Origin: Caldilineaceae bacterium
Lineage (GTDB): Bacteria; Chloroflexota; Anaerolineae; Caldilineales; Caldilineaceae
Direction: 5' to 3'
DNA: 64,000 nucleotides
NCBI GenBank assembly: GCA_011523365.1
Contig: WTGY01000020.1
Coordinates: 1 to 64,000 of the forward strand
The notes below the pieces were generated by a model. The model searched no databases and had not been told where the DNA came from. It saw only the letters and a program-made list of their open reading frames with translations. Numbering within the stretch: position 1 is the stretch's first letter; every line of letters starts with the position of its first letter. Below are positions 1-64,000 of the stretch, one piece after another. The translations under genes and the position numbers were made by a program.

Positions 1-57
1 GGCCTATTCGGCCCTCCCTTGTGCGGGGGCTCCGCCCCCGCAACGCCCCCCCCAATG
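1..57 (-). repeat. Dispersed GC-rich palindromic repeat, copy A
   Basis: Reverse-oriented copy of an element found at least five times in the window. Its core is an 8-bp perfect stem, GCGGGGGC with loop TCC, followed by the conserved CTCCCTTGTG edge. About 45 bases match the copy near 35517-35563 exactly in reverse complement. The rest of 58-374 holds no supported gene; the ORFs there are short and unrecognisable. Confidence 0.8.
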
Positions 58-374
58 CCTCGCCGACCGGGTGTCGATATTCGTAACGGGTGCCCAGTCG
101 AGCGAGTTTCGCCAGACCACGTCCTCTCAGTCCCCGGTCCAATCTCACTCGGACAGAACCTCAGCACTCTCTCCTCACTCCTCTCCACTTTCTCCTCGCC
201 CTTGCGCCTGCCCTGGACCCCCCAAATCAGCGGATTTCCCGGTAAGCCAGGCTTGCCGGCTGCTCTCCTTCTCTCCTTAATTCGGTAAACGGTTCCGGAG
301 ACCGCTGGCACGGATTCCCCGCCAGCCTGTTCCCACCCCAAATCCGGGCTGCACACCCCGTGCTTTGGCAGGAC

Positions 375-403
375 TTGACATATCCGCGCCGGTTAATCAT
401 ACT
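375..403 (+). promoter_or_regulatory. Sigma-70-type promoter for the methyltransferase
   Basis: TTGACA at 375-380 and CATACT at 398-403 are separated by 17 bases. Transcription should begin near 410, upstream of the first possible start codon of the methyltransferase at 448. No clear operator is visible. Confidence 0.55.
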
Positions 404-447
404 CGGCGGGTGTTTGCTCGCTGTCTGCTCACGCCTGTCCGCATTCG

Positions 448-1365
448 ATGCCGCAGCGCAGGCAGCCTTGGATGGAGAGTCCCGGAGTGACCAAGACGTC
501 AGAATCGAAGAACAGGATGCAATCGTTTGGGACCAGCGCAAGGGTCGGATATGACTCAAGCGCCTTCTATGACCGAAAGTTGTATGAGGGGACTGAGAGG
601 ACTGACGACGGTCCATCCCCAGAGAACGCGGTCCCCGAACTGAACCGCCTCTATGCGCACAGCAGCAACTCGATGCACGAATTGCCCGACAACAGCGTGC
701 ATCTGATGGTGACCTCTCCCCCCTACAATGTGGGGAAGGATTACGACGAAGACATGAGCGTGGAGGAATACCGCCGCTTCCTCAGAGAGGTATGGGCGGA
801 GACCTACCGGGTGCTCGTCCACGGCGGCAGGGCCTGTATCAATGTCGCCAACGTCGGCCGCAGACCCTATCTGCCGCTGAGCGCATTCGTCACCGCGGAC
901 ATGATAGAGGTCGGCTTTCTGATGCGGGGCCAGATCATCTGGAACAAACAGGCAAGCGCGGGTTCGTCCTGCGCCTGGGGCAGCTGGCGCTCGCCCTCGA
1001 ATCCCGTCCTGAGGGACGTTCACGAGTACATCCTCGTGTTCTGCAAAGGGGATTTCGCCCGCCAGAAGCCGGAATGTGGGCAGAAACAGGCGACGATCGG
1101 AAGAGACAGTTTCCTCGAGTGGACGAAGAGTGTATGGGAGTTTCCCGCCGAGTCGGCGAAGAAAGTGAACCACCCGGCGCCATTCCCGGTGGAGCTGCCG
1201 GCCCGCTGCATCCAACTCTACACCTACTCCAACGACGTCGTATTGGACCCGTTCATGGGCAGCGGTACAACCGCCGTGGCCGCGCAGCAAGCCGGCCGCA
1301 GCTGGGTCGGCTACGAAATCTCCCCGGAGTACATCGCCGTGGCCAGCAAGAGGCTCGGACTGTAG
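448..1365 (+). CDS. Beta-class site-specific DNA methyltransferase (N4-C or N6-A), orphan
   Basis: Predicted S-adenosylmethionine-dependent methyltransferase acting on an exocyclic amino group of adenine or cytosine. The catalytic motif TSPPYN is near residue 90 and the AdoMet-binding motif DPFMGSGTT is near residue 270. Catalytic motif first and binding motif last is the beta-class order, and 305 residues is a normal length. The region between, around EWTKSVWEFP, would hold target recognition. The N-terminal 60 or so residues are not conserved-looking; internal ATGs at 472 and 517 are alternative starts, and none has a good ribosome-binding site. No restriction endonuclease is adjacent, so this is probably a solitary regulatory or phage-derived enzyme. 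Confidence 0.9.
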   Translation: MPQRRQPWMESPGVTKTSESKNRMQSFGTSARVGYDSSAFYDRKLYEGTERTDDGPSPENAVPELNRLYAHSSNSMHELPDNSVHLMVTSPPYNVGKDYDEDMSVEEYRRFLREVWAETYRVLVHGGRACINVANVGRRPYLPLSAFVTADMIEVGFLMRGQIIWNKQASAGSSCAWGSWRSPSNPVLRDVHEYILVFCKGDFARQKPECGQKQATIGRDSFLEWTKSVWEFPAESAKKVNHPAPFPVELPARCIQLYTYSNDVVLDPFMGSGTTAVAAQQAGRSWVGYEISPEYIAVASKRLGL

Positions 1366-1469
1366 GCCGGACCCCCCCATAACCAGGTTCGCCGACGGCT
1401 ACTCAGCCCAACTCAATTCGCCACGCTAGGTGAGGTCACCAACCGCTGATCACTGACTGCTGAACACTG

Positions 1470-1542
1470 CCGTTGGGCGGTCGGGCCTTCCTCCCTTGTG
1501 CGGGGGAGTCCCTCCGAAACGTCCCCCTTTGCACGACCACCG
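1470..1542 (-). repeat. Dispersed GC-rich repeat, copy B (diverged)
   Basis: Shares the conserved CTCCCTTGTGCGGGGG block and the GGGCGGTCGGGCC flank with the other copies, in reverse orientation, but the central palindrome has diverged. It is preceded by TGATCACTGACTGCTGA, resembling the TCAGTGATCAGTGGTCAGT tail of copy D. The whole gap 1366-1789 contains this element and no supported gene. Confidence 0.65.
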
Positions 1543-1789
1543 TCGTGGACAATTGGACCGGTTGGCCAGCGAACGGTGCCTAACTCCCCGCGCCGTCCTT
1601 GGCATTGATCTCCTGTAGCGCCGGGCCTGGTACCTGCCCTCTCTCGTCCCAAAATCGGACTGCGCGCAAGGCTCGGCAAGAGAGCTGAGCTTCGGGCTCT
1701 GTGCGAGCAACCGGAGATGTGGTAGAGTAGCGGCTGTTGTCAATTATTCGTTACGCTACAAGGTCCAGGCAGGCGGAAAAATCGAGAGC

Positions 1790-4700
1790 ATGCTTCGTTT
1801 CGCGTCGGCGCGCCCGGCTCGCTTCATCCTCGCGCTCGCCATTCTGGCGGCACTCGTCATTCCCTTCGTCGGGAGGGACAGTGCATCGCATGCCCAGGCC
1901 CCACCGGCGGCGCTGGACGCGCCCGTCCTGACGGCGGAGGCGGCCGAGAACGCGATCGAGTTGAGTTGGGAGGCGGTGGACGGCGCCACCCGCTACGAAC
2001 TGTGGACCTGGACCAGCGTCAACGAATGGGAGCGCCTGGACGACAGTTCGCTCACCGCGGCGGCGTACAGCCATACGGGACTCACGGTCGGGACGACCTA
2101 TTACTACTTTGTGCGCGCGGTCAACGACTCGGGCGCGGCGAGTGAATGGTCGGAGGAAAGGCAGGTCACCTTTACCGGGAGCGCGCCCACGGCCACGCCG
2201 CCGTCGACCGCGGACATGCTCGCCAGGCCGGTCCTGACGGTGGCGGCGGGCCTGAACTCGGTGGAGTTGAGCTGGGGCCAGGTGACCGGCGCGGACAGCT
2301 ACGAACTGTGGGTGTGGATAGACGCGGCCGGCTGGCAGCAGTTGGACGACGGCACGCTCAGCGGCACGACTTTCAGCCATACCGGCGTTGTCGAAGGCAC
2401 GACATACTACTACGCCGTCCGTGCATTGAACCGCGCCGGGGGGACGAGTCCGTGGTCGGAGTATACGCCTCTGACCTGGGTGCCCGTCACCGCCACGCCG
2501 ACATCCACATCCAGCGCTCCGCAGACAAGGACGGAGACCATCACCCCGTCCTTTGACTTCGTCGAAGACGTAATTCTGGTCACCTGGGATCCTCCCGCCG
2601 CCGGTTCGGTCAGCCACTACGTCATAACCCGCACGCACGTCGATCAGGGCGTGGAAAGCACAAAAACAATCAGAGTTGACGGCGCCGCGACCAGCTACCT
2701 GGACAACGACGTGACGATTGGTTTCAGCTACGATTACATTGTTACCGCGCATTTCCACGCTCCGACGGCTACGCCCACGCCTACCGTTACATCTACGCCT
2801 ACGGTTACGCCCACGCCCACGAGCACGCCGTCGGATGCGGCCGGGGACAGGGAGGCGCTTGTCGCCCTGTACAATGCGACGGACGGCGACAACTGGGACA
2901 GGAACGACAACTGGCTCAGCGACGCGCCTCTCGGAGAGTGGTACGGCATATCCACCGGCGGCAGACGCGTGACGGTCGTGAATCTCTACGGGAACAATGT
3001 GACGGGGTCTCTTCCCGAGCTGAGCGCTCTCACCGGCCTGAGAGAGATCAGATTCTGCTCCAACAATCTGACCGGTCCGATTCCGGCCCTGGACACGCTG
3101 ACGGAACTGGAGGAGTTGTGGCTCTGCGAAAACAAGCTCAGCGGCCCGATTCCCGATCTGAGCGCCCTCACGGAGCTGAGGGAGCTGTGGCTCTACGACA
3201 ACGAGTTGAGCGGGTCGATTCCGCGTCTGAACACGCTCACGAAGTTGGTGGAACTGCAACTGGGAGACAACAAGCTGAGCGGGACCATACCGGACCTGAG
3301 CGCGCTGACCATGCTGGAGGGCATAGGACTTGACAACAACGAATTGGGCGGGTCGCTTCCGGATCTGAGCAACCTCACCAGCCTGGATTCGCTGTCGATC
3401 ACCGGCAACGCGTTGAGCGGGACCATACCGGACCTGAGCGCGCTGACCAGGCTTCAAGTTCTGTCGCTGCATTCAAACAGGTTCACCGGGACGATTCCGA
3501 GTCTGAGTACATTTACCGACATGCAGACGCTACTTTTGGCGTCCAACCAGCTGAGCGGCCCGATCCCTGATCTGAGCGCCATGACCAAGCTGGAGGTCTT
3601 GAACCTGTCGAACAACCGGTTGACGGGCCCGATCCCGGACGTGAGCGCTCTCACCCGCGTCACGCACTTCTACCTGCGTCAGAACATGTTGACCGGAGAG
3701 CTGCCCGCGTCGCTCGGCAGCCTCGCCCGCCTGCACAATCTCTTTATCAGCGGCAACAGCTTCAGCGGTTGCGTCCCTCTTTCGTTGAGAGAGGTCCCCT
3801 ACCACGATCTGGACGACCTGGGCCTGCCGGACTGCACCACGCCTACGCCCACGGCCACCCCTACCGTTACGCCGACGCCTGGGGCCACGCTCACGCCCAC
3901 CAGTACGCCGACGCCGACAGCGACGCCGCCTGCCGTGACGTCCAAGCCGGCGTTGACGGCAACGGCCGGGGAGGGCAGCGTCCAACTGAGTTGGACAACG
4001 GTTCCCCATGCGGCGCGCTACGAAGTCAGAGCGTGGACGAGTGCAGTTCTGTGGGTGCCGCTGGACGAGCCCGTCGTGACCAATGCCGTCTATGCGCATA
4101 CGCAGCTTGAAGCGGGCACGACCTACTACTACTGGGTACGCGGGCTGAACGACGCAAACGAGCCGGGCCCCTGGTCGGAGCGCGCGTCCGCCACCGTCGC
4201 CGAAACGCCGCCGGACGCGGTCCCGACGAACACGCCGACGATCACGCCGACGCCTACGGTTACCCCGACGCCTACGGTTACGCCGACCATCACGCCGACA
4301 CCCACGGTTACGCCGGACTTCGCGGGCAAGGAAAGGGCGGCGCTCGTCGCGCTCTACAACGCGACCGGCGGCGCCGGCTGGACCAACAAGACCGACTGGC
4401 TCAGCGACAAGCCGGTTGGGGAGTGGTACGGCGTCAACACCAACGGCGAAGGACGCGTAAGGTCCCTGGTCATGGACGGCAACAATCTGGACGGGACGCT
4501 TCCGAGTCTGAGCGCCCTCGCCGCACTGGAGCACATCTCCCTGGAAAGGAACCAGTTGAAGGGGACCTTCCCGGATCTGAGCGCGCTTGGAGAGCTCAAA
4601 AATCTGCAGTTGAGATACAACCAGCTGACCGGGTCAATCTCAGGTCTGGGCACTCTCGGCAAGCTGGAGCGAATATTTGTCAACTTCAACCGGTTGACGG

Positions 4701-5539
4701 GAACGATTCCGGCCTCTTTGGGCAACCTCCCGCTGACCCACCTTTACATTCGGGAAAATCAGTTCAGCGGCTGCATTCCCGCGTCGCTGCAAAGCGTAGC
4801 GAGCAACGATCTGGACAGGGCGGGCCTGGCGTATTGCGGGATGCCGACGTTTACGCCTACGGCAACGCCGACGCACACGCTTACGCCCACGACCACGCCG
4901 ACGACCACGCCGACGCCGACGCCCACCGTCACACCGGCATTCCTGGACGCTGAAAGGGCGGCGCTCGTCGCGCTCTACAACGCGAGCGGCGGCGCCAACT
5001 GGATTCACAGAAACTGGTGGCTCAGCGACAGGCCGGTTGGAGATTGGTACGGCGTGAGCACGAACAGCGAAGGGAGAGTCATCGGTCTTCGCCTTGGCAG
5101 CAACAACCTGAACGGGACGCTTCCCAGTCTGAGCGCCCTCGCGAAACTGGGGGATGTTTTCCTCGGCAGGAACCAGTTGCGCGGGACAATTCCAAGCATG
5201 AGCGCTCTCCGGGAGCTCATAGCGCTGGAATTGCGGTACAACCAGTTTACCGGTTCAATTCCAAATCTGAGCACGCTCACCAAGATGACGGGATTGTTCC
5301 TCAATTTCAACCAGTTGACCGGGACGATTCCGACCTGGCTGGAAGACCTTCCTCTGACGGCGCTTTACCTGCGGGGAAATCAGTTGAGCGGATGCATTCC
5401 AGCATCGCTGCAGGACATCACGAACAACGACATGGACAGGGTGGGCGTGGCGTATTGCGGGATGCCCACGTTCACGCCGACGGCGACGCCGACTTCGACG
5501 CCGACGGCCACGCCAACGCCTACGGCAACCCCTGGTTAA
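1790..5539 (+). CDS. Large secreted protein with fibronectin-III domains and plant-type leucine-rich repeats
   Basis: A 1249-residue protein with an N-terminal signal peptide (basic start, hydrophobic stretch about 12-27, AHA-like cleavage region near 37). Fibronectin-III-like domains lie at about 42-128, 143-231 and 248-322, each with the ELSW...YELW pattern. A leucine-rich-repeat block follows at about 353-682, with some 12 repeats of the N-x-L-S/T-G-x-I-P type. A fourth fibronectin domain is at about 718-807, then two shorter repeat blocks at about 846-1018 and 1054-1225, each with five repeats. Each block starts with ALVALYNA...W, the cap of this repeat class. Pro/Thr linkers separate domains and end the protein; no anchor or sorting motif is seen. 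Blocks two and three look like a recent internal duplication. Likely extracellular binding or adhesion; the ligand is unknown. Confidence 0.85.
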   Translation: MLRFASARPARFILALAILAALVIPFVGRDSASHAQAPPAALDAPVLTAEAAENAIELSWEAVDGATRYELWTWTSVNEWERLDDSSLTAAAYSHTGLTVGTTYYYFVRAVNDSGAASEWSEERQVTFTGSAPTATPPSTADMLARPVLTVAAGLNSVELSWGQVTGADSYELWVWIDAAGWQQLDDGTLSGTTFSHTGVVEGTTYYYAVRALNRAGGTSPWSEYTPLTWVPVTATPTSTSSAPQTRTETITPSFDFVEDVILVTWDPPAAGSVSHYVITRTHVDQGVESTKTIRVDGAATSYLDNDVTIGFSYDYIVTAHFHAPTATPTPTVTSTPTVTPTPTSTPSDAAGDREALVALYNATDGDNWDRNDNWLSDAPLGEWYGISTGGRRVTVVNLYGNNVTGSLPELSALTGLREIRFCSNNLTGPIPALDTLTELEELWLCENKLSGPIPDLSALTELRELWLYDNELSGSIPRLNTLTKLVELQLGDNKLSGTIPDLSALTMLEGIGLDNNELGGSLPDLSNLTSLDSLSITGNALSGTIPDLSALTRLQVLSLHSNRFTGTIPSLSTFTDMQTLLLASNQLSGPIPDLSAMTKLEVLNLSNNRLTGPIPDVSALTRVTHFYLRQNMLTGELPASLGSLARLHNLFISGNSFSGCVPLSLREVPYHDLDDLGLPDCTTPTPTATPTVTPTPGATLTPTSTPTPTATPPAVTSKPALTATAGEGSVQLSWTTVPHAARYEVRAWTSAVLWVPLDEPVVTNAVYAHTQLEAGTTYYYWVRGLNDANEPGPWSERASATVAETPPDAVPTNTPTITPTPTVTPTPTVTPTITPTPTVTPDFAGKERAALVALYNATGGAGWTNKTDWLSDKPVGEWYGVNTNGEGRVRSLVMDGNNLDGTLPSLSALAALEHISLERNQLKGTFPDLSALGELKNLQLRYNQLTGSISGLGTLGKLERIFVNFNRLTGTIPASLGNLPLTHLYIRENQFSGCIPASLQSVASNDLDRAGLAYCGMPTFTPTATPTHTLTPTTTPTTTPTPTPTVTPAFLDAERAALVALYNASGGANWIHRNWWLSDRPVGDWYGVSTNSEGRVIGLRLGSNNLNGTLPSLSALAKLGDVFLGRNQLRGTIPSMSALRELIALELRYNQFTGSIPNLSTLTKMTGLFLNFNQLTGTIPTWLEDLPLTALYLRGNQLSGCIPASLQDITNNDMDRVGVAYCGMPTFTPTATPTSTPTATPTPTATPG

Positions 5540-5729
5540 TCCGGAAAGCAGATTGACGGTCGAGCTCTACGCTGTCATGGCCGGCGCGTGCAGTCGATGC
5601 CTGCCGTCCGCGCGCCGTGCGAGACGGAGCCGGGGGCCTCGTAGTCCATACGACACACGATCCCGACAGCACGGTAGGATACGCGCCGTTCGGAGCTGGG
5701 ATGGCTTGACGTTTTGTTCGAGCCGGACC

Positions 5730-6025
5730 GTTGCAGAAGCGGAAGGCGAGAAAGTCGTAAAACACCGCCGCCTTATCGGGGTCTCGGGCCAACTGTTTGA
5801 ACATGTCGGCCCAGACACCATTCTCTTCCGAGCGTGCGTAGCGCTTGCAAACGCTGTTCCACTTGTCGCGGCTTCTGGCAGTTCACGCCACTGTACGCAG
5901 GTGCGTAGTTTCCAGTGGACTGCCTCAACGAAACGGCGACGATTCTCCTCTAGCCCTACGCAGGCACGAAGGTGTCCTGGCAAAAATGCGTGAAGCTTCT
6001 GTCACAGATGGTCAGCGATTCTCTT
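5730..6025 (-). pseudogene. Remnant of an IS5-family transposase
   Basis: On the minus strand one frame reads ADHL-stop-QKLHAFLPG, then ENRRRFVEAVHW and QWRELPE. A second frame continues with KWNSVCKRYAR, NGVWADMFKQLARD and DKAAVFYDFLAF. Together they reproduce the N-terminal third of an IS5-type transposase, with one nonsense codon near the start and one frameshift around 5865. The C-terminal DDE catalytic region is missing. The rest of 5540-6125 contains nothing else recognisable. Confidence 0.75.
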
Positions 6026-6125
6026 TGAAGACTTCCTTAAATGGTCGCCCAGGTGACAGAACGAGTTCAACGTCAACGAACCCTGGCCACCGACATCTGA
6101 CCACTGCAGTCCCAACACCTGCAGT

Positions 6126-7154
6126 TCACCGCGGGCTCAGATGCGCCTGGCCGTCGGCGTGGTAGCTGCTGCGCACGAGCGGTCCGCACTCCATCCAGCG
6201 GAACCCTCGCCGCTCGCCCTCCTCACGCAGGCGGTCGAACTGTTCGGGCGTATAGTAACCCACGATCGGCAGATGGAACCGGCTGGGCTGAAGGTACTGG
6301 CCGATCGTCATGATGTCGACGTCGTGTGCCCGCAGGTCGTCCATCACCACCAGGATCTCCTCCCAGGTCTCGCCCAGCCCGATCATGATCCCCGACTTCG
6401 TCAAAGCCTGCGGGTCTACGCGTTTGGCCCGCTGCAGCAGTTCGAGGGAGCGGTGGTAACGGGCCTGGGGGCGTACTGTGCTGTAGAGGCGGTCGACGGT
6501 CTCGGTATTGTGATTGAGGATCTCCGGCTTGGCGTCCATCACCGTCTGCAGCGCCGCCCAGTCTCCCTTAAAGTCGGGAATCAGGACCTCCACCGTGCAC
6601 CCCGGCTGCAGGCGGCGAATCCAGTGTATGCTCTCGGCGAAGACCCAGGCGCCGCCGTCCGGCTGCTCGTCGCGGTTGACGCTCGTCAGCACCGCGTGCT
6701 GCAGATTCATACTCTGCACGCTCTCGCCAATGCGCCGCGGCTCGTCCGGGTCGAGCAGGCCGGGACGCCCGGTCTTGATCTTGCAGAAGCCGCAGGAGCG
6801 CGTGCACGTATCCCCCATCAGCAGAAAGGTAGCCGTTCCCCGGCCCCAGCATTCGCCGATGTTGGGACACATCGCCTCTTCGCAGACCGTGTTCAGGCTC
6901 TTGCCCCGAAACAGCTGTTTGAGCTCGCGGAACTTGGGCGTATCGGCCGAACGTACGCGCAACCAGGCCGGCCGCCGCCCGCGCGTAAGCTGACCGGGAC
7001 CCTCGCCGTCGACCGCAGCGGGCAGAGGATGAAGGTCCACTGAGAAGCTTGTTGATCCGGCAGTCGAATCGGGCTGCCCAACCGGTACCGGATCGACACG
7101 GACTTTGCCCATCTCATTCACTTCATTTTGTAGACCTGTGGTCGCTCTATTCAT
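6126..7154 (-). CDS. lipA: Lipoyl synthase
   Basis: Radical-SAM enzyme that inserts two sulfurs into protein-bound octanoyl groups to make lipoyl cofactor. Both cluster motifs are present: the auxiliary cluster Cys91-x4-Cys96-x5-Cys102 in [12 protein letters not shown], and the radical-SAM Cys117-x3-Cys121-x2-Cys124 in CTRSCGFC. The C-terminal RSSYHA supplies the serine ligand of the auxiliary cluster. At 342 residues it is slightly longer than typical because of a non-conserved N-terminal extension. The start at 7154 is preferred because AGGAAGAAG lies just upstream; ATG at 7112 is the alternative. lipB is not in the window. Confidence 0.95.
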
Positions 7155-7213
7155 ATAGTCTTCTTCCTGGTATTCCGTCCCCAGCTACAGAGGACGGTCC
7201 ACTGGCAAGGTAT

Positions 7214-8725
<1,512 letters not shown>

Positions 8726-8732
8726 CCACGCA

Positions 8733-8741
8733 AGTATACCA
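8733..8741 (-). promoter_or_regulatory. Extended -10 promoter, nearly leaderless
   Basis: On the minus strand TGG-TATACT ends at 8733, putting the expected transcription start at about 8726, one base before the ATG at 8725. No convincing -35 box is seen at 16-18 bases. The transcript would lack a ribosome-binding site. Confidence 0.45.
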
Positions 8742-8774
8742 CAGCGACCCCTCACCAATGCTCACCCAATTCAG

Positions 8775-8993
8775 GTAGGGGCAGGCCTTGTGCCTGCCCA
8801 CATGCTCCCTTACAAGCCCTCCTCTCCGTACCACAACTCATTCTCCCGTAGGGGCAGGCCTTGTGCCTGCCCTGGCACCCCCATACAAGCCCTCTTCTCC
8901 AACACACACCTCTTACTCCGGTAGGGGCAGGCCTTGTGCCTGCCCTGTACCTCTCCGAAAGCCGCAGAACATTTCCTGCCCCTGAGGACACAG
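8775..8993 (+). repeat. Three tandem 73-bp repeats carrying a hairpin
   Basis: The 25-base GTAGGGGCAGGC-CTTGT-GCCTGCCC module starts at 8775, 8848 and 8921, exactly 73 bases apart. It forms a perfect 8-bp stem (GGGCAGGC/GCCTGCCC) with loop CTTGT. The intervening 48 bases are also partly shared (ACAAGCCCT followed by a C/T-rich stretch). The third unit's tail is diverged, so the right boundary is approximate. No protein-coding content is supported here. Confidence 0.85.
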
Positions 8994-9150
8994 ATTCTCC
9001 GCCACATAGCTCCTTCCCCAACGTTTATTGCAACTCCCTGAAAAAGCCGAAAAAACACTTCTGATTCGTGTTATACTTTCGGTAGCGGGAACCCCCGTCG
9101 TCTGTAGAGTGCACAACTGCGTTGAGTCTGTAGCATCCGGGCAGCCCAAT

Positions 9151-9175
9151 GTAGGGGCGCCCCTTGTGGGTGCCC
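9151..9175 (+). repeat. Single variant of the CTTGT-loop hairpin
   Basis: GTAGGGGCGCCC-CTTGT-GGGTGCCC has the same leader, stem length and loop as the 73-bp repeat module but different stem bases. Pairing is preserved (one G-T pair). This suggests the structure, not the sequence, is conserved. Confidence 0.7.
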
Positions 9176-9380
9176 TCTGCCGGATCCTGGTACCTCTCAA
9201 ATCAAGTAGCGACTGCCTGGGCCCTGAGAAGCCAGTTCGCTTGACATCAGAAAATCCGAAGGCGAAAGTACGCCGCCGCAAACCTAAGAACTTCGCGTAC
9301 CTCCTTTGCCAATGTCCCTTCAGATACCGCGAGGAGGGATGATTGTAAAGTCACCCTTGAGAATCAAAAAAGGTAAACAC

Positions 9381-9430
9381 TCCGTCGAAGTACGTCGTAA
9401 TCCGTCATAATCCGTCGAAGTACGTCCTCA
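9381..9430 (+). promoter_or_regulatory. Five phased 10-bp repeats abutting a promoter
   Basis: Five consecutive decamers begin with T(C/A)CGTC at 9381, 9391, 9401, 9411 and 9421. The first and fourth are identical, and units one-two repeat as four-five over 16 bases. The array ends one base before the -35 box at 9432. A 10-bp period puts every unit on the same face of the helix, as in an operator for a cooperatively binding regulator. The function is inferred. Confidence 0.6.
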
Positions 9431-9431
9431 C

Positions 9432-9460
9432 TTGCCAAAAACGTTCATATGTGCTATACT
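9432..9460 (+). promoter_or_regulatory. Strong promoter giving a leaderless transcript
   Basis: TTGCCA at 9432-9437, a 17-base spacer and TATACT at 9455-9460. The predicted +1 is at 9467, which is the A of the ATG, so the mRNA should have no 5' leader. Confidence 0.65.
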
Positions 9461-9466
9461 CTTGTC

Positions 9467-10012
9467 ATGACCGACGAAACCGCCCCTAAACCCTGGGAAC
9501 AGCAGCCCGACGAACCCCCCGAATGGTACGATCGCTTCCACGTCTATCTCAACTTGGGTCCGTCTCGCTCACTGTCAGGTGCCTTCCGCGCTTGGGCAGG
9601 CAGCACTGGTAAACACTCAGGGGCGGTCAGCAATGTGTCCAAAGAATGGAACTGGGTAGAACGCGCTCTGGCCTACGACCAGGCCAACCGTGAAGAAAAG
9701 GCCGCTTTCGAGGCCGCCCGTGAAGCCGAAGCACGCGAACGCCGCCTGCACCGCCTGGAGAAAATCATCGAGGACTCCGCCGCCGCCCTGGATATCGCCG
9801 ACTTGAAAAACCTTTCCCCACAGGAAGCACGCGCCCTGCTCCCTTCTCTTCGCCTCCTCTTTTCCAGCGCTGTCGAACTCCAGCGCCGCGAACTGCAGTC
9901 TGCCCCTGCCTCCGACCACTTCCCCGCGGCCTCCGGCTGGCCGGAATTGGACCCGGAGATAGAGAAAATCCTCGATATGTATGCCGATGAAGAGTCAGCA
10001 AGTAGTGAGTAA
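9467..10012 (+). CDS. Hypothetical DNA-binding-like protein (terminase-small-subunit-like N-terminus)
   Basis: A 181-residue charged, soluble protein. Residues about 15-60 (PEWYDRFHVYLNLGPSRS ... WNWVERALAYD) recall the helix-turn-helix start of phage small-terminase and related proteins, in which a W-x-W-x-x-R-A-x-x-Y/W-D motif follows the recognition helix. A predicted coiled coil rich in Glu, Ala and Arg covers about 68-100. The start is set by the promoter directly upstream rather than by ATG 9449. No phage structural genes are nearby, so it may be a domesticated phage-type or regulatory protein. The 280 bases after it hold no recognised gene. Confidence 0.5.
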   Translation: MTDETAPKPWEQQPDEPPEWYDRFHVYLNLGPSRSLSGAFRAWAGSTGKHSGAVSNVSKEWNWVERALAYDQANREEKAAFEAAREAEARERRLHRLEKIIEDSAAALDIADLKNLSPQEARALLPSLRLLFSSAVELQRRELQSAPASDHFPAASGWPELDPEIEKILDMYADEESASSE

Positions 10013-10215
10013 ACTTGCCGGTCTCGCAAGAGCCGCGCAGCGCGCTCGCCCCGCCTCAACTTCGCTCCCCTCCCTCAAGACATCTGAATCAGATCGGGAC
10101 ATAGCCACAGTAGGCAAATTGAGTCGGCTTGAGGCGGCACTTGTGAGCGCCCTTCATGGTGTGTCCATACGAAAGTATCCGAGGCCGTTTGCCAGGCGGT
10201 GATCGCGCGTAGCAG

Positions 10216-10244
10216 TTGGGATAACGACGATGAACTGGTAGAAT
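10216..10244 (+). promoter_or_regulatory. Promoter of the formate dehydrogenase locus
   Basis: TTGGGA at 10216-10221 and TAGAAT at 10239-10244 with a 17-base spacer. The expected start near 10251 leaves a leader of about 42 bases before the ATG at 10293. No other promoter-like signal is apparent between here and the catalytic subunit, which fits one long transcript. Confidence 0.5.
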
Positions 10245-10292
10245 TTAACGCACTTTACATGTGATCGATGACCTGATTCAGCGCAAGAGGCC

Positions 10293-12002
10293 ATGACCAG
10301 ACAAGAACAGAGAACGGGCGGGTATACCGAGAATATCGTTGTCGCCGAGACCGATCTGGCCCTCATCGGGCGCTATCGGGACGAACCCGCACCGCTGCTG
10401 CCGGTCCTCCATGCCTTTCACAATCGCGACGGATTCATCTCGCCCGCGGCAATCGAAGCCATCGGCAAGGAATTGCGCATCCCCCTGGCAGACCTGTACG
10501 GCACGGTCACCTTCTATCACCACTTTGCCCGTGCCGAGGGCGGTCTGCAGCGGCCGCGCGTCTGCACGGGGCCAGTCTGCCGCCAGCGCGGTGCGCTCGA
10601 GATTGTCCAAAGCCTCGACGGAGCCGAGGAAATGCCCTGCTCGGGCCGTTGCGACGACCCCGTCCCGCTTCTGATCGGCCACGAAACGTTCGTGGTCAGC
10701 CCACCGCTCCACACGCTGCAGCGGCGAATCTCTTCCCCTTTGCCGGTGCCGAACCCGGGAGGGCGTGAAGAGTGCGTCTTCGCCGGAATCCGCGAACCGG
10801 AGCGCGAAAGCCTGGACGGCTACCGGCGCAGCGGCGGCTACGACGCCTTGACCCACGCCGTGGAGAAGCAGAGCCCGACTGATGTGATCGACGTACTCAA
10901 GGAGTCAAAACTGGCCGGTCGCGGCGGCGCCGGATTCCCCACCGGCATGAAATGGCAGTTCGTACGCGAGGCGCCGCGCGCGCCCAAGAGCATCGTCTGC
11001 AACGCCGATGAAGGCGAACCGGGCTGCTTCAAAGACCGGGCGCTCATGGACCATGACCCCTTCGCCGTGATCGAGGGCATGACCCTGGCGGGCTACGCCA
11101 CCGGCGCCGACCGCGGATTCCTCTACCTGCGCTACGAATACCCGGAAACGAACGCCCGCCTGGAAGAGGCTATCGAAGCGGCCGAAGAGGCCGGGCTGCT
11201 GGGGGAAAACATTCTCGGCAGCGGCTTCACTTTCCGGCTGTATCTGCGGCGAGGCGCGGGGGCCTACATCTGCGGCGAGGAGGGCTCGCTGCTCAACAGC
11301 CTGGAGGGCAAGCACCCTTTCCCCCGCAACCGCCCGCCCTTCCCGACAACCCACGGCTTCGACAACCTGCCCACCGCCGTCAACAATGTGGAAACGCTGT
11401 GCGCGGTGCCGCAGATCCTGCGGCGCGGCGCTGAATGGTATCAGAACCTGGGACTGGGCGACCATGCCGGAACCAAGGTGATCAGCCTCTCCGGAGACGT
11501 GCAGCGTCCCGGCAACTATGAGGTGCCGTTCGGTCTGCCGCTGCGGACGCTGCTCTACGACTGGGCCGGCGGCCCGCTGCCGGGACGGTCATTTCAGGCC
11601 GCGACCATGGCCGGCCTGTCGGGCGGATTCCTGGCCGGCGAGGCGCTGGAGTCGGTCACGCTCGACGAGCCCAGTATCCGGGCGGCCGGCTCGATGCTGG
11701 GCGCGGGTGGGATTATCGTATACGACGACAGCCGCGACATCGTGGATGCGGCCCGGCAGGCGATGGAGTTCTTTGCCCACGAGAGCTGCGGCAAATGTTT
11801 CCCCTGCCGCATCGGTACGCAGCGCCTGCTCGAACGCCTGTCCGGAGACGGGCCCGGCGACTTTGATGATTGGCGGCGCGAGATCAGCGACATCGGCGAA
11901 GTCCTGGAGCTGAGCGCCTGCGGACTGGGCGTGGCCGCCGGCTTCGTCAGCGATAGTCTGCTGCGGAATTTCCCGGAGCAGGTGGCGGAGTTTCGAGGTT
12001 GA
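10293..12002 (+). CDS. NAD-linked formate dehydrogenase, fused NuoE-NuoF-type subunit
   Basis: A 569-residue fusion. Residues about 25-150 are a NuoE-type thioredoxin-fold [2Fe-2S] domain with ligands in CTGPVC and CSGRC. Residues about 190-569 are NuoF-type: a Gly-rich NADH site (GRGGAGFPTG), the FMN-binding region with CNADEGEPG, and the C-terminal [4Fe-4S] motif ESCGKCFPCRIG. It would pass electrons between the Fe-S chain and NAD. The downstream NuoG-like and molybdopterin subunits make this a soluble NAD-dependent formate dehydrogenase of the Fds/Hnd style rather than respiratory complex I, as no membrane subunits are present. A bifurcating role is possible but not shown. Confidence 0.9.
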   Translation: MTRQEQRTGGYTENIVVAETDLALIGRYRDEPAPLLPVLHAFHNRDGFISPAAIEAIGKELRIPLADLYGTVTFYHHFARAEGGLQRPRVCTGPVCRQRGALEIVQSLDGAEEMPCSGRCDDPVPLLIGHETFVVSPPLHTLQRRISSPLPVPNPGGREECVFAGIREPERESLDGYRRSGGYDALTHAVEKQSPTDVIDVLKESKLAGRGGAGFPTGMKWQFVREAPRAPKSIVCNADEGEPGCFKDRALMDHDPFAVIEGMTLAGYATGADRGFLYLRYEYPETNARLEEAIEAAEEAGLLGENILGSGFTFRLYLRRGAGAYICGEEGSLLNSLEGKHPFPRNRPPFPTTHGFDNLPTAVNNVETLCAVPQILRRGAEWYQNLGLGDHAGTKVISLSGDVQRPGNYEVPFGLPLRTLLYDWAGGPLPGRSFQAATMAGLSGGFLAGEALESVTLDEPSIRAAGSMLGAGGIIVYDDSRDIVDAARQAMEFFAHESCGKCFPCRIGTQRLLERLSGDGPGDFDDWRREISDIGEVLELSACGLGVAAGFVSDSLLRNFPEQVAEFRG

Positions 12003-12024
12003 GCCAGGGTTGGCGGCGGCTGGA

Positions 12025-12252
12025 ATGCATAATATCCTTCATCATTTGCTCGAAAAAGTAGAACTGGTTGTCGATGGAGAAGGCCGGAGAAAGGCCGTGA
12101 TAATCGATTACTCCATTTGGCAAGACCTCCTGGACTGGATTGAGGATATGGAAGACAGCGCTGAAATTGAAGCTTCCCGAACGAGTGGAGAGGAAACAGT
12201 CCCTTGGGAGGAAGCCAAGGCGGAATTGCGCGCCAAGGGTATCAATGTGTGA
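12025..12252 (+). CDS. Antitoxin-like small protein (Phd/YefM type)
   Basis: A 75-residue acidic protein. The core VIIDYSIWQDLLDWIEDMEDSAEI and the tail PWEEAKAELRAKG match the C-terminal half of prevent-host-death-type antitoxins that pair with RelE-family toxins. The ATG at 12025 is chosen over an upstream TTG at 12010. No RelE-like ORF follows; only a 34-codon ORF overlaps its end. It lies inside the formate dehydrogenase operon, 22 bases after the NuoEF gene, so it is probably co-transcribed. Confidence 0.65.
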   Translation: MHNILHHLLEKVELVVDGEGRRKAVIIDYSIWQDLLDWIEDMEDSAEIEASRTSGEETVPWEEAKAELRAKGINV

Positions 12253-12349
12253 TGCTCAGTTCGAGCAGCAATATTTCTTAGATCTACCTGATGACTTAAG
12301 CGAGATGAACGTCGAACGATGGGAAAGACTTTATGCAGTCGGTGAATGA
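12245..12349 (+). CDS. Tiny ORF between antitoxin and Fe-S subunit
   Basis: Encodes 34 residues (MCDAQFEQQYF ... ERLYAVGE). It overlaps the antitoxin stop by 8 bases and runs 17 bases into the next gene. The overlaps on both sides suit translational coupling. It is unrecognised and could be the residue of a replaced toxin gene or chance. Confidence 0.3.
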   Translation: MCDAQFEQQYFLDLPDDLSEMNVERWERLYAVGE

Positions 12350-13034
12350 GTCGCAGCAGCAACCCACGCTGACACTTGACGGTGAAGAGATTGTCTTCAT
12401 GCCCGGCGAGACGGTCTACGAAGTGGCGACGCGGGCCGGCAAGGCCGTGCCGACGCTCTGCTATGACCCGCGGCTGGAGGCTTTCGGCAGCTGCCGGCTG
12501 TGCGTAGTGGAGGTTGAAGGGCAGCGGGTGCCGGTGGCCTCGTGCACGACGCGGGCGGAGGACGGCATGGAGGTAACGACCGCGTCCGCGAAGGTGGAAG
12601 AGCTGCGGCGCACGCTGCTGGAGTTGGTTGCGTCTGAGAACCGCGAGGTGACGGTGGACGCGCTGCGGGGCGTGGCTTCACAGGAGCTGGGCACGCTCGT
12701 CGAACGCTACGACGCCGGCCGCGGCCGCTTTGCCGGCGCGCAGTCGGGCGCCAGCCGCCCGGACGACCCCAACCCGTTTATCCTGCGCGACTACGACCTC
12801 TGCATCTCCTGCTACCGCTGTGTGCGCGTCTGCGCCGAGCAGGAGGGCGACTACGCCATCAGCGTCGCCAACCGCGGCTTTGACACCCAGATCACGGTCG
12901 AGTTCGGCGGCCATCTGCAGGACTCGGCCTGCACCTTCTGCGGCCAGTGCGTGCAGACCTGCCCGACCGGCGCACTGGCCGACAAGAAGGCGCTGCGCTT
13001 CGCCTCCGACGGGACACTGAACAGCGGAAGCTAA
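12333..13034 (+). CDS. NuoG-like iron-sulfur subunit of formate dehydrogenase
   Basis: A 233-residue protein matching the N-terminal part of NuoG or FdhA/FdsA. A [2Fe-2S] ferredoxin domain covers residues about 8-90, with cysteines in CYDPRLEAFGSCRLC and SCTTRAEDG. Two [4Fe-4S] motifs follow at about 158-225 (CISCYRCVRVC and CTFCGQCVQTCPTG). The His-Cys3 cluster motif usually found between them is absent; that stretch reads NREVTVDALRGVASQELG. It would wire the catalytic subunit to NuoEF. In many relatives this region is fused to the catalytic chain; here it is a separate gene ending 53 bases before it. GGGAAAG supports the ATG at 12333. Confidence 0.9.
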   Translation: MQSVNESQQQPTLTLDGEEIVFMPGETVYEVATRAGKAVPTLCYDPRLEAFGSCRLCVVEVEGQRVPVASCTTRAEDGMEVTTASAKVEELRRTLLELVASENREVTVDALRGVASQELGTLVERYDAGRGRFAGAQSGASRPDDPNPFILRDYDLCISCYRCVRVCAEQEGDYAISVANRGFDTQITVEFGGHLQDSACTFCGQCVQTCPTGALADKKALRFASDGTLNSGS

Positions 13035-13087
13035 TCCGTCAGAGGCGACGCGCCGCTACGCACTCTCCTTGTCAAAAGGACTCTTCG

Positions 13088-15166
13088 ATGAACGTTACCA
13101 ATTCTGAAACCAAGACAACCCGGACCATTTGCGGCTACTGCGGCGTCGGCTGCTCGCTGGACCTGGTGACCCGCGACAACCGCATCATCGCCGTGCATCC
13201 GGACTTCGACGGCCCGGCCAACCAGGGTGCGCTCTGCGTCAAAGGCCAGTTCGCCTACGACTACGTCCATCACCCGGACCGGCTCACCCACCCGCTCGTG
13301 CGCGACGAGGCGGGCCAGCTTCAGCGGGCGACCTGGGACGAGGCATTGCAGAGGGCGGCGCAGGGCTTCATGGACGTGGAACAAAGGCATGGGCGCCACG
13401 CTGTCTACGGTGTCGCCTCCGGCCGCACGCCCAGCGAAGCCAACTACATGATGCAGAAGTTCATCCGCGTGGGGTTCGGCACAAGCTATATCGATAACTG
13501 TAGCCGGGCTTGACACGCCCCCACAGTCGCCGGTCTGGCGGCAACAATCGGTCGGGGCGCGATGTCCAATCCGCTGGCGGACATGGAGAAGCCGGATGTG
13601 ATCTTCTGCATCGGCACCAACATGACGGAGGCCCACCCGGTCGCGGCCACCCGTCTGAAGAAGGCGCTGGCACGCGGGGCCAGGATGATCGTGGCCGACC
13701 CGCGGCGCATCCGCCTGGCCGAGATGGCCGACCTCTACCTGCCAATCCGCGTGGGCAGCGATACCGCGCTGCTACTGGGCATGGCGCACGTGATCGTGCG
13801 CGAGGGGCTGGCCGACAGCGAGTTTATCGCCACCCGGACCGAGGGCTACGACGAGCTGGTCGATCATCTGCAGGAGAAGACTCCCGAGTGGGCCGAGAGC
13901 ATCACCGGTGTACCCGCGGCGCTGATCGAAGAGGCGGCTGTCCTCTACGGCTCGAGCGACAAGGCCGCCATCTACTATACCCTGGGCATTACCGAGCATA
14001 TCTGCGGCGTGGAGAACGTGCAGAGCCTCTGCAACCTGGCGCTGCTGACCGGCAACTTCGGACGCGAGGGCACCGGCGTCAACCCGATGCGCGGGCAGAA
14101 CAACATCCAGGGCGCCGGTGACAGCGGCGCGCTGCCCAACAACTTCCCCGGCTTCCAACCGGTGGACGATGCCGCCAACCAGGCCAAGTTCGAAAAGGCC
14201 TACGGGCGCAAGATGGACTTGGAAAAAGGAATCACCAAGGTGACGGCCCTGGACCAGTGCGGCGACAGGATCTTCGCCATGATCATCGACGGCGAGAACA
14301 CCGTTGTCTCCGACCCGGACCAGGAGCACTGCATCCACGCGCTGAAAAGCCTTGAGCACCTGGTCGTGATCGATATCTTTCTGACCGAGACGGCGGAGCT
14401 GGCCGACGTAGTCCTGCCGGCTACGTCGTGGGCGGAAACCGACGGCAACTTCGTCAATACCGAGCGGCGCATCCAGCGGGTACGCAAGGCTGTCGAGCCG
14501 CCCGGCGAGGCCAGGCCGGACTGGTGGATCATCGGTCAGATCGCCCAGCGCATGGGCATGAGCGGGATGGACTTCGACTCGCCGGTGCCCATTTTCAATG
14601 AGCTCTGCGAGCTGTCGCCGATTTACGCCGGCATCGACTGGGACCTCGCCGAGGGCGGCCAGTATCAGTGGCCTATCCCCTATCGCGGGCATCCGGGTAC
14701 GCCGCGTCTGCACGAAGGCGAGTTCATCAACGGGCGCGGCAAGTTCAGCTTCACCGACTACCGCGATCCTGCGGAGACGATCGATGAGGACTACCCACTG
14801 TGGCTGACGACAGGGCGCCGGCTGGAGAGCTACCATACGCGCACCCAAACCGGAAGATCGGAGGGCATCAACCAGCTGCTGCCCGAGGAGACGCTTGAGG
14901 TACATCCGAGCGACGCCGCCCGCTACGGCCTCCTCGACGGCGGCTGGGCCAGGATGAGTAGCCGCCGCGGCGCAGTCGACGTCCGCGTAGAGACGACGCG
15001 GCGCTCACCGCAGGGGACGGTATTCGCCAGTTTCTCCTTCGCCGAAGTGCCGATTAACGTACTGACCGGCTCGGGCTACGACCCGATTACGCATACCGCG
15101 GAGCTGAAGGTCTGCCCAGTACACGTGGAACCAGTTGCAGAGGAGACGAGGCTGGCTGCCGACTGA
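13088..15166 (+). CDS. Formate dehydrogenase catalytic subunit, selenocysteine-containing
   Basis: Molybdopterin (Mo/W) enzyme oxidising formate to CO2 or the reverse. It is one 692-residue frame interrupted only by TGA at 13511-13513 (codon 142). Around it the protein reads NCSRA-U-HAPTVAGLAATIGRG, the exact spot of the active-site Sec/Cys followed by the conserved His (Sec140 in E. coli FdhF). The N-terminal [4Fe-4S] ligands are Cys15, Cys18, Cys22 and Cys50. The C-terminal dinucleotide-binding domain covers about residues 570-685. AAAGGA precedes the ATG. Standard gene calling would split it into 13088-13513 and 13562-15166. Expression needs SelA, SelB, SelC and SelD, none of which are in this window. 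Confidence 0.93.
13514..13551 (+). promoter_or_regulatory. Bacterial SECIS element of the formate dehydrogenase gene
   Basis: A hairpin directly after the TGA: GTCGCC at 13526-13531, loop GGTCT at 13532-13536, and GGCGGC at 13537-13542 (six pairs, one G-U). The loop begins at base 22 counting from the U of UGA. As I recall it, the E. coli fdhF SECIS has the same GGUCU loop at the same distance. SelB would bind this loop to direct selenocysteine insertion. Confidence 0.8.
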
Positions 15167-15278
15167 GTTGCGTGTAGGGGCCGCAGATGGTGAAGGCAGT
15201 TCTTACGCTGTCGTCATTGACTTGATTTGCTTGTCTGCTACACGATGGCCTCAGAAGTATCCAGGCCGGAGGCATTCC

Positions 15279-15539
15279 ATGCGCGCAATTGGCGTAAATG
15301 AATTGAAGACTCACGCTTCAGAGATCATGCGCAAGGTGCGAGAGGAACGAATCGGCTATACGATAACCTACCGGGGCAAGCCGTTCGGCGTTCTGCTTCC
15401 TCTGGAGGAAAATGGCGATGTTGTTCCAGGCAAGCATCGGGATCCCTGGGCTAGCTTGGAACTGTTACGCGAAAGGATGGCGCGTATGCCTCGTCCGGAA
15501 AAGTCCCTGACGGAGGCACTTTCTGAAATGCGCCGGTGA
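15279..15539 (+). CDS. Phd/YefM-family antitoxin, no toxin partner
   Basis: An 86-residue protein beginning MRAIGVNELKTHASEIMRKV, the beta-alpha DNA-binding fold of Phd antitoxins, followed by ITYRGKPFGVLLPL and a charged tail that would neutralise a PIN-type toxin. The ribosome-binding site GGAGG at 15268-15272 fixes the start. A GTG overlapping the stop opens with V-R-P-V-L-L and then stops, like the first residues of a PIN toxin cut short. It separates the formate dehydrogenase catalytic gene from fdhD. Confidence 0.8.
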   Translation: MRAIGVNELKTHASEIMRKVREERIGYTITYRGKPFGVLLPLEENGDVVPGKHRDPWASLELLRERMARMPRPEKSLTEALSEMRR

Positions 15540-15681
15540 GACCAGTGCTTCTTTAATTCACTGGGAATAGGGCAATTTCAATCTTCCACACTTTGACTCT
15601 CTCAGCCTGACAGCGAAGAGAGGAAAGTGAGAATCTCGGATAGTTCACTCCGCTACCACTCGGACAACTCGGTGAGATACA

Positions 15682-16560
15682 GTGATACCTCGCGTAGGAA
15701 GTAAAGTACGTGCCCGGGTTACAGTTGTTGAAAATGGGCGGCACAGAGTCCGGGATGACCAGCTGGCGGCGGAAGAGCCGCTGGAGATTCGGCTGCAAGC
15801 GGGGGGCGAAACGCAGACGGTCGCGGTGACGATGCGTACGCCCGGCAACGACTTCGAGCTGGCGGCCGGGTTTCTGCACAACGAGGGCATTGTCGGCGAG
15901 CCTTCGCAGGTCAGTGGCATCACCTACTGCGTAGATGCCGATGTCGACGCCGACCAGCGCTACAATATCGTGAACGTGGGGCTGCGCTTGCCAAGCCTGC
16001 CGGAGCTGGCGACGCTGGAACGTCACTTTTACACGACCAGCGCATGCGGCGTGTGCGGCAAGGCCAGCCTTGACGCCATCGAGATGCGCAGCTGCCCTGC
16101 CCTGCCGGCGGGTCCGAAAGTCAGCCCCTCGATCCTGACCGCACTGCCAGAGAAACTCCGGGCTGCGCAAGGGCTGTTTGAAGTGACCGGCGGGCTGCAT
16201 GCCGCCGGCCTGTTCGACGCCGAAGGCAACCTCGTGTGTCTGCGCGAGGATGTGGGCCGCCACAACGCCGTCGACAAGCTGATCGGCTGGGCGTTCATGC
16301 GGCGCAAGCTGCCCTTGCACGACAGCATCCTGCTGGTCAGCGGCCGCGCCTCCTACGAGATCCTGCAGAAGTCAACGGTAGCGGGCCTGCCGGTGGTCTG
16401 CGCCGTATCTGCTCCCAGTCATCTGGCGGTGGACGTGGCGCGGCGGTTCGGCGTCACCTTGATTGGCTTTCTGCGCGGCGAACGGTTGAACGTCTACGCC
16501 GGCGCGGAACGGATCGCGTGGAACGGGCAGGCTCCCACGGAAGAGTTCGTTTCTTCGTAA
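15682..16560 (+). CDS. fdhD: Formate dehydrogenase accessory sulfurtransferase
   Basis: A 292-residue FdhD protein that transfers sulfur from a cysteine desulfurase to the molybdenum/tungsten cofactor before insertion into formate dehydrogenase. Hallmarks seen are the paired cysteines in SACGVCGKASLD near residue 120, LREDVGRHNAVDKL near 190, and VSGRASYEI. Translation appears to start at GTG 15682 after GGTGAG. The enzyme is essential for formate dehydrogenase activity in E. coli, so its place here supports the locus being functional. Residues before about 25 are weakly conserved. Confidence 0.92.
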   Translation: MIPRVGSKVRARVTVVENGRHRVRDDQLAAEEPLEIRLQAGGETQTVAVTMRTPGNDFELAAGFLHNEGIVGEPSQVSGITYCVDADVDADQRYNIVNVGLRLPSLPELATLERHFYTTSACGVCGKASLDAIEMRSCPALPAGPKVSPSILTALPEKLRAAQGLFEVTGGLHAAGLFDAEGNLVCLREDVGRHNAVDKLIGWAFMRRKLPLHDSILLVSGRASYEILQKSTVAGLPVVCAVSAPSHLAVDVARRFGVTLIGFLRGERLNVYAGAERIAWNGQAPTEEFVSS

Positions 16561-16797
16561 AATCTCTCCCGGATTGTCCCCTTCTCTGTACTGTTCGCCA
16601 ATCCTCAGAACTGCCGGAATCGCACATTCTGTGGCGGCAAATACAGTTTTCGTCATCGGGCGAAACCTGTTGCATTTGATTATTCCCGTTATGTGTGTCA
16701 ACATAAACGGACCTGTTGTTACCGAAATTGATACTTTTTCACGACGATTCTCTTACGATCGCCCAAAAAGCGCTGAGTTTACGGAGACAAAGCAGAA

Positions 16798-19700
16798 ATG
16801 AAAAGGTTTTCGCTCGTAGCCCTGTTCCTTGTCCTCTGTTTGGCCGCCGGCCTCCTGCTTTCCGGCGATAGGCTAGGGACCATTCTCGACACGAGCCTTC
16901 GCTCCGGGGAGATGGATCTCTCCAGCATAGGAGAGGAGCGGATCGAGAGGGCGATTCTGCAGGAAGAGGAAGTTGCAGAGTATGTGCCCGGACAGGTGCT
17001 TATTCGCTTCAAAAAGACGGTAACGCGAGATCAGATATCCGACTTCTACGCCGAATACGGGCTCTCGGAAAAGGACAATTTGGACCCCGATGTCACCGAC
17101 GCGGATCAGGGTCTGCGGCTGGCGGGGGCGCCGGTCGATGTGGATGAAAATCTGATTGAGGTGTTGGAGAGTGACGATAGGGTTGCCTTCGCCGAGCCGA
17201 ACTACCTGCTGCAGATCAATCAGGAGCCGCCGTCGGATCCGCATTTCGAAAGACTTTGGGGACTGCACAACACAGGGCAGACAGGCGGCACGGCCGACGC
17301 CGACATTGACGCGCTGGAAGCGTGGGAAATCGGCACCGGCTCCGACGATATTATCATCGCGGTAATCGATACCGGTATCGAGGTCGAACACGAAGACCTG
17401 ATCCCGAACCTGTGGACGAACCCGAAAGAATGTCCGCGGGGGGTAGGCAGGTGCGTGGAGAACGGCATCGATGACGACAACAACGGCTATGTGGATGACT
17501 TCCACGGCATTAACGCGATTAACAACAGCGGCAGGCTGCTGGATGACTACGGTCACGGGACGCACGTGGCCGGTATCGCGGCCGCCGCGGGGGACAACAG
17601 GAAAGGCGTAGTCGGCGTCAGTTGGAACGCAAAAATCCTTGGCTGTAAGTTCATCACTGCCTTTGGCACCGGGACGACCTCCAACGCAGTCAAGTGCTTC
17701 AACTACATTTACGACCTGCGCACCAAGCAGAAGCAGAACATCGTTGTAACCAACAGCAGTTGGGGCGGCGGCTCGCCCTCACAGGCCCTGCGGGAGGCGA
17801 TGGGGCGGGTCGATTCGCCGCTGCATGTCTGCTCCGCCGGCAACTCGAACTCCAACCGTAAGCTCTACCCCGCCGCCTACGATCTGGACAATATCATATC
17901 TGTGGCAGCGACAGATCACGACGATATCTACGCCGGCTTCTCCAGCTGGGGCGAGGACTGGGTCGACCTGGCTGCCCCAGGTGTAAGCATTCTTTCAACC
18001 ATTCCGTCCGGCCGCTGTCCCATGTGTCTGCCGTCCGGATATGGGTCCACCAGCGGCACGTCGATGTCGGCCCCCTACGTTACCGGCGCGGCCGCGCTGA
18101 TCTGGTCGGAGTTTGAAGGGCTGAACAACGATCAGGTCAAGCAGCGCATCCTGTCCGGTGTCGATGCACTGCCGGAACAGTCCAAAAAAACGTTGACCAA
18201 CGGGCGCCTGAACCTGTTCAACTCGATGGAAAAGGACACGACGCCGCCCGCAACCGTTTCAGACCTGTCGCCCTCTGGCGTGCTCCTGACCAAGATCCTG
18301 CTTTCCTGGACTGCGACCGGTGATGACGGATTCACCGGGCAGTCCACAGCCTACGACGTCAGATACGACACCGCGCCGATTTCGAACGCCACCTGGGATT
18401 CTGCCCAACAGGTGACGACGGCTCCCATTCCCGGCGCCTCCGGATCCAGGGAGGAGCTTGAAGTCTCCGGGCTGGAACCGGACACAACCTACTACTTTGC
18501 ACTGCGTGTGGCTGACAATGTGGGCAACGTATCCGACCTCTCCAATATCGTGATCGCCCGCACCAGCGCAGGCACTATCGTCTTTGAAGACGACATGGAA
18601 AGCGGCGCCGGCAAGTGGACCATCGAAGACCCCGACGACAACCTCTGGCATCTGTCCAGTCTGCGATTCAACAGCCCGGAGACGTCCTGGTACTACGGTC
18701 GCGAGAGGCAGCGGAACTACGACACAGGCGAGGAGAACGAGGGCACGATCACGTCCGGCGTGATCGACATCGCCGGCGCCGACGACGCACTGCTCACCTT
18801 CTACGAATGGAGCGAGCTACAGAGAAACACCCGCTTCGACCGCACAAGAGTCCAGATATCCACGGACGGAACGACGTGGCGGACCGTCTTCGAATCGCAC
18901 GGCACAGAAGGGAACTGGGCAAGGCGGGATGTGGACCTGAGCCAGGCAGTCAGCGACAGCGGCTCGATACAGATCCGATTCTGGTTTGACACGATTGACG
19001 ACTCCTTTAACGATAACGAAGGCTGGTATGTCGACGACGTCCGGGTCTTGACGGCGAAACTGCAGTTGCCCGGCGAGAGGCAGCTCCTGCCCAACCTGGT
19101 TGCCCAGTCGATCAACATCGGCTTCAACCCGTCAGAGCCGCACGCCGGCGAAGTAACAACCATCCACGGGACGGTTCTCAACAACGGCAACGCAGATGCC
19201 CGAGCCGTTACGGTGCAGTTCGTTGATGTCACTGAAGAGGACGCTGCAGTCCCGATCGGCCTGCCGCAGACGATCGCCGAAATCCCTGTCGGCGGCAGCG
19301 GTGTGGTCCAGGTACAGTACGAGACCGAGGAGAAGGACGGCGAACGTAGCATCCGCATGGTGATCGATCCCAACAACTTCGTCGCCGAGCGTAACGAAGC
19401 GGACAATACGGCCGTCCGCATTCTCGACGTCGCCGAAGCGCCTGCCCCCAACCTGTACGTTGACTCAGGCAACATCGGATTCGACCCGGCATCGCCGCAG
19501 CCAGGTGAGCAGGTTACGATCCTGGCTACGATCATTAACAACGGGACGGCCGACGCCGAAAGCGTTGTCGTCCAGTTCAGAGAGGGCAGGACGACGCCCG
19601 TCGCCTTGAACCAGGTGATCGACAGCATCCCCGCGGGCAGCAGCGCGGTGGCGCGCGTCACATACGACTCCAGCACGAGTTCGGGTGATCCGAGTATCAC

Positions 19701-22700
19701 CGTCACCGCTGACCCGGACAACTACATCACAGAGTTGGACGAATCGGACAACAGTGCAAGCAAGACTTTGACGCTGCAATCGGACACAGAGCCGAATCTG
19801 GAGCTCTCCTCCGGCAATATCGGCATCGCGCCGTCCAACCCGGTGGAAGGCGATGAAGTTACCATCTTTGCAACGATTCGGAACGAGGGCGACTCTGAAG
19901 TCCAGGATGTGCAGGTCCAGTTCCTGGACGCGAACAGAAGTCCTGCGGCGCCGATCGCAGCGCTTCAGGTCATCCCTTCGATTGCCCCCGGCAGCAGCGG
20001 GGTGGCGTCGATCCGCTTTGATACGTCCAACCGCAGCGGCGATCAGAAGATTCAGGTGCAGGTGGATCCACACAATCTGGTGGCAGAGTCCAGCGAGGTG
20101 GACAACAGCGCCACGGCCACGCTGAGTGTGGCACACGGACCGGCCCCCAACCTGGTTGTTGTCGACGAAAACATTGGTTTCAGCGCCACCGAAGTGGCTG
20201 CAGGCACTCCGGTGACCATCTACGCTACGATCCTGAATACAGGCAGTTCAAGAGCTGAAGGCGTGATCGTGCAGTTTGTGGATGTGACCAGCTCCAGTGT
20301 GAGGCCGATAGGCGAGCAGCAGACGATCGAGGTCATAGAGCCGGGGGCATCGGCGGTTGCGGTTGCGCAATACAAGGCCTCGGGCGGACAGGGCGCTCGC
20401 ACAGTTCAGGTGGTCGCTGATCCTGGCAACTTCGTCCGAGAGATTAGTGAAGACGACAACGAAGGCAGCGCTTCGCTGACGGTCGGGAGCGCTCCGTCAC
20501 CCAATCTGTTCATCCACAGCAACAACATCGCCATATACCCGGCTCAGCCGGTAAGCGGCGAAGAGGTAACCTTACGCGCCGTCGTAGGCAACAACGGGTC
20601 GGCGCCGGCCGAGCATGTATCCGTCCAGTTCTTCGATGTTACCAGCGGCGAAGCCCGCCTGCTGGGCAGCGAGCAGACGATTGAAGTTATCGGTGTAGGC
20701 AGCAGCGGAACCGCCGCGGTAACCATCACCGAGTCGATCTCAGTCGATAGACCGATCGGCAACCGCAAGATCCAGGTGCTGGTGGATGCCAACAATCGCA
20801 TCAGAGAATCGAGCGAAGAGGACAACACGGCCACACGTCTGCTGACTCTCGAGCCCGAGCCGATGCCAAACCTGGTGGTGCTGGCCGAGAATATCGGTTT
20901 CAGTCCGGCCAATCCGCGCGTTGGCGAGACGGTGACCATCCTGGCGGTCGTTCGCAACGACGGCGACGTTGTTGCCAGGAATGTGGGTGTGCAGTTTGAA
21001 GATGTGAGCGCAGGACGGCCGGTTCCCATCGGAGAGGCGCAGGAACTGGACAGGATCCCGGTCGGCGGCAGCGGCGTCGTGACGGTAAAGTATACGATTC
21101 CCGACGCTGCAGGCACGTACAAGGTGCGGGTTGTAGCCGACCCGGGCAACTTCATCGCCGAAACCGATGAGATCGACAACAAGGGCACGCGCAGTCTCGA
21201 AGTAGCGTCCGCGCCGATGCCGAACCTGGTGGCGCTCTCGGATAACATCGGATTCAATCCGCCGACGACTTCGGCCGGCAGTGAAGTCATCATCTCGCTG
21301 ACCGTCGTGAACAACGGCGCGGCCGCCGCCGAGAACGTTCAAGTTCACTTTACCGACGTCACGGGCGGCCGCCTGAGCCCGATCGGCGACATTCAGACGC
21401 TGGCCTCGATAGCTGCCGGCGACAGCGCCATCGCAAGCGTGACATTCAATACCGCCGGTCGCTCAGGAGAGCGGCGCATCAGGGCCAGTGTAGACAGCTT
21501 GTCGATCATCACTGAGAGCGATGAGACGGACAACACAGCCAGCAAGACACTGCTAATCGCGCGAGGAACTTCGCCCAACCTGTCCGTGCAGGCGGCCAAC
21601 ATCAGTTTTACGCCGACAAACCCGAACTCGGGAGACGAGATTCGAGTTCAGGCCGTCATCCTCAACCAGGGAGGGCAGGACGTTGGTGAAGTCGACGTCC
21701 AGTTCCTGGATGTGACGGAGGACGAGGCCGTTCCGATCGGATCAGGAAAACTGATCGACTCGATCCCCGCAGGGAGCAGCGGAATCGCCGAATCGGTCCT
21801 CAACAGCCGCGGCATGTCGGGAGAACGCAAGATCCGGGTGGTGGCCGACCGCAGAAATCTGATCTCCGAGTCTGACGAAACGGACAATCAGGCCGAGGCC
21901 GCGATCTCGATCAATCCGCCTGCGATTCCCAACCTGGTTATCGAGACAAGCAACGTCGGCTTCCATCCCAGCAGACCGGTGGATGGCGATCAGGTTACGA
22001 TCAGCGCCACGGTACTGAATGAAGGCGGCGGCGACGCCAGTGAGGTGATCGTGCAGTTTGTAGAAGGCAGCGGGCGCGGCGTACCGATTGGCGAACCGCA
22101 GGTTATCGACAGGATTCCCGCCGGTAGCAGCGGCGTTGCTCAGGTCGTCTTTGATACGGCCGGCAAGGATGATCCAAGAATTCAGGTGATCGTCGATCCC
22201 AATAACTACATTGCAGAGACGAAGGAGACCGACAACAGGGCGTCCGCATCCTTGAGAATGTCGGCGCAGCCGCTGCCGAATCTGACTGTCAAGAGCAGCA
22301 ACGTCGCGGTCACACCGAAATCGCCGCGCGAAGGGCAGAGGATTATCCTCACCGCCATAGTCGTCAACCACGGCAGCGCGCCGGCACGCGACGTGGACGT
22401 GCAGTTCATGGATGCGACGGAGCGGCCCGGCGTGCCGGTAGGCGCGGCGCAGACTATCTCGTTGATCCCCTCCGGTGGCAGCGCCGCCGTCGGCGTCGTC
22501 TACGACACGACCGAAAGAGAGGGTCAGCGTCGAATCACGGTGACGGCCGACCCAGGAAACTTCATCGAGGAAAGCGCCGAGAGTGACAATTCCGCAACCA
22601 GGACGGTAGAAGTGCTGGAAAGGGCTGCCCCGAACCTGATCGTACAACCCCGCAATGTGGGCTTCAACCCTGCCGCCCCGACCGAAGGCGACCGGGTCCT

Positions 22701-24501
22701 CATTAGGGCGATCGTTCTCAATGACGGGGCAGAGGATGCCACCGACGTGGTGGTCCAGTTCCTGGACGTTACCGAGGCAGGCACAGTGCCGATCGGCCAG
22801 CCCCACGTCGTAGGCTACCTGGCGGCAGGCTCCAGCGCCACGGTTCCCATCATATATGACACGCTCGACAGGCCGGGCGACCGCCGCATCCGAGTCGTTG
22901 TCGATCCGAACAACTTCATTCGCGAGAGCAGCAAAGAGGACAATCAGACGGTGGTTACCTTACCGGTCCAGGCTGCGATGGCGCCGAACCTGGCGATGCT
23001 GTCGGGCAACATCAAGTTCGCCCCGCAGTCTCCGGAGCTCCACGACGTGGTGACGGTCTCGGCAACAGTGCTTAACAACGGCACCGAGACGGCACACGAC
23101 GTGATCGTTCAGATCCTGGACGTCACCGGCGGCGGGTCGGTGCCCATAGGCACGGAACAGCTGCTGGATGCCGTTCCTGCCGGGGGCGGCGGCACCGTAG
23201 AAGTCGCATTCACCGACACCGGTGAGACCGGCAGCCGCCAGATTCGGGTGGTCGTCGATCCCAACAATGTCATCGTCGAGATGAATGAGCGGGACAACCA
23301 GGCGACGCGCGGGCTCTTCATCTCGCCGCCGCAGCTGGCCGACATCGTCGTAAGCGAAGAGGATGTTGAATTCGATCCCGAAGACCCGGTCGAAGGCACG
23401 GATACGATCATCTCCGCGACGGTCGCCAACGACGGCAACGCAAACGCCCGCGGCTTCGTCGTTCGCTTCCTGGATGTGACGGAAAGGGTCCCCAGGCCCA
23501 TCGGCGGTCCGCAGCGGATCGCCCAGCTTGGCGCCAATGACAGCACCACGGTATCGGTAACGTACGATACCGAGGGCAAAGCCGGAGAACGCAAGATCCG
23601 TGTGGTCGCTGACTCGGAAGACGCAGTGAACGAACTGGACGAGGAGAACAACAGGGTTGAACTGGTCCTGCGGGTGCGTACAACTTCGGAAGCGTCCTCT
23701 GATGCGCCAAATCTGACGGTCCTGTCTTCGAACATTCGCTTCTTCCCGGCCGTACCCCGTCCGGGCGCGCCGGTAACGATTACAGCGGTAGTTCGCAACC
23801 AGGGCGAAACGGTAGCCGAAAACGTTGTCGTCCGGTTTGAGGACGTTACGGATGAAGGCGAAGAGGAAGAGGTAATAGTCGAAATTGGCGAGTTCACGAT
23901 AGCGGAGCCAATTCAGCCCGGTGCACGCGAGCTGGCGGTGATCTCGTTCGAAACGAGCGACCTGGAGGGACCTCGGGTCATTCGAGTGACCGCCGACCCC
24001 GACAACGAAATCAGTGAGACGGACGAAGACGACAATTCCGCCGAGCGCACACTCCGCTTCAGCACGTCAGCGCAGGGGAATAGACAGGGGGCGGGATCGG
24101 ACAGTTTGGCGTCGTCTACCGACGTGGAAAGCCGAGAAGAAGGCGCCAATCTTGCTTTGAACGCCCAGGAAGTCGAGGTAGAAGTGGCTCGGGCGGGTGA
24201 AGGGGATCTGGTGGTTGTCGCCACCAAGGTTCGCAATGAGGGCAGCATGGACGCGGGTGGCTTCAGCATCCAGGTGCTGGATGAGTCCAACGATCTGAAC
24301 CCGCTCGGCTCGCCTCAGACAGTTGAGTATCTGGCTGCAGGTGAGGAAGTCACGGTGCGAACGGTTTTCCGGGCGGCTGAAGGCCTGGGAACGCGGATGC
24401 TGCAGGTCGTCGTCGATCCGGCTAACGTGATATCGGAAAGCTCTGAGCTGGACAACAGGGTGAGCGTGCTGGTGTCTGCCCTGACTCCGGCCGACGGATA
24501 G
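16798..24501 (+). CDS. Giant secreted subtilisin-like protease with 15 CARDB repeats
   Basis: A 2567-residue S8 serine protease. It has a signal peptide (about 1-22) and a propeptide-like segment (about 62-142, VPGQVLIRFKK to VAFAEPNY, as in fervidolysin-type enzymes). The catalytic domain is about 150-475, with Asp191 (VIDTGIE), His253 (GHGTHVAG), the oxyanion-region Asn in NSSWGGG, and Ser422 (SGTSMSAP). A fibronectin-III-like domain (about 480-592) and a jelly-roll-like domain starting FEDDMESGAGKWTIEDP (about 598-755) follow. Fifteen CARDB-type repeats of about 115 residues then run to the end, most starting PNL-x5-NIGF and ending D-P-x-N-x-I-x-E-x-x-E-x-D-N. No anchor is visible. Probably an extracellular protease on a long stalk. 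Confidence 0.92.
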   Translation: MKRFSLVALFLVLCLAAGLLLSGDRLGTILDTSLRSGEMDLSSIGEERIERAILQEEEVAEYVPGQVLIRFKKTVTRDQISDFYAEYGLSEKDNLDPDVTDADQGLRLAGAPVDVDENLIEVLESDDRVAFAEPNYLLQINQEPPSDPHFERLWGLHNTGQTGGTADADIDALEAWEIGTGSDDIIIAVIDTGIEVEHEDLIPNLWTNPKECPRGVGRCVENGIDDDNNGYVDDFHGINAINNSGRLLDDYGHGTHVAGIAAAAGDNRKGVVGVSWNAKILGCKFITAFGTGTTSNAVKCFNYIYDLRTKQKQNIVVTNSSWGGGSPSQALREAMGRVDSPLHVCSAGNSNSNRKLYPAAYDLDNIISVAATDHDDIYAGFSSWGEDWVDLAAPGVSILSTIPSGRCPMCLPSGYGSTSGTSMSAPYVTGAAALIWSEFEGLNNDQVKQRILSGVDALPEQSKKTLTNGRLNLFNSMEKDTTPPATVSDLSPSGVLLTKILLSWTATGDDGFTGQSTAYDVRYDTAPISNATWDSAQQVTTAPIPGASGSREELEVSGLEPDTTYYFALRVADNVGNVSDLSNIVIARTSAGTIVFEDDMESGAGKWTIEDPDDNLWHLSSLRFNSPETSWYYGRERQRNYDTGEENEGTITSGVIDIAGADDALLTFYEWSELQRNTRFDRTRVQISTDGTTWRTVFESHGTEGNWARRDVDLSQAVSDSGSIQIRFWFDTIDDSFNDNEGWYVDDVRVLTAKLQLPGERQLLPNLVAQSINIGFNPSEPHAGEVTTIHGTVLNNGNADARAVTVQFVDVTEEDAAVPIGLPQTIAEIPVGGSGVVQVQYETEEKDGERSIRMVIDPNNFVAERNEADNTAVRILDVAEAPAPNLYVDSGNIGFDPASPQPGEQVTILATIINNGTADAESVVVQFREGRTTPVALNQVIDSIPAGSSAVARVTYDSSTSSGDPSITVTADPDNYITELDESDNSASKTLTLQSDTEPNLELSSGNIGIAPSNPVEGDEVTIFATIRNEGDSEVQDVQVQFLDANRSPAAPIAALQVIPSIAPGSSGVASIRFDTSNRSGDQKIQVQVDPHNLVAESSEVDNSATATLSVAHGPAPNLVVVDENIGFSATEVAAGTPVTIYATILNTGSSRAEGVIVQFVDVTSSSVRPIGEQQTIEVIEPGASAVAVAQYKASGGQGARTVQVVADPGNFVREISEDDNEGSASLTVGSAPSPNLFIHSNNIAIYPAQPVSGEEVTLRAVVGNNGSAPAEHVSVQFFDVTSGEARLLGSEQTIEVIGVGSSGTAAVTITESISVDRPIGNRKIQVLVDANNRIRESSEEDNTATRLLTLEPEPMPNLVVLAENIGFSPANPRVGETVTILAVVRNDGDVVARNVGVQFEDVSAGRPVPIGEAQELDRIPVGGSGVVTVKYTIPDAAGTYKVRVVADPGNFIAETDEIDNKGTRSLEVASAPMPNLVALSDNIGFNPPTTSAGSEVIISLTVVNNGAAAAENVQVHFTDVTGGRLSPIGDIQTLASIAAGDSAIASVTFNTAGRSGERRIRASVDSLSIITESDETDNTASKTLLIARGTSPNLSVQAANISFTPTNPNSGDEIRVQAVILNQGGQDVGEVDVQFLDVTEDEAVPIGSGKLIDSIPAGSSGIAESVLNSRGMSGERKIRVVADRRNLISESDETDNQAEAAISINPPAIPNLVIETSNVGFHPSRPVDGDQVTISATVLNEGGGDASEVIVQFVEGSGRGVPIGEPQVIDRIPAGSSGVAQVVFDTAGKDDPRIQVIVDPNNYIAETKETDNRASASLRMSAQPLPNLTVKSSNVAVTPKSPREGQRIILTAIVVNHGSAPARDVDVQFMDATERPGVPVGAAQTISLIPSGGSAAVGVVYDTTEREGQRRITVTADPGNFIEESAESDNSATRTVEVLERAAPNLIVQPRNVGFNPAAPTEGDRVLIRAIVLNDGAEDATDVVVQFLDVTEAGTVPIGQPHVVGYLAAGSSATVPIIYDTLDRPGDRRIRVVVDPNNFIRESSKEDNQTVVTLPVQAAMAPNLAMLSGNIKFAPQSPELHDVVTVSATVLNNGTETAHDVIVQILDVTGGGSVPIGTEQLLDAVPAGGGGTVEVAFTDTGETGSRQIRVVVDPNNVIVEMNERDNQATRGLFISPPQLADIVVSEEDVEFDPEDPVEGTDTIISATVANDGNANARGFVVRFLDVTERVPRPIGGPQRIAQLGANDSTTVSVTYDTEGKAGERKIRVVADSEDAVNELDEENNRVELVLRVRTTSEASSDAPNLTVLSSNIRFFPAVPRPGAPVTITAVVRNQGETVAENVVVRFEDVTDEGEEEEVIVEIGEFTIAEPIQPGARELAVISFETSDLEGPRVIRVTADPDNEISETDEDDNSAERTLRFSTSAQGNRQGAGSDSLASSTDVESREEGANLALNAQEVEVEVARAGEGDLVVVATKVRNEGSMDAGGFSIQVLDESNDLNPLGSPQTVEYLAAGEEVTVRTVFRAAEGLGTRMLQVVVDPANVISESSELDNRVSVLVSALTPADG

Positions 24502-24527
24502 TACAGAACAACTGAAATAGAGTCACG

Positions 24528-24566
24528 GCGCCCCTCCCCGCTGCGAATGTGCTGGCGGAGGGGCGC
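24528..24566. terminator. Hairpin between convergent genes, likely bidirectional terminator
   Basis: A 10-bp perfect stem, GCGCCCCTCC at 24528-24537 with GGAGGGGCGC at 24557-24566, and a 19-base loop. It lies midway between the stops at 24501 (plus) and 24619 (minus). There is no T-run on either side, so Rho-independent action is uncertain. Confidence 0.5.
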
Positions 24567-24618
24567 TGCGCGTTCCGCTTGATTGTCGGGGCGCTTGGAT
24601 CGGTGCGCTTGGACGGGT

Positions 24619-25632
24619 TCAGAACAGGCTCAGTTGCCCTTGGGCCTGCACGCGCAGGTTTGTGAACGCTCTGCCTACATCCTGCAGGGGAATTTCAAAG
24701 GGGAGTTCCGCACCGGGTGTGATCGTCTCTCCGAACATGGACAGTTCCGCCACGTCCACAACTTCCCCGGCGTCGTCAAAGAACGTTGCGGCCACCACGA
24801 CCGAAGTCAGAGCCGTTTCGTGCCGGTTGTGCAGTCTGCCGACGATCGCAGTGCGTCCATCCCGCTCGACAACGGTAACCGCCGACACTTCCACGTCACG
24901 AAATTCGATGATGCTGAAATCATCATAGAAAACGCTTAACCCATAGCTCTGGACGGCGGACGGGTCTACGTCTACAAGCATGAGGAAGGGGGCCGGCCGC
25001 TCAACGTCCAGCTTGCCAAAGACCGCCATGGCTTCGGAGTCAGCGATCAGTTCACCGCTGCTGCTGAAGAATTCGGCCTGCACACGGACGCCAAACACCT
25101 CGTAGGCCCCGCCATTCACCACTTCGCCAACCAGAGCCAGTCCGGAGCCTGACGGGTAGGTGGAATGGCTGCGCACGAAGACGGTCGCCGGTACCGGCGT
25201 ACTGGTGGAAGTTGCCGTCGGCGAAGGGGTCGGCGTCGGGGTAGGCAGGGGCGGAGAATCTGTAGCCGTGGCGGTGGCCGTTGCAGTCGGCGAGACTGTC
25301 GGCTCAGGCGGCACAGCCGTTACCGTCAGGCCTGCGGTTGGAGTCGGAGTTGAGGTCGCGACCGGCGTCGCAGTCGGCGAAGGTGTCGGCAGAGGCGTAT
25401 CCGTTTGGGTGGGAGACGGTAACGGCGTAAATGTGGGGAGGGCTGTAGCGGTTGCGTTTACTCCGGCCTGCGCTGGCGCAGCAGTTTCTGGAGAGACGTC
25501 CTCCGCCGAGGGCTGCTCTTCGACTTCGGAAAGTTCAGCTTCTGGAGGCGCGGCCTCTTCAGCGGCCGGTCCGTCGCAGGAAGCCACAAACAGGAGAAGG
25601 GCTGACGCAAATAGCAGCAGGGACCGCAGCAT
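24619..25632 (-). CDS. Lipoprotein with Pro/Thr-rich linker and FxLYD-like domains
   Basis: A 337-residue predicted lipoprotein. It has a hydrophobic N-terminus, the lipobox VAS-C near residue 20, an acidic stretch, then a long linker of TPTPTxTP repeats (about 75-165). The C-terminal part contains two beta-sandwich units of the FxLYD type (VGEVVNGGAYEVFGVRVQAEFF and VGRLHNRHETALTSVVVAATFF). ATG at 25632 is used because it directly precedes the signal sequence. The role is unknown; a surface-exposed binding protein is likely. Confidence 0.75.
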   Translation of the reverse strand: MLRSLLLFASALLLFVASCDGPAAEEAAPPEAELSEVEEQPSAEDVSPETAAPAQAGVNATATALPTFTPLPSPTQTDTPLPTPSPTATPVATSTPTPTAGLTVTAVPPEPTVSPTATATATATDSPPLPTPTPTPSPTATSTSTPVPATVFVRSHSTYPSGSGLALVGEVVNGGAYEVFGVRVQAEFFSSSGELIADSEAMAVFGKLDVERPAPFLMLVDVDPSAVQSYGLSVFYDDFSIIEFRDVEVSAVTVVERDGRTAIVGRLHNRHETALTSVVVAATFFDDAGEVVDVAELSMFGETITPGAELPFEIPLQDVGRAFTNLRVQAQGQLSLF

Positions 25633-25706
25633 GATTGTTGAACGCCCTGTTTTTTCGCCATCAGGGCGCACATGGCCCATCGTCAAGACACGATGCTATA
25701 TACAGA

Positions 25707-26609
25707 TTACCCCTTTAGACCGGAAGTTACAACGCCGCTCACGAAGTGGCGCTGAAGGACGAGATAGATAAACAGAACGGGCAGCATGGTCATGGTGCCG
25801 AGCGACAGGAACCAGTGAATCTGGTATTGCCGCAGACCGCCGCCGTGGCGGAACTCGGCAAGCGTACGTTTGAAGGTCAGCATGCCGCGTGCCAGGGTCC
25901 ACGTATTGTCGTCGGTCAGGTAGATCAGCGGCCCCCACAGGTCATTCCAGGAATGGAGGAATAGGAAGATCGAGGCCGCGGCCAGCGCCGGTCCTATGTT
26001 CGGTAGAATCACGTGGCGGTAAATGCCAATCGGGGAACAGCCGTCGATCTTGGCGGCATCGTCGAGCTCGGTGGGGATGGTCATAATGTACTGGCGCAGC
26101 AGGAAGATATAGAAGGCGCCGCCGCCCATCCACATGGGGACGATCAGCGGCAGGTACGTGTTGAGCCACCCCAGGCGGTGAAAGAGCAGGAACGTTGGAA
26201 TCGCCGTAACCTGCATTGGGACCATCATCGTGCCCAGGACGATGAAGAACAGGAAGTTTCGTCCGACGAAGCGCAGGCGGGCAAAACCGAATGCCACCAT
26301 GGAGGCGGAAAGCAGCCCGCCGAAGATGGAGGCCACGGTGATGACCAACGTGTTGAACAGGAACCGGGTGAAGGCCAGTGCGGTCCAGGCATCGATGAAG
26401 TTGTGCCACTGCCAGGGCAGCGGCGGGATCAGGTTGATTACGGTCTCTTCGAGCAGCATCTCCTTCGTCTTGAGGGCGCCCGAAAACATCCACAGCAGCG
26501 GGAAAATCATGACGATGCCGATCGCGATAGCGATCACATAGTTTAGTAACAGTCGCAGCGAGCGGCGGTACATCCATGGACTGCTTGCCTGTCTGATTTC
26601 CGTTGCCAT
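25707..26609 (-). CDS. Sugar ABC transporter permease, MalG-type (pair 1)
   Basis: A 300-residue CUT1-family inner-membrane permease with six predicted transmembrane segments. The cytoplasmic EAA loop, ELDDAAKIDGCSPIGIYRHVILP, which docks the ATPase, is near residues 190-212. The ATG follows the TGA of the upstream permease directly (TGA-ATG), and its ribosome-binding site AGGAGGC lies inside that gene, so the pair is translationally coupled. It is last in a six-gene minus-strand cluster without an ATPase gene. Confidence 0.9.
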   Translation of the reverse strand: MATEIRQASSPWMYRRSLRLLLNYVIAIAIGIVMIFPLLWMFSGALKTKEMLLEETVINLIPPLPWQWHNFIDAWTALAFTRFLFNTLVITVASIFGGLLSASMVAFGFARLRFVGRNFLFFIVLGTMMVPMQVTAIPTFLLFHRLGWLNTYLPLIVPMWMGGGAFYIFLLRQYIMTIPTELDDAAKIDGCSPIGIYRHVILPNIGPALAAASIFLFLHSWNDLWGPLIYLTDDNTWTLARGMLTFKRTLAEFRHGGGLRQYQIHWFLSLGTMTMLPVLFIYLVLQRHFVSGVVTSGLKG

Positions 26610-27563
26610 TCATGCCTCCTGCGACTCGTAGTGAACCCAGCGCCGGGCCAGCCAGAACTGAAGCAAGGTCAAGCCCATAATAATCAGGAACAAGAGCCAG
26701 GCCAGTACACTGGCGTAACCGAACCGCCTCTCGGTAAAGGCCACGATATAGAGATAGAGCACATAGAAGAGCGTGGAACGCGCCGGCCCCCCCTGAGTCA
26801 GCATGAAGCCCTCGGTGAATACCTGCAGCGAGCCAATCATGCCGACGATCATCAGGAAGAAGATGGTCGGCGACAAAAGGGGCAAGGTGATGAACCGGAA
26901 AAGTGCAAGACCGCTGGCCCCGTCGACCTTTGCGGCCTCGTGAAGATCGTCCGGTATGCTCTGCAGGCCGGCAAGCATGATCACCATGTAGTGCCCAACG
27001 CCGTACAACCGCATGATGATATAGGAGGGCAGGGCCCACTCGATCGATGTCAGCCAGGCAACGCGATCGAAGTCGAAAATACGCAGAATCTGGTTGAACA
27101 TCCCATAGTCCTTCTCGAACATCGCGGCCCAGACGAAGGTCATGGCGACACCGCTGACCGCGGCCGGCAGATAGAATAGCCCGCGGAAAAAGGTATGCCC
27201 TTTGAAGCGCTGATTGAGAAGAAGCGCCATGGCCAGCGAGATGATGATGGCCAGTGAGACCGTCCAAAAGGCAAACACGGCGCTGACGCGTAACGAGCCG
27301 ATGAAGCGGATGTCAAATTTGATCAGTTCCTCGAAGTTCGCCAGACCCACGTAGGTGATCTTCTTGAATCCGGCGTACTCAGTAAACATCAGTCCGAGCG
27401 ACACCAGAAGAGGTCCGGCCAGGAAGAGCACGAACCCCAGAATCCAGGGGGAGATGAAGAGATATCCGTAGAGATTCTCCCTCCATGCCTCGCCGCGCGG
27501 AAGACGAAACCGGCCTGGGCGCATCTGTGGAAGCGCGGAGTCAGCTTGAGAAAGATTGGCCAT
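26610..27563 (-). CDS. Sugar ABC transporter permease, MalF-type (pair 1)
   Basis: A 317-residue CUT1 permease with six predicted transmembrane helices after a cytoplasmic N-terminus. The EAA loop reads DLHEAAKVDGASGLALFRFITLP. It forms a heterodimer with the MalG-type protein encoded immediately downstream. The first transmembrane segment begins at about residue 35. Its substrate-binding partner is one of the two upstream proteins, more likely the distal one at 31211-32581 because the other sits next to pair 2. Confidence 0.9.
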   Translation of the reverse strand: MANLSQADSALPQMRPGRFRLPRGEAWRENLYGYLFISPWILGFVLFLAGPLLVSLGLMFTEYAGFKKITYVGLANFEELIKFDIRFIGSLRVSAVFAFWTVSLAIIISLAMALLLNQRFKGHTFFRGLFYLPAAVSGVAMTFVWAAMFEKDYGMFNQILRIFDFDRVAWLTSIEWALPSYIIMRLYGVGHYMVIMLAGLQSIPDDLHEAAKVDGASGLALFRFITLPLLSPTIFFLMIVGMIGSLQVFTEGFMLTQGGPARSTLFYVLYLYIVAFTERRFGYASVLAWLLFLIIMGLTLLQFWLARRWVHYESQEA

Positions 27564-27641
27564 AAGTGAGACTCACTTTCCTGCGCAAGGTCCTGGCAAC
27601 TCCTGCCATCCTGCCCAGATGCTTTGGAACAGTCGCTGATT

Positions 27642-28508
27642 TCAGAACTTGAGGGCTCCCTCGGTCAGCCCGCGCTGAATGCGGCGGTGGAAAAGTATGT
27701 ATATCAAGATAGGAGGCCATGCCGCCAACGAGAGGGCCGCCACCTGTAAACTCCATAGACTTACATATTTGCCCTCGAAGTGCATGATGCCCAGAGGAAT
27801 TGTGCGCAGGGTATGTTTGTGCAGATAGATGAGGGGCCAGAGAAAGTCGTTCCAGAAGAAGACGAAATAGAAGATGGTCATGGTCGCAATCGCCGGCATG
27901 GCCAGAGGGACCATGACAAGGCGCAGGATTTGCAGCTCTCTGGCTCCATCGACGCGCGCGGCGTCTTCCAATTCCGGCGGGATCGAAATGAAGTAGGCGC
28001 GAATGAAGATGATTGCGAGTGAGGACCAGCTCATGTAGGTAAGGATGACGGCGAGTGGGCTGTTGAGCAGTGGGATCGGGAGGCGCAGGGCAGCTGCCCA
28101 GGAGTCGAGGATGGCCATCAATTTGAAGCTGGGCACCATGAGCGCCTGGGTGGGCACGGCCATTCCGACCAGGAAATAGAAAAAGAGCGGCCGGTTGGCG
28201 GTGAAGTGATAGCGGGCCAGCCCGTAGGCGGCGGTGGTCGATATGGTAATGATGCCAATGACGGAGACGACAGCGATCAGGATGCTGTTGGCATAAAGGC
28301 GGGCGAAGTTCCCCGTCTGCCAGGCTTCGGCGATGTTTTCGAATGAGATGCGGGACGGCAGGCCGAATGGAGAGAACATGACCTCTTCGTTGGTCTTGAG
28401 TGAGGTGTAGGACATCCACGTCAGGGGATAGAGGATGCTGACGGCAGCGACGACCAGGAACAGGTAGAAGAGGAGCCTTACCGGCAGACTGAGCTCACGA
28501 AAGACCAT
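27642..28508 (-). CDS. Sugar ABC transporter permease, MalG-type (pair 2)
   Basis: A 288-residue CUT1 permease with six hydrophobic segments and the EAA motif ELEDAARVDGARELQILRLVMVP. It starts 9 bases after the upstream MalF-type stop, with a GAGG ribosome-binding site. A 78-base gap without recognisable signals separates it from pair 1. Confidence 0.9.
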   Translation of the reverse strand: MVFRELSLPVRLLFYLFLVVAAVSILYPLTWMSYTSLKTNEEVMFSPFGLPSRISFENIAEAWQTGNFARLYANSILIAVVSVIGIITISTTAAYGLARYHFTANRPLFFYFLVGMAVPTQALMVPSFKLMAILDSWAAALRLPIPLLNSPLAVILTYMSWSSLAIIFIRAYFISIPPELEDAARVDGARELQILRLVMVPLAMPAIATMTIFYFVFFWNDFLWPLIYLHKHTLRTIPLGIMHFEGKYVSLWSLQVAALSLAAWPPILIYILFHRRIQRGLTEGALKF

Positions 28509-28517
28509 TGCGGAACC

Positions 28518-29456
28518 TCAGTTGGAAACGGCTCCCCTGCCGGCGCGGGCAAGGGTGAACTGAAGCACGGACATGCCGATGATCACCAGGACGAGCACGA
28601 GCGCGATGGCGGTAGCGTATCCATGCTGTGTACGGGCGCCTCCCAGGCCGAGCTGGTAGATGTAGGTGACCACAGTCTCCGAGCTGTGGAAGGGCCCTCC
28701 TCCGGTCAATGTGTAAACGAGATCGAAGACGCGCATGGCGTCGATCGAGGTGATCACCGAGGCAACGACGAGCACTTCGCGCAGCAGAGGGATCGTGATC
28801 CTCGTTGTCAGTTGCCATGCCGTGGCCCCGTCAAGGCGGGCGCTCTCCTGCAGTTCACGCGGGATGGCTTGCAGGCCGGCGATAAGCAGGAACATGGTGA
28901 ACCCAAAATTGCGCCAAATATGGACTGCGATGACGACGAAGACGTTAAGCGTGGTGGTGCCGAGCCAGCCGAATCTGGGCCCGTCGAGGCCGACGGCACG
29001 CAGCAGGATGTCGACAATGCCGATGGTCGGATCGAGCAGAAAGTTGAAGAGGATCCCAATGACCACGAGCGAGATCACGAAGGGAACGAAGAAGATGCTG
29101 CGAAACAACCTGGCAAACCTGGGTCCCGACTCCAAAATGATGGCGAAGAGGAGGGCGACGCCGACCTGGACGAGGAGGCAACAGGCAACGAAGAGAAAAC
29201 TGTTGCGGAACGCGCCCCAAAAGAACTCGTCACCGGCCATTTGAATGAAGTTTTCCAGACCGGTGAACCTGAGCGTGGAGAAGCTGATGCCTGTCCAGTC
29301 GGTAAAGCCGATCACCACCGTGCCGAAGAGCGGCAGGATGAGAAAGACTGTGTAGAAGAAGAAGGCGGGCGCTATGAGGAACAGCGCGAAGCGTCCATCA
29401 TAGCGTCCCGTTTGCGGGCCCTTTTCTGACCCGCCCGTCAGCGTAGAGCGCCGCAT
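28518..29456 (-). CDS. Sugar ABC transporter permease, MalF-type (pair 2)
   Basis: A 312-residue CUT1 permease. The EAA loop is ELQESARLDGATAWQLTTRITIP, and about six transmembrane helices are predicted. AAGGAG upstream supports the ATG at 29456. It lies 49 bases downstream of the binding-protein gene 29506-30876, the normal binding-protein, MalF, MalG order, so these three probably form one importer. Confidence 0.9.
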   Translation of the reverse strand: MRRSTLTGGSEKGPQTGRYDGRFALFLIAPAFFFYTVFLILPLFGTVVIGFTDWTGISFSTLRFTGLENFIQMAGDEFFWGAFRNSFLFVACCLLVQVGVALLFAIILESGPRFARLFRSIFFVPFVISLVVIGILFNFLLDPTIGIVDILLRAVGLDGPRFGWLGTTTLNVFVVIAVHIWRNFGFTMFLLIAGLQAIPRELQESARLDGATAWQLTTRITIPLLREVLVVASVITSIDAMRVFDLVYTLTGGGPFHSSETVVTYIYQLGLGGARTQHGYATAIALVLVLVIIGMSVLQFTLARAGRGAVSN

Positions 29457-29505
29457 TCCTACTCCTTGTCAGGAGGAGCTGCAAGCATTCTTCCTGCAGC
29501 GAGGG

Positions 29506-30876
29506 CTACATGCGTGCCTCGCGCCACTCGAGCACCAGATTTTCGGCGCGTTCGGCAGCCTCTTCGGGCGAGAGCGCGCCGCTCAATACACCGCTGGAGC
29601 CGTGCCACAGGATCTCCTGGCCGATGTTGTAGTCCATAGCCCGCTCGATCATGATGGTCAGCGCAGGAGCGTTGTCCAGAAGATCGATGAGCCGGGATGA
29701 CTCCGGCCGCAGATTTTCCATCGGCGTCGAGAGGGGCATGGGAGGCGCCTCGCCGGGCAGATGTTTGTACCAGATCCTATGCGGGTCTTCGGATTGCAGG
29801 TACCACTTGACGAACACCTGGGCTTCTGCGGGATGTGCCGATTCCTTGGGCACGATCAGCGTGCGGGCGTTGAAAGAGACCTCGTCGGCGTTGCTTTCGG
29901 CGATATCGTCGATAGCCGGCATGAGCATGAACTGGAGGTCGATCTGTGGATTTTCCTGTGCAAACCATTCACCCAGCAACCATCCGCCGGTCTGAAAGAA
30001 AGCGCCGTCACCGCGGAAGAGCTTGCCAAAGGCGGCGGGATAGTCGTCGGAGAGCACGCCCCTGGAGTAGTATTCACTGTCCAGGAGCTCCTTGATCAGT
30101 TCCCAAACCCTTACGCCGGCCGGGTCGGTGAATCGCAGGTCGGACTCATGGTTGACATCGAGGCCGCGTAGGAAGAGATCGACCGAGCCTTTAACGCCAA
30201 AGGTCCTGATGTAAAGGTGCTGGGCCCAGTGGCCGCCGGGCCACGCGTTCTTAGCGCCAATCAGGACTGGCGTGACACCGGCATGCTGAAACGTATGGCA
30301 AGCGTCGGTGAAGGCGCTCCAGGTAGTCAGAGTAGCTGGATCGACGCCGTGCTCGTCGAGAATGCCAGCGTTGTAGTACATGAGGTTGGCGACAGTCATG
30401 GCCCAAGGCGCGCCCCAGTAGCGGCCCTTGTAGAGGACCGAGTCGAGGGCATCGGGGTAGATGGCTCCCTTGCTTTCCTCGACGACGTCGGTCAGGTCCA
30501 GGAGCTGGTCGGCCTCAATGAAGGCGGAAAGCGCTCCGGGACCGGCGTCGGTCTGCAGGAAATCGGGCACGGCGCCACCGGCGAAGGCGGTCTTGGTGGC
30601 CTGCTCGTATGCCAGGCCGGAGAATCCGCTGTGAGTGACGTGGATGCCCGGGTTGGCGCTGTTGAAGCTTTCGACGATTTCGTCCATCGCGCCCAACCAG
30701 GGGACGGTCGCCATTTCAGTCCACATTTCAAGCTCAGCGACCATCTTGTCCGGCGAATCAGATGCCATATCGGAAGAGTCGGCAGGGGCTGCAACCGGCT
30801 GGCAGGCGGCCAACAAGCCGACTCCGGCCGCGCCTGTGGCGGCTTTCAGAAAGCTTCGTCTGCTCAGATCGTTCAT
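29506..30876 (-). CDS. Sugar ABC transporter substrate-binding lipoprotein (system 2)
   Basis: A 456-residue extracellular-solute-binding protein, family 1. The N-terminus has twin arginines (LSRRSFLKAA) followed by the lipobox LLAA-C, so it is exported by Tat and lipidated. The start at 30876 is fixed by GGAGGT just upstream; an extension to 30933 lacks such a site. Two-lobed binding-protein features include the sugar-binding region GGAVPDFLQTDAG near residue 100. It serves the adjacent MalF/MalG pair 2. The ligand is not predictable, but carbohydrate is expected. Confidence 0.9.
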   Translation of the reverse strand: MNDLSRRSFLKAATGAAGVGLLAACQPVAAPADSSDMASDSPDKMVAELEMWTEMATVPWLGAMDEIVESFNSANPGIHVTHSGFSGLAYEQATKTAFAGGAVPDFLQTDAGPGALSAFIEADQLLDLTDVVEESKGAIYPDALDSVLYKGRYWGAPWAMTVANLMYYNAGILDEHGVDPATLTTWSAFTDACHTFQHAGVTPVLIGAKNAWPGGHWAQHLYIRTFGVKGSVDLFLRGLDVNHESDLRFTDPAGVRVWELIKELLDSEYYSRGVLSDDYPAAFGKLFRGDGAFFQTGGWLLGEWFAQENPQIDLQFMLMPAIDDIAESNADEVSFNARTLIVPKESAHPAEAQVFVKWYLQSEDPHRIWYKHLPGEAPPMPLSTPMENLRPESSRLIDLLDNAPALTIMIERAMDYNIGQEILWHGSSGVLSGALSPEEAAERAENLVLEWREARM

Positions 30877-31210
30877 TTCTACCTCCAGAGTGGTGGGTGT
30901 GGGTCGGATCACGCGTATTGCAGGCTTAACCAAGGCGAAATCCAGGCAGGTTCTGGACGGTGATCGTCCTCAGCGCTTCAGTCGGCCCAAATGCCGCCAG
31001 ACGGCGTATCCATGGGCGCATATAATGAATTGCCAGCGGGCAAGATGTCAGCTAAGGAAGGGACCGACCCGAGCAATCCACTCTTATTGGTAATGGTGAG
31101 AACGGCTGAATCTGTGAACGTGCCGCTTACATGAACAGGACCAGCAGAGTTGGGGAGACGGGGGCGAATCGCCCCCGATCCCAGATTCAATTCGTGTTTG
31201 CGGCGCGAGG
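30877..31210. other. Gap between the two binding-protein genes, with a 19-bp palindrome
   Basis: No gene is supported here. At 31159-31177 there is a near-perfect palindrome, CGGGGGCGA-A-TCGCCCCCG, 34 bases past the stop of the upstream binding protein. It could be a stabilising 3' hairpin or weak terminator that makes binding protein more abundant than permeases. No T-run follows. Confidence 0.5.
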
Positions 31211-32581
31211 CTAGTTGTACTTGTCGATGATTCGCTGTACTTCGGCCTCGGCGGCGGCCATGAGTACGCCCAGGTCCTCATCGGTATGCACGGCCAGGTC
31301 CCACAACTCGTACATGGATTGCTGGGCCTCCTGCGCGCCTTTGAACAGGGCCCAGAAGCGCGTGTTGGTGGCGTAGGCGGGCATTTCTCCGGCGATTTCC
31401 ATGAACTCCTTGCCAGCGATCGCATCGAGCCAGCGCTGGTCGGCGAAGTGACTCTTGGTGAAGGGGAAGTAGCCGGTCTCGAGGCAGAATTCGAGATAGG
31501 GATCCCCGAGCGCCCACCACTCTGAGAACTCGTAGGCGGCGGCTTCGCGATTCTTGTCGTCCTGGACAGGCATCCACAGCTCTTTGTCGTACCAGGGGGT
31601 TGCGGTAATCTGATGCACGGGATGGCTGGGTGTGTATAGGGCGCCAAGCCCACCTTCTCCGATCTGCTTTTCGAAGTCGAGCAGACCCCAGTTTCCGACT
31701 TCCTGGAAAACGACTTTGCCGGAAACGAGACCCTTTTCGGGCGGCTTCTCGGTGGCGGCCCCGCTGGCATAGGCGTCGCGCAAGTATTGGAGGGAATCGC
31801 GGACACCGTCGTTGTTGATAGTGGCTTTTGTGCGAGTTTCGTCAACGTAGAGCTGGCCGGCGGTCCAGGGCAGGTATTCCTGGATGGCGAAGTGCTGCCA
31901 GTAGGCGACACCCCAGATGTCGACCTCGTTGGAGTCGAAACCATCTTCATCCGGGCGCTTGCCATTGACATCGCGGGTAACTGCGACACCCCATTCGATG
32001 AGTTCGTCCCAGGTCCAATCCTTAGGCGGCGGATCCATGCCGGATTCTTCCAGGGCGGCGACGTTGTAGGCAAAGAGAACGACGACCTGCTCGTAGGGCA
32101 TGCCCCAGAAGTGGCCGCCGACGGTCGGCGGGGCGTAGATGGCTTCGATACCATCGACAAAGTCGTCGAAGTCGACCCCGGCGGCCTCCATGTACTCCTG
32201 CTGGTTGACGATGAGGCCCTCGTCAATGGCCTGGATGACAGAGGTGTAGCCGGCCCAGAACAGATCGGGCGCCGTGCCGGCGGCGAGGTCAGCCTGCACA
32301 CGGGACATCTCATAGCCAGTCTTGAGTTCCACCTGAACGTCCGTGCCCGGAACCATCGAGTCGTAGCGTTCGAGGATCAGTCGCTGGTTGCCTCCGAGCA
32401 TGTTTGTGTCCGGGTGCGGATAGGTATAAACGATCGAATAGCCTTCAGCGGCGGGCATGTCGCCGTCGTCGGACTCTGCGCCGGGTGCGGCCGCCGGCCC
32501 GCAGGCGGCCAGGAAGGCTCCGGCAGTCGTGACGCCGGACAAGGCAAGGAAGTCACGTCGGCTTACGGTGCGCTTGATCAT
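31211..32581 (-). CDS. Sugar ABC transporter substrate-binding lipoprotein (system 1)
   Basis: A 456-residue family 1 solute-binding protein with a Tat-type lipoprotein signal: twin arginine SRRDFLAL and lipobox FLAA-C. AGGAGAG precedes the ATG. It is the first gene of the six-gene minus-strand cluster, with its own strong promoter at 32675-32703. Its pairing with permease pair 1 is inferred from the remaining components. It has little visible similarity to the neighbouring binding protein beyond the fold. Confidence 0.9.
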   Translation of the reverse strand: MIKRTVSRRDFLALSGVTTAGAFLAACGPAAAPGAESDDGDMPAAEGYSIVYTYPHPDTNMLGGNQRLILERYDSMVPGTDVQVELKTGYEMSRVQADLAAGTAPDLFWAGYTSVIQAIDEGLIVNQQEYMEAAGVDFDDFVDGIEAIYAPPTVGGHFWGMPYEQVVVLFAYNVAALEESGMDPPPKDWTWDELIEWGVAVTRDVNGKRPDEDGFDSNEVDIWGVAYWQHFAIQEYLPWTAGQLYVDETRTKATINNDGVRDSLQYLRDAYASGAATEKPPEKGLVSGKVVFQEVGNWGLLDFEKQIGEGGLGALYTPSHPVHQITATPWYDKELWMPVQDDKNREAAAYEFSEWWALGDPYLEFCLETGYFPFTKSHFADQRWLDAIAGKEFMEIAGEMPAYATNTRFWALFKGAQEAQQSMYELWDLAVHTDEDLGVLMAAAEAEVQRIIDKYN

Positions 32582-32674
32582 GTTGCTCTCCTGTGGGTGA
32601 CAAGCGATGGAAGTCCTTCAAGTCAACGATCGAAGTATACGCAGTCAGTTCCTGCCGTGGAGAAAACTGACAAC

Positions 32675-32703
32675 AATATAGAATAGGGATTTGGCCGTGT
32701 CAA
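32675..32703 (-). promoter_or_regulatory. Consensus promoter of the sugar ABC cluster
   Basis: On the minus strand TTGACA (32703-32698), a 17-base spacer and TATATT (32680-32675). The expected start is near 32668, giving a leader of about 87 bases. The same box pair and spacing precede the other substrate-binding gene at 60502. Confidence 0.75.
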
Positions 32704-32850
32704 GTGCGCATTTTCCGTCGCAGTTGTGCGTGATCAGAATTTCATTGGACTGGCATCTGATGTTGTGAGATCGGGATGGGAAGGGTTGTTGGCGACGAAG
32801 CGTTTCATGTTATGTCGGGGACTTCCAGCCCATTGACTTTTCGCGGTTGC

Positions 32851-32878
32851 TTGTCTTCTTCAGGACTGATGTTACAAT
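32851..32878 (+). promoter_or_regulatory. Promoter of the MFS transporter
   Basis: TTGTCT at 32851-32856 and TACAAT at 32873-32878 with a 16-base spacer, divergent from the sugar ABC promoter. The leader would be about 80 bases. The 32582-32966 gap holds these two promoters and no gene. Confidence 0.45.
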
Positions 32879-32966
32879 CAGCCGATACCCACATTACTTT
32901 CCCTCGCAGGTTGTCTACTTGCCCTGAGGCGGTAACAGCAGAGACCACACAGGAACAGATTTTTCC

Positions 32967-34184
32967 ATGTCAGCTACAATAGACCGGCCCGCCGATCCAG
33001 CAACCGACCAAGTTGACCCGTCGGAAAGTAAGGAGTTTCAGACCCGAGAGGTGTTGACGATTGTATCTGGCCACTTCGTCCATGACATTTTCACCGCGTT
33101 TGTGCCGCCTTTACTTCCGCTGATTCGCGCGAGGCTGGCAGCCGATTACGCGGCGATCGGTGGCCTGGCGGTCTTTATGCAGGTTCCCAGCCTGCTACAG
33201 CCGTTCATAGGCCATGCGGCCGACAGGATCAGTTTGCGTTACTTCATCATCCTGGCTCCGGCAGTGACGGCCACGGTGTGTAGTTTGCTGGGGCTGGCGA
33301 ACAGTTATGTGCTCCTAGCCCTGTTACTGTTCGTGGGAGGTCTGAGCTCTGCTGTTTTTCATGCGCCGGCACCGGCCATGATAGGGCGCATTTCAGGCAA
33401 CCGGGTGGGCACTGGCATGAGCTTCTTCATGGCGGCCGGAGAACTGGGGCGCACTGTGGGCCCTCTGTTGGTTATAGCAGCCGTCAGCTGGTTTGGGCTT
33501 GAAGGGATATGGCGGGTGGCGGTGTTTGGCTGGATGGCGTCGGTTTTCCTTTTCTGGCGACTGCGCGGGGTCTCGGCGAGGCCTGCACCGGGCAGGTTGC
33601 TTTCCCTGCGGCAGATGTTGCCGGCTGCGCGAAAGGTCTATCCTCCTCTACTCTGGATCATGGCAGCACGAGTCTTCATGTCGATTTCGATGACAACCTA
33701 TTTGCCGATTTTCATGCAGGACGTAAAGGGTTATGAGTTCGAGATTGCGGGGCTTTCGTTAACGCTTTTGGAAGGGGCGGGTGTATTGGGCGCCCTGACC
33801 ATGGGGACAGCCAGCGACTGGTTGGGGCGCAGACGGATCCTGCTTGTTCTCTTCCTGATGTCACCTATCCTCTTTCTGGGATTCCTGAACAGTTCAGGCT
33901 GGATGCTGTTCGCATTTCTGTTGCCAGTTGGATTTACGATGCTTTCGCCATCTGCCGTGTTGCTGGCGGTTGTGCAGGACAGTTTTCCACAGAATCGGGC
34001 GCTGGCAAACGGTCTCTTTCTGATGGCCAATTTCGTTATCCGGTCGCCGGCGCTGTGGCTGCTGGGCAGCGTAGCGGACAGGTTCGGGCTCGAAAACGCA
34101 TTCCTGATGAGCGGATTGATCGCCTTTGTTGGCGTGCCTGCGATACTGAGGCTGCCGGAGCGCCGCAGGGAAAATGAGGAATAA
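32967..34184 (+). CDS. MFS transporter, fosmidomycin-resistance (Fsr)-like
   Basis: A 405-residue major-facilitator protein with 12 predicted transmembrane helices. The first helix GHFVHDIFTAFVPPLLPLI and the later SSAVFHAPAPAMIGRISGNRVG resemble Fsr-type exporters, in which the second motif sits in helix 4. The central loop (about 205-220) is short. It is divergent from the sugar ABC cluster and could export a small metabolite or drug. The substrate is unproven. Confidence 0.75.
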   Translation: MSATIDRPADPATDQVDPSESKEFQTREVLTIVSGHFVHDIFTAFVPPLLPLIRARLAADYAAIGGLAVFMQVPSLLQPFIGHAADRISLRYFIILAPAVTATVCSLLGLANSYVLLALLLFVGGLSSAVFHAPAPAMIGRISGNRVGTGMSFFMAAGELGRTVGPLLVIAAVSWFGLEGIWRVAVFGWMASVFLFWRLRGVSARPAPGRLLSLRQMLPAARKVYPPLLWIMAARVFMSISMTTYLPIFMQDVKGYEFEIAGLSLTLLEGAGVLGALTMGTASDWLGRRRILLVLFLMSPILFLGFLNSSGWMLFAFLLPVGFTMLSPSAVLLAVVQDSFPQNRALANGLFLMANFVIRSPALWLLGSVADRFGLENAFLMSGLIAFVGVPAILRLPERRRENEE

Positions 34185-34227
34185 CGGCTTGTCGACTGCG
34201 GCGGCGTTCCAATCTTGGGCACCGAAA

Positions 34228-34605
34228 TCAGGAAAAGATCTGCCAGAGGCGGGGTAGGAAGATGATCAAGCCGGCAGCGACGCTGCCCACAGCGGCTACC
34301 AGGACCGCGCCAGCGGCCGTGTCCTTCGCAACCTTGGCGAGTGAATGCGGTTCAGGAGAGTCCAGATCCACCAATGCCTCGACGGCGGTGTTGAGCAGCT
34401 CCAGGCCGATGACCAGCGCGATCAGGGTGACGACTACGGCCCACTCTATCAGGCTGATACGGAGGACGAACCCGGCGATGGCGACTGCGACGGCGATCGT
34501 GATGTGAATGCGGAGATTACGCTGGCTGCGAAGGGCGTGACGCACACCGGCAAGGGCGAAGGCAAGACTCTGCCAGAAACTCCCGGCACGGGCGGGGGGC
34601 TTCAT
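34228..34605 (-). CDS. dgkA: Diacylglycerol/undecaprenol kinase
   Basis: A 125-residue small integral-membrane lipid kinase with three hydrophobic helices. The family motif is present as ELLNTAVEALVD and AKDTAAGAVL, carrying the catalytic and metal-binding acidic residues. In Gram-positive-type bacteria this family phosphorylates undecaprenol; which lipid is used here is not determinable. Its ATG immediately follows the ybeY stop (TAG-ATG), an arrangement common across bacteria. Confidence 0.9.
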   Translation of the reverse strand: MKPPARAGSFWQSLAFALAGVRHALRSQRNLRIHITIAVAVAIAGFVLRISLIEWAVVVTLIALVIGLELLNTAVEALVDLDSPEPHSLAKVAKDTAAGAVLVAAVGSVAAGLIIFLPRLWQIFS

Positions 34606-35205
34606 CTACCAGCTCGCCGCGGTCAGGCGAGGCGTGAGATCGTCGCCGGTAAGTGAACTGAGGATTTCAGTCTGCTTACGCCACATTTCGGCCTGCCGCG
34701 ATTCGGTGTCATGGTCGTAGCCAAGCAGGTGCAGCGTACCGTGGACCACCAGTAGCTGCAGTTCTGCGGCAAGTGAATGGCCGTAGCGCTCGGATTGGCG
34801 ACAGGCATAGGGGAAGGCCAGAAGCAGGTCGCCCAGGTCGGCGTCCAGTTCGGCGGCCAGGGCGTCTGGCATCTCTCCTGAGAGAGTCAGTCCTTCGTGG
34901 ACGGCGAAACTCAACACATCGGTTGGGGCATCTTGCTGGCGAAATATACGATTGTACCTCAGTAGCTCATCGTCGTTCACCACCAGAATTGAAAGCGTGA
35001 GTCCACCGCGCTCACAGGCGTGCAGCGTCGCCCGTGCGGCTTCTGCCAGCCAAGATTCTTCCACGCACGCCTGAAACTGCTGATCGATTTGAATTAGAAA
35101 CTGCGCGTTTGTCATCAGATTCGCCAAACCGGAGGCACTGTTCGTGCCGCTTACTATCTGAGCAGACAGCAGGTCTTGGATTGCAAAGTCATGGGCTTCA
35201 GACAT
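34606..35205 (-). CDS. ybeY: Endoribonuclease YbeY
   Basis: A 199-residue rRNA-maturation and quality-control metalloprotein. The zinc motif reads HGTLHLLGYDHD near residues 155-166, and DVLSFAVHE is the other conserved block. The N-terminal 30 residues exceed the usual length; ATG at 35115 would give a canonical 169-residue protein, but the strong promoter at 35222-35249 favours 35205. Overlapping function with dgkA is not expected; they are simply co-transcribed. Confidence 0.9.
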   Translation of the reverse strand: MSEAHDFAIQDLLSAQIVSGTNSASGLANLMTNAQFLIQIDQQFQACVEESWLAEAARATLHACERGGLTLSILVVNDDELLRYNRIFRQQDAPTDVLSFAVHEGLTLSGEMPDALAAELDADLGDLLLAFPYACRQSERYGHSLAAELQLLVVHGTLHLLGYDHDTESRQAEMWRKQTEILSSLTGDDLTPRLTAASW

Positions 35206-35221
35206 AGTGCCATAGGGTATA

Positions 35222-35249
35222 ATTATACAGTTGGACTTGAATGGGGCAA
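35222..35249 (-). promoter_or_regulatory. Promoter of ybeY-dgkA
   Basis: TTGCCC (35249-35244), a 16-base spacer and TATAAT (35227-35222) on the minus strand. Transcription would start near 35215, about 10 bases before the ybeY ATG. Confidence 0.65.
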
Positions 35250-35283
35250 TTCAGGGTAGAAGCAACTACTAAGACATGTTCCG

Positions 35284-35580
35284 TGTGTGTACTGTGTGCG
35301 GTCTGTCTGGGCGGAATGTGCCTTCAGTATTTCTGCAGCGGGCTCGCGATGGTCATTGCGGTGAACGTTGGGTATGTATGGGAGTTGCCTCGCCTGTCTT
35401 GCCTGCGCTGGCATATACTCGGTACCCGCCAAGGCGGGGGTTGGGGGGTAAGCCCGGCCGCCGCGAGACGACAACTTCAAATTCGCCACACATTGCTACG
35501 GCGCGGACAGGAGAGGGGGCGTTGCGGGGGCGGAGCCCCCGCACAAGGGAGGGCCGAATAGGCCCGACCGCCCAAATGCG
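35284..35580 (+). repeat. About 300-bp dispersed repeat, copy C
   Basis: The left part (35284-35440) aligns with 45394-45540, including GTGCGGTCTG, TGGGCGGAATGT and CGCCTGTCTTGCCTGCGCTG. The right part (35512-35576) is the palindromic element with stem GCGGGGGC/GCCCCCGC, ending GGCCCGACCGCCCAAA. ORFs across it are not protein-like. The gap 35206-35755 contains only this element and the ybeY promoter. Confidence 0.8.
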
Positions 35581-35755
35581 AGGAGAGAGAAACATATTTC
35601 GCCATGCTGAATCATGAGCGCCATTTGGCAAGGACTTAGAAGTTACGGGTTGAAGCGATATCACCGCGGCTGAATTACATTGGGTTAGGGGTAGGCAGGA
35701 AGGTCAGCCGGTTGAAGGCCATGCCCTACAAGCGTTATTCGAAGGCAGCCAGACT

Positions 35756-37042
35756 ATGTTTTTTGACCAAGCCAAGATTCATGTGCAAGCGGGAGCTGGA
35801 GGCAACGGCATTGTTGCCTTTCGGCGCGAGAAGTTCGTGCCCATGGGAGGGCCCGCGGGCGGGAACGGCGGCCGGGGCGGAAATGTCTATATCGTGGCCG
35901 ACCCAAGGATGAACACGCTGCAACGGTTTCGGAGACAGGTCCATTTCCGTGCGGAACGCGGTAAGCACGGCGGCGGCACCAAGAAGGCGGGCGCGACCGG
36001 AGAGGACCTGCTGATTTCGGTGCCGGTTGGGACAGTCGCGCGCATCGCTGAAACTGACACGGTGGTAGCTGACCTGGTACGGGACGGGCAGCAGGCACTG
36101 GTCGCCAGGGGAGGCCGCGGGGGTCGAGGAAACGCTGCGTTCAAGAGCGGGCGCAACCGGGCACCGCGACTATCTGAGAATGGCGAAGTGGGGGAAGCGC
36201 GCTGGTTGGAGTTGGAATTGAAAATCGTGGCCGACGCAGGGATTGTAGGGGTGCCCAATGCTGGCAAATCAACATTGTTGAGCGTCATCAGTCAAGCCAC
36301 GCCCAAGATAGCCGACTATCCGTTCACGACGATTGTTCCCAACCTGGGCGTGGCGGAAGTGAGCCATGTCCAGATCGTGTTTGCCGACATTCCCGGTCTG
36401 CTGGAGGGCGCGCACGATGGTGTTGGTCTGGGATTGGAGTTTCTGCGTCATGTTGAACGCAGCCGGGTACTGGTCCATCTGCTGGACGGAGCGAGCCCTG
36501 ATCCGGCTGGTGACTATGAGGTCATCAACCAGGAGATGATGCTCTTCAACCCGACGCTGGCGAAGCGACCCCAGATGATCGTCCTAAACAAGATCGATCT
36601 TCCGCAGGCGCAGGAGATCCTGCCACAGTTACAGGACGCGCTGGCCGCTACAGGCTGCCCATTTTTTGCCATCAGTGCAGTGACCGGGGAGAACGTACAG
36701 CATCTCCTATACGAAGTTAAGGCACAACTGGATAGACTGCCGGCGACAATCCCAGCGGAGGAGGTGGAAGAGCTGCCGACGCTATCGCCAGTGGAAGACG
36801 AACGCTCATTTCAGGTCACCCGTTTGGAGGCGGATCTCTGGCAGGTGGAGGGCGTGGCAATCGAGCGGGTAGCACAGATGACAAACTGGGACTACTACGA
36901 GTCCGGGCTGCGGTTCCAGCGAATTCTGGGCGCGATGGGGATTTCCGATGCCTTGCGGGAACAAGGCGTTAGCGACGGAGATACGGTACTGTTTGGCGGA
37001 GTCGAATTGGTATGGGGATTCGAGAACGCCCTGGGGGAATGA
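35756..37042 (+). CDS. obg: Ribosome-assembly GTPase Obg
   Basis: A 428-residue essential-type GTPase acting in 50S subunit maturation and stress control. It has the Gly-rich Obg fold at 1-158 ([21 protein letters not shown]). The G domain carries GVPNAGKST (P-loop), [11 protein letters not shown] (switch II) and NKIDL (base recognition). A C-terminal OCT domain covers about 345-428. No strong ribosome-binding site is visible. It is followed by nadD, a common gene order. Confidence 0.96.
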
Positions 37043-37142
37043 CGGCGACAGCGGCAAGCGCCCGGACGCAGGTTTTAGGTCACCCAAAGAGAGATAGAGA
37101 ATTGAGCAAGAGAACGCGGCGCGCGCCCAATACCGGTGGGGC

Positions 37143-37784
37143 GTGGGCATTCAAAGGATGAATTCAGGAGTCAGTCTGAACGGTAAACGGATTGGGGTAT
37201 TTGGAGGCACCTTCGATCCGATTCATATAGGCCATCTGATTCTGACAGAGGAGGCCCGGCATCAGTTGCGGTTGGACCAGATCGTTCTGGCGCCGGCCGG
37301 AGACCCTCCGCATAAGCCGGACAGTCCCATCTCTCCGCTACATCACCGGCTGGCTATGTGCCGCCTGGCGGTTGCCGGCGACAACGAGATCAGCATCAGT
37401 CTTATAGATGCAGACCGGCCCGGTCCCCACTACACATCGGATATGCTGCGGCTACTCCGCAAGAGGGCCGGGTCGGAGGCGCAACTCTTTTTTCTGATGG
37501 GGCTGGACAGTCTACGCGATCTGCCGAGCTGGCATGAGCCTGAATGGCTGGTGCACAATTGCCGGCTGGTTGCTCTACGCCGCCACGATGTAAAGATCGA
37601 CTGGGCCAAGCTGGAAGCGGAACTGCCCGGCGTGCGAGAGCGGGTGATCGTGCTAGATATGCCTGAATTGGATATTGCCAGCAGCGATTTGCGGGAACGG
37701 GTTCGGTCGGGTCAGCCGATTCGTTACCAGGTACCCCGCGAGGTTGAACGATACATACGTGAACAGGGTTTGTACCGGTCGTAA
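37143..37784 (+). CDS. nadD: Nicotinate-nucleotide adenylyltransferase
   Basis: A 213-residue enzyme making nicotinate adenine dinucleotide from nicotinate mononucleotide and ATP in NAD synthesis. The nucleotidyltransferase signature [12 protein letters not shown] (HxGH) is near residue 20, and the second motif is [13 protein letters not shown] near residue 176. The start may be GTG 37143 or ATG 37158; neither has a strong ribosome-binding site. It converges with the CtpA gene. Confidence 0.93.
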
Positions 37785-37844
37785 GGGCAGAATCGAGGTA
37801 CGAACTGCAGGCGCCTTCCCTCTCGGAAAGACATTCCCTTGTGG

Positions 37845-39149
37845 TCAATCATGGGTTACGAAGTCATGCGGCGCGGCGTTGAGAATCGGCGCCGCGTAGA
37901 GTTCGATGCCCAATTGCTCCAGCGCCTTCAGAAACTGATCGTCTTCGATCATGCCGAACTGATCAGCTTTCAGATTTCTGAGCAGATCGGCACTTACGTG
38001 CTTGGAGCTAGGCGGCTGCGTGACTTCCAGATCGGGGGTCACTCCCTGACCCTTGATCAGATTGCCATCGGGTGTGAGCCAGTTGGTTACGCCCAGGAGG
38101 ATTGCTGATCCGTCGCTGAGGCCAAACTGGTTGAGTACGGTGCCAGTACCAAAGGTTGTTTCGCCGATCAGTAAGGCGCGTTCGTTTTCTTTGAGGGCGC
38201 CTGCGGTGATTTCGCCTGCACTGGCAGTGCTCTTGTTGATCAGGACGACCAGCGGCATTTCCCTGGCATAGCCCAGGCCGCGTGAGCGATGGACGGTCTG
38301 ATTCTGATTTGCGTCCGTTTCAATCAATATCAGATCGCCCTTAGGCAGAAACTGGCTGTTGGCCTGGATGGCCTGTTGCAGAAACCCACCCGGATTATTG
38401 CGCAAGTCCAAAATGATGCCTTGGTTGGATTGGGCTTCTGAAATCTCGCGAAGGGCGGCTTCCAATTCCCTGTCCACACTAGCGGTAAACTGCGAGATTC
38501 TGATATAGGATATGTCGGTGTTGGGGATCGGGCTCCAACTCACGCTCGGCACCTCTATCCGGGCGCGAGTGATCAATACCTGTAGGGGTTCCCGGACTTC
38601 AGGGCGACGGACGGTCAGGACGACCTCTGAATTTGCCGGGCCGCGAACGAGAAAGATAACCTGATCCAACGATTTCCCCTCGACCGGATTACCATCCACT
38701 TCCAGAATAACATCGCCGGCCAGAATGCCCGCCTGTTCGGCGGGCGAGCCGTCAATTGGGGCTACGATCAGGACCTCGCCTTCTTCCATGGAAACATAGG
38801 CGCCGATTCCTTCGAATGAGCCTTCAAGGCTAGTTTGGTGGAACCGTACGGCATCGGGGGAGAGGAAAGTTGTGTGGCCTTCATCACCCAAAGAGGCAAG
38901 CATTCCTTCGATAGCGCCGTAAGTCATGGCGGCGAAGTCGACCCGCTCGCGGTCGACAAAGTGAGCGACGACGTAATCCCAAGCCTCCCAGAAGATGAGG
39001 AACTGGGAGGGGCGCTCCTCAGCGGCCATCGCTGAGCGGATTGAAAAGCCGGAAATATTTCCGCCGACAAATGCCAACGCCGTCAGCCAAAAGATTACCG
39101 CAGACAGGGCGACCCGCCTGGCAAATTTGATTCGGGCTGGTCGTATCAT
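37845..39149 (-). CDS. Carboxy-terminal processing protease, S41 family
   Basis: A 434-residue CtpA/Prc-type peptidase anchored or exported by one N-terminal hydrophobic segment (about 12-35). The PDZ domain covers about 125-210 (GSPAEQAGILAGDVILEVDG). The catalytic serine lies in NKSTASAGEI and the lysine in GALKEN further on. It cleaves C-terminal tails of periplasmic or envelope proteins. Length and domain order are normal. Confidence 0.93.
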   Translation of the reverse strand: MIRPARIKFARRVALSAVIFWLTALAFVGGNISGFSIRSAMAAEERPSQFLIFWEAWDYVVAHFVDRERVDFAAMTYGAIEGMLASLGDEGHTTFLSPDAVRFHQTSLEGSFEGIGAYVSMEEGEVLIVAPIDGSPAEQAGILAGDVILEVDGNPVEGKSLDQVIFLVRGPANSEVVLTVRRPEVREPLQVLITRARIEVPSVSWSPIPNTDISYIRISQFTASVDRELEAALREISEAQSNQGIILDLRNNPGGFLQQAIQANSQFLPKGDLILIETDANQNQTVHRSRGLGYAREMPLVVLINKSTASAGEITAGALKENERALLIGETTFGTGTVLNQFGLSDGSAILLGVTNWLTPDGNLIKGQGVTPDLEVTQPPSSKHVSADLLRNLKADQFGMIEDDQFLKALEQLGIELYAAPILNAAPHDFVTHD

Positions 39150-39500
39150 TCCATAGGTTCCATTGATGCGCTCGGCGAGACTTGCCCTTGAAGATTGTAA
39201 GTGACAGTCGCGGATTGACTATGTTCTTTAGAAAGCAACATTAAAAAGTATCGGTTAAGCACACGGTTTTGGCAAGCAAAGAAAGGGGTTTCCGGCCTAC
39301 GCCGGGACTACGGTGTGCCAATGATTTTTGTCCATCATTGGACCAGCAGTTTACAGCTTGAGTTGGGGCGAAGTCAGGGAGTGAGAATGGGGTTTGGAGA
39401 GAGGGAGGTTATCGGGTGGCTCACCGTTTTGGGGTAGAGGTACAGTCCATGTCCAGGTCGGAGTCCCAGAAGCCTTGAAATAGCATACTTCAAACCAATG

Positions 39501-39561
39501 GGGACAGAAACTGTCCCTTGATCATGGCGGTGAACCCGGCAGCCCGATCAAGGGACAGTTT
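39501..39561. repeat. Nested inverted repeat, possible REP or MITE element
   Basis: AAACTGTCCCTTGATC at 39508-39523 pairs perfectly over 16 bases with 39546-39561, with a 22-base loop. The left arm also folds on itself as GGGACAG-AAA-CTGTCCC. Such GGGACAG/CTGTCCC units are typical of REP-like elements. Apart from this, 39150-39778 has no recognisable gene. Confidence 0.6.
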
Positions 39562-39778
39562 TCATTGCGTATTAGGCTGCGTAGAGCAATCCCAGTTCCG
39601 AGTCCAGCAGCCGTTTAGAAATAGTGTGTCAAATGGCGCCACACTATGCCGGCAGGAGACAGGAGTTGGAGCAGGGCTGCACCGCACGCGCCTCAAGAAT
39701 TTGGGGTAAGCCGCCGACGGTTGCGCTCTCCTTGCAGTGAGCTTGGCAACGCCGACGGTTACGAACCCCTTGCTACGC

Positions 39779-40315
39779 TTAGTTCATGCTGATCGAAATC
39801 GAGCCAGAATCCTGCGCAACACTGACGCTGGCCGGGAGCATAATGTTCTGGGCCAAGACAGCGTTGATCTGCGCATTGACCGGAGCGAGCAGAGCGCCAC
39901 CCACAGCCATGCCGCCGGCGCCGGCCGACTGGAGATCCACCATCAGATGACCGTCGCTCACCATCAGGTTGCCGACGAGGTCGACGGTGTTGCCCATCAT
40001 GCTGACGCCGTCCTTCAGGGTGACGCGGAAGTGCATGGCATCGGGCTCAATCCAGACCATTACGGAATCAACCGGCTGATTCGGGCCACTGTTGGCTTCG
40101 AGAGCCTTGGTCACGTAGCTGCTGAACTCAGACTCGCTCAGCATGACCTCGCCCATAGTCAGTGCGCCAATCAGGGCATCCTGGGCCGACAGGGCCGCCT
40201 CGTGAGAGATCTCAACGTCTCGGTCGGGCGGAGCAGCCGGCGCGGTGCACGCACTAAGAACTACCAGCAGCAGAGACAGTACAACGAGTGAAATGAGTGG
40301 GGTTCGTTTGTTCAT
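39779..40315 (-). CDS. Hypothetical lipoprotein
   Basis: A 178-residue protein with a signal sequence and lipobox VLSA-C at about residue 22. The remainder is a mixed-polarity domain with hydrophobic alternation (PDAMHFRVTLKDG, VDLVGNLMVSDGHLMVDL), suggesting a beta-rich lipid- or ligand-binding fold. It is not recognised as a named family. AAGGAG precedes the ATG. It stands alone, downstream of paired direct repeats. Confidence 0.65.
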   Translation of the reverse strand: MNKRTPLISLVVLSLLLVVLSACTAPAAPPDRDVEISHEAALSAQDALIGALTMGEVMLSESEFSSYVTKALEANSGPNQPVDSVMVWIEPDAMHFRVTLKDGVSMMGNTVDLVGNLMVSDGHLMVDLQSAGAGGMAVGGALLAPVNAQINAVLAQNIMLPASVSVAQDSGSISISMN

Positions 40316-40417
40316 GGTTCTGTTGCTCCTTGAGAGAATTGGGTTAAGGGAACTTTACTCTTGATCTCATCACAAATTGATAGAGAAACAATTAAATGAT
40401 GACCATGAGCTATATCG

Positions 40418-40556
40418 TCTCACAAGAACAGAGCAAGTGCAAATCCGAAAAAAGCGGAACGGCGGCCTCGGGATCGACTTCTTCTCAAACTAGTCAGGGA
40501 GGCTGATATATGGGTAAGCGGCCCTATTTTCTCACAAGAACAGATCTTGTACAAGT
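40418..40556. repeat. Two direct repeats upstream of the lipoprotein gene
   Basis: TCTCACAAGAACAGA occurs at 40418-40432 and again at 40530-40544, each followed 13-14 bases later by GAAAAA. The second copy forms a hairpin, ACAAGA-ACAGA-TCTTGT. The surrounding gap 40316-40866 has no supported gene. Confidence 0.55.
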
Positions 40557-40866
40557 TGAAAAAATCAGGGGACGCCTACTAGAACGTGCCACTCTTTCTT
40601 CGAGCCTATTGGCTCCCGAAATCGCGGTCTTGCTTCTGCCAACTCTTTGATGACTGTGTGATCTCCGCAGGAGTCTGGCGCCGGGTTGCGCCCAGGGAGA
40701 GTTCATCAGGCACAATAATACACTTGACGGGCAAGGCTGTCAAACCTGAAGATTCCAAAGGCGAAAACTGATTTTGGGCAGGCAGTTGACTCGGAATCCA
40801 GGCATTTGACGTGCATTTCGAAAACTGGCACCCAAACTACAGTTGACTTCTGGGCCGAGAAAACGA

Positions 40867-41829
40867 TCATACCTGGTTTTCCACCATACTGCAATCGCCT
40901 GGGAATTCGATTTCTATGGTGATGTGTGTAAGGTGCAGGCCGACCAGCTCTTCGCGCGCCCGCTGTTTGATCTCTCGAATCTTGTTATGGTCGGCTGACT
41001 GGCTGACGACCAGATGGGTGGACAGTACGTGATGGTCGCCGTCGAGAGACCAGAGATGGGTATGGTGTGAGTCTTCGACGGCGTCAATGTTGCGCAGGCG
41101 CTGGTCCAGTTGCGACAGGTCAACTCCTTCCGGGGCTGCCTGCAAGAACAGTTCGGCCGTCTTTTTCAGGTGCCCCAGGACATTGTAAAGAATGTAGAGA
41201 GTGATAAGCAGGGACAGGATAGAGTCCAGAATGTACAGATCGACGAAGAGCAGTGTTATGCCGACGATTAGGACGGCGACCCATCCGAGCACGTCTTCCA
41301 GCAGGTGCCACATGGCGACCTTGGCGTTCAAAGTGCCGCCGCCTTGGAGGCGCCATGCGGCTGCACCGTTTACGGCGATACCGCCCAGAGCAAGCAAAAT
41401 CATGCCGGGAGCGTTGGTGGCTTCCGGGTTGAGCAGACGGGGGATGGCCTCAGCCAGAACGAACAGCCCTCCGGCGATAAGGACAGTGGCATTAATGAAG
41501 GCGGCGAGCAGTGAGAGGCGGCCGTATCCGTAGGAGTAGCGCACCGGCGCTTCTTTGGCGGCCTGCTTTTCCAGGCCCCAGGCCATACCCAGCGCAATGG
41601 AGTCGCCGAGGTCGTGTACGGCGTCGGAAAGTATGGCGACACTGTTGGTCAGGTATGCACCTATGATTTCAATGACAGTGAAGCCGAGATTGAGGAAGAA
41701 CGCGGTGCGCAGGTTGGTTGAATCGCCGTGGTGGTGGTGGTGGTGGTGATGGGCGTGGCCGTGGCTGTGGCCGTGCACATGGCCGTTGTTGTGGTCGTGC
41801 TCGTGGTAGCGGCTGTGCCCTTGTCCCAT
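40867..41829 (-). CDS. Cation diffusion facilitator metal exporter
   Basis: A 320-residue CDF-family antiporter, probably exporting zinc or a related divalent cation in exchange for protons. A cytoplasmic His-rich N-terminus has eight consecutive histidines near residue 30. Six transmembrane helices follow, with metal-site motifs HDLGD in helix 2 and HLLED in helix 5, and a C-terminal cytoplasmic domain (about 225-320). This matches CzcD/ZitB-type proteins. No metal-responsive regulator is adjacent. Confidence 0.93.
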   Translation of the reverse strand: MGQGHSRYHEHDHNNGHVHGHSHGHAHHHHHHHHGDSTNLRTAFFLNLGFTVIEIIGAYLTNSVAILSDAVHDLGDSIALGMAWGLEKQAAKEAPVRYSYGYGRLSLLAAFINATVLIAGGLFVLAEAIPRLLNPEATNAPGMILLALGGIAVNGAAAWRLQGGGTLNAKVAMWHLLEDVLGWVAVLIVGITLLFVDLYILDSILSLLITLYILYNVLGHLKKTAELFLQAAPEGVDLSQLDQRLRNIDAVEDSHHTHLWSLDGDHHVLSTHLVVSQSADHNKIREIKQRAREELVGLHLTHITIEIEFPGDCSMVENQV

Positions 41830-42256
41830 CCGAAGCCCCCTGGACCTTATGCGTCATACAACAAGCGGGCGGTGCGAAGTCCATTGCAGACCAATGTTGC
41901 ACTAACTGGACGCATTTGACCAAAAGCTGAAAGGGCATTCGCCCTGACATTCTTAGCGGGCAGAGATGCGTCTTGTTGGACATTCGCCAGAGGCGACCTG
42001 GCGGAATAACATGGATCAGCGCCAGCCCGCACCCAGTCAAGGTTTGTTCTGGGAGGAGTTGCGAGTACCGGATTGCGTTCGGTTGCATTGCAGGCCAGCC
42101 CGGAGAAACTGGCTCTGCGGCTTGTTTCTGTCACGTGCGATGTCGACATGGTGAGTGGCGTTCCGGCGGCAGTGGCCGTCACACGTGCAAAATCGGTTGT
42201 TGGTGCAACAGAACAGGGGAAGGATTGCGGCGGGGAGGTGGGCCAAATCCTATTAT
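41830..42256. other. Intergenic region without recognised content
   Basis: Short overlapping ORFs exist on both strands but none has a family resemblance or a good ribosome-binding site. No repeat shared with the rest of the window was seen. Confidence 0.5.
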
Positions 42257-42391
42257 TCAGGCTTTGGTAACCACGTCTTCTTTGCGTTTGCCGAGCAGAC
42301 GGCGAGCGTCGCGCAGGCTGAAGAACAGCAGCGCGGCCGCTGCAGTCAGACTCAACAGGAGGACAAGCTGCAGAAAGGCTACAATTTCCAT
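42257..42391 (-). CDS. Small single-pass membrane protein
   Basis: A 44-residue ORF: a hydrophobic segment of about 20 residues (IVAFLQLVLLLSLTAAAALL) followed by a basic tail (RDARRLLGKRKED). The positive-inside pattern places the C-terminus in the cytoplasm. The ribosome-binding site is weak (GGAAAAC). There is no known family; the composition argues for a real protein but chance cannot be excluded. Confidence 0.4.
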   Translation of the reverse strand: MEIVAFLQLVLLLSLTAAAALLFFSLRDARRLLGKRKEDVVTKA

Positions 42392-42607
42392 TTTGGTTTT
42401 CCGAATCGAATCTGTTCGAAAGGTGGTCGACTGGTTACGAAATACTGGCCGAGTAATCAACGGCGAAACCCTGCGGGTGAGAAACAGTATAGCACGGTGG
42501 ATCGGGATGGGCGCCTGAGTTTGAGCGCATTTTGTCGCTGTAGGGGTAAAGAGAAACTCGAAGCGGGGTTAACAGACGAATTAACCCAGGTTAACAGTCC
42601 GGATGAG

Positions 42608-43486
42608 TCAGAACAGCGATAGCTGGCCGCTGTCCTCCTCGCCGGCGGGCTTCACAGTTGCGGGATTCCAGTCGGGGAGGGGCAGGTACTGGCTGACACG
42701 GTCGCGCAAGCGGCGCACGGATGCCGGGGCGTGGCCTTCGAAGGGGTTGTGGACGTAGCAGTATACGTCTGTGCCGTCTTTGAGCAGGTCGGCGATGCGT
42801 TTGGCCCATTTGTCCAGCAACTCTTCCTGGGGACGCCGGATAAGTTTGTCGTCAGGAAGCGGATCGCGGTCGTTACCGATGAGGCGAATGTGGAGAGGAA
42901 GGCGTGTGCCGGTGCTCTCGGCAGCGGTCTGCCAGTTGGCAAATGTGTCGGGCTGGCCGGTTCGTTCGACGACGACGAAACGGATTCCCCGTTCCAGCAG
43001 GAAGCGGGCGAAGGCTGTGGTCATGAGATCGAAGGCGCGGACTTCAACGGAGAGGCGAATCTCCGGCGCGTTTGTGGCGAGGCCATCAACGAAGGCGGCC
43101 AGACGGCGGCCGTCGCTGTTGCGGGTGAAGGTCGCTGGGAACTGAATGAGGCCGGGGGCAGCGGCGGAACCGAGCGAACGCAGCACATCCAAATAGGCGG
43201 TCGTTGTCTGCTCTACACTCACGAGTCTCTTTTCGTGGGTAATTTCCCGGGGGGCTTTCAAGGAAAAGGTGAACTGGTCGGGCACGCTTTCGAGCCAGTT
43301 CAACAGGGTCTTGGGCGCAGGCAGGGCGTAGAAGCTGGTATTGGCTTCGACGCTATTGAACTGCGTCGCGTAATAGCTGAGCTGCTGATCGGCCGCAGTT
43401 TGGGAGGGATAGAAGACGCCGCGCCAGTCAGGAAAGCTCCATGATGAGGTTCCGATGTGCAAGGATCCTGCTGTTTCGGTCTTCAT
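42608..43486 (-). CDS. DUF72 (YecE-like) TIM-barrel protein
   Basis: A 292-residue member of the DUF72 family. Recognisable are GTSSWSFPDWRGVFYP at the start, YATQFNSVEANTSFYALP, and FTFSLKAPREITHEKRL. The fold is a TIM barrel; the biochemical function of the family is not established. ATG at 43486 is preferred, with GGAGC upstream, over 43540. It is divergent from the ammonium transporter; the 381-base gap between them shows no recognised element apart from the transporter's ribosome-binding site. Confidence 0.88.
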   Translation of the reverse strand: MKTETAGSLHIGTSSWSFPDWRGVFYPSQTAADQQLSYYATQFNSVEANTSFYALPAPKTLLNWLESVPDQFTFSLKAPREITHEKRLVSVEQTTTAYLDVLRSLGSAAAPGLIQFPATFTRNSDGRRLAAFVDGLATNAPEIRLSVEVRAFDLMTTAFARFLLERGIRFVVVERTGQPDTFANWQTAAESTGTRLPLHIRLIGNDRDPLPDDKLIRRPQEELLDKWAKRIADLLKDGTDVYCYVHNPFEGHAPASVRRLRDRVSQYLPLPDWNPATVKPAGEEDSGQLSLF

Positions 43487-43867
43487 TTGCTCCAAAATTG
43501 GGACTGAGACCGGCATTGGCCGGTTGTAAGGTAGCGCCATTTCACAGACGCAAATTTGTTATGTGCAACATGCACAAAAAGGTGTTTTCAATTTCATGCA
43601 GGATCGTCAGTGGAATCTCTCTTTCGATCGGGTATCCTTGCTGGCAATGGCTGGCTTGTGAAGATTCTGAGGCGCCGGCTCTGCGCTCAGGGAGCGCACT
43701 GCTGTGTCATTCGGTAGTGGAATCACAGGCCCTTATGTTTGGATTGGCTCATCTGCGCCACGGGTTACGCGGGCTGCAACTCAAGCCAGGGGAGCGGCCG
43801 CCGCGGCACTAGTGGAGCAGAAGGGCAGTATTATTTCAGGTCTCACTTGAGGAAGGAGAACTTTTCG

Positions 43868-45205
43868 ATGTCACTGTTTGTACGTGCAATGAAACACGGC
43901 TCGAAGTTGCGGGCGATACCGCTCGCCGTTCTTGGGCTGCTTGTCTTCGCCCCATCTGCATTTGCCCAAGATGCGGCGCCGTTTACGACGGATGAAGTTG
44001 CCTATTCGATTGACAACTTGATCCTGTTTGTCTCTGCGGTGCTGGTGCTGTTTATGCAGGCTGGCTTCGCAATGGTCGAGGCGGGTTTCAATTCGGCCAA
44101 GAATACCGTGAACATTATGTTCAAGAACATCATTGACCTGGCAAGTGGTGTTTTCTTCTATTTCCTGATTGGCTACAGCATTATGTACGGTGCGCCCTTG
44201 CTCGGGGGATTCCTGGGATTTGGTGGGTTGGGAGTCTCGATGGAAGCGCCGGAAGCGGTGGCTGGTAACCTGAACCCTCAAGTTGACTTTCTGTTCCAAG
44301 TAGTCTTCGCGGCAACGGCGGCTACAATTGTGTCTGGTGCCGTAGCCGGGCGCATGAAGATATCAGGCTACCTGATTTACAGTATCGTCCTGACCGCCAT
44401 TATCTACCCTGTTAGCGGCTATTGGAAATGGGGCGGAGGCTGGTTGGACCAGATGGGATTCTATGACTTTGCCGGGTCTTTGGTTGTTCATGCCGTGGGC
44501 GGTTTCGCGGCCCTGGCTGCTGTCATTGTGCTCGGCCCGCGTATTGGGCGATTCGGCGGCGGTTCGACCAATCCGCTGCCCCCCAGCAACATGGCGATGG
44601 CAGCGCTGGGCGTCTTCATTCTGTGGGTTGGCTGGTACGGGTTCAATCCGGGCAGTCAGCTTGCCTTTACGGGTGCGGTCAATACGGATGCGGTTATGCT
44701 GATCGCGACGAACACGACGTTGGCAGCTGCAACAGGAACATTGCTGGCGATGATCTACGGTTGGGTCAAAACAGGCAAGCCGAACCTGAGCTACACGCTG
44801 AACGGTGCACTGGGCGGTCTGGTCGGCATCACCGCAAACTGTGATTCGGTCAACAACGTTGAGGCTCTGATCATCGGCGCTGTTGCCGGTGTTCTGGTAT
44901 GCGTAGGCATGGAGGCACTGGAGAACTTCAAGATCGACGACGCAGTTGGCGCGTGGCCGGTACACGGGCTGTGCGGAATCTGGGGCGGGATTGCCACCGG
45001 CATCTTCGGAGGCCACCCACTTATTGCGCAGATCGTGGGTTCGATAGCGATTCCGGTGTGGGCTTTTGTTGCCGGTTACATTCTCTTCACTGTCATCAAG
45101 GCGCTGGGCGTGCTGCGCGTATCCCCGGAGGAGGAGCAGGCTGGTCTGGACCTTTCCGAGCATGGGGTGGGCGCCTATCATCTGGTTGGAGAGGAGACGG
45201 GCTGA
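43868..45205 (+). CDS. amt: Ammonium transporter
   Basis: A 445-residue Amt/Mep/Rh channel protein with a cleavable signal (ending about PSAFA-Q) and 11 transmembrane helices. Signature segments are GFAMVEAGFNSAKNTVNIMFKN, the first pore histidine in SLVVHAVGG, and the second in WPVHGLCGIWGG. AAGGAG supports the ATG at 43868. No glnK/PII gene lies next to it, so control partners must be elsewhere. A strong terminator follows. Confidence 0.95.
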   Translation: MSLFVRAMKHGSKLRAIPLAVLGLLVFAPSAFAQDAAPFTTDEVAYSIDNLILFVSAVLVLFMQAGFAMVEAGFNSAKNTVNIMFKNIIDLASGVFFYFLIGYSIMYGAPLLGGFLGFGGLGVSMEAPEAVAGNLNPQVDFLFQVVFAATAATIVSGAVAGRMKISGYLIYSIVLTAIIYPVSGYWKWGGGWLDQMGFYDFAGSLVVHAVGGFAALAAVIVLGPRIGRFGGGSTNPLPPSNMAMAALGVFILWVGWYGFNPGSQLAFTGAVNTDAVMLIATNTTLAAATGTLLAMIYGWVKTGKPNLSYTLNGALGGLVGITANCDSVNNVEALIIGAVAGVLVCVGMEALENFKIDDAVGAWPVHGLCGIWGGIATGIFGGHPLIAQIVGSIAIPVWAFVAGYILFTVIKALGVLRVSPEEEQAGLDLSEHGVGAYHLVGEETG

Positions 45206-45310
45206 GCCGACTTGATTCAGAGGGGGACCTTGTTTTTGGGATGATGCTCAGAACTACGTAAGTTCAGAGCGGAAAATGGTTCCGCTTCCGTATATCTGAT
45301 TGAAGACTGA

Positions 45311-45365
45311 CAGGGAGCGTCCCTCTCGCGGAGTTTCTGATGGCGAGAGGGACGCTCCCTGTTTT
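45311..45365 (+). terminator. Rho-independent terminator of the ammonium transporter
   Basis: A perfect 19-bp stem (45311-45329 with 45343-45361), a 13-base loop, then TTTT at 45362-45365. It is 105 bases past the transporter stop. Confidence 0.85.
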
Positions 45366-45393
45366 GAGGTACCCAATAAGCCATGTCCTGTGA

Positions 45394-45720
45394 GTGTACG
45401 GTGTGCGGTCTGCCTGGGCGGAATGTACCGTCAGTATTTCAGTAGGGGGCTTCGATGGTCATAGCGGTGAACGTTGGGGATATATGGGAGATGCCTCGCC
45501 TGTCTTGCCTGCGCTGACACATACTCGGAATCTACCAGGAGGCGGGGGGAAGTTCTGGTCGCCGCGGGTCGCCAAGGTTGAATTGCGCTCAAACTCGGTG
45601 CGGCGCGAGGTTGTAGGAGAGGGGGCGTTGCGGGGGCGGAGCCCCCGCACAAGGGAGGCCGCTTGCGGCCGACCGCCCAGAAATGCAGTAGTCAGTGATC
45701 AGTGGTCAGTGAAAGCTGCG
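45394..45720 (+). repeat. About 300-bp dispersed repeat, copy D
   Basis: Copy of the element at 35284-35580, same orientation. It has the shared left part (45394-45540), the palindromic part with stem GCGGGGGC/GCCCCCGC (about 45616-45682), and a tail with TCAGTGATCAGTGGTCAGT that is absent from copy C. The gap 45206-46119 otherwise holds only the upstream terminator. Confidence 0.8.
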
Positions 45721-46119
45721 CTTGAAGGAGGACAGGTGTGAAGAGGGGAGACTTCGCCTGCCTCGTCCGGCGCCGCGCACTGCAAAAGGCTTAGTCGTTG
45801 CGTTTTCAGCATCCTACCGGTCAGTGCCGGACTCAGGAGGGCTGTTGCTGAGCTTACGCCGGCCGGAGCGCGGATTCCGGGCGTTGACACAGGTTTTTCA
45901 CCTTGTATAATCACAGTCCAGTGGGAATTCTTCGATAGCGCGTTCGCTTCGAGCCGGCAGAGAAGTGCTCTGTTTTCGCGGCAAGAGACAGAAAGATCAC
46001 CGTCTTTCCCGCCCGTGGCTGCGCCCGAAGGTACCAAGCTCCTCTACGAAACCCCTGGCAGATGCTCCCAGGCTCACTCACCGTGGTCCCAGACATGACA
46101 ACCGAGTTGGAAGGATTCC

Positions 46120-46737
46120 ATGGAGAATCGGGCAATGATACGTAACAGTTTTGACGTGGGTCCGGAAGGCTGGCATTCGTACGACTACCACGGCGAGATC
46201 GTGACGGGGGCGGGCATTTTTGTGCTGACCACGTGGCAGAAGGAGGGAGGCGTCGATGGCGGAGGATGCATTTGGGCTGACCAGTCGCGCTGGAGTACGG
46301 ACGTGCCTGAGAGGCCGATCTCGATTCTGGCACTGATTCATTACCGAAACTGGGTCGGGCTGGAACCCGTCGATCTGAGGGGTTGCGAGGTGTCGGTGTA
46401 CCTGAGGGGCGACGACCTGCGACTTTACGGCGCGGCGTGCTACTTCTGGGTACATGCCCCTGGTGTTCGCTGGCATTTTTCGGGCAATCCGGTCCCGATC
46501 GCTGAGGGGCAATGGGCGCGAGAGCCGAGCAGATTTCTCCTGGAGAACGACGAAACGCTGTGGCATCGCAGTTACAGCAGCGAAGAGTTCTGGCACCGCA
46601 GCTATCCAGAGGGCGGTCCACGACTCGACAGTGTGCTGGGTGATGTGCACAGTTATGGCTTTTCATTTGTCGGATTCAGCCGTGAGGTGCAGGGAAGACT
46701 GTCGATGGCGGAGTTTGAGATCCTGCCTAACAGATAG
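46120..46737 (+). CDS. Hypothetical protein, possibly carbohydrate-binding
   Basis: A 205-residue cytosolic-looking protein rich in Trp, Tyr and Gly (MIRNSFDVGPEGWHSYDYHG ... SVYLRGDDLRLYGAACYFWV). The pattern suggests a beta-sandwich of the lectin or carbohydrate-binding type. No signal peptide is present. GGAAGG precedes the ATG. It sits just ahead of two glycosidase-like genes in the same direction (107-base gap), so a role with them is likely but unproven. Confidence 0.55.
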   Translation: MENRAMIRNSFDVGPEGWHSYDYHGEIVTGAGIFVLTTWQKEGGVDGGGCIWADQSRWSTDVPERPISILALIHYRNWVGLEPVDLRGCEVSVYLRGDDLRLYGAACYFWVHAPGVRWHFSGNPVPIAEGQWAREPSRFLLENDETLWHRSYSSEEFWHRSYPEGGPRLDSVLGDVHSYGFSFVGFSREVQGRLSMAEFEILPNR

Positions 46738-46843
46738 ATGGAGAAGGGGGAAGGAGTGCGGTGAATGGGACAGGAGCTGCGGGCAGGCGAGTCAGGCTTA
46801 GCGTTTTTTTTGTTTGGTGTGTCGAATGGAAGGTAGAGACGAG

Positions 46844-48436
46844 ATGACGGATCAGAGAGGCCCAGGCGGCGTTCCGATCGAGATAGGCTCGCGCATTGAG
46901 CCGATGGTAGACGATTTCCTGATCGCGCGGTTGAGCGGGGGCGCGGCGTTGCGCTTGAACCAGCCTGTACCGCGCGAATTAGCCCTGGTTACCGACAGGC
47001 CATGGGAGGGGAATGCGTGCACGTCGTTCGCTGTATTCCGCGATGGAGACATTTACCGCATGTATTACCTCGGTCGCCAGTTTGTCACGACGGAGTCGGG
47101 TCTTGATGAGGCGCCGCACCCGGACTTCGTCTGCTATGCCGAAAGCAGCGATGGCATCAGTTGGGAGAGGCCGGACCTCGGACTGGTCGAGTTCAATGGC
47201 TCAAGCAAGAACAATATCATACTTAACAGCGATGACAGTGCCTGTCCGGTGCGGGCATTTGCGCCGTTCAAAGATACGAACCCGGCTGCAGCAACTGACG
47301 CCCGCTACAAGGCGTGGGCGGTACGCATTCCGAGACTGGATGGTTCTGCGCCGCGGCCAGGGCACAGCGCGGAGGTGCCGGATGGTCTTCATGCTCTGAA
47401 ATCGGCCGACGGGATCCACTGGACGTCGATGTGCGACAGGCCGGTGATAGCCGACGGCCTGCTTGACTCGCAGAACCTGGCCTTCTGGGATTCGGTGCGC
47501 GGGGAATACCGCGATTACCATCGGAACGAGTTTCGGATCGATAGGACAAGGGAGGAGCCTTATGGCGCACAGGTGCGGGCGGGGGTCCCGGGGGCCGGTG
47601 TGCGCGGTTCCCGCTATGGCCGTGATCTGCGTACGGCGACGTCGAGCGACTTTGTCAACTGGAGCGAGCCGGAATACGTAGATTATACACATGGCCGTAT
47701 CAACGAAATATACAACAACGCGATCGTTCCCTATTTTCGTGCGCCGCACATTTTCGTGGGATTTCCGACCCGATACATTGATGACGGCTGGTCGGATGCG
47801 GTTGAGGACCTGCCTGAATTGGGAGAGCGCCGGCTGCGGGCGGGTGTCAGCGAACGGTACGGTAGCGCTCTGACCGATGCCATGTTTATGAGCAGCCGCG
47901 ACGGTCATACATTCAATTTGTGGCAGGAATCGTTTATCAGACCGGGTTTGCGTCCTCAGGACAGCTGGGTCTACGGAGATACTTTTCCCGGTTGGGGCAT
48001 TGTGGCGACTCCCTCCAACTTTGACAGTGCGCCGGACGAATTGTCAATCTACGTGTCGGAGGGATACTGGCGGGGGGAGAGTATGAATCTGCGGCGCTAT
48101 ACGCTGCGGGTCGATGGATTCGCGTCGGTGCAGGCGCCACTCGGCGGGGGCGAACTGGTGACGAAGCCCTTGATTTTTGCGGGCAACCGATTGCGCATCA
48201 ATTTTTCAGCCTCCGCGGCTGGCAGTGTCCAGGTGGAGATACTGCGGGACCAGATGGATGAATCAGTTGCGGGCTTCGGACTGGATGACTGCGTGGAGTT
48301 GCTGGGGGATGACGTCGAGCGTGTTGTTCGCTGGTCGAGCGGTTCCGACGTGAGCAGTCTGGAGGGTGTACCCGTTCGGCTGCGCTTCGCATTGCGCGAC
48401 GCGGACGTGTACGCTTTTCAGTTCTTCAAAATGTGA
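46844..48436 (+). CDS. Glycosidase-like beta-propeller protein, paralogue 1
   Basis: A 530-residue protein resembling the five-bladed propeller of GH32/GH43-type enzymes. It contains repeated blade motifs such as CYAESSDGISWERPDLGLVE and LKSADGIHWTSM, and a conserved start GSRIEPMVDDFLI. A C-terminal beta-sandwich-like region begins near residue 420. There is no signal peptide, so it is cytoplasmic or exported unconventionally. Nearly the same architecture is encoded directly downstream and again at the window end. The start at 46844 is chosen because the shared N-terminus begins just after it. The catalytic activity is uncertain. Confidence 0.7.
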   Translation: MTDQRGPGGVPIEIGSRIEPMVDDFLIARLSGGAALRLNQPVPRELALVTDRPWEGNACTSFAVFRDGDIYRMYYLGRQFVTTESGLDEAPHPDFVCYAESSDGISWERPDLGLVEFNGSSKNNIILNSDDSACPVRAFAPFKDTNPAAATDARYKAWAVRIPRLDGSAPRPGHSAEVPDGLHALKSADGIHWTSMCDRPVIADGLLDSQNLAFWDSVRGEYRDYHRNEFRIDRTREEPYGAQVRAGVPGAGVRGSRYGRDLRTATSSDFVNWSEPEYVDYTHGRINEIYNNAIVPYFRAPHIFVGFPTRYIDDGWSDAVEDLPELGERRLRAGVSERYGSALTDAMFMSSRDGHTFNLWQESFIRPGLRPQDSWVYGDTFPGWGIVATPSNFDSAPDELSIYVSEGYWRGESMNLRRYTLRVDGFASVQAPLGGGELVTKPLIFAGNRLRINFSASAAGSVQVEILRDQMDESVAGFGLDDCVELLGDDVERVVRWSSGSDVSSLEGVPVRLRFALRDADVYAFQFFKM

Positions 48437-48455
48437 CCGGGTAAAGGAACGTCAT

Positions 48456-50021
48456 ATGACCATGGCCAATTTGAACGAAGTCGCGATTCCTGTCGACATC
48501 GGCTCGCGCCTGGAATTGATGGTGGACGACTATCTGGTGTCGCAGCTAGGCGGTGGCGCCCGGCGGCGCTTGAACAGTCCCGTTCCCCGGGACATTGCGT
48601 TGCAGTTGGACGCACCGTGGGAGGGTAATGCCTGCGGGGGCTTTACGGTCTTTGAGGACGACGGCCGCTATCGAATGTACTATCGCGGACAGAATTTCGT
48701 GTACGCCGGCAAGGAACTGGGCACTCCGGGCGGCAAGTATATCTGCTATGCGGAGAGCACCGACGGCATCCACTGGGAGAGGCCGGAGCTTGGGCTGGTC
48801 GAGTTCAATGGCTCCAGGAAGAACAACATTCTGATGGATGCAGGGGAGATATTGAACGGCATGTTCTCGCCGTTCAAGGACGGGAATCCCGCGTGTGCCG
48901 ATGAGTCACGTTACAAGGCGTTTTCGTTGATGCAGCGCGGGGACGCGAGAGGGCTGTGGGCGTACGGATCGCCGGACGGTATCCACTGGTCGGCCATAAG
49001 CGAAGGGCCGGTCATTACTGCGGGGTTGCTGGACACGCAAAACCTGGCCTTTTGGGACGGGGTACGCGGCGAGTACCGGGCCTATCATCGCAACGAGTTC
49101 CGGCTGCCGCAGACGGGAGAAGAACCCTACGGGGCTCATCCAGTCCAGGCAGGTAGCGGCGGCCAAAGAGTTGGGTCGCAAGGGTCTTTGCGAGGGTCAC
49201 GCTACGGACGCGACATTCTCACAGCCACTTCGTCTGATTTCATCAACTGGACCGATTCCGTTTACGTCAACTACAACGAAGGCCGACCGGGTGAGTTGTA
49301 CACGAACCAGGTCACGCCCTATTACCGGGCGCGGCATCTCTTTCTGGGCTTCCCGACTCGTTATGTAGAGCGCGGGTGGTCGGAGGAGCTGGAGGCGTTG
49401 CCGGAGGTTGAGCATCGCCGCATGCGCGCCGCGATCAGTGAGCGCTACGGCGCGGCGGTGACCGACGGCATGTTCATGAGCAGCCGTGACGGGTACAGCT
49501 TCAATTTGTGGCCGGAGTCCTTCATCCGTCCGGGGCTGCGGCCGCGAGACAACTGGACTTACGGAGACAATTTTCAGAACTGGGGGATTGTGACAACCCC
49601 TTCTGCAGTTGCCGGCGCGCCTGATGAGCTGTCCCTTTATGTACGGGAAGGCTACTGGCGGGACGGAGCCAGCACATTGAGGCGCTACACGATGCGGGTG
49701 GACGGTTTCGCATCGGTCCAGGCGCCATTGGGAGGGGGGGAGCTGGTTACCAGGCCGCTCATCTTCACGGGCCGCGAGTTGGTTCTCAACTTTTCGGCCT
49801 CTGCGGCCGGCAGCATTCACGTGGAACTGTTGCGCGATCAGATGAACGTTCCGGTCGAGGGATTCAGTGTTGAGGACTGTGTTGAGGTGTTGGGCGACGA
49901 TCTGGAGCGCGTGGTGCGCTGGAAGGAAGGCAGGGAGTTGGGCGGTCTGGCCGGGACGCCGATCCGCCTGCGTTTTGTGTTAAGGGATGCGGAGCTCTTT
50001 TCCTTCCGGTTTCGAGAGTGA
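48456..50021 (+). CDS. Glycosidase-like beta-propeller protein, paralogue 2
   Basis: A 521-residue paralogue of the preceding protein, starting 19 bases after it, with ribosome-binding site AAAGGA. Shared blocks include IGSRLELMVDDYLVSQL, CYAESTDGIHWERPELGLVEFNGS, NLAFWDGVRGEYRAYHRNEFR, and RRYTMRVDGFASVQAPLGGGELVT. Tandem duplication with divergence suggests subunits or different substrate preference. It is followed by the enolase-family gene 39 bases on, making an operon of catabolic enzymes probable. Confidence 0.7.
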   Translation: MTMANLNEVAIPVDIGSRLELMVDDYLVSQLGGGARRRLNSPVPRDIALQLDAPWEGNACGGFTVFEDDGRYRMYYRGQNFVYAGKELGTPGGKYICYAESTDGIHWERPELGLVEFNGSRKNNILMDAGEILNGMFSPFKDGNPACADESRYKAFSLMQRGDARGLWAYGSPDGIHWSAISEGPVITAGLLDTQNLAFWDGVRGEYRAYHRNEFRLPQTGEEPYGAHPVQAGSGGQRVGSQGSLRGSRYGRDILTATSSDFINWTDSVYVNYNEGRPGELYTNQVTPYYRARHLFLGFPTRYVERGWSEELEALPEVEHRRMRAAISERYGAAVTDGMFMSSRDGYSFNLWPESFIRPGLRPRDNWTYGDNFQNWGIVTTPSAVAGAPDELSLYVREGYWRDGASTLRRYTMRVDGFASVQAPLGGGELVTRPLIFTGRELVLNFSASAAGSIHVELLRDQMNVPVEGFSVEDCVEVLGDDLERVVRWKEGRELGGLAGTPIRLRFVLRDAELFSFRFRE

Positions 50022-50060
50022 GAGGTAGAGGAATCCAGTTACTACAGGGGGTTGCATAGA

Positions 50061-51197
50061 GTGAAAATCACTGCCATCGAGACTATCGCCCTGATGGACC
50101 CGGGCAAGGCCTGGGAGACGGTGGTGCGGGTGCATACCGACGAGGGTATCAGCGGCATCGGGCAGGCGGAGTCGCCGTCGCTCGTGATCGAGGCGATAGT
50201 TCGCTGCGACGGGGGGTTGGAGGAGCTATTGCTGGGGGAGGACCCGCTGCAGGTGGAGCGACTGTGGCAGAAGATGTATGCGGCCACCGGGCTGTTTGGC
50301 AGGCGGGGTGTCACGATTGCTGCAATTGGGGCGGTGGAGACGGCGCTATGGGACATCGCGGGCCAGGCGCTGGGCAAGCCGGTGTGCGAGCTGATCTGGC
50401 AGGCGTGCTGCACGGTGACGGAGTCGAGCGATGTGAAAGAGCGGGTACGGCCATACGCCACGGTGTATCCTCCGGGCGAGGATGTGGCTGAAATTGTTGA
50501 GCGATTCACGCTGGCCACGGAGCGGAACTTCAGGGCGATGAAACTGGAGGAGTGGCCCGGAGGTTTCTCGCATGTGAGCATTCAGCGGGACGTTGAGGTT
50601 GTACGGGCGGCGCGGGAAACGATCGGCGAGGAGCGTGATCTGTTGATCGACGTGCAGAACCGCTGGTCCGAGGTGGGGCAGGCGCTGGAATCGATCCGGG
50701 CGATCGCGGCGTTCCGACCGTTTTTTGTCGAGGCACCGCTTCCCGCCGACAACCTAGCGGGCCTGGCCCGGCTGGCCGATACCGTGGACACGCGGATTGC
50801 GGTGGGCGATTGGGGGTTTACGACCCGTTTCGAGTTTGAGGAGATCATGGAGAAGGGGCGGGTGGACGTTGTGCAGCCCAGTTCGGTGCGGTCCGGGGGC
50901 ATCCGGGAGATTACGCGTATTGCCGAGGCCGCGTATCGCCGCGGGCTGATCTGCGTGCCGCATGCGTGGTGTCATATGGTCGGCGTGGCGGCGGAGATCC
51001 ATCTGGCGGCGGTGCTGCCAAATATGCCCTACTTCGAGATGCCGATCGCCTTTCCCGATTCGCCGATAATTTCTGAGCTGTTGGAGCCCGTTATTGAGGT
51101 GGACGCAGACGGCCTAATCGAGGTTCCCAAGCGGCCGGGACTGGGGTTTGCGCTGAATGAAGATGTGGTGGAGCAGTTTCGGGTGGCGCCGCATTGA
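50061..51197 (+). CDS. Enolase-superfamily (mandelate racemase-like) protein
   Basis: A 378-residue protein of the muconate-lactonizing/mandelate-racemase group, which abstract a proton next to a carboxylate, often dehydrating sugar acids. The capping domain covers about 1-125 and the barrel 140-360. Likely metal ligands are Asp in LLIDVQN, Glu in FFVEAPL, and Asp in AVGDWG (usually Glu). The catalytic lysine motif reads MKLE rather than K-x-K. The Asp partner of the catalytic His is replaced by Ser (VVQPS); the His itself is in VPHAW. Start GTG 50061 has AGGGGG upstream. A sugar-acid role is inferred from context. Confidence 0.8.
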   Translation: MKITAIETIALMDPGKAWETVVRVHTDEGISGIGQAESPSLVIEAIVRCDGGLEELLLGEDPLQVERLWQKMYAATGLFGRRGVTIAAIGAVETALWDIAGQALGKPVCELIWQACCTVTESSDVKERVRPYATVYPPGEDVAEIVERFTLATERNFRAMKLEEWPGGFSHVSIQRDVEVVRAARETIGEERDLLIDVQNRWSEVGQALESIRAIAAFRPFFVEAPLPADNLAGLARLADTVDTRIAVGDWGFTTRFEFEEIMEKGRVDVVQPSSVRSGGIREITRIAEAAYRRGLICVPHAWCHMVGVAAEIHLAAVLPNMPYFEMPIAFPDSPIISELLEPVIEVDADGLIEVPKRPGLGFALNEDVVEQFRVAPH

Positions 51198-51309
51198 CAG
51201 TCTGAACTGTAATTCTTGAAACTGACTTTGATTCTCAAGATGTTGGAAGGGCCGAGGTAATAGAAAGGGGAGTCGGGCTGGCTCGATACTAGTCTGCGGA
51301 GAAGGTCTG

Positions 51310-52977
51310 ATGGCAAGGATGACGGCGGCGCGGGCGCTGGTCGAATCGTTGCGCGCGCAGGGGGTGGATACGATATTCGGGATTATCTCCAGCCACACGA
51401 TGGAGATATTCGACGCGCTGTACGACCACCAGGACGCCATCCGCTTCATCAGCACGAGGCATGAACAGGCGGCAGCGATGATGGCAGATGGGTACGCCAG
51501 GGTGACGGGTAAGCCGGGCGTCTGCCTGACCAGTACGGGGCCGGGCGCGGCAAACTCGATGGGCGGTCTCGGGGAGGCTTACGACGCGTCTTCGCCTGTT
51601 TTGACGATCACCAGTACGGCGGAAGAGCAGCTGTACGAGCGAGGCCTGGGCACGATACATGAGACCAAGAACCAGCTTGATATGCTCGGGACGGTGACGC
51701 AGCGTAGTGTCCATATCAGCCGCCCGGAAGAGGCTCCTGAGCAGGTAGGAGTAGCCTTTGCGCTTTTTCAAGGTGGGCGCCAGCGCCCGATAGCGATTGA
51801 GATACCGTCAGACGTCCAGGGGCAGGAAGCGGACATGAACGTACCGGGAGCGGTGCGGATAGCGGCCCCCGCGGCAGACCCGGCCGCGATCGAGGCGGCG
51901 GCCGAGATACTGTCGGCGGGCAGACGGGTAGGCGTGATGGCGGGGACAGGCGTACACCGCTCGGGAGCGGGCCGGGAGCTCACGCGCATGGCGGAACGTC
52001 TGGGTGCGCCGGTATTCACCACGGCGAACGGCAAAGGCGCAATCGCCGAAGATCACCCATTGAGCCTGGGCATGTATGGCGGCGAGTACAACTTTCCGCC
52101 TGGCGGGCTGGAAGATCCGCGCCAGACGTTCGCCAACAGCCTGGACGTTCTCCTGGTCGCCGGCTCCAGCCTTTCTTATTTCAGGGCAAAGTCGCAGGGC
52201 CTGCGACAGCCGCCGCAGTTAATTCATCTGGATATTGATGCCGCGCCAATGGACAGGTGGTACGAAGCGACGGTGCGATTGGTAGGCGACGCGAGGACGG
52301 TACTGGAGCAACTCAACGGCGCGCTTGAGGGCAGGAAGAACTCTGATAAGAGTGTGAACAGCATTGAGCAAGGCTTCGCCGCGGAGGTGCAGACAGTCCG
52401 GGAGCGGATCAGGAAGTACAAACGGAAGACGTTGCCAAACGAGACGAAGATTATGGAGGCGATCCGAGAGGCGACGGACAGGGACGCGGTCTTTGTCGGC
52501 GACGTGGGGGTCTGCAACCATCGCGGGGCAAATTACTGCCTGGAGGTTTACGAAGAGCGGAGCTACCTCATTCCTGCGTGGGGCGGCCTGGGCTTTGGCC
52601 TGCCGGCTGCGGCCGGGGCGAAGGCAGGCGTCCCCGAACGGCAGGTGATCTGCATTACCGGAGATGGCGGCTTCCAGTTCAATATTCAGGAGTTGGGAAC
52701 CTGTGTGCAATATGGGCTACATCCGGTAGTCATTGTTTTCAACGACGATGCCTGGGGGCTGCTGCGTTACTACCAGAAGAGTCAAGGGGGAGGGCGCTAT
52801 ATTGCCAGCGACTTGCGGAACCCGGACTTTACCAGACTGGCTGAGGCCTATGGCGCCCGCGGTGAGCAGGTGACTTCCCTGCCGGAACTGGTCCAGGCAT
52901 TGGAACGGGCGCTATTGGCGGAGACAGTTTCGGTAATTGACGTCAAAACGCCAGTTGGTTTCGCAAGTTTCAAGTAG
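51310..52977 (+). CDS. Thiamine-diphosphate-dependent enzyme, acetolactate-synthase-like
   Basis: A 555-residue protein with the three-domain layout of pyruvate-oxidase and acetolactate-synthase family enzymes. The catalytic Glu is in RHEQAAAMMADGYARVTG, the central Rossmann-like domain covers about 195-335, and the cofactor-binding motif runs from GDGGFQFNIQELG to FNDDAWG. GGAGAAGG precedes the ATG. Family members act as synthases, decarboxylases or C-C hydrolases; the exact reaction here is open. No small regulatory subunit is adjacent, arguing against branched-chain biosynthesis. Confidence 0.85.
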   Translation: MARMTAARALVESLRAQGVDTIFGIISSHTMEIFDALYDHQDAIRFISTRHEQAAAMMADGYARVTGKPGVCLTSTGPGAANSMGGLGEAYDASSPVLTITSTAEEQLYERGLGTIHETKNQLDMLGTVTQRSVHISRPEEAPEQVGVAFALFQGGRQRPIAIEIPSDVQGQEADMNVPGAVRIAAPAADPAAIEAAAEILSAGRRVGVMAGTGVHRSGAGRELTRMAERLGAPVFTTANGKGAIAEDHPLSLGMYGGEYNFPPGGLEDPRQTFANSLDVLLVAGSSLSYFRAKSQGLRQPPQLIHLDIDAAPMDRWYEATVRLVGDARTVLEQLNGALEGRKNSDKSVNSIEQGFAAEVQTVRERIRKYKRKTLPNETKIMEAIREATDRDAVFVGDVGVCNHRGANYCLEVYEERSYLIPAWGGLGFGLPAAAGAKAGVPERQVICITGDGGFQFNIQELGTCVQYGLHPVVIVFNDDAWGLLRYYQKSQGGGRYIASDLRNPDFTRLAEAYGARGEQVTSLPELVQALERALLAETVSVIDVKTPVGFASFK

Positions 52978-53064
52978 GTTGAATGCATTGCAGATGCCGA
53001 ATGAGGTTCACACTCAGGGATTTGCCACCCTGCCGCTGACCGGAGAGAAGGAGGACTGACGCAA

Positions 53065-54087
53065 ATGCAAGGGAAACTGACCTGCGGGCTTATCGGGCTG
53101 TCTCAGGGCTGGTATGCCGATCTGTTTGCGACCGAACTGCTTGCGATGAAGGATGTCGACCTGGTTGGCGTTTGCGATCTGGGAAAGAGCCGGGCGTATG
53201 TTGATGAGTGCATTGGAATGGGCGCGGAGGCGTTTGCGGCAAAGTTTGAGGCGTCGCTCTACCACGATCCTGCTGACTTGCTCGGACAGAATCTCGACTT
53301 TGTTGTGGTTGCAAGTGAAATTGGGGAGCACTGCGAAAACAGCTGTCAAGCGCTGGAAGCAGGAGCGCATGTCTTTGCCTGCAAGCCGTTCAGTTTCATT
53401 GGCGACGAGGTGCGCCGGGCAAAGGAGGTTGCCCAGCGCAACAGTCGGATTGTAATGCCGGCAGTCCCGTCACGATTTGAGGACGGTCTGATCGAAGCGG
53501 TGCGCCGCGTGCGGGCCGGAGATATCGGCAGGCCGCTCACGGCGCGAGTCTTTGTCAACCATGTTGCGATGACGAGCCCGGAATGGCAGCGGGACCCGGC
53601 GAAGAGCGGCGGGCCGCTGGGTGAATTCGGTACGTACGGGTTCGATATCGTGCGCTGGGCCCTGGGCGGGGAACCAGTGGAGGTCTTCGCCTACGGCGAG
53701 AACTTCGTGCACCAGGGGGTGATCGAGGGCTGGGACAATGTAAAGGCGCTCGTCCGCTTCGACAACGGTTCCCTGGGAAGTGTGCACGTCTGCACTTCAA
53801 TCAGCTGGGAATACCCGTTTTTCGATCTGGAGGTCGTGGGGGAGAAGGGTTGCGTGCGCACCGACTATCACAACTATCCGGTTGTTACGCACGGTACGTC
53901 ATCTGCGCAACTGGCGCCAATCCGCTACGCGCCGATGAACCAGAGTGAGATCGCCCATTTTGTGATGGCAGTTCGGGGTGAGGAGGCGCTGCGCGTTTCA
54001 CTGGATGATGCCTACGCGGTGGCGAGGACGATCGAGGGGGTGCAGGAGAGTCTTACGGCACGCAGGCCGGTGAGGATAGAACTTTGA
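53065..54087 (+). CDS. Gfo/Idh/MocA-family oxidoreductase
   Basis: A 340-residue NAD(P)-dependent sugar or sugar-acid dehydrogenase-like protein. The N-terminal Rossmann domain begins LTCGLIGLSQGWYADLF, without the classic GxGxxG. The catalytic lysine is in VFACKPFSF, where Cys replaces the usual Glu of E-K-P. The C-terminal beta-sheet domain covers about 125-340 (GGPLGEFGTYGFDIVRW). AGGAGG is 14 bases upstream. It probably oxidises or isomerises the sugar handled by its neighbours. Confidence 0.85.
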   Translation: MQGKLTCGLIGLSQGWYADLFATELLAMKDVDLVGVCDLGKSRAYVDECIGMGAEAFAAKFEASLYHDPADLLGQNLDFVVVASEIGEHCENSCQALEAGAHVFACKPFSFIGDEVRRAKEVAQRNSRIVMPAVPSRFEDGLIEAVRRVRAGDIGRPLTARVFVNHVAMTSPEWQRDPAKSGGPLGEFGTYGFDIVRWALGGEPVEVFAYGENFVHQGVIEGWDNVKALVRFDNGSLGSVHVCTSISWEYPFFDLEVVGEKGCVRTDYHNYPVVTHGTSSAQLAPIRYAPMNQSEIAHFVMAVRGEEALRVSLDDAYAVARTIEGVQESLTARRPVRIEL

Positions 54088-54500
54088 GCTTTTCCCTGGG
54101 CCGCAAGCGCCTTATGGGTCAGTATGCGCTTCCGAGCCGCTGCCGTCAACTGCGGCTCAATCTGACGAACAAACTCTCGCAGAGTCCACTGCGGCGCGGC
54201 GTCTGTTGCGTCTAATGTTACGCGGCAACATAAAGGTGGTTCGCTAAATTCCTCTTCATTACGGTCTGACACGTATTCGATATCGTTCTGCTTTGGGGAA
54301 AGGTGTGGGCCAGACGGGCTGGCTCCAAGAGTGGTTCGCGCAACGATATCGCTTCCGACCGTCGTCGGTCGCGCGTCCTGAAAGTCAGGATAGGGGCTGC
54401 CTCGGGGCCACGAGCGTGGCATCGTCGTCCGGACGCTCTACGAATTGGAGCAAGACCCGGAACAAACAGGTCATGAAACCGTCCATTGACCCAACCCAGC
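54088..54500. other. Gap between convergent catabolic genes
   Basis: A minus-strand ORF across 54012-54422 has a segment (WTLREFVRQIEPQLTAAARKRI) that looks protein-like, but it overlaps the end of the oxidoreductase gene, has frame changes and matches no family I recognise. It may be a decayed gene. No terminator hairpin was identified. Confidence 0.4.
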
Positions 54501-55418
54501 CTATAGCCAGCCCTTTCCCTGCATAAGGTCTGCCAGTTCCGCCATTTCACGGTCATTCAGGCTGTAGTATGGTTTTCTCCTCCAGCGCTGGGCCAAGCCT
54601 TTGAGTTCGAGGATGCCATGGACGACGGCGTCAAAACTACCTGGAAAAACCGAAAACAGTTCATCCCATATGGGTATATCATAATCAGCAATAATCTTGC
54701 GGACCTGGGGCAGATTATTGGTCTGAACCGCGTCCCAGAAGGCGTGCGCAACCTCGGGCTTGATGAGGATGAAGCATGACATATAGCCGTCGCAGCCGTA
54801 GGGCACGTTGTTCAGGACCTCTCGTTTCGTCCCACTGGCAAACACTGCCCAGCGCTCGTGAACCAGCAGCCCCAATCTCCTGCCGAACTCGCCACAAATG
54901 TCGTCCTTCACCGCATAAATGCCGTCTACTTCATCCCGCAACCGCCTCAGCACTTGCAAACTCAGCGCGAGAGGACGCTGTCCGAGATAATTCGTCACGA
55001 ACATGACCGGCATATGCTCGGCGACGGCTGCATAATGGGCGACAAGAGTATCTTCCGTGCATGAACCGGCCCAGTCCGGCGGCAGCACCATCACCATGTC
55101 GGCGCCGACCTCGCGCGCGTACTTGGCAAACTCAACATCCTTGCCGGTCCACCAGATGCGATCCGCGGCCACCACCATGGCCCGTCCTGCAGTCTGTGCA
55201 ACCACGAACTTCGTCAGTTCGGCGACTTCCGCATCGGTCAGAAGGGTATACAAACTGTCGCCGCTGGTCAGGATAATCGTCTTCGAACCGGCGTCAATGG
55301 TGAAATCGATGATTTGGCTAATGCTTTGATAATCAATTTCACCATTGGCGAAAAAGGGAGTATTCAAAGACATGATCGGACCGGTCAAGGCATGGCGCAC
55401 CTCTTCACGACTTATCAT
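54501..55418 (-). CDS. DapA/NanA-family aldolase or dehydratase
   Basis: A 305-residue Schiff-base TIM-barrel protein. The lysine that binds the keto acid is in GIYAVKDD near residue 168; SGDSLYTLL corresponds to the usual GTTGE region. Where family members have Y-N-V-P this one has TNYLGQ, so the tyrosine relay may be displaced. Family members cleave or form 2-keto-3-deoxy sugar acids or N-acetylneuraminate. The position next to a sialidase-like gene and an importer fits breakdown of an acidic sugar. The start at 55418 has GAGAG upstream. Confidence 0.8.
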   Translation of the reverse strand: MISREEVRHALTGPIMSLNTPFFANGEIDYQSISQIIDFTIDAGSKTIILTSGDSLYTLLTDAEVAELTKFVVAQTAGRAMVVAADRIWWTGKDVEFAKYAREVGADMVMVLPPDWAGSCTEDTLVAHYAAVAEHMPVMFVTNYLGQRPLALSLQVLRRLRDEVDGIYAVKDDICGEFGRRLGLLVHERWAVFASGTKREVLNNVPYGCDGYMSCFILIKPEVAHAFWDAVQTNNLPQVRKIIADYDIPIWDELFSVFPGSFDAVVHGILELKGLAQRWRRKPYYSLNDREMAELADLMQGKGWL

Positions 55419-55525
55419 TGTCGTATCTCTCGTTTCATACTCTTCACGGGTTGCACATGAAGAAGGTGATGACCGTGTCTGAGCCGGCGACGGCCAACGA
55501 TGGGTTGGAATCAGACGCAAGTCTG

Positions 55526-56620
55526 TCAGACACGTTTCACCGTAATGAAGGTGCCGAGAATCTCACGCATCCAGGGGTTGTTGGCATCCGTGCGACCATA
55601 GGCCGCAAACAGAGTGTCGGGTGCAACCTCCTCGATCGCGTCGTAGTACGAGCAATCAACGTGCACCGGACCCTGGCGTAAGCAGAAGTGCCCTATCCAC
55701 GTGTGTCCCATGTCCGTGCTGAAGGTGAGCCAATCGCCCGGCCGGCCATAGATTACGGCCAGCACGCCATTGGACATCAGGCAGGACTTCGGCATCACGC
55801 CACGGTCGGCGATTGGGTCAGCGTGGCTCCAGGTCCTGCCCTCGTCATTCGACCGGCTCATGTACAGCGACCAGTGCTCGCCCGATGCAGTCCCGCCGGA
55901 GCGCATGAAGCAAAGTATCTCGCCGTTGGGCAGTTTCTGCAGATAAGGCTCACCAAAGCCATCTAACCGCCGCGCATCCCCTTCATGCAGGTCGAACGCC
56001 ACCGTCGACCGGTAGTGCCAGGTGCGTCCTCGATCAGTAGACCGGATCACGAAAGAGCGCTCTTTCGCGTTCCTGTCAGCGGCGAACTTGCCTAGCACAC
56101 CGGCAAGCAAGCTGCCATCGCTTAGCGACACGATGGCGTGATCCACGTAGCAGAACAGGGGCTGTCCGGCGCGCCCCATGTCCCGCCACAGTTCGGGAAT
56201 TCCAATCAGGCGAATCGTCTCCTTCTGGTAGGTGTAGCCGTTGTCGTGCGAACGGTGCAGATAGGTCTCATGCACACCGTCTTCGACTTTCACCAGCCAG
56301 GTCGGTTCCACCTGGATCAACTCACCGTCGGGGAACTGGTATGCGTTCCAGGAACGCCAATCCGGCGATTCGCGCCACGTATGCCCGCCATCTGTGGAGC
56401 GCCGGCAGGGCATGCCGCGGTGACTGGCCTCCACTTCCGGTGGGAACGCAGCAAGCACGAGTTCACCGTCTATGAGCTTATACATGTAAGCGCAGGCGCA
56501 GTGCGTCTCATGCATGGGAATGATGGTCTGTGTCTCACCGATCTGGATTTCCAGCCCCGGGGGTTGGTAGAAGCCCCGGCTGCGGTCTTCGCGTGATACT
56601 TCCTTCACCGTGTCTGCCAT
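55526..56620 (-). CDS. Sialidase-like Asp-box beta-propeller protein, paralogue 1
   Basis: A 364-residue six-bladed-propeller candidate with five Asp-box motifs (S-x-D-x-G-x-x-W/Y): STDGGHTW, SHDNGYTY, STDRGRTW, SNDEGRTW and STDMGHTW. The conserved RIP motif of classical sialidases is not seen, so sialic acid specificity is unproven. There is no signal peptide. AGGAATAGG precedes the ATG. It lies between the importer permease gene and the aldolase on one minus-strand transcript. Confidence 0.8.
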   Translation of the reverse strand: MADTVKEVSREDRSRGFYQPPGLEIQIGETQTIIPMHETHCACAYMYKLIDGELVLAAFPPEVEASHRGMPCRRSTDGGHTWRESPDWRSWNAYQFPDGELIQVEPTWLVKVEDGVHETYLHRSHDNGYTYQKETIRLIGIPELWRDMGRAGQPLFCYVDHAIVSLSDGSLLAGVLGKFAADRNAKERSFVIRSTDRGRTWHYRSTVAFDLHEGDARRLDGFGEPYLQKLPNGEILCFMRSGGTASGEHWSLYMSRSNDEGRTWSHADPIADRGVMPKSCLMSNGVLAVIYGRPGDWLTFSTDMGHTWIGHFCLRQGPVHVDCSYYDAIEEVAPDTLFAAYGRTDANNPWMREILGTFITVKRV

Positions 56621-56656
56621 TTCCTATTCCTTTCATTGCTCCATGGCACAAACCGA

Positions 56657-57568
56657 TCAGATACCACCATGCCTGCTACGCACATCGAGGGCGTCGCGCA
56701 GGCCATCGCCCATGAAGTTGATGGCCAGGACTGCCAGGGTAATCGCCATTCCGGGGGGCAGCCACTGCCAAGGGAAGATGGCGAGCGCTGTGAAGTTCGC
56801 CGCGCGGCTAACCATGCCACCCCAGCTGGGTACCGGGGCTTGTACGCCCAGTCCAAGATAGCTCAGGCCGGCCTCGGCGAGGATGGCGCCGGCCGTTCCC
56901 AGAGTCATCGAGACGACGACCGGGCCAACCACGTGGGGAAAGATGTGTACCCACATGATACGCCAGTCAGTTGCGCCGACCGTGCGGGCCGCGGTGACGA
57001 ATTCCGTCTCGCGCAAGGACAGCACCTGGCCGCGCACCAGCCGCGCCAGTCCCGGCCAATTGAAGAGACCAATCACCAGCATGAGGGTGAAGATGCTAGG
57101 TTCAAGAACGGTGGCCAATGTGATCATGAGGATAAAGGTCGGAAACATCATGACCAGCTCTGTAAAACGCATGAGCAGATCGTCCGTACGTCCCCCGACG
57201 TAGCCGCCCAGCCCGCCGATGATGACACCGATGATGGTGGTGAGGGATACGGCGACGATGCCCACCGACATGGACACCCGTGCGCCATAGACGACGCGGG
57301 TAAGTACATCTCTCCCAACCTGATCCGTACCGAAGATGTGCCGGCCATTAGGGGGGGAATCGATTTCGCGTAAGTTGGCTTTGACAGGATCGTAAGGGGT
57401 GAGGAGTGGCGCGGTCAGAGCGATCAGCACCAGTATCAGGACGATCAGGCTACCGATCACGGCAACGCGGTGCCGAAGAAAGCGACGCAAGCTGCGCGCG
57501 AAAGGCGAGTCTACGGGCAACCGCTGTTCTGCGATTTGTGGAGAGGCTCTGCTACGTGTGCGCGACAT
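56657..57568 (-). CDS. ABC transporter permease, DppC-type
   Basis: A 303-residue inner-membrane permease of the dipeptide/oligopeptide/nickel group, also used for oligosaccharides. It has an N-terminal helix (about 38-60), the family motif GTDQVGRDVLTRVVYGAR in the extracytoplasmic loop, and five further helices with the ATPase-docking segment FVTAARTVGATDWRIMWVHIFP. It pairs with the DppB-type protein upstream. It ends 36 bases before the sialidase-like gene. Confidence 0.92.
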   Translation of the reverse strand: MSRTRSRASPQIAEQRLPVDSPFARSLRRFLRHRVAVIGSLIVLILVLIALTAPLLTPYDPVKANLREIDSPPNGRHIFGTDQVGRDVLTRVVYGARVSMSVGIVAVSLTTIIGVIIGGLGGYVGGRTDDLLMRFTELVMMFPTFILMITLATVLEPSIFTLMLVIGLFNWPGLARLVRGQVLSLRETEFVTAARTVGATDWRIMWVHIFPHVVGPVVVSMTLGTAGAILAEAGLSYLGLGVQAPVPSWGGMVSRAANFTALAIFPWQWLPPGMAITLAVLAINFMGDGLRDALDVRSRHGGI

Positions 57569-57703
57569 CTGTCTCGTGGCTGGCGCTGGGAAATCTGGAG
57601 GAGTTTTACCGGGCTGGCACCTCTGGTGAACGGCTGGATTAAGTGTGTAGGCGGGTTAGATTGGTGGGAGAATGTGCCGGCATTCACCAACTCCGACCCG
57701 CAA

Positions 57704-58666
57704 TCAATCGTAGCGTACGCGCGGGTCCACGAAGCCATAGGCGATATCAGAGGCCAGGTTCGCGAGCATTACGATGACGGCAGAAGTCAGTGTCACCGCC
57801 ATGATCACGGGGTAGTCGCGGGCCAGGAGGGCCGTATAGCCCAGGCGGCCCATCCCTGGCCACGAGAAGAGCTGCTCAAGGATAAACGATCCGCCCAACA
57901 AGCTGGGCAGGCTGAGGCCCACGAGGGTGACCACGGGCAGGAGCGCGTTTCGGAACACGTGGCGTATGATGACCGACCGTTCCGGCAGCCCCTTGCTGCG
58001 AGCCGTGGTCACGTAGTCGGCGCCCAAGGCATCCAGCACACTCGCCCGGGTGTAGCGCATGTAGCCGGCCAGACTCAGAATTACGTTGGCGAGGACCGGC
58101 AGAACCATGTGGTGCAGCAGGTCCAGGTTGAGGCCTGTCGACTGGCCCGGGGTCCACATACCGGCAAGGGGGAACCAGTCCAGCTTGACCGAAAGGAAAT
58201 ACATAAGCAGAATCGCGACGAAGAAGTTTGGCACCGAGATACCGAAGAAGGCAAAAAACGACAGCGCGTGGTCCAGATTGGAGTACTGCTTAAGGCCCGA
58301 GACGAGGCCGAGCGCCACGCCGATGAGGATGGCCAGCACGAGGGAGGTGGCCTGCAGCAAGAGGGTGGCCGGCAGGGTTTGAGCGATTCTCTCCGCCACC
58401 GAGTGGCCATCCACCTGGGAGTAGCCGAGGTTTCCCCGCAGCAGTTCTCTCAGCCATATCAGGTAGCGGACATGGATGGGCTTGTTCAAACCCAGGCGCT
58501 CCCGCATCGCTTCCCGGTCGATCTGTGAGGAGGTGGGCTCCAATGGGTCGATCATCGCGGTTACCGGATCACCGGGAGCCAGGTTATACATCACGAAGAC
58601 CAAGATTGTAACGCCCAAGACCATCATAGGCGTCACCAAAAGACGACGCAGGATATATTCAGTCAT
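57704..58666 (-). CDS. ABC transporter permease, DppB-type
   Basis: A 320-residue permease starting MTEYILRRLLVTPMMVLGV, as usual for DppB proteins. Other markers are APGDPVTAMIDP, GNLGYSQVDG, and the docking segment YVTTARSKGLPERSVIIRHVFRNALLP. About six transmembrane helices are predicted. A gap of 120 bases with a hairpin separates it from the binding-protein gene. Confidence 0.92.
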   Translation of the reverse strand: MTEYILRRLLVTPMMVLGVTILVFVMYNLAPGDPVTAMIDPLEPTSSQIDREAMRERLGLNKPIHVRYLIWLRELLRGNLGYSQVDGHSVAERIAQTLPATLLLQATSLVLAILIGVALGLVSGLKQYSNLDHALSFFAFFGISVPNFFVAILLMYFLSVKLDWFPLAGMWTPGQSTGLNLDLLHHMVLPVLANVILSLAGYMRYTRASVLDALGADYVTTARSKGLPERSVIIRHVFRNALLPVVTLVGLSLPSLLGGSFILEQLFSWPGMGRLGYTALLARDYPVIMAVTLTSAVIVMLANLASDIAYGFVDPRVRYD

Positions 58667-58729
58667 AGCCCAGTGTCTGTTCCCTGGCCAGGTGCGTGTA
58701 CGCCCCGGTGGCGCCTGCGACACTGAAAG

Positions 58730-58753
58730 GGCTGGGCACTGCCGCCCAGCCCC
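58730..58753 (-). terminator. Hairpin between binding-protein and permease genes
   Basis: A 9-bp perfect stem (GGGCTGGGC/GCCCAGCCC) with a 6-base loop, followed on the minus strand by CTTTC. It probably acts as a partial terminator or 3' stabiliser, raising binding-protein levels over permeases. Confidence 0.5.
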
Positions 58754-58786
58754 CTCTTTCACCCGCCACTGCGAGGGCAGACAGAC

Positions 58787-60502
58787 CTAGGTCTGCTTCA
58801 GCCAGATCTTCTCGTGGGGGACGCGGACCGATTTTGCGTAGTCTGTGCCGGGATAGATGGCCTGGACACGCGTATTGAAGATAAGCCTGCCTACCCCTCG
58901 GAAGAACGGCGCACCGTTCAGGTTTTGGTCGACCAGCAAGGCTACTTGCTTCATCAGTTCTACACGCTTGTCGAGGTCTTTCTCCTGCATGGCGGCTGCA
59001 TAAACCTCGTCCAACTCCGGGTTACAGTAATTGTTCCAGTTAATCCCGCCCGCGTCAGGGGTACCTCCACATTTGACAATACGCCAGAAGTGACCCAGGG
59101 CAGTGGAGCACCCCTGGACATTGCTGTAGATGTCAAAGTCCAGGTTGTCGAATACCTCTGGGACGAAGGCGGAGGGGTGGAACACCTTAAACTTCAACTT
59201 CAGCCCCATGTTGGCCGCCAGCGCCTGGAAGGTTTCTTCGCCGACCGTGGGCTCGCCTTCCACGGAGAACTCCAGTTCGCGGTCAAAGTCCCAGTTGATC
59301 TCTTCCAGAATGGCCTGGGCCTTGTCCGGGTCGAACTGGTAGTCTGTCAGCCCCTCAGGCGGCTGGTTCAGGGTGCCCACGCCGATGTGACTGAAAACGT
59401 AGTTATCGCGTACGGCCAGACCGCCGGTCGTCACGGCGAGATACTCATCAATGTCTATGCCATACAGGAGCGCCTGGTGCAGTTGATGGTAGGTATCCGG
59501 GAAGCGGTTGATGTTGATGTAATACGCCCAATAACATGGGGTCGGAAAGGTCGCACTTGCGAGATGATCCATCGCTTGCAAGCGCTGGAAGCTGGCCAGG
59601 TCTGGAGTGAAACCGACGTCAAGCTCTCCCTTCTCCAAGGCGGCAACCGCAGTGTTGCCATCGAGGAAGCGGAAGATGATTCCGTCCAGAAGGGGTTTCC
59701 CACCCCAGTAGTCGTCGTTGCGCTCCATCGCCAGGAACTGGTCGGGAACCAACTGGGTGCATTTGAAGGGTCCGGTCCCGATGGGCATGCCCGCAAAAGG
59801 CTCGTGGTCGACAACCTTATCGAGCGGTACGTCCTCGAACACGTGCTTGGGCGTGATGTCCATTCGGGTGTTAGGGCTGGAAATGAAATCAAAGTCGGTC
59901 TCTTCCAGCTCAAGGCGCACGGTATAATCGTCAATCTTTTGGGCGCCGGTGAGATCCTCCATTGTCCCACCGTTTTCCCCCAGGTTCATGGCCCCCTTGA
60001 TCTGCGGCAGCCCGCCGCTCTGGCGTGCGACATCCCTGTGGGTGGCTGCGAACCAGCTCCACATGACGTCGTCGGCAGTGAACGGCCGGCCATCGTGCCA
60101 TTTGACGTTCTGGCGCAGGTGGAACACCCATACCCGATCCGGCTCCTCAACGTCCACCTTCTCGGCCAGCTCCGGTGTGATCTTGAACTCTTTCGTCTGG
60201 GGCGTCAGGCCGTCGCCCCACTCCTGACCGCGGACAAGAGCCTGTACCACCGGTGAGAACACTCTATAGTGTGAGGTGCCCCGAACCTTCCAGGGTGTGA
60301 AGTTCGTGAAGCTCAATGCCCCAGGCGCGATCGTCAAGGTCCCGCCGCTCACGGGACCGGCGGCTTCCATGGATTCGGTTTGCTGGGCGGGTTCCGGGAC
60401 TGCACTCTGTTGTGCGGGGATACAGGCTGCAGCAGCAATGCCAGCTGCGCCCAAGCCAGCCGCCCGCAGAAATTCACGTCTACTCACTTCTTTACGAGTC
60501 AT
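58787..60502 (-). CDS. ABC transporter substrate-binding lipoprotein, DppA/OppA-type
   Basis: A 571-residue family 5 solute-binding protein. A Tat-type signal (VSRREFLRAA) leads into the lipobox AAA-C. The family landmarks are VWVFHLRQNVKWHDGRPFTADDV near residue 130 and GTGPFKCTQL near 228. AGGAGGGG precedes the ATG. Family 5 proteins bind peptides, nickel or oligosaccharides; with carbohydrate genes around, a glycan fragment is likely. First gene of a minus-strand operon reaching the aldolase. Confidence 0.92.
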   Translation of the reverse strand: MTRKEVSRREFLRAAGLGAAGIAAAACIPAQQSAVPEPAQQTESMEAAGPVSGGTLTIAPGALSFTNFTPWKVRGTSHYRVFSPVVQALVRGQEWGDGLTPQTKEFKITPELAEKVDVEEPDRVWVFHLRQNVKWHDGRPFTADDVMWSWFAATHRDVARQSGGLPQIKGAMNLGENGGTMEDLTGAQKIDDYTVRLELEETDFDFISSPNTRMDITPKHVFEDVPLDKVVDHEPFAGMPIGTGPFKCTQLVPDQFLAMERNDDYWGGKPLLDGIIFRFLDGNTAVAALEKGELDVGFTPDLASFQRLQAMDHLASATFPTPCYWAYYININRFPDTYHQLHQALLYGIDIDEYLAVTTGGLAVRDNYVFSHIGVGTLNQPPEGLTDYQFDPDKAQAILEEINWDFDRELEFSVEGEPTVGEETFQALAANMGLKLKFKVFHPSAFVPEVFDNLDFDIYSNVQGCSTALGHFWRIVKCGGTPDAGGINWNNYCNPELDEVYAAAMQEKDLDKRVELMKQVALLVDQNLNGAPFFRGVGRLIFNTRVQAIYPGTDYAKSVRVPHEKIWLKQT

Positions 60503-60598
60503 GGTTCCCCTCCTGGTGTAGGTATTCAGTCGCGTAGACAGTTCGGACTCAACGTAAGGGCAAGCCGTGTGGACAGGAATACATCCAAGATAATATAT

Positions 60599-60627
60599 AA
60601 TATATATAGGAATTCAGCCTTTGTCAA
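60599..60627 (-). promoter_or_regulatory. Consensus promoter of the Dpp-type importer operon
   Basis: TTGACA (60627-60622), a 17-base spacer and TATATT (60604-60599) on the minus strand, in an unusually AT-rich stretch. The leader is about 90 bases. The box sequences and spacing are the same as for the sugar ABC cluster promoter. Confidence 0.75.
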
Positions 60628-61020
60628 CTCAGGAAATTCAGCTGGGTGCAGCCCAGATTTTTGGGGGGATGTGTATAGCCTGTGCAGGCTTGGGTCCGGC
60701 AAACGGACTTGGCGCGCCTTATGCACGGCAAATTGGGATCCACGCTGGGCATTGGTCGCAAGCACGACATGGGTAGGCGAGGAATGGAACTATTTCGACG
60801 ATGAGGATGCGCGCGAACGCCACTTACCTAGCGCCAGGGTCGGGCCGTGCAGGCGCGTTTGTGGGCGGTTGGAAAGGATAACGGCAGCGGTCAGTGGTGA
60901 GTGGACTGCGGGGGGTGGTGGAGCACTCTCGGCTGCTGGCCCAATTCGGGACATGGGCGTCCGCATTCGGTGGCAGGCGCACCTGCTGGAATGGCGGCGT
61001 ACGGGCGGCGGGGCTGGTGT

Positions 61021-61130
61021 CAGGGGGGATCGCGGGGGGACGGGTTCCCCCGCACAAGGGAGTGCCGAAGGCCCGAGCGCCCAAAGAGGGCGACAGCCCC
61101 TGGCGGCGCCTGTGCAGCGGCGCCGCCAGC
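61021..61130 (+). repeat. Dispersed GC-rich repeat, copy E, plus an 11-bp hairpin
   Basis: CCCCCGCACAAGGGAG and a following GGCCCGAGCGCCCAAA show a diverged copy of the family at about 61021-61086. Just after it, CTGGCGGCGCC (61100-61110) pairs perfectly with 61119-61129. The remaining gap 60503-61348 has no supported gene besides the promoter at 60599-60627. Confidence 0.65.
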
Positions 61131-61348
61131 CCTGAGCCGCCCTAGCGGGGAAGGGTGCGGAGGCACGCCTTCGCAGGCCGGAGGGCGTACGCGCCCGCAG
61201 GCGTCCCTGAACGAGGCGAGAGAAGCCTCCTCTTATGCCTCACATTGAATCGTGAACAGGCCATGGCTTCGTCGTTACCGCTATTGTCAGAGTAACCTGC
61301 CCCTGTCCTGGTAAACACACAAATCAGGTCCGGCAGTGAGAAGGCGCG

Positions 61349-62428
61349 TCACGAACGCTTAACCGTGATGAAAGTGCCGAGGAGCTCAGCCTGCCAGCTA
61401 TCATTGGGGTCGGTGCAGCCATAGGCGACCAGCAGCGTGTCCGGCGCAACCTCCGCGACCGCGTCGTAGTACGAGCAATCGGTATGCTGTGGACCCTGAC
61501 GCAGGCAGAAGTGGCCGATCCAGGTGTGCCCCATGTCCAGGCTGAAGGCGAGCCAATCGCCTGGCCGGCCATAGCTCACGACAAGGACGCCGTTGGACAT
61601 CAGGCAGGATGTGGGGAAGACGCCGCGGTCCGCAATGGGGTCGGCATGGCTCCAGGTCTTGCCATCATCGTTCGACCGGCTCATGTACAAGGGCCAATGC
61701 TTTCCGTCAGACGTACCACCGCTGCGCATGAAGCAAAGTATCTCCCCATTGGGCAGTGTCTGCAGAGAGGGCTCGCCAAAGCCATCCAGCCGGCGTGCGT
61801 CTCCTGGCGTCAGGTCAAATGCCACCGTTGAAACATAGTGCCAGGTCCTGCCGCGATCGGTAGAGCGTACCACGAAAGAGCGTTCCTTGGGCTGCCTATC
61901 GCTGGCAAACTTAGCGAGCGCGCCAGCCAGCAGGCTGCCATCGCGCAGCGCCACAATGGAGTGGTCGACGTAGCGTGGTCTGCCGGGCTTGTTTATCTCC
62001 GGCGCGAGTGTGGGAACACCGATCAGTTGCACCGTCTCTCTCTGGTAGGTATACCCGTTATCCATTGAGCGGTCCAGAACCGTCTCGTACACACCTTCCT
62101 GATCGGTATCTGTCAGGAAATGAGAATGTACCTGGATCAGCTCACCATCGGGAAACTGGTATGCACACCATGTAGGCCAGACTGGCGCGTCGCGCCACGT
62201 ATGTCCGCCATCTCTCGAGCGTCTGGAGGTGAAGCCGCCGGTTTCCTCTGGAAAAGCAGCCAGCACGAGTTCACCATCTACGAGTTTAAACAGGTATGCA
62301 CAGGCGCAGTGCGTTCTCTGTTGCGGAATGATTGTCTGTGTCTCACCAACCTGGATCTCCAGCTCTCCAAGCTGATAGTAACCTCTGCAGATATCTTCGT
62401 GTGATCTCTCTTCTGTCATGTCAGCCAT
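61349..62428 (-). CDS. Sialidase-like Asp-box beta-propeller protein, paralogue 2
   Basis: A 359-residue close paralogue of the protein at 55526-56620, with shared blocks GETQTIIP, HCACAYL/M, RRLDGFGEP and the same C-terminal GTFITVKR. Asp-boxes include SRDGGHTW, STDRGRTW and SNDDGKTW. ATG at 62428 follows AAGGAG. It lies downstream of the third glycosidase-like gene, with a 108-base gap. No signal peptide is present. Confidence 0.8.
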   Translation of the reverse strand: MADMTEERSHEDICRGYYQLGELEIQVGETQTIIPQQRTHCACAYLFKLVDGELVLAAFPEETGGFTSRRSRDGGHTWRDAPVWPTWCAYQFPDGELIQVHSHFLTDTDQEGVYETVLDRSMDNGYTYQRETVQLIGVPTLAPEINKPGRPRYVDHSIVALRDGSLLAGALAKFASDRQPKERSFVVRSTDRGRTWHYVSTVAFDLTPGDARRLDGFGEPSLQTLPNGEILCFMRSGGTSDGKHWPLYMSRSNDDGKTWSHADPIADRGVFPTSCLMSNGVLVVSYGRPGDWLAFSLDMGHTWIGHFCLRQGPQHTDCSYYDAVAEVAPDTLLVAYGCTDPNDSWQAELLGTFITVKRS

Positions 62429-62536
62429 TTCCCTGTCACTCCTTCCACCCTGTGCGGATGATTTGGTAAGGCCTCTGCCAGATGGCATGCGTAGTTGTCA
62501 TATGGTATTCCACCCTCTTGCAACGGACGTTAAGAA

Positions 62537-64000
62537 TCAGAATGGCGTGGCAGGCGTTCGGAAGATCCAGAGTATCCCGGCGCGATTGACTGCTGATGGG
62601 AAGAAAGATGTCCGGTCGGGAGATCGTCTGTATTCTTCCTTTTCGCTGAAGCGGAATGAAAACAGATCGGCATCCTTGAGTACAAAGCGCAAGCGCACCG
62701 GTATACCGGCCAGGCGGCTCACGTCGGGTCCATCTGCCCAACGAACCACCCGCGCCAGATCGTCCCCCAGCACTTCGACACAGTCGTCGAGCGAAAAGCC
62801 TGAGATGGGCGCGTCCATCTGATCGCGCAGAATCTCAACGCGGATGCTGCCCGCGGCCGATGCGGAGAAGTTGAGTACCAGTTGCCGGCCGACAAAGATG
62901 AGCGCTTTCGTGACGATTTCGCCCCCGCTCAGCGGCGCCTGTACGGAGACAAAACCGTCGATGCGCAGCGTGTAGCGTCGCAAGTTGAGGCTCTCTCCCC
63001 GCCAGTAGCCTTCGGTCAGATAGAGTGAGATTTCGTCGGGCGCCCCATCAATCGCCGACTTGGTGGTGACAAGGCCCCAGTTTGGGTAGTTGTCACCGTA
63101 CGCCCAATTGTCACGCGGCCTCAGCCCCGGTCGAATGAAGGATTCCGGCCAGAGTTTGAAGGTCTGCCCATCCCGGCTGGTCATGAACATGCTGTCGGTC
63201 AGGGCGCTGCCACGGCGTTCACTCGTGTCATTCTCAGACTTGGCGTTGGCGCGACGCCGGCGATGCGCCAACTCGGGAAGATCTTCTATTGCGTCCGACC
63301 AGCCGCGGTCGATGTAGCGCGCCGGAAATCCCAGGAAAATGTGCGGGGCGCGAAAGTAAGGGATGATCCCGTTAATGTAAAGCTCGTCAATGCGCCCCTC
63401 GGTGTAATTGATGTACACCGGGTCGGTCCAATGGATGAAATCCTGTGAAGTAGCGGTGAGGACGTCGCGTCCATAGCGCGAGCCGCGAGGCGTGTCTGCG
63501 TTGCGGCCGGTTACGATTTTGGCGGAGTACGGTTGCGCGCCTGTTTCGTTGTACAGACTGCGGTGGTAGTCGCGGTATTCGCCGCGCACTGTGTCCCAGA
63601 ACACCAGGTTGTGCGAATCGAAAAGACCGTGGGTGATGACGGCTTCGTCGCTCATGGGAGTCCAGTGGATGCCATCGGGTGAGGACAACGGGTGGAGCCC
63701 GCGCGGGTCGTAACTGACAGTCCAGGCCTTGTATTTTGCGTCCGGCGCAGCATTCGGGTTGGCGTCTTTGAAGGGCGCGAACTCGCTGACTGGGAAGCGA
63801 CTTTCCTGCTTGTCAAGAGTGATGTTGTTCTGTTTTGAGCCGTTGAATTCGACCAGCCCAAGGTTTGGCTTAGTCCAATGGATGCCGTCTGCGCTTTCGG
63901 CGTAGCAGACAACGGCTGGGTGAGGTACTTCCTGAGTCGTTGCAGTTGTAACATAGTGGCTGCCGCGGTAATACATGCGGTAGATGGGGCCGTCCTGGAA
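62537..64000 (-). CDS. Glycosidase-like beta-propeller protein, paralogue 3 (cut by the window end)
   Basis: C-terminal 487 codons of a third member of the family at 46844-50021; the frame is open to base 64000, so the true start lies outside. Shared blocks include CYAESADGIHWTKPNLGLVEFNGS, NLVFWDTVRGEYRDYHRSLYN and RRYTLRIDGFVSVQAPLSGGEIVT. It carries a roughly 10-residue insertion (NAKSENDTSE). About 35 residues extend beyond the point where the other two stop (after FSFRF), so the ancestral stop seems lost. Confidence 0.75.
   Translation of the reverse strand, partial: FQDGPIYRMYYRGSHYVTTATTQEVPHPAVVCYAESADGIHWTKPNLGLVEFNGSKQNNITLDKQESRFPVSEFAPFKDANPNAAPDAKYKAWTVSYDPRGLHPLSSPDGIHWTPMSDEAVITHGLFDSHNLVFWDTVRGEYRDYHRSLYNETGAQPYSAKIVTGRNADTPRGSRYGRDVLTATSQDFIHWTDPVYINYTEGRIDELYINGIIPYFRAPHIFLGFPARYIDRGWSDAIEDLPELAHRRRRANAKSENDTSERRGSALTDSMFMTSRDGQTFKLWPESFIRPGLRPRDNWAYGDNYPNWGLVTTKSAIDGAPDEISLYLTEGYWRGESLNLRRYTLRIDGFVSVQAPLSGGEIVTKALIFVGRQLVLNFSASAAGSIRVEILRDQMDAPISGFSLDDCVEVLGDDLARVVRWADGPDVSRLAGIPVRLRFVLKDADLFSFRFSEKEEYRRSPDRTSFFPSAVNRAGILWIFRTPATPF

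Follow-up and report, generated by a model that had tools for sequence, protein, structure and literature searches.

The window, by which we mean the whole 64,000-nucleotide stretch analysed here, belongs to a Caldilineaceae MAG of the Chloroflexota (G000, 5.67 Mb), in a genus whose MAGs, going by their bin names, appear to be largely sponge symbionts. An O-antigen-ligase-like gene and a NuoF-like gene flank the locus of a 181-aa gene at 9467-10012, which, like the features described around it, is on the + strand. An earlier note on this DNA had taken the product to be DNA-binding and had missed its identity: the protein matches PHROG 6299 (phrog_6299), terminase small subunit, with E 2.7e-15, which marks it as a predicted orphan terminase small subunit (TerS). 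All 14 of the 14 aligned homologues match the same family, with no other family at E 0.001, and a Pfam search of the product gave no match. Codons 34-63 (9566-9655) form a predicted helix-turn-helix (HTH), with helices at 36-44 and 52-60, so the note's DNA-binding assignment gains support from the family and the model. In the AlphaFold model, a monomer only, mean pLDDT is 76; the two HTH helices reach ∼90 and are followed by long helices. Comparison of this model with solved structures (PDB) gave no significant match, and four predicted phage proteins match it at E < 1e-3. The gene is under constraint: dN/dS is 0.09-0.41 for orphan TerS, compared to 0.30-0.73 for the large subunit (TerL), for which constraint is relaxed in some TerL pairs.

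Upstream of the gene, an A-rich lead-in (ATCAAAAAAGGTAAACAC, 9363-9380), similar to one that precedes most related arrays, is followed at 9381-9430 by the proposed TerS-binding array or operator. It consists of five 10-bp units with core [TC][CA]CGTC and zero gaps, in the order TCCGTCGAAG, TACGTCGTAA, TCCGTCATAA, TCCGTCGAAG and TACGTCCTCA; units 1-4 have an R[AT]A[AG] spacer, from which the CTCA of the fifth unit deviates. Three consecutive TMCGTC-N4 units, allowing ≤2 mismatches, were found as three overlapping matches in the window, all at the array, with 0 in 100 shuffles, and the reversed-pattern control gave 0 matches in the entire 5.67-Mb genome. Tandem Repeats Finder likewise assigned the array a period of 10. 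Its lag-10 self-match is 28/40, against a shuffle maximum of 21, and the 36 other ORF-upstream regions of the window score ≤20. Sequence, pattern search and shuffles thus bear out the earlier description of five gapless units reaching to one base (9431) before the −35 box. Repeats of other kinds occur elsewhere in the window: 1790-5539 encodes a protein of leucine-rich-repeat-like type, rich in tandem repeats and containing TPTPT linkers, and 8775-8947 plus 9153-9174 hold an intergenic repeat of type GTAGGGGCAGGCCTTGTGCCTGCCC, with short similar matches throughout the genome.

The promoter boxes that the earlier note proposed, with 17-base spacing, are present as described. A −35 box, TTGCCA (9432-9437), is followed after 17 bases by TATACT (9455-9460), then by the six bases CTTGTC and the ATG at 9467. 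The −10 element is extended, TGTGC-TATACT (9450-9460; extended form TGTGCTATACT), and TTGCAA, TTGAAA or TTGCCA stands at the −35 position in G007, G011, G016, G009, G017, G005 and G019b. Wherever relatives have an intact TGTGCTAT-type −10 (TGTGC-TATAMT type), an ATG lies exactly 6 bases later; for G016C160 and G007C364 this ATG is in frame and upstream of the one first assigned. Translation from an alternative ATG at 9449, in frame and further upstream, would run into a stop in G005 and G017, and G009 lacks this ATG. Leaderless genes with a TAtaaT box have been reported in Chloroflexi, where they make up ∼5% of genes in genomes where detected (PMC3160421). The conserved six-base distance, the closed or missing 9449 frame and this precedent support a leaderless start at 9467. 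Array and promoter also keep their phase: counted from the core of the last repeat, the −10 lies at a distance of 32, 33, 41, 51 or 60, close to a single phase modulo 10 in five lineages, and unit number shifts by whole decamers, with six units in G011.

We then looked for arrays in relatives. A period-10 array occurs within 260 bp upstream in 18/18 closer TerS genes of the genus (lag-10 self-match 22-38 of 40, p 0.002-0.028). No significant lag-10 array was found for nine distant TerS homologues (26-36% identity) or for four phage relatives. The expectation in the earlier note that the array would be conserved in relatives with the gene therefore holds for its place (18/18) and fails for its sequence, since the decamer differs between arrays. 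Units of TMCGTCRWAR type are found in the window, G007, G011 and G016; CACTACTTAC in G009; GTCGACTTRG in G005, G017 and G019b; CCCGACTTNN in G016C160 and G007C364; CGCGACATTT in G019a and G005C76; CCGGACTTGA in G018C8; GGGGACATTT in G015; and TACGAAYTTA in G018C8b. The arrays of C52 and G018C14 are degenerate. With the register set by hand, all arrays fit a common one, ∼NN[CG][GT][AT][CA]NNNN, typically NNCGACTTNN, with CGTC as the core in the window; hence one protein family could read them. Three copies (G011C22, G019a and G005C76) retain the array next to a decayed −10, and G015 and G018 have arrays without a leaderless promoter of the window type, indicating that the array is not tied to this type of promoter. 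Just upstream of some full TerS genes are short HTH-only TerS-like ORFs (L104:1064-1318, L111:308, L098:4581 and L112:259), some with stops, which have short arrays and promoters of their own. Also present are open reading frames of 430-526 aa that contain one or two stretches resembling the TerS HTH (G016:C111:11674-12705, G017:C1:23899-24930, G013:C12 and G012:C40), and the array is absent at those sampled (L070, L072 and L082).

What the earlier note missed is that the decamer sequence, rather than being conserved, appears to be replaced together with the HTH. Array distance, computed from decamer profiles, correlates with HTH identity (residues 34-63) across the 18 genes (r 0.71). When C-terminal distance is controlled, the partial Mantel r is 0.69 (p 0.0002, a value that ignores the tree), and for 11 cluster representatives it is 0.47 (p 0.02, which ignores relatedness). 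The C-terminus given the HTH explains nothing of array distance (−0.23 for 18 genes, −0.14 for 11 clusters). The clearest case is G009, which the nuoF tree places as sister to G016. Over residues 64-181 its TerS shares 94% identity with that of the window, over the HTH 53%, and its array also differs from the window array. Synonymous changes between the two fall at 25 of ∼40 sites in codons 1-63 versus 12 of ∼87 in codons 64-181 (Fisher 9e-8). It looks like array, promoter and HTH were exchanged here by recombination as one block, that is, a cassette swap. Because the repeat sequence and the DNA-reading domain change together, the array is very probably the site that this TerS binds.

These data bear on two other explanations. 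OmpR/PhoB- and SARP-type activators use tandem repeats abutting the −35 box, as the repeats do here, and a winged-helix protein of this kind, reading 10-11 bp direct repeats, could be the actual ligand. Since it is the TerS HTH, not the remainder of that gene, that the array follows in sequence, and since both appear to have been swapped at one locus, we regard such a regulator as very improbable. The array could also be a selfish or slippage-made minisatellite without function, as might be suggested by unit numbers that vary between close relatives and by related arrays scattered in the chromosome. Against this, place, register and promoter phase stay constant across lineages with different unit sequences, and the array co-varies with the HTH; we consider a functionless repeat improbable.

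We think it fairly likely, then, that TerS binds the array lying directly ahead of its own gene and that the array serves as its operator. In this model, the N-terminal HTHs would probably lie side by side in an oligomer, possibly a ring, with each subunit taking one decamer; successive HTHs would then all contact the same face of the DNA, spaced a helical turn apart. With the array lying against the −35 box and in helical phase with the −10, TerS bound there would block RNA polymerase or alter its activity, and the protein would in this way regulate the leaderless gene that encodes it. Direct repeats span the terS promoters in the pac region of phage SPP1, whose TerS presents its HTHs in a ring (PMC4737164). 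According to work cited there (its reference 87), SPP1 TerS (G1P) represses its own synthesis and operon. The earlier idea of autoregulation is indirectly strengthened by this parallel, as far as the citing source reports it, and by the co-variation of array and HTH, the array adjoining its own gene's promoter while varying with its own DNA-binding domain. That the sign of regulation would be repression is a guess from SPP1.

The gene's partner has been lost from the locus. At 9987-10037 the window retains a remnant of a TerL start (MKSQQVVSKLAGLARAA, compared to MKAKKLINKIARLEIAA at the TerL start in C52), with homology covering the first ∼17 codons only and stopping there. At this locus, TerS and TerL are complete in G005 and G019, TerS lacks TerL in G000, G007, G009, G011 and G016, and neither is present in G006, G010, G012-G015, G018 and G020. 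All five genomes with the orphan TerS (5/5) carry TerL elsewhere. TerS stands directly upstream of TerL in the homologues C52, G005C54, G019a/b, G016C160 and others. The paralogue in the same genome, on contig C52, is 60% identical and has TerL (Terminase_3/6N, PHROG 2) directly behind it; the MDYG motif of this TerL lines up with CDYG in large terminases of solved structure. The C-terminal tail of the orphan (codons 147-175, 9905-9991) is 83-86% identical to that of three locus-2 TerS proteins adjoining a TerL, in G000, G007 and G016, and exceeds the rest of the protein in identity. This similarity would fit a TerL partner in common.

Genes neighbouring the modules look cellular. Genes for XRE-ImmA/IrrE metallopeptidases, common in mobile elements, precede TerS-TerL at L112:491-1729, L105:18156-19334 and L110:11142-11999; the genomes concerned are G005, G019 and G016, at two different loci. 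No integrase or replication module was seen beside the TerS modules, and no clean insertion boundary or target duplication could be defined at the locus because its intergenic flanks are full of other repeats. Searches for Phage_portal, HK97 capsid and SPP1 portal (PF04860, PF05065 and PF05133) found none in G000 and none in G019, a complete genome with two TerS-TerL pairs; the only matches were in G011 and G015. In G000 and G019 the packaging-motor genes thus stand alone, without the three capsid and portal families searched. An origin from sampled phage was considered and rejected: there are 0 TerS matches in 50,697 phage records, and TerL identity is <60% everywhere. The TerL of phage contig L215 is 50% identical, and its terS region has no significant array. 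Scanning viral contigs by pattern gave 45 stretches for the window type and 0 for the GTCGACTT type. PADLOC reported nothing convincing.

Elsewhere in the chromosome the decamers turn up again, which the earlier note did not register. Window-type decamers recur in this genome at C41, C158 and C186 (twice), away from TerS genes, in non-coding units of ∼345 bp (L019, L020 and L021) that are sometimes tandem. Each unit runs from an A-rich lead-in through an array and a TGTGYTATAAT-type promoter to a module of 182-189 nt and the next array. Unit clusters of G000, G007, G009, G011 and G016 hold CGTC and ACTACTT arrays, and those of G005, G017 and G019 mainly GTCGACTT arrays (G017 type), so that dispersed types match the TerS-linked types of each subclade. 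Because several units occupy the same intergenic place in different genomes, they are not recent. We also asked what the units might encode. A structured RNA was rejected, with an Rfam gathering search of four loci empty and RNAalifold not outperforming shuffled columns, as was a coding gene ahead of the units, where only shared non-coding sequence was found. Among 17 genomes of the genus, TerS and dispersed units co-occur in 10/10 versus 0/7 (Fisher 5e-5). On the nuoF tree there are only about two changes in presence, and the unit match of G015 and G018 is a marginal 70 bp; hence we give this co-occurrence no weight.

The simplest guess is that these units are further TerS targets. A TerS regulon of this kind would extend the operator reading and is compatible with it. 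The window-type decamers at C41, C158 and C186 stand in units with a promoter, and from one subclade to another the dispersed array types change along with the TerS-linked ones. However, the 182-189 nt module has no conserved gene or RNA fold, and several array types occur within one unit cluster; we see the regulon as possible but doubtful. The dispersed arrays, which exist without any gene, also bear on a reading of the array as purely a packaging or cleavage site, bound by TerS only to recruit TerL, with promoter proximity incidental and no regulation. It agrees with the arrays that G015, G018 and the promoter-decayed copies keep without a leaderless promoter, and with the usual position of the phage TerS site at or beside terS (for SPP1, see PMC4737164). 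The promoter-array phase kept in five lineages speaks against it, as does the window lineage itself, which has lost TerL at this locus but keeps an intact array, promoter and TerS. We treat a pure packaging site as a real possibility, though not one we would back. Under the operator model, the array of the ancestral TerS-TerL module would also have been a TerL loading site, pac/cosB-like, and some packaging or DNA-cutting role may remain, as may a present role of TerL. More speculatively, and in our view rather unlikely, the whole could be a domesticated capsid-less terminase, in which TerS paralogues with exchangeable HTH and array cassettes share one common TerL and act on several cognate arrays dispersed over the chromosome, as a machine for marking, cutting or mobilising DNA rather than phage packaging.

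Autoregulation at a TerS-pac site is already known, and on present evidence the locus is not a new category. As in SPP1/SF6, repeats overlap the terS promoter region and TerS has an HTH; autorepression is SPP1's, as cited in PMC4737164. In contrast to these phages, here there is a strict 10-bp array of one motif, motif and HTH co-vary, and none of the tested phage head genes is in the genome. A single HTH of SF6/SPP1 TerS binds DNA weakly, with little sequence specificity (PMC4737164), so decamers matched in sequence would be a departure. Three further systems invite comparison. SaPI/PICI satellites also have a TerS outside phage with its own specificity, and some modules here come with an XRE-ImmA/IrrE gene; unlike those satellites, they show no integrase or replication module beside them, full modules include TerL and no helper phage is known. 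Gene transfer agents share the chromosomal, vertically kept terminase, but neither G000 nor the complete G019 genome contains a capsid or portal from the families searched. In phage immunity regions, the repressor's DNA-binding domain and its operators are exchanged together. The lambdoid ones thus resemble the apparent exchange of domain and sites as one cassette here, the difference being that a terminase subunit is involved and that its sites are arranged in tandem.

The larger finding is what appears, from sequence comparison, to be a family of terminase modules standing by themselves, with operator arrays that are matched to their TerS and can be exchanged. Where such terminase pairs persist under purifying selection but lack the tested head genes, one may ask what purpose a packaging motor serves without a known capsid. 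DNA selection by pac-type small terminases is unsettled, the best-studied ones binding with little sequence specificity. This family comprises about ten naturally occurring TerS/array pairs that differ in their decamers, plus what appears to be a cassette swap in a protein that is nearly identical elsewhere, and so would make both a specificity code and the geometry of one HTH per turn directly testable.
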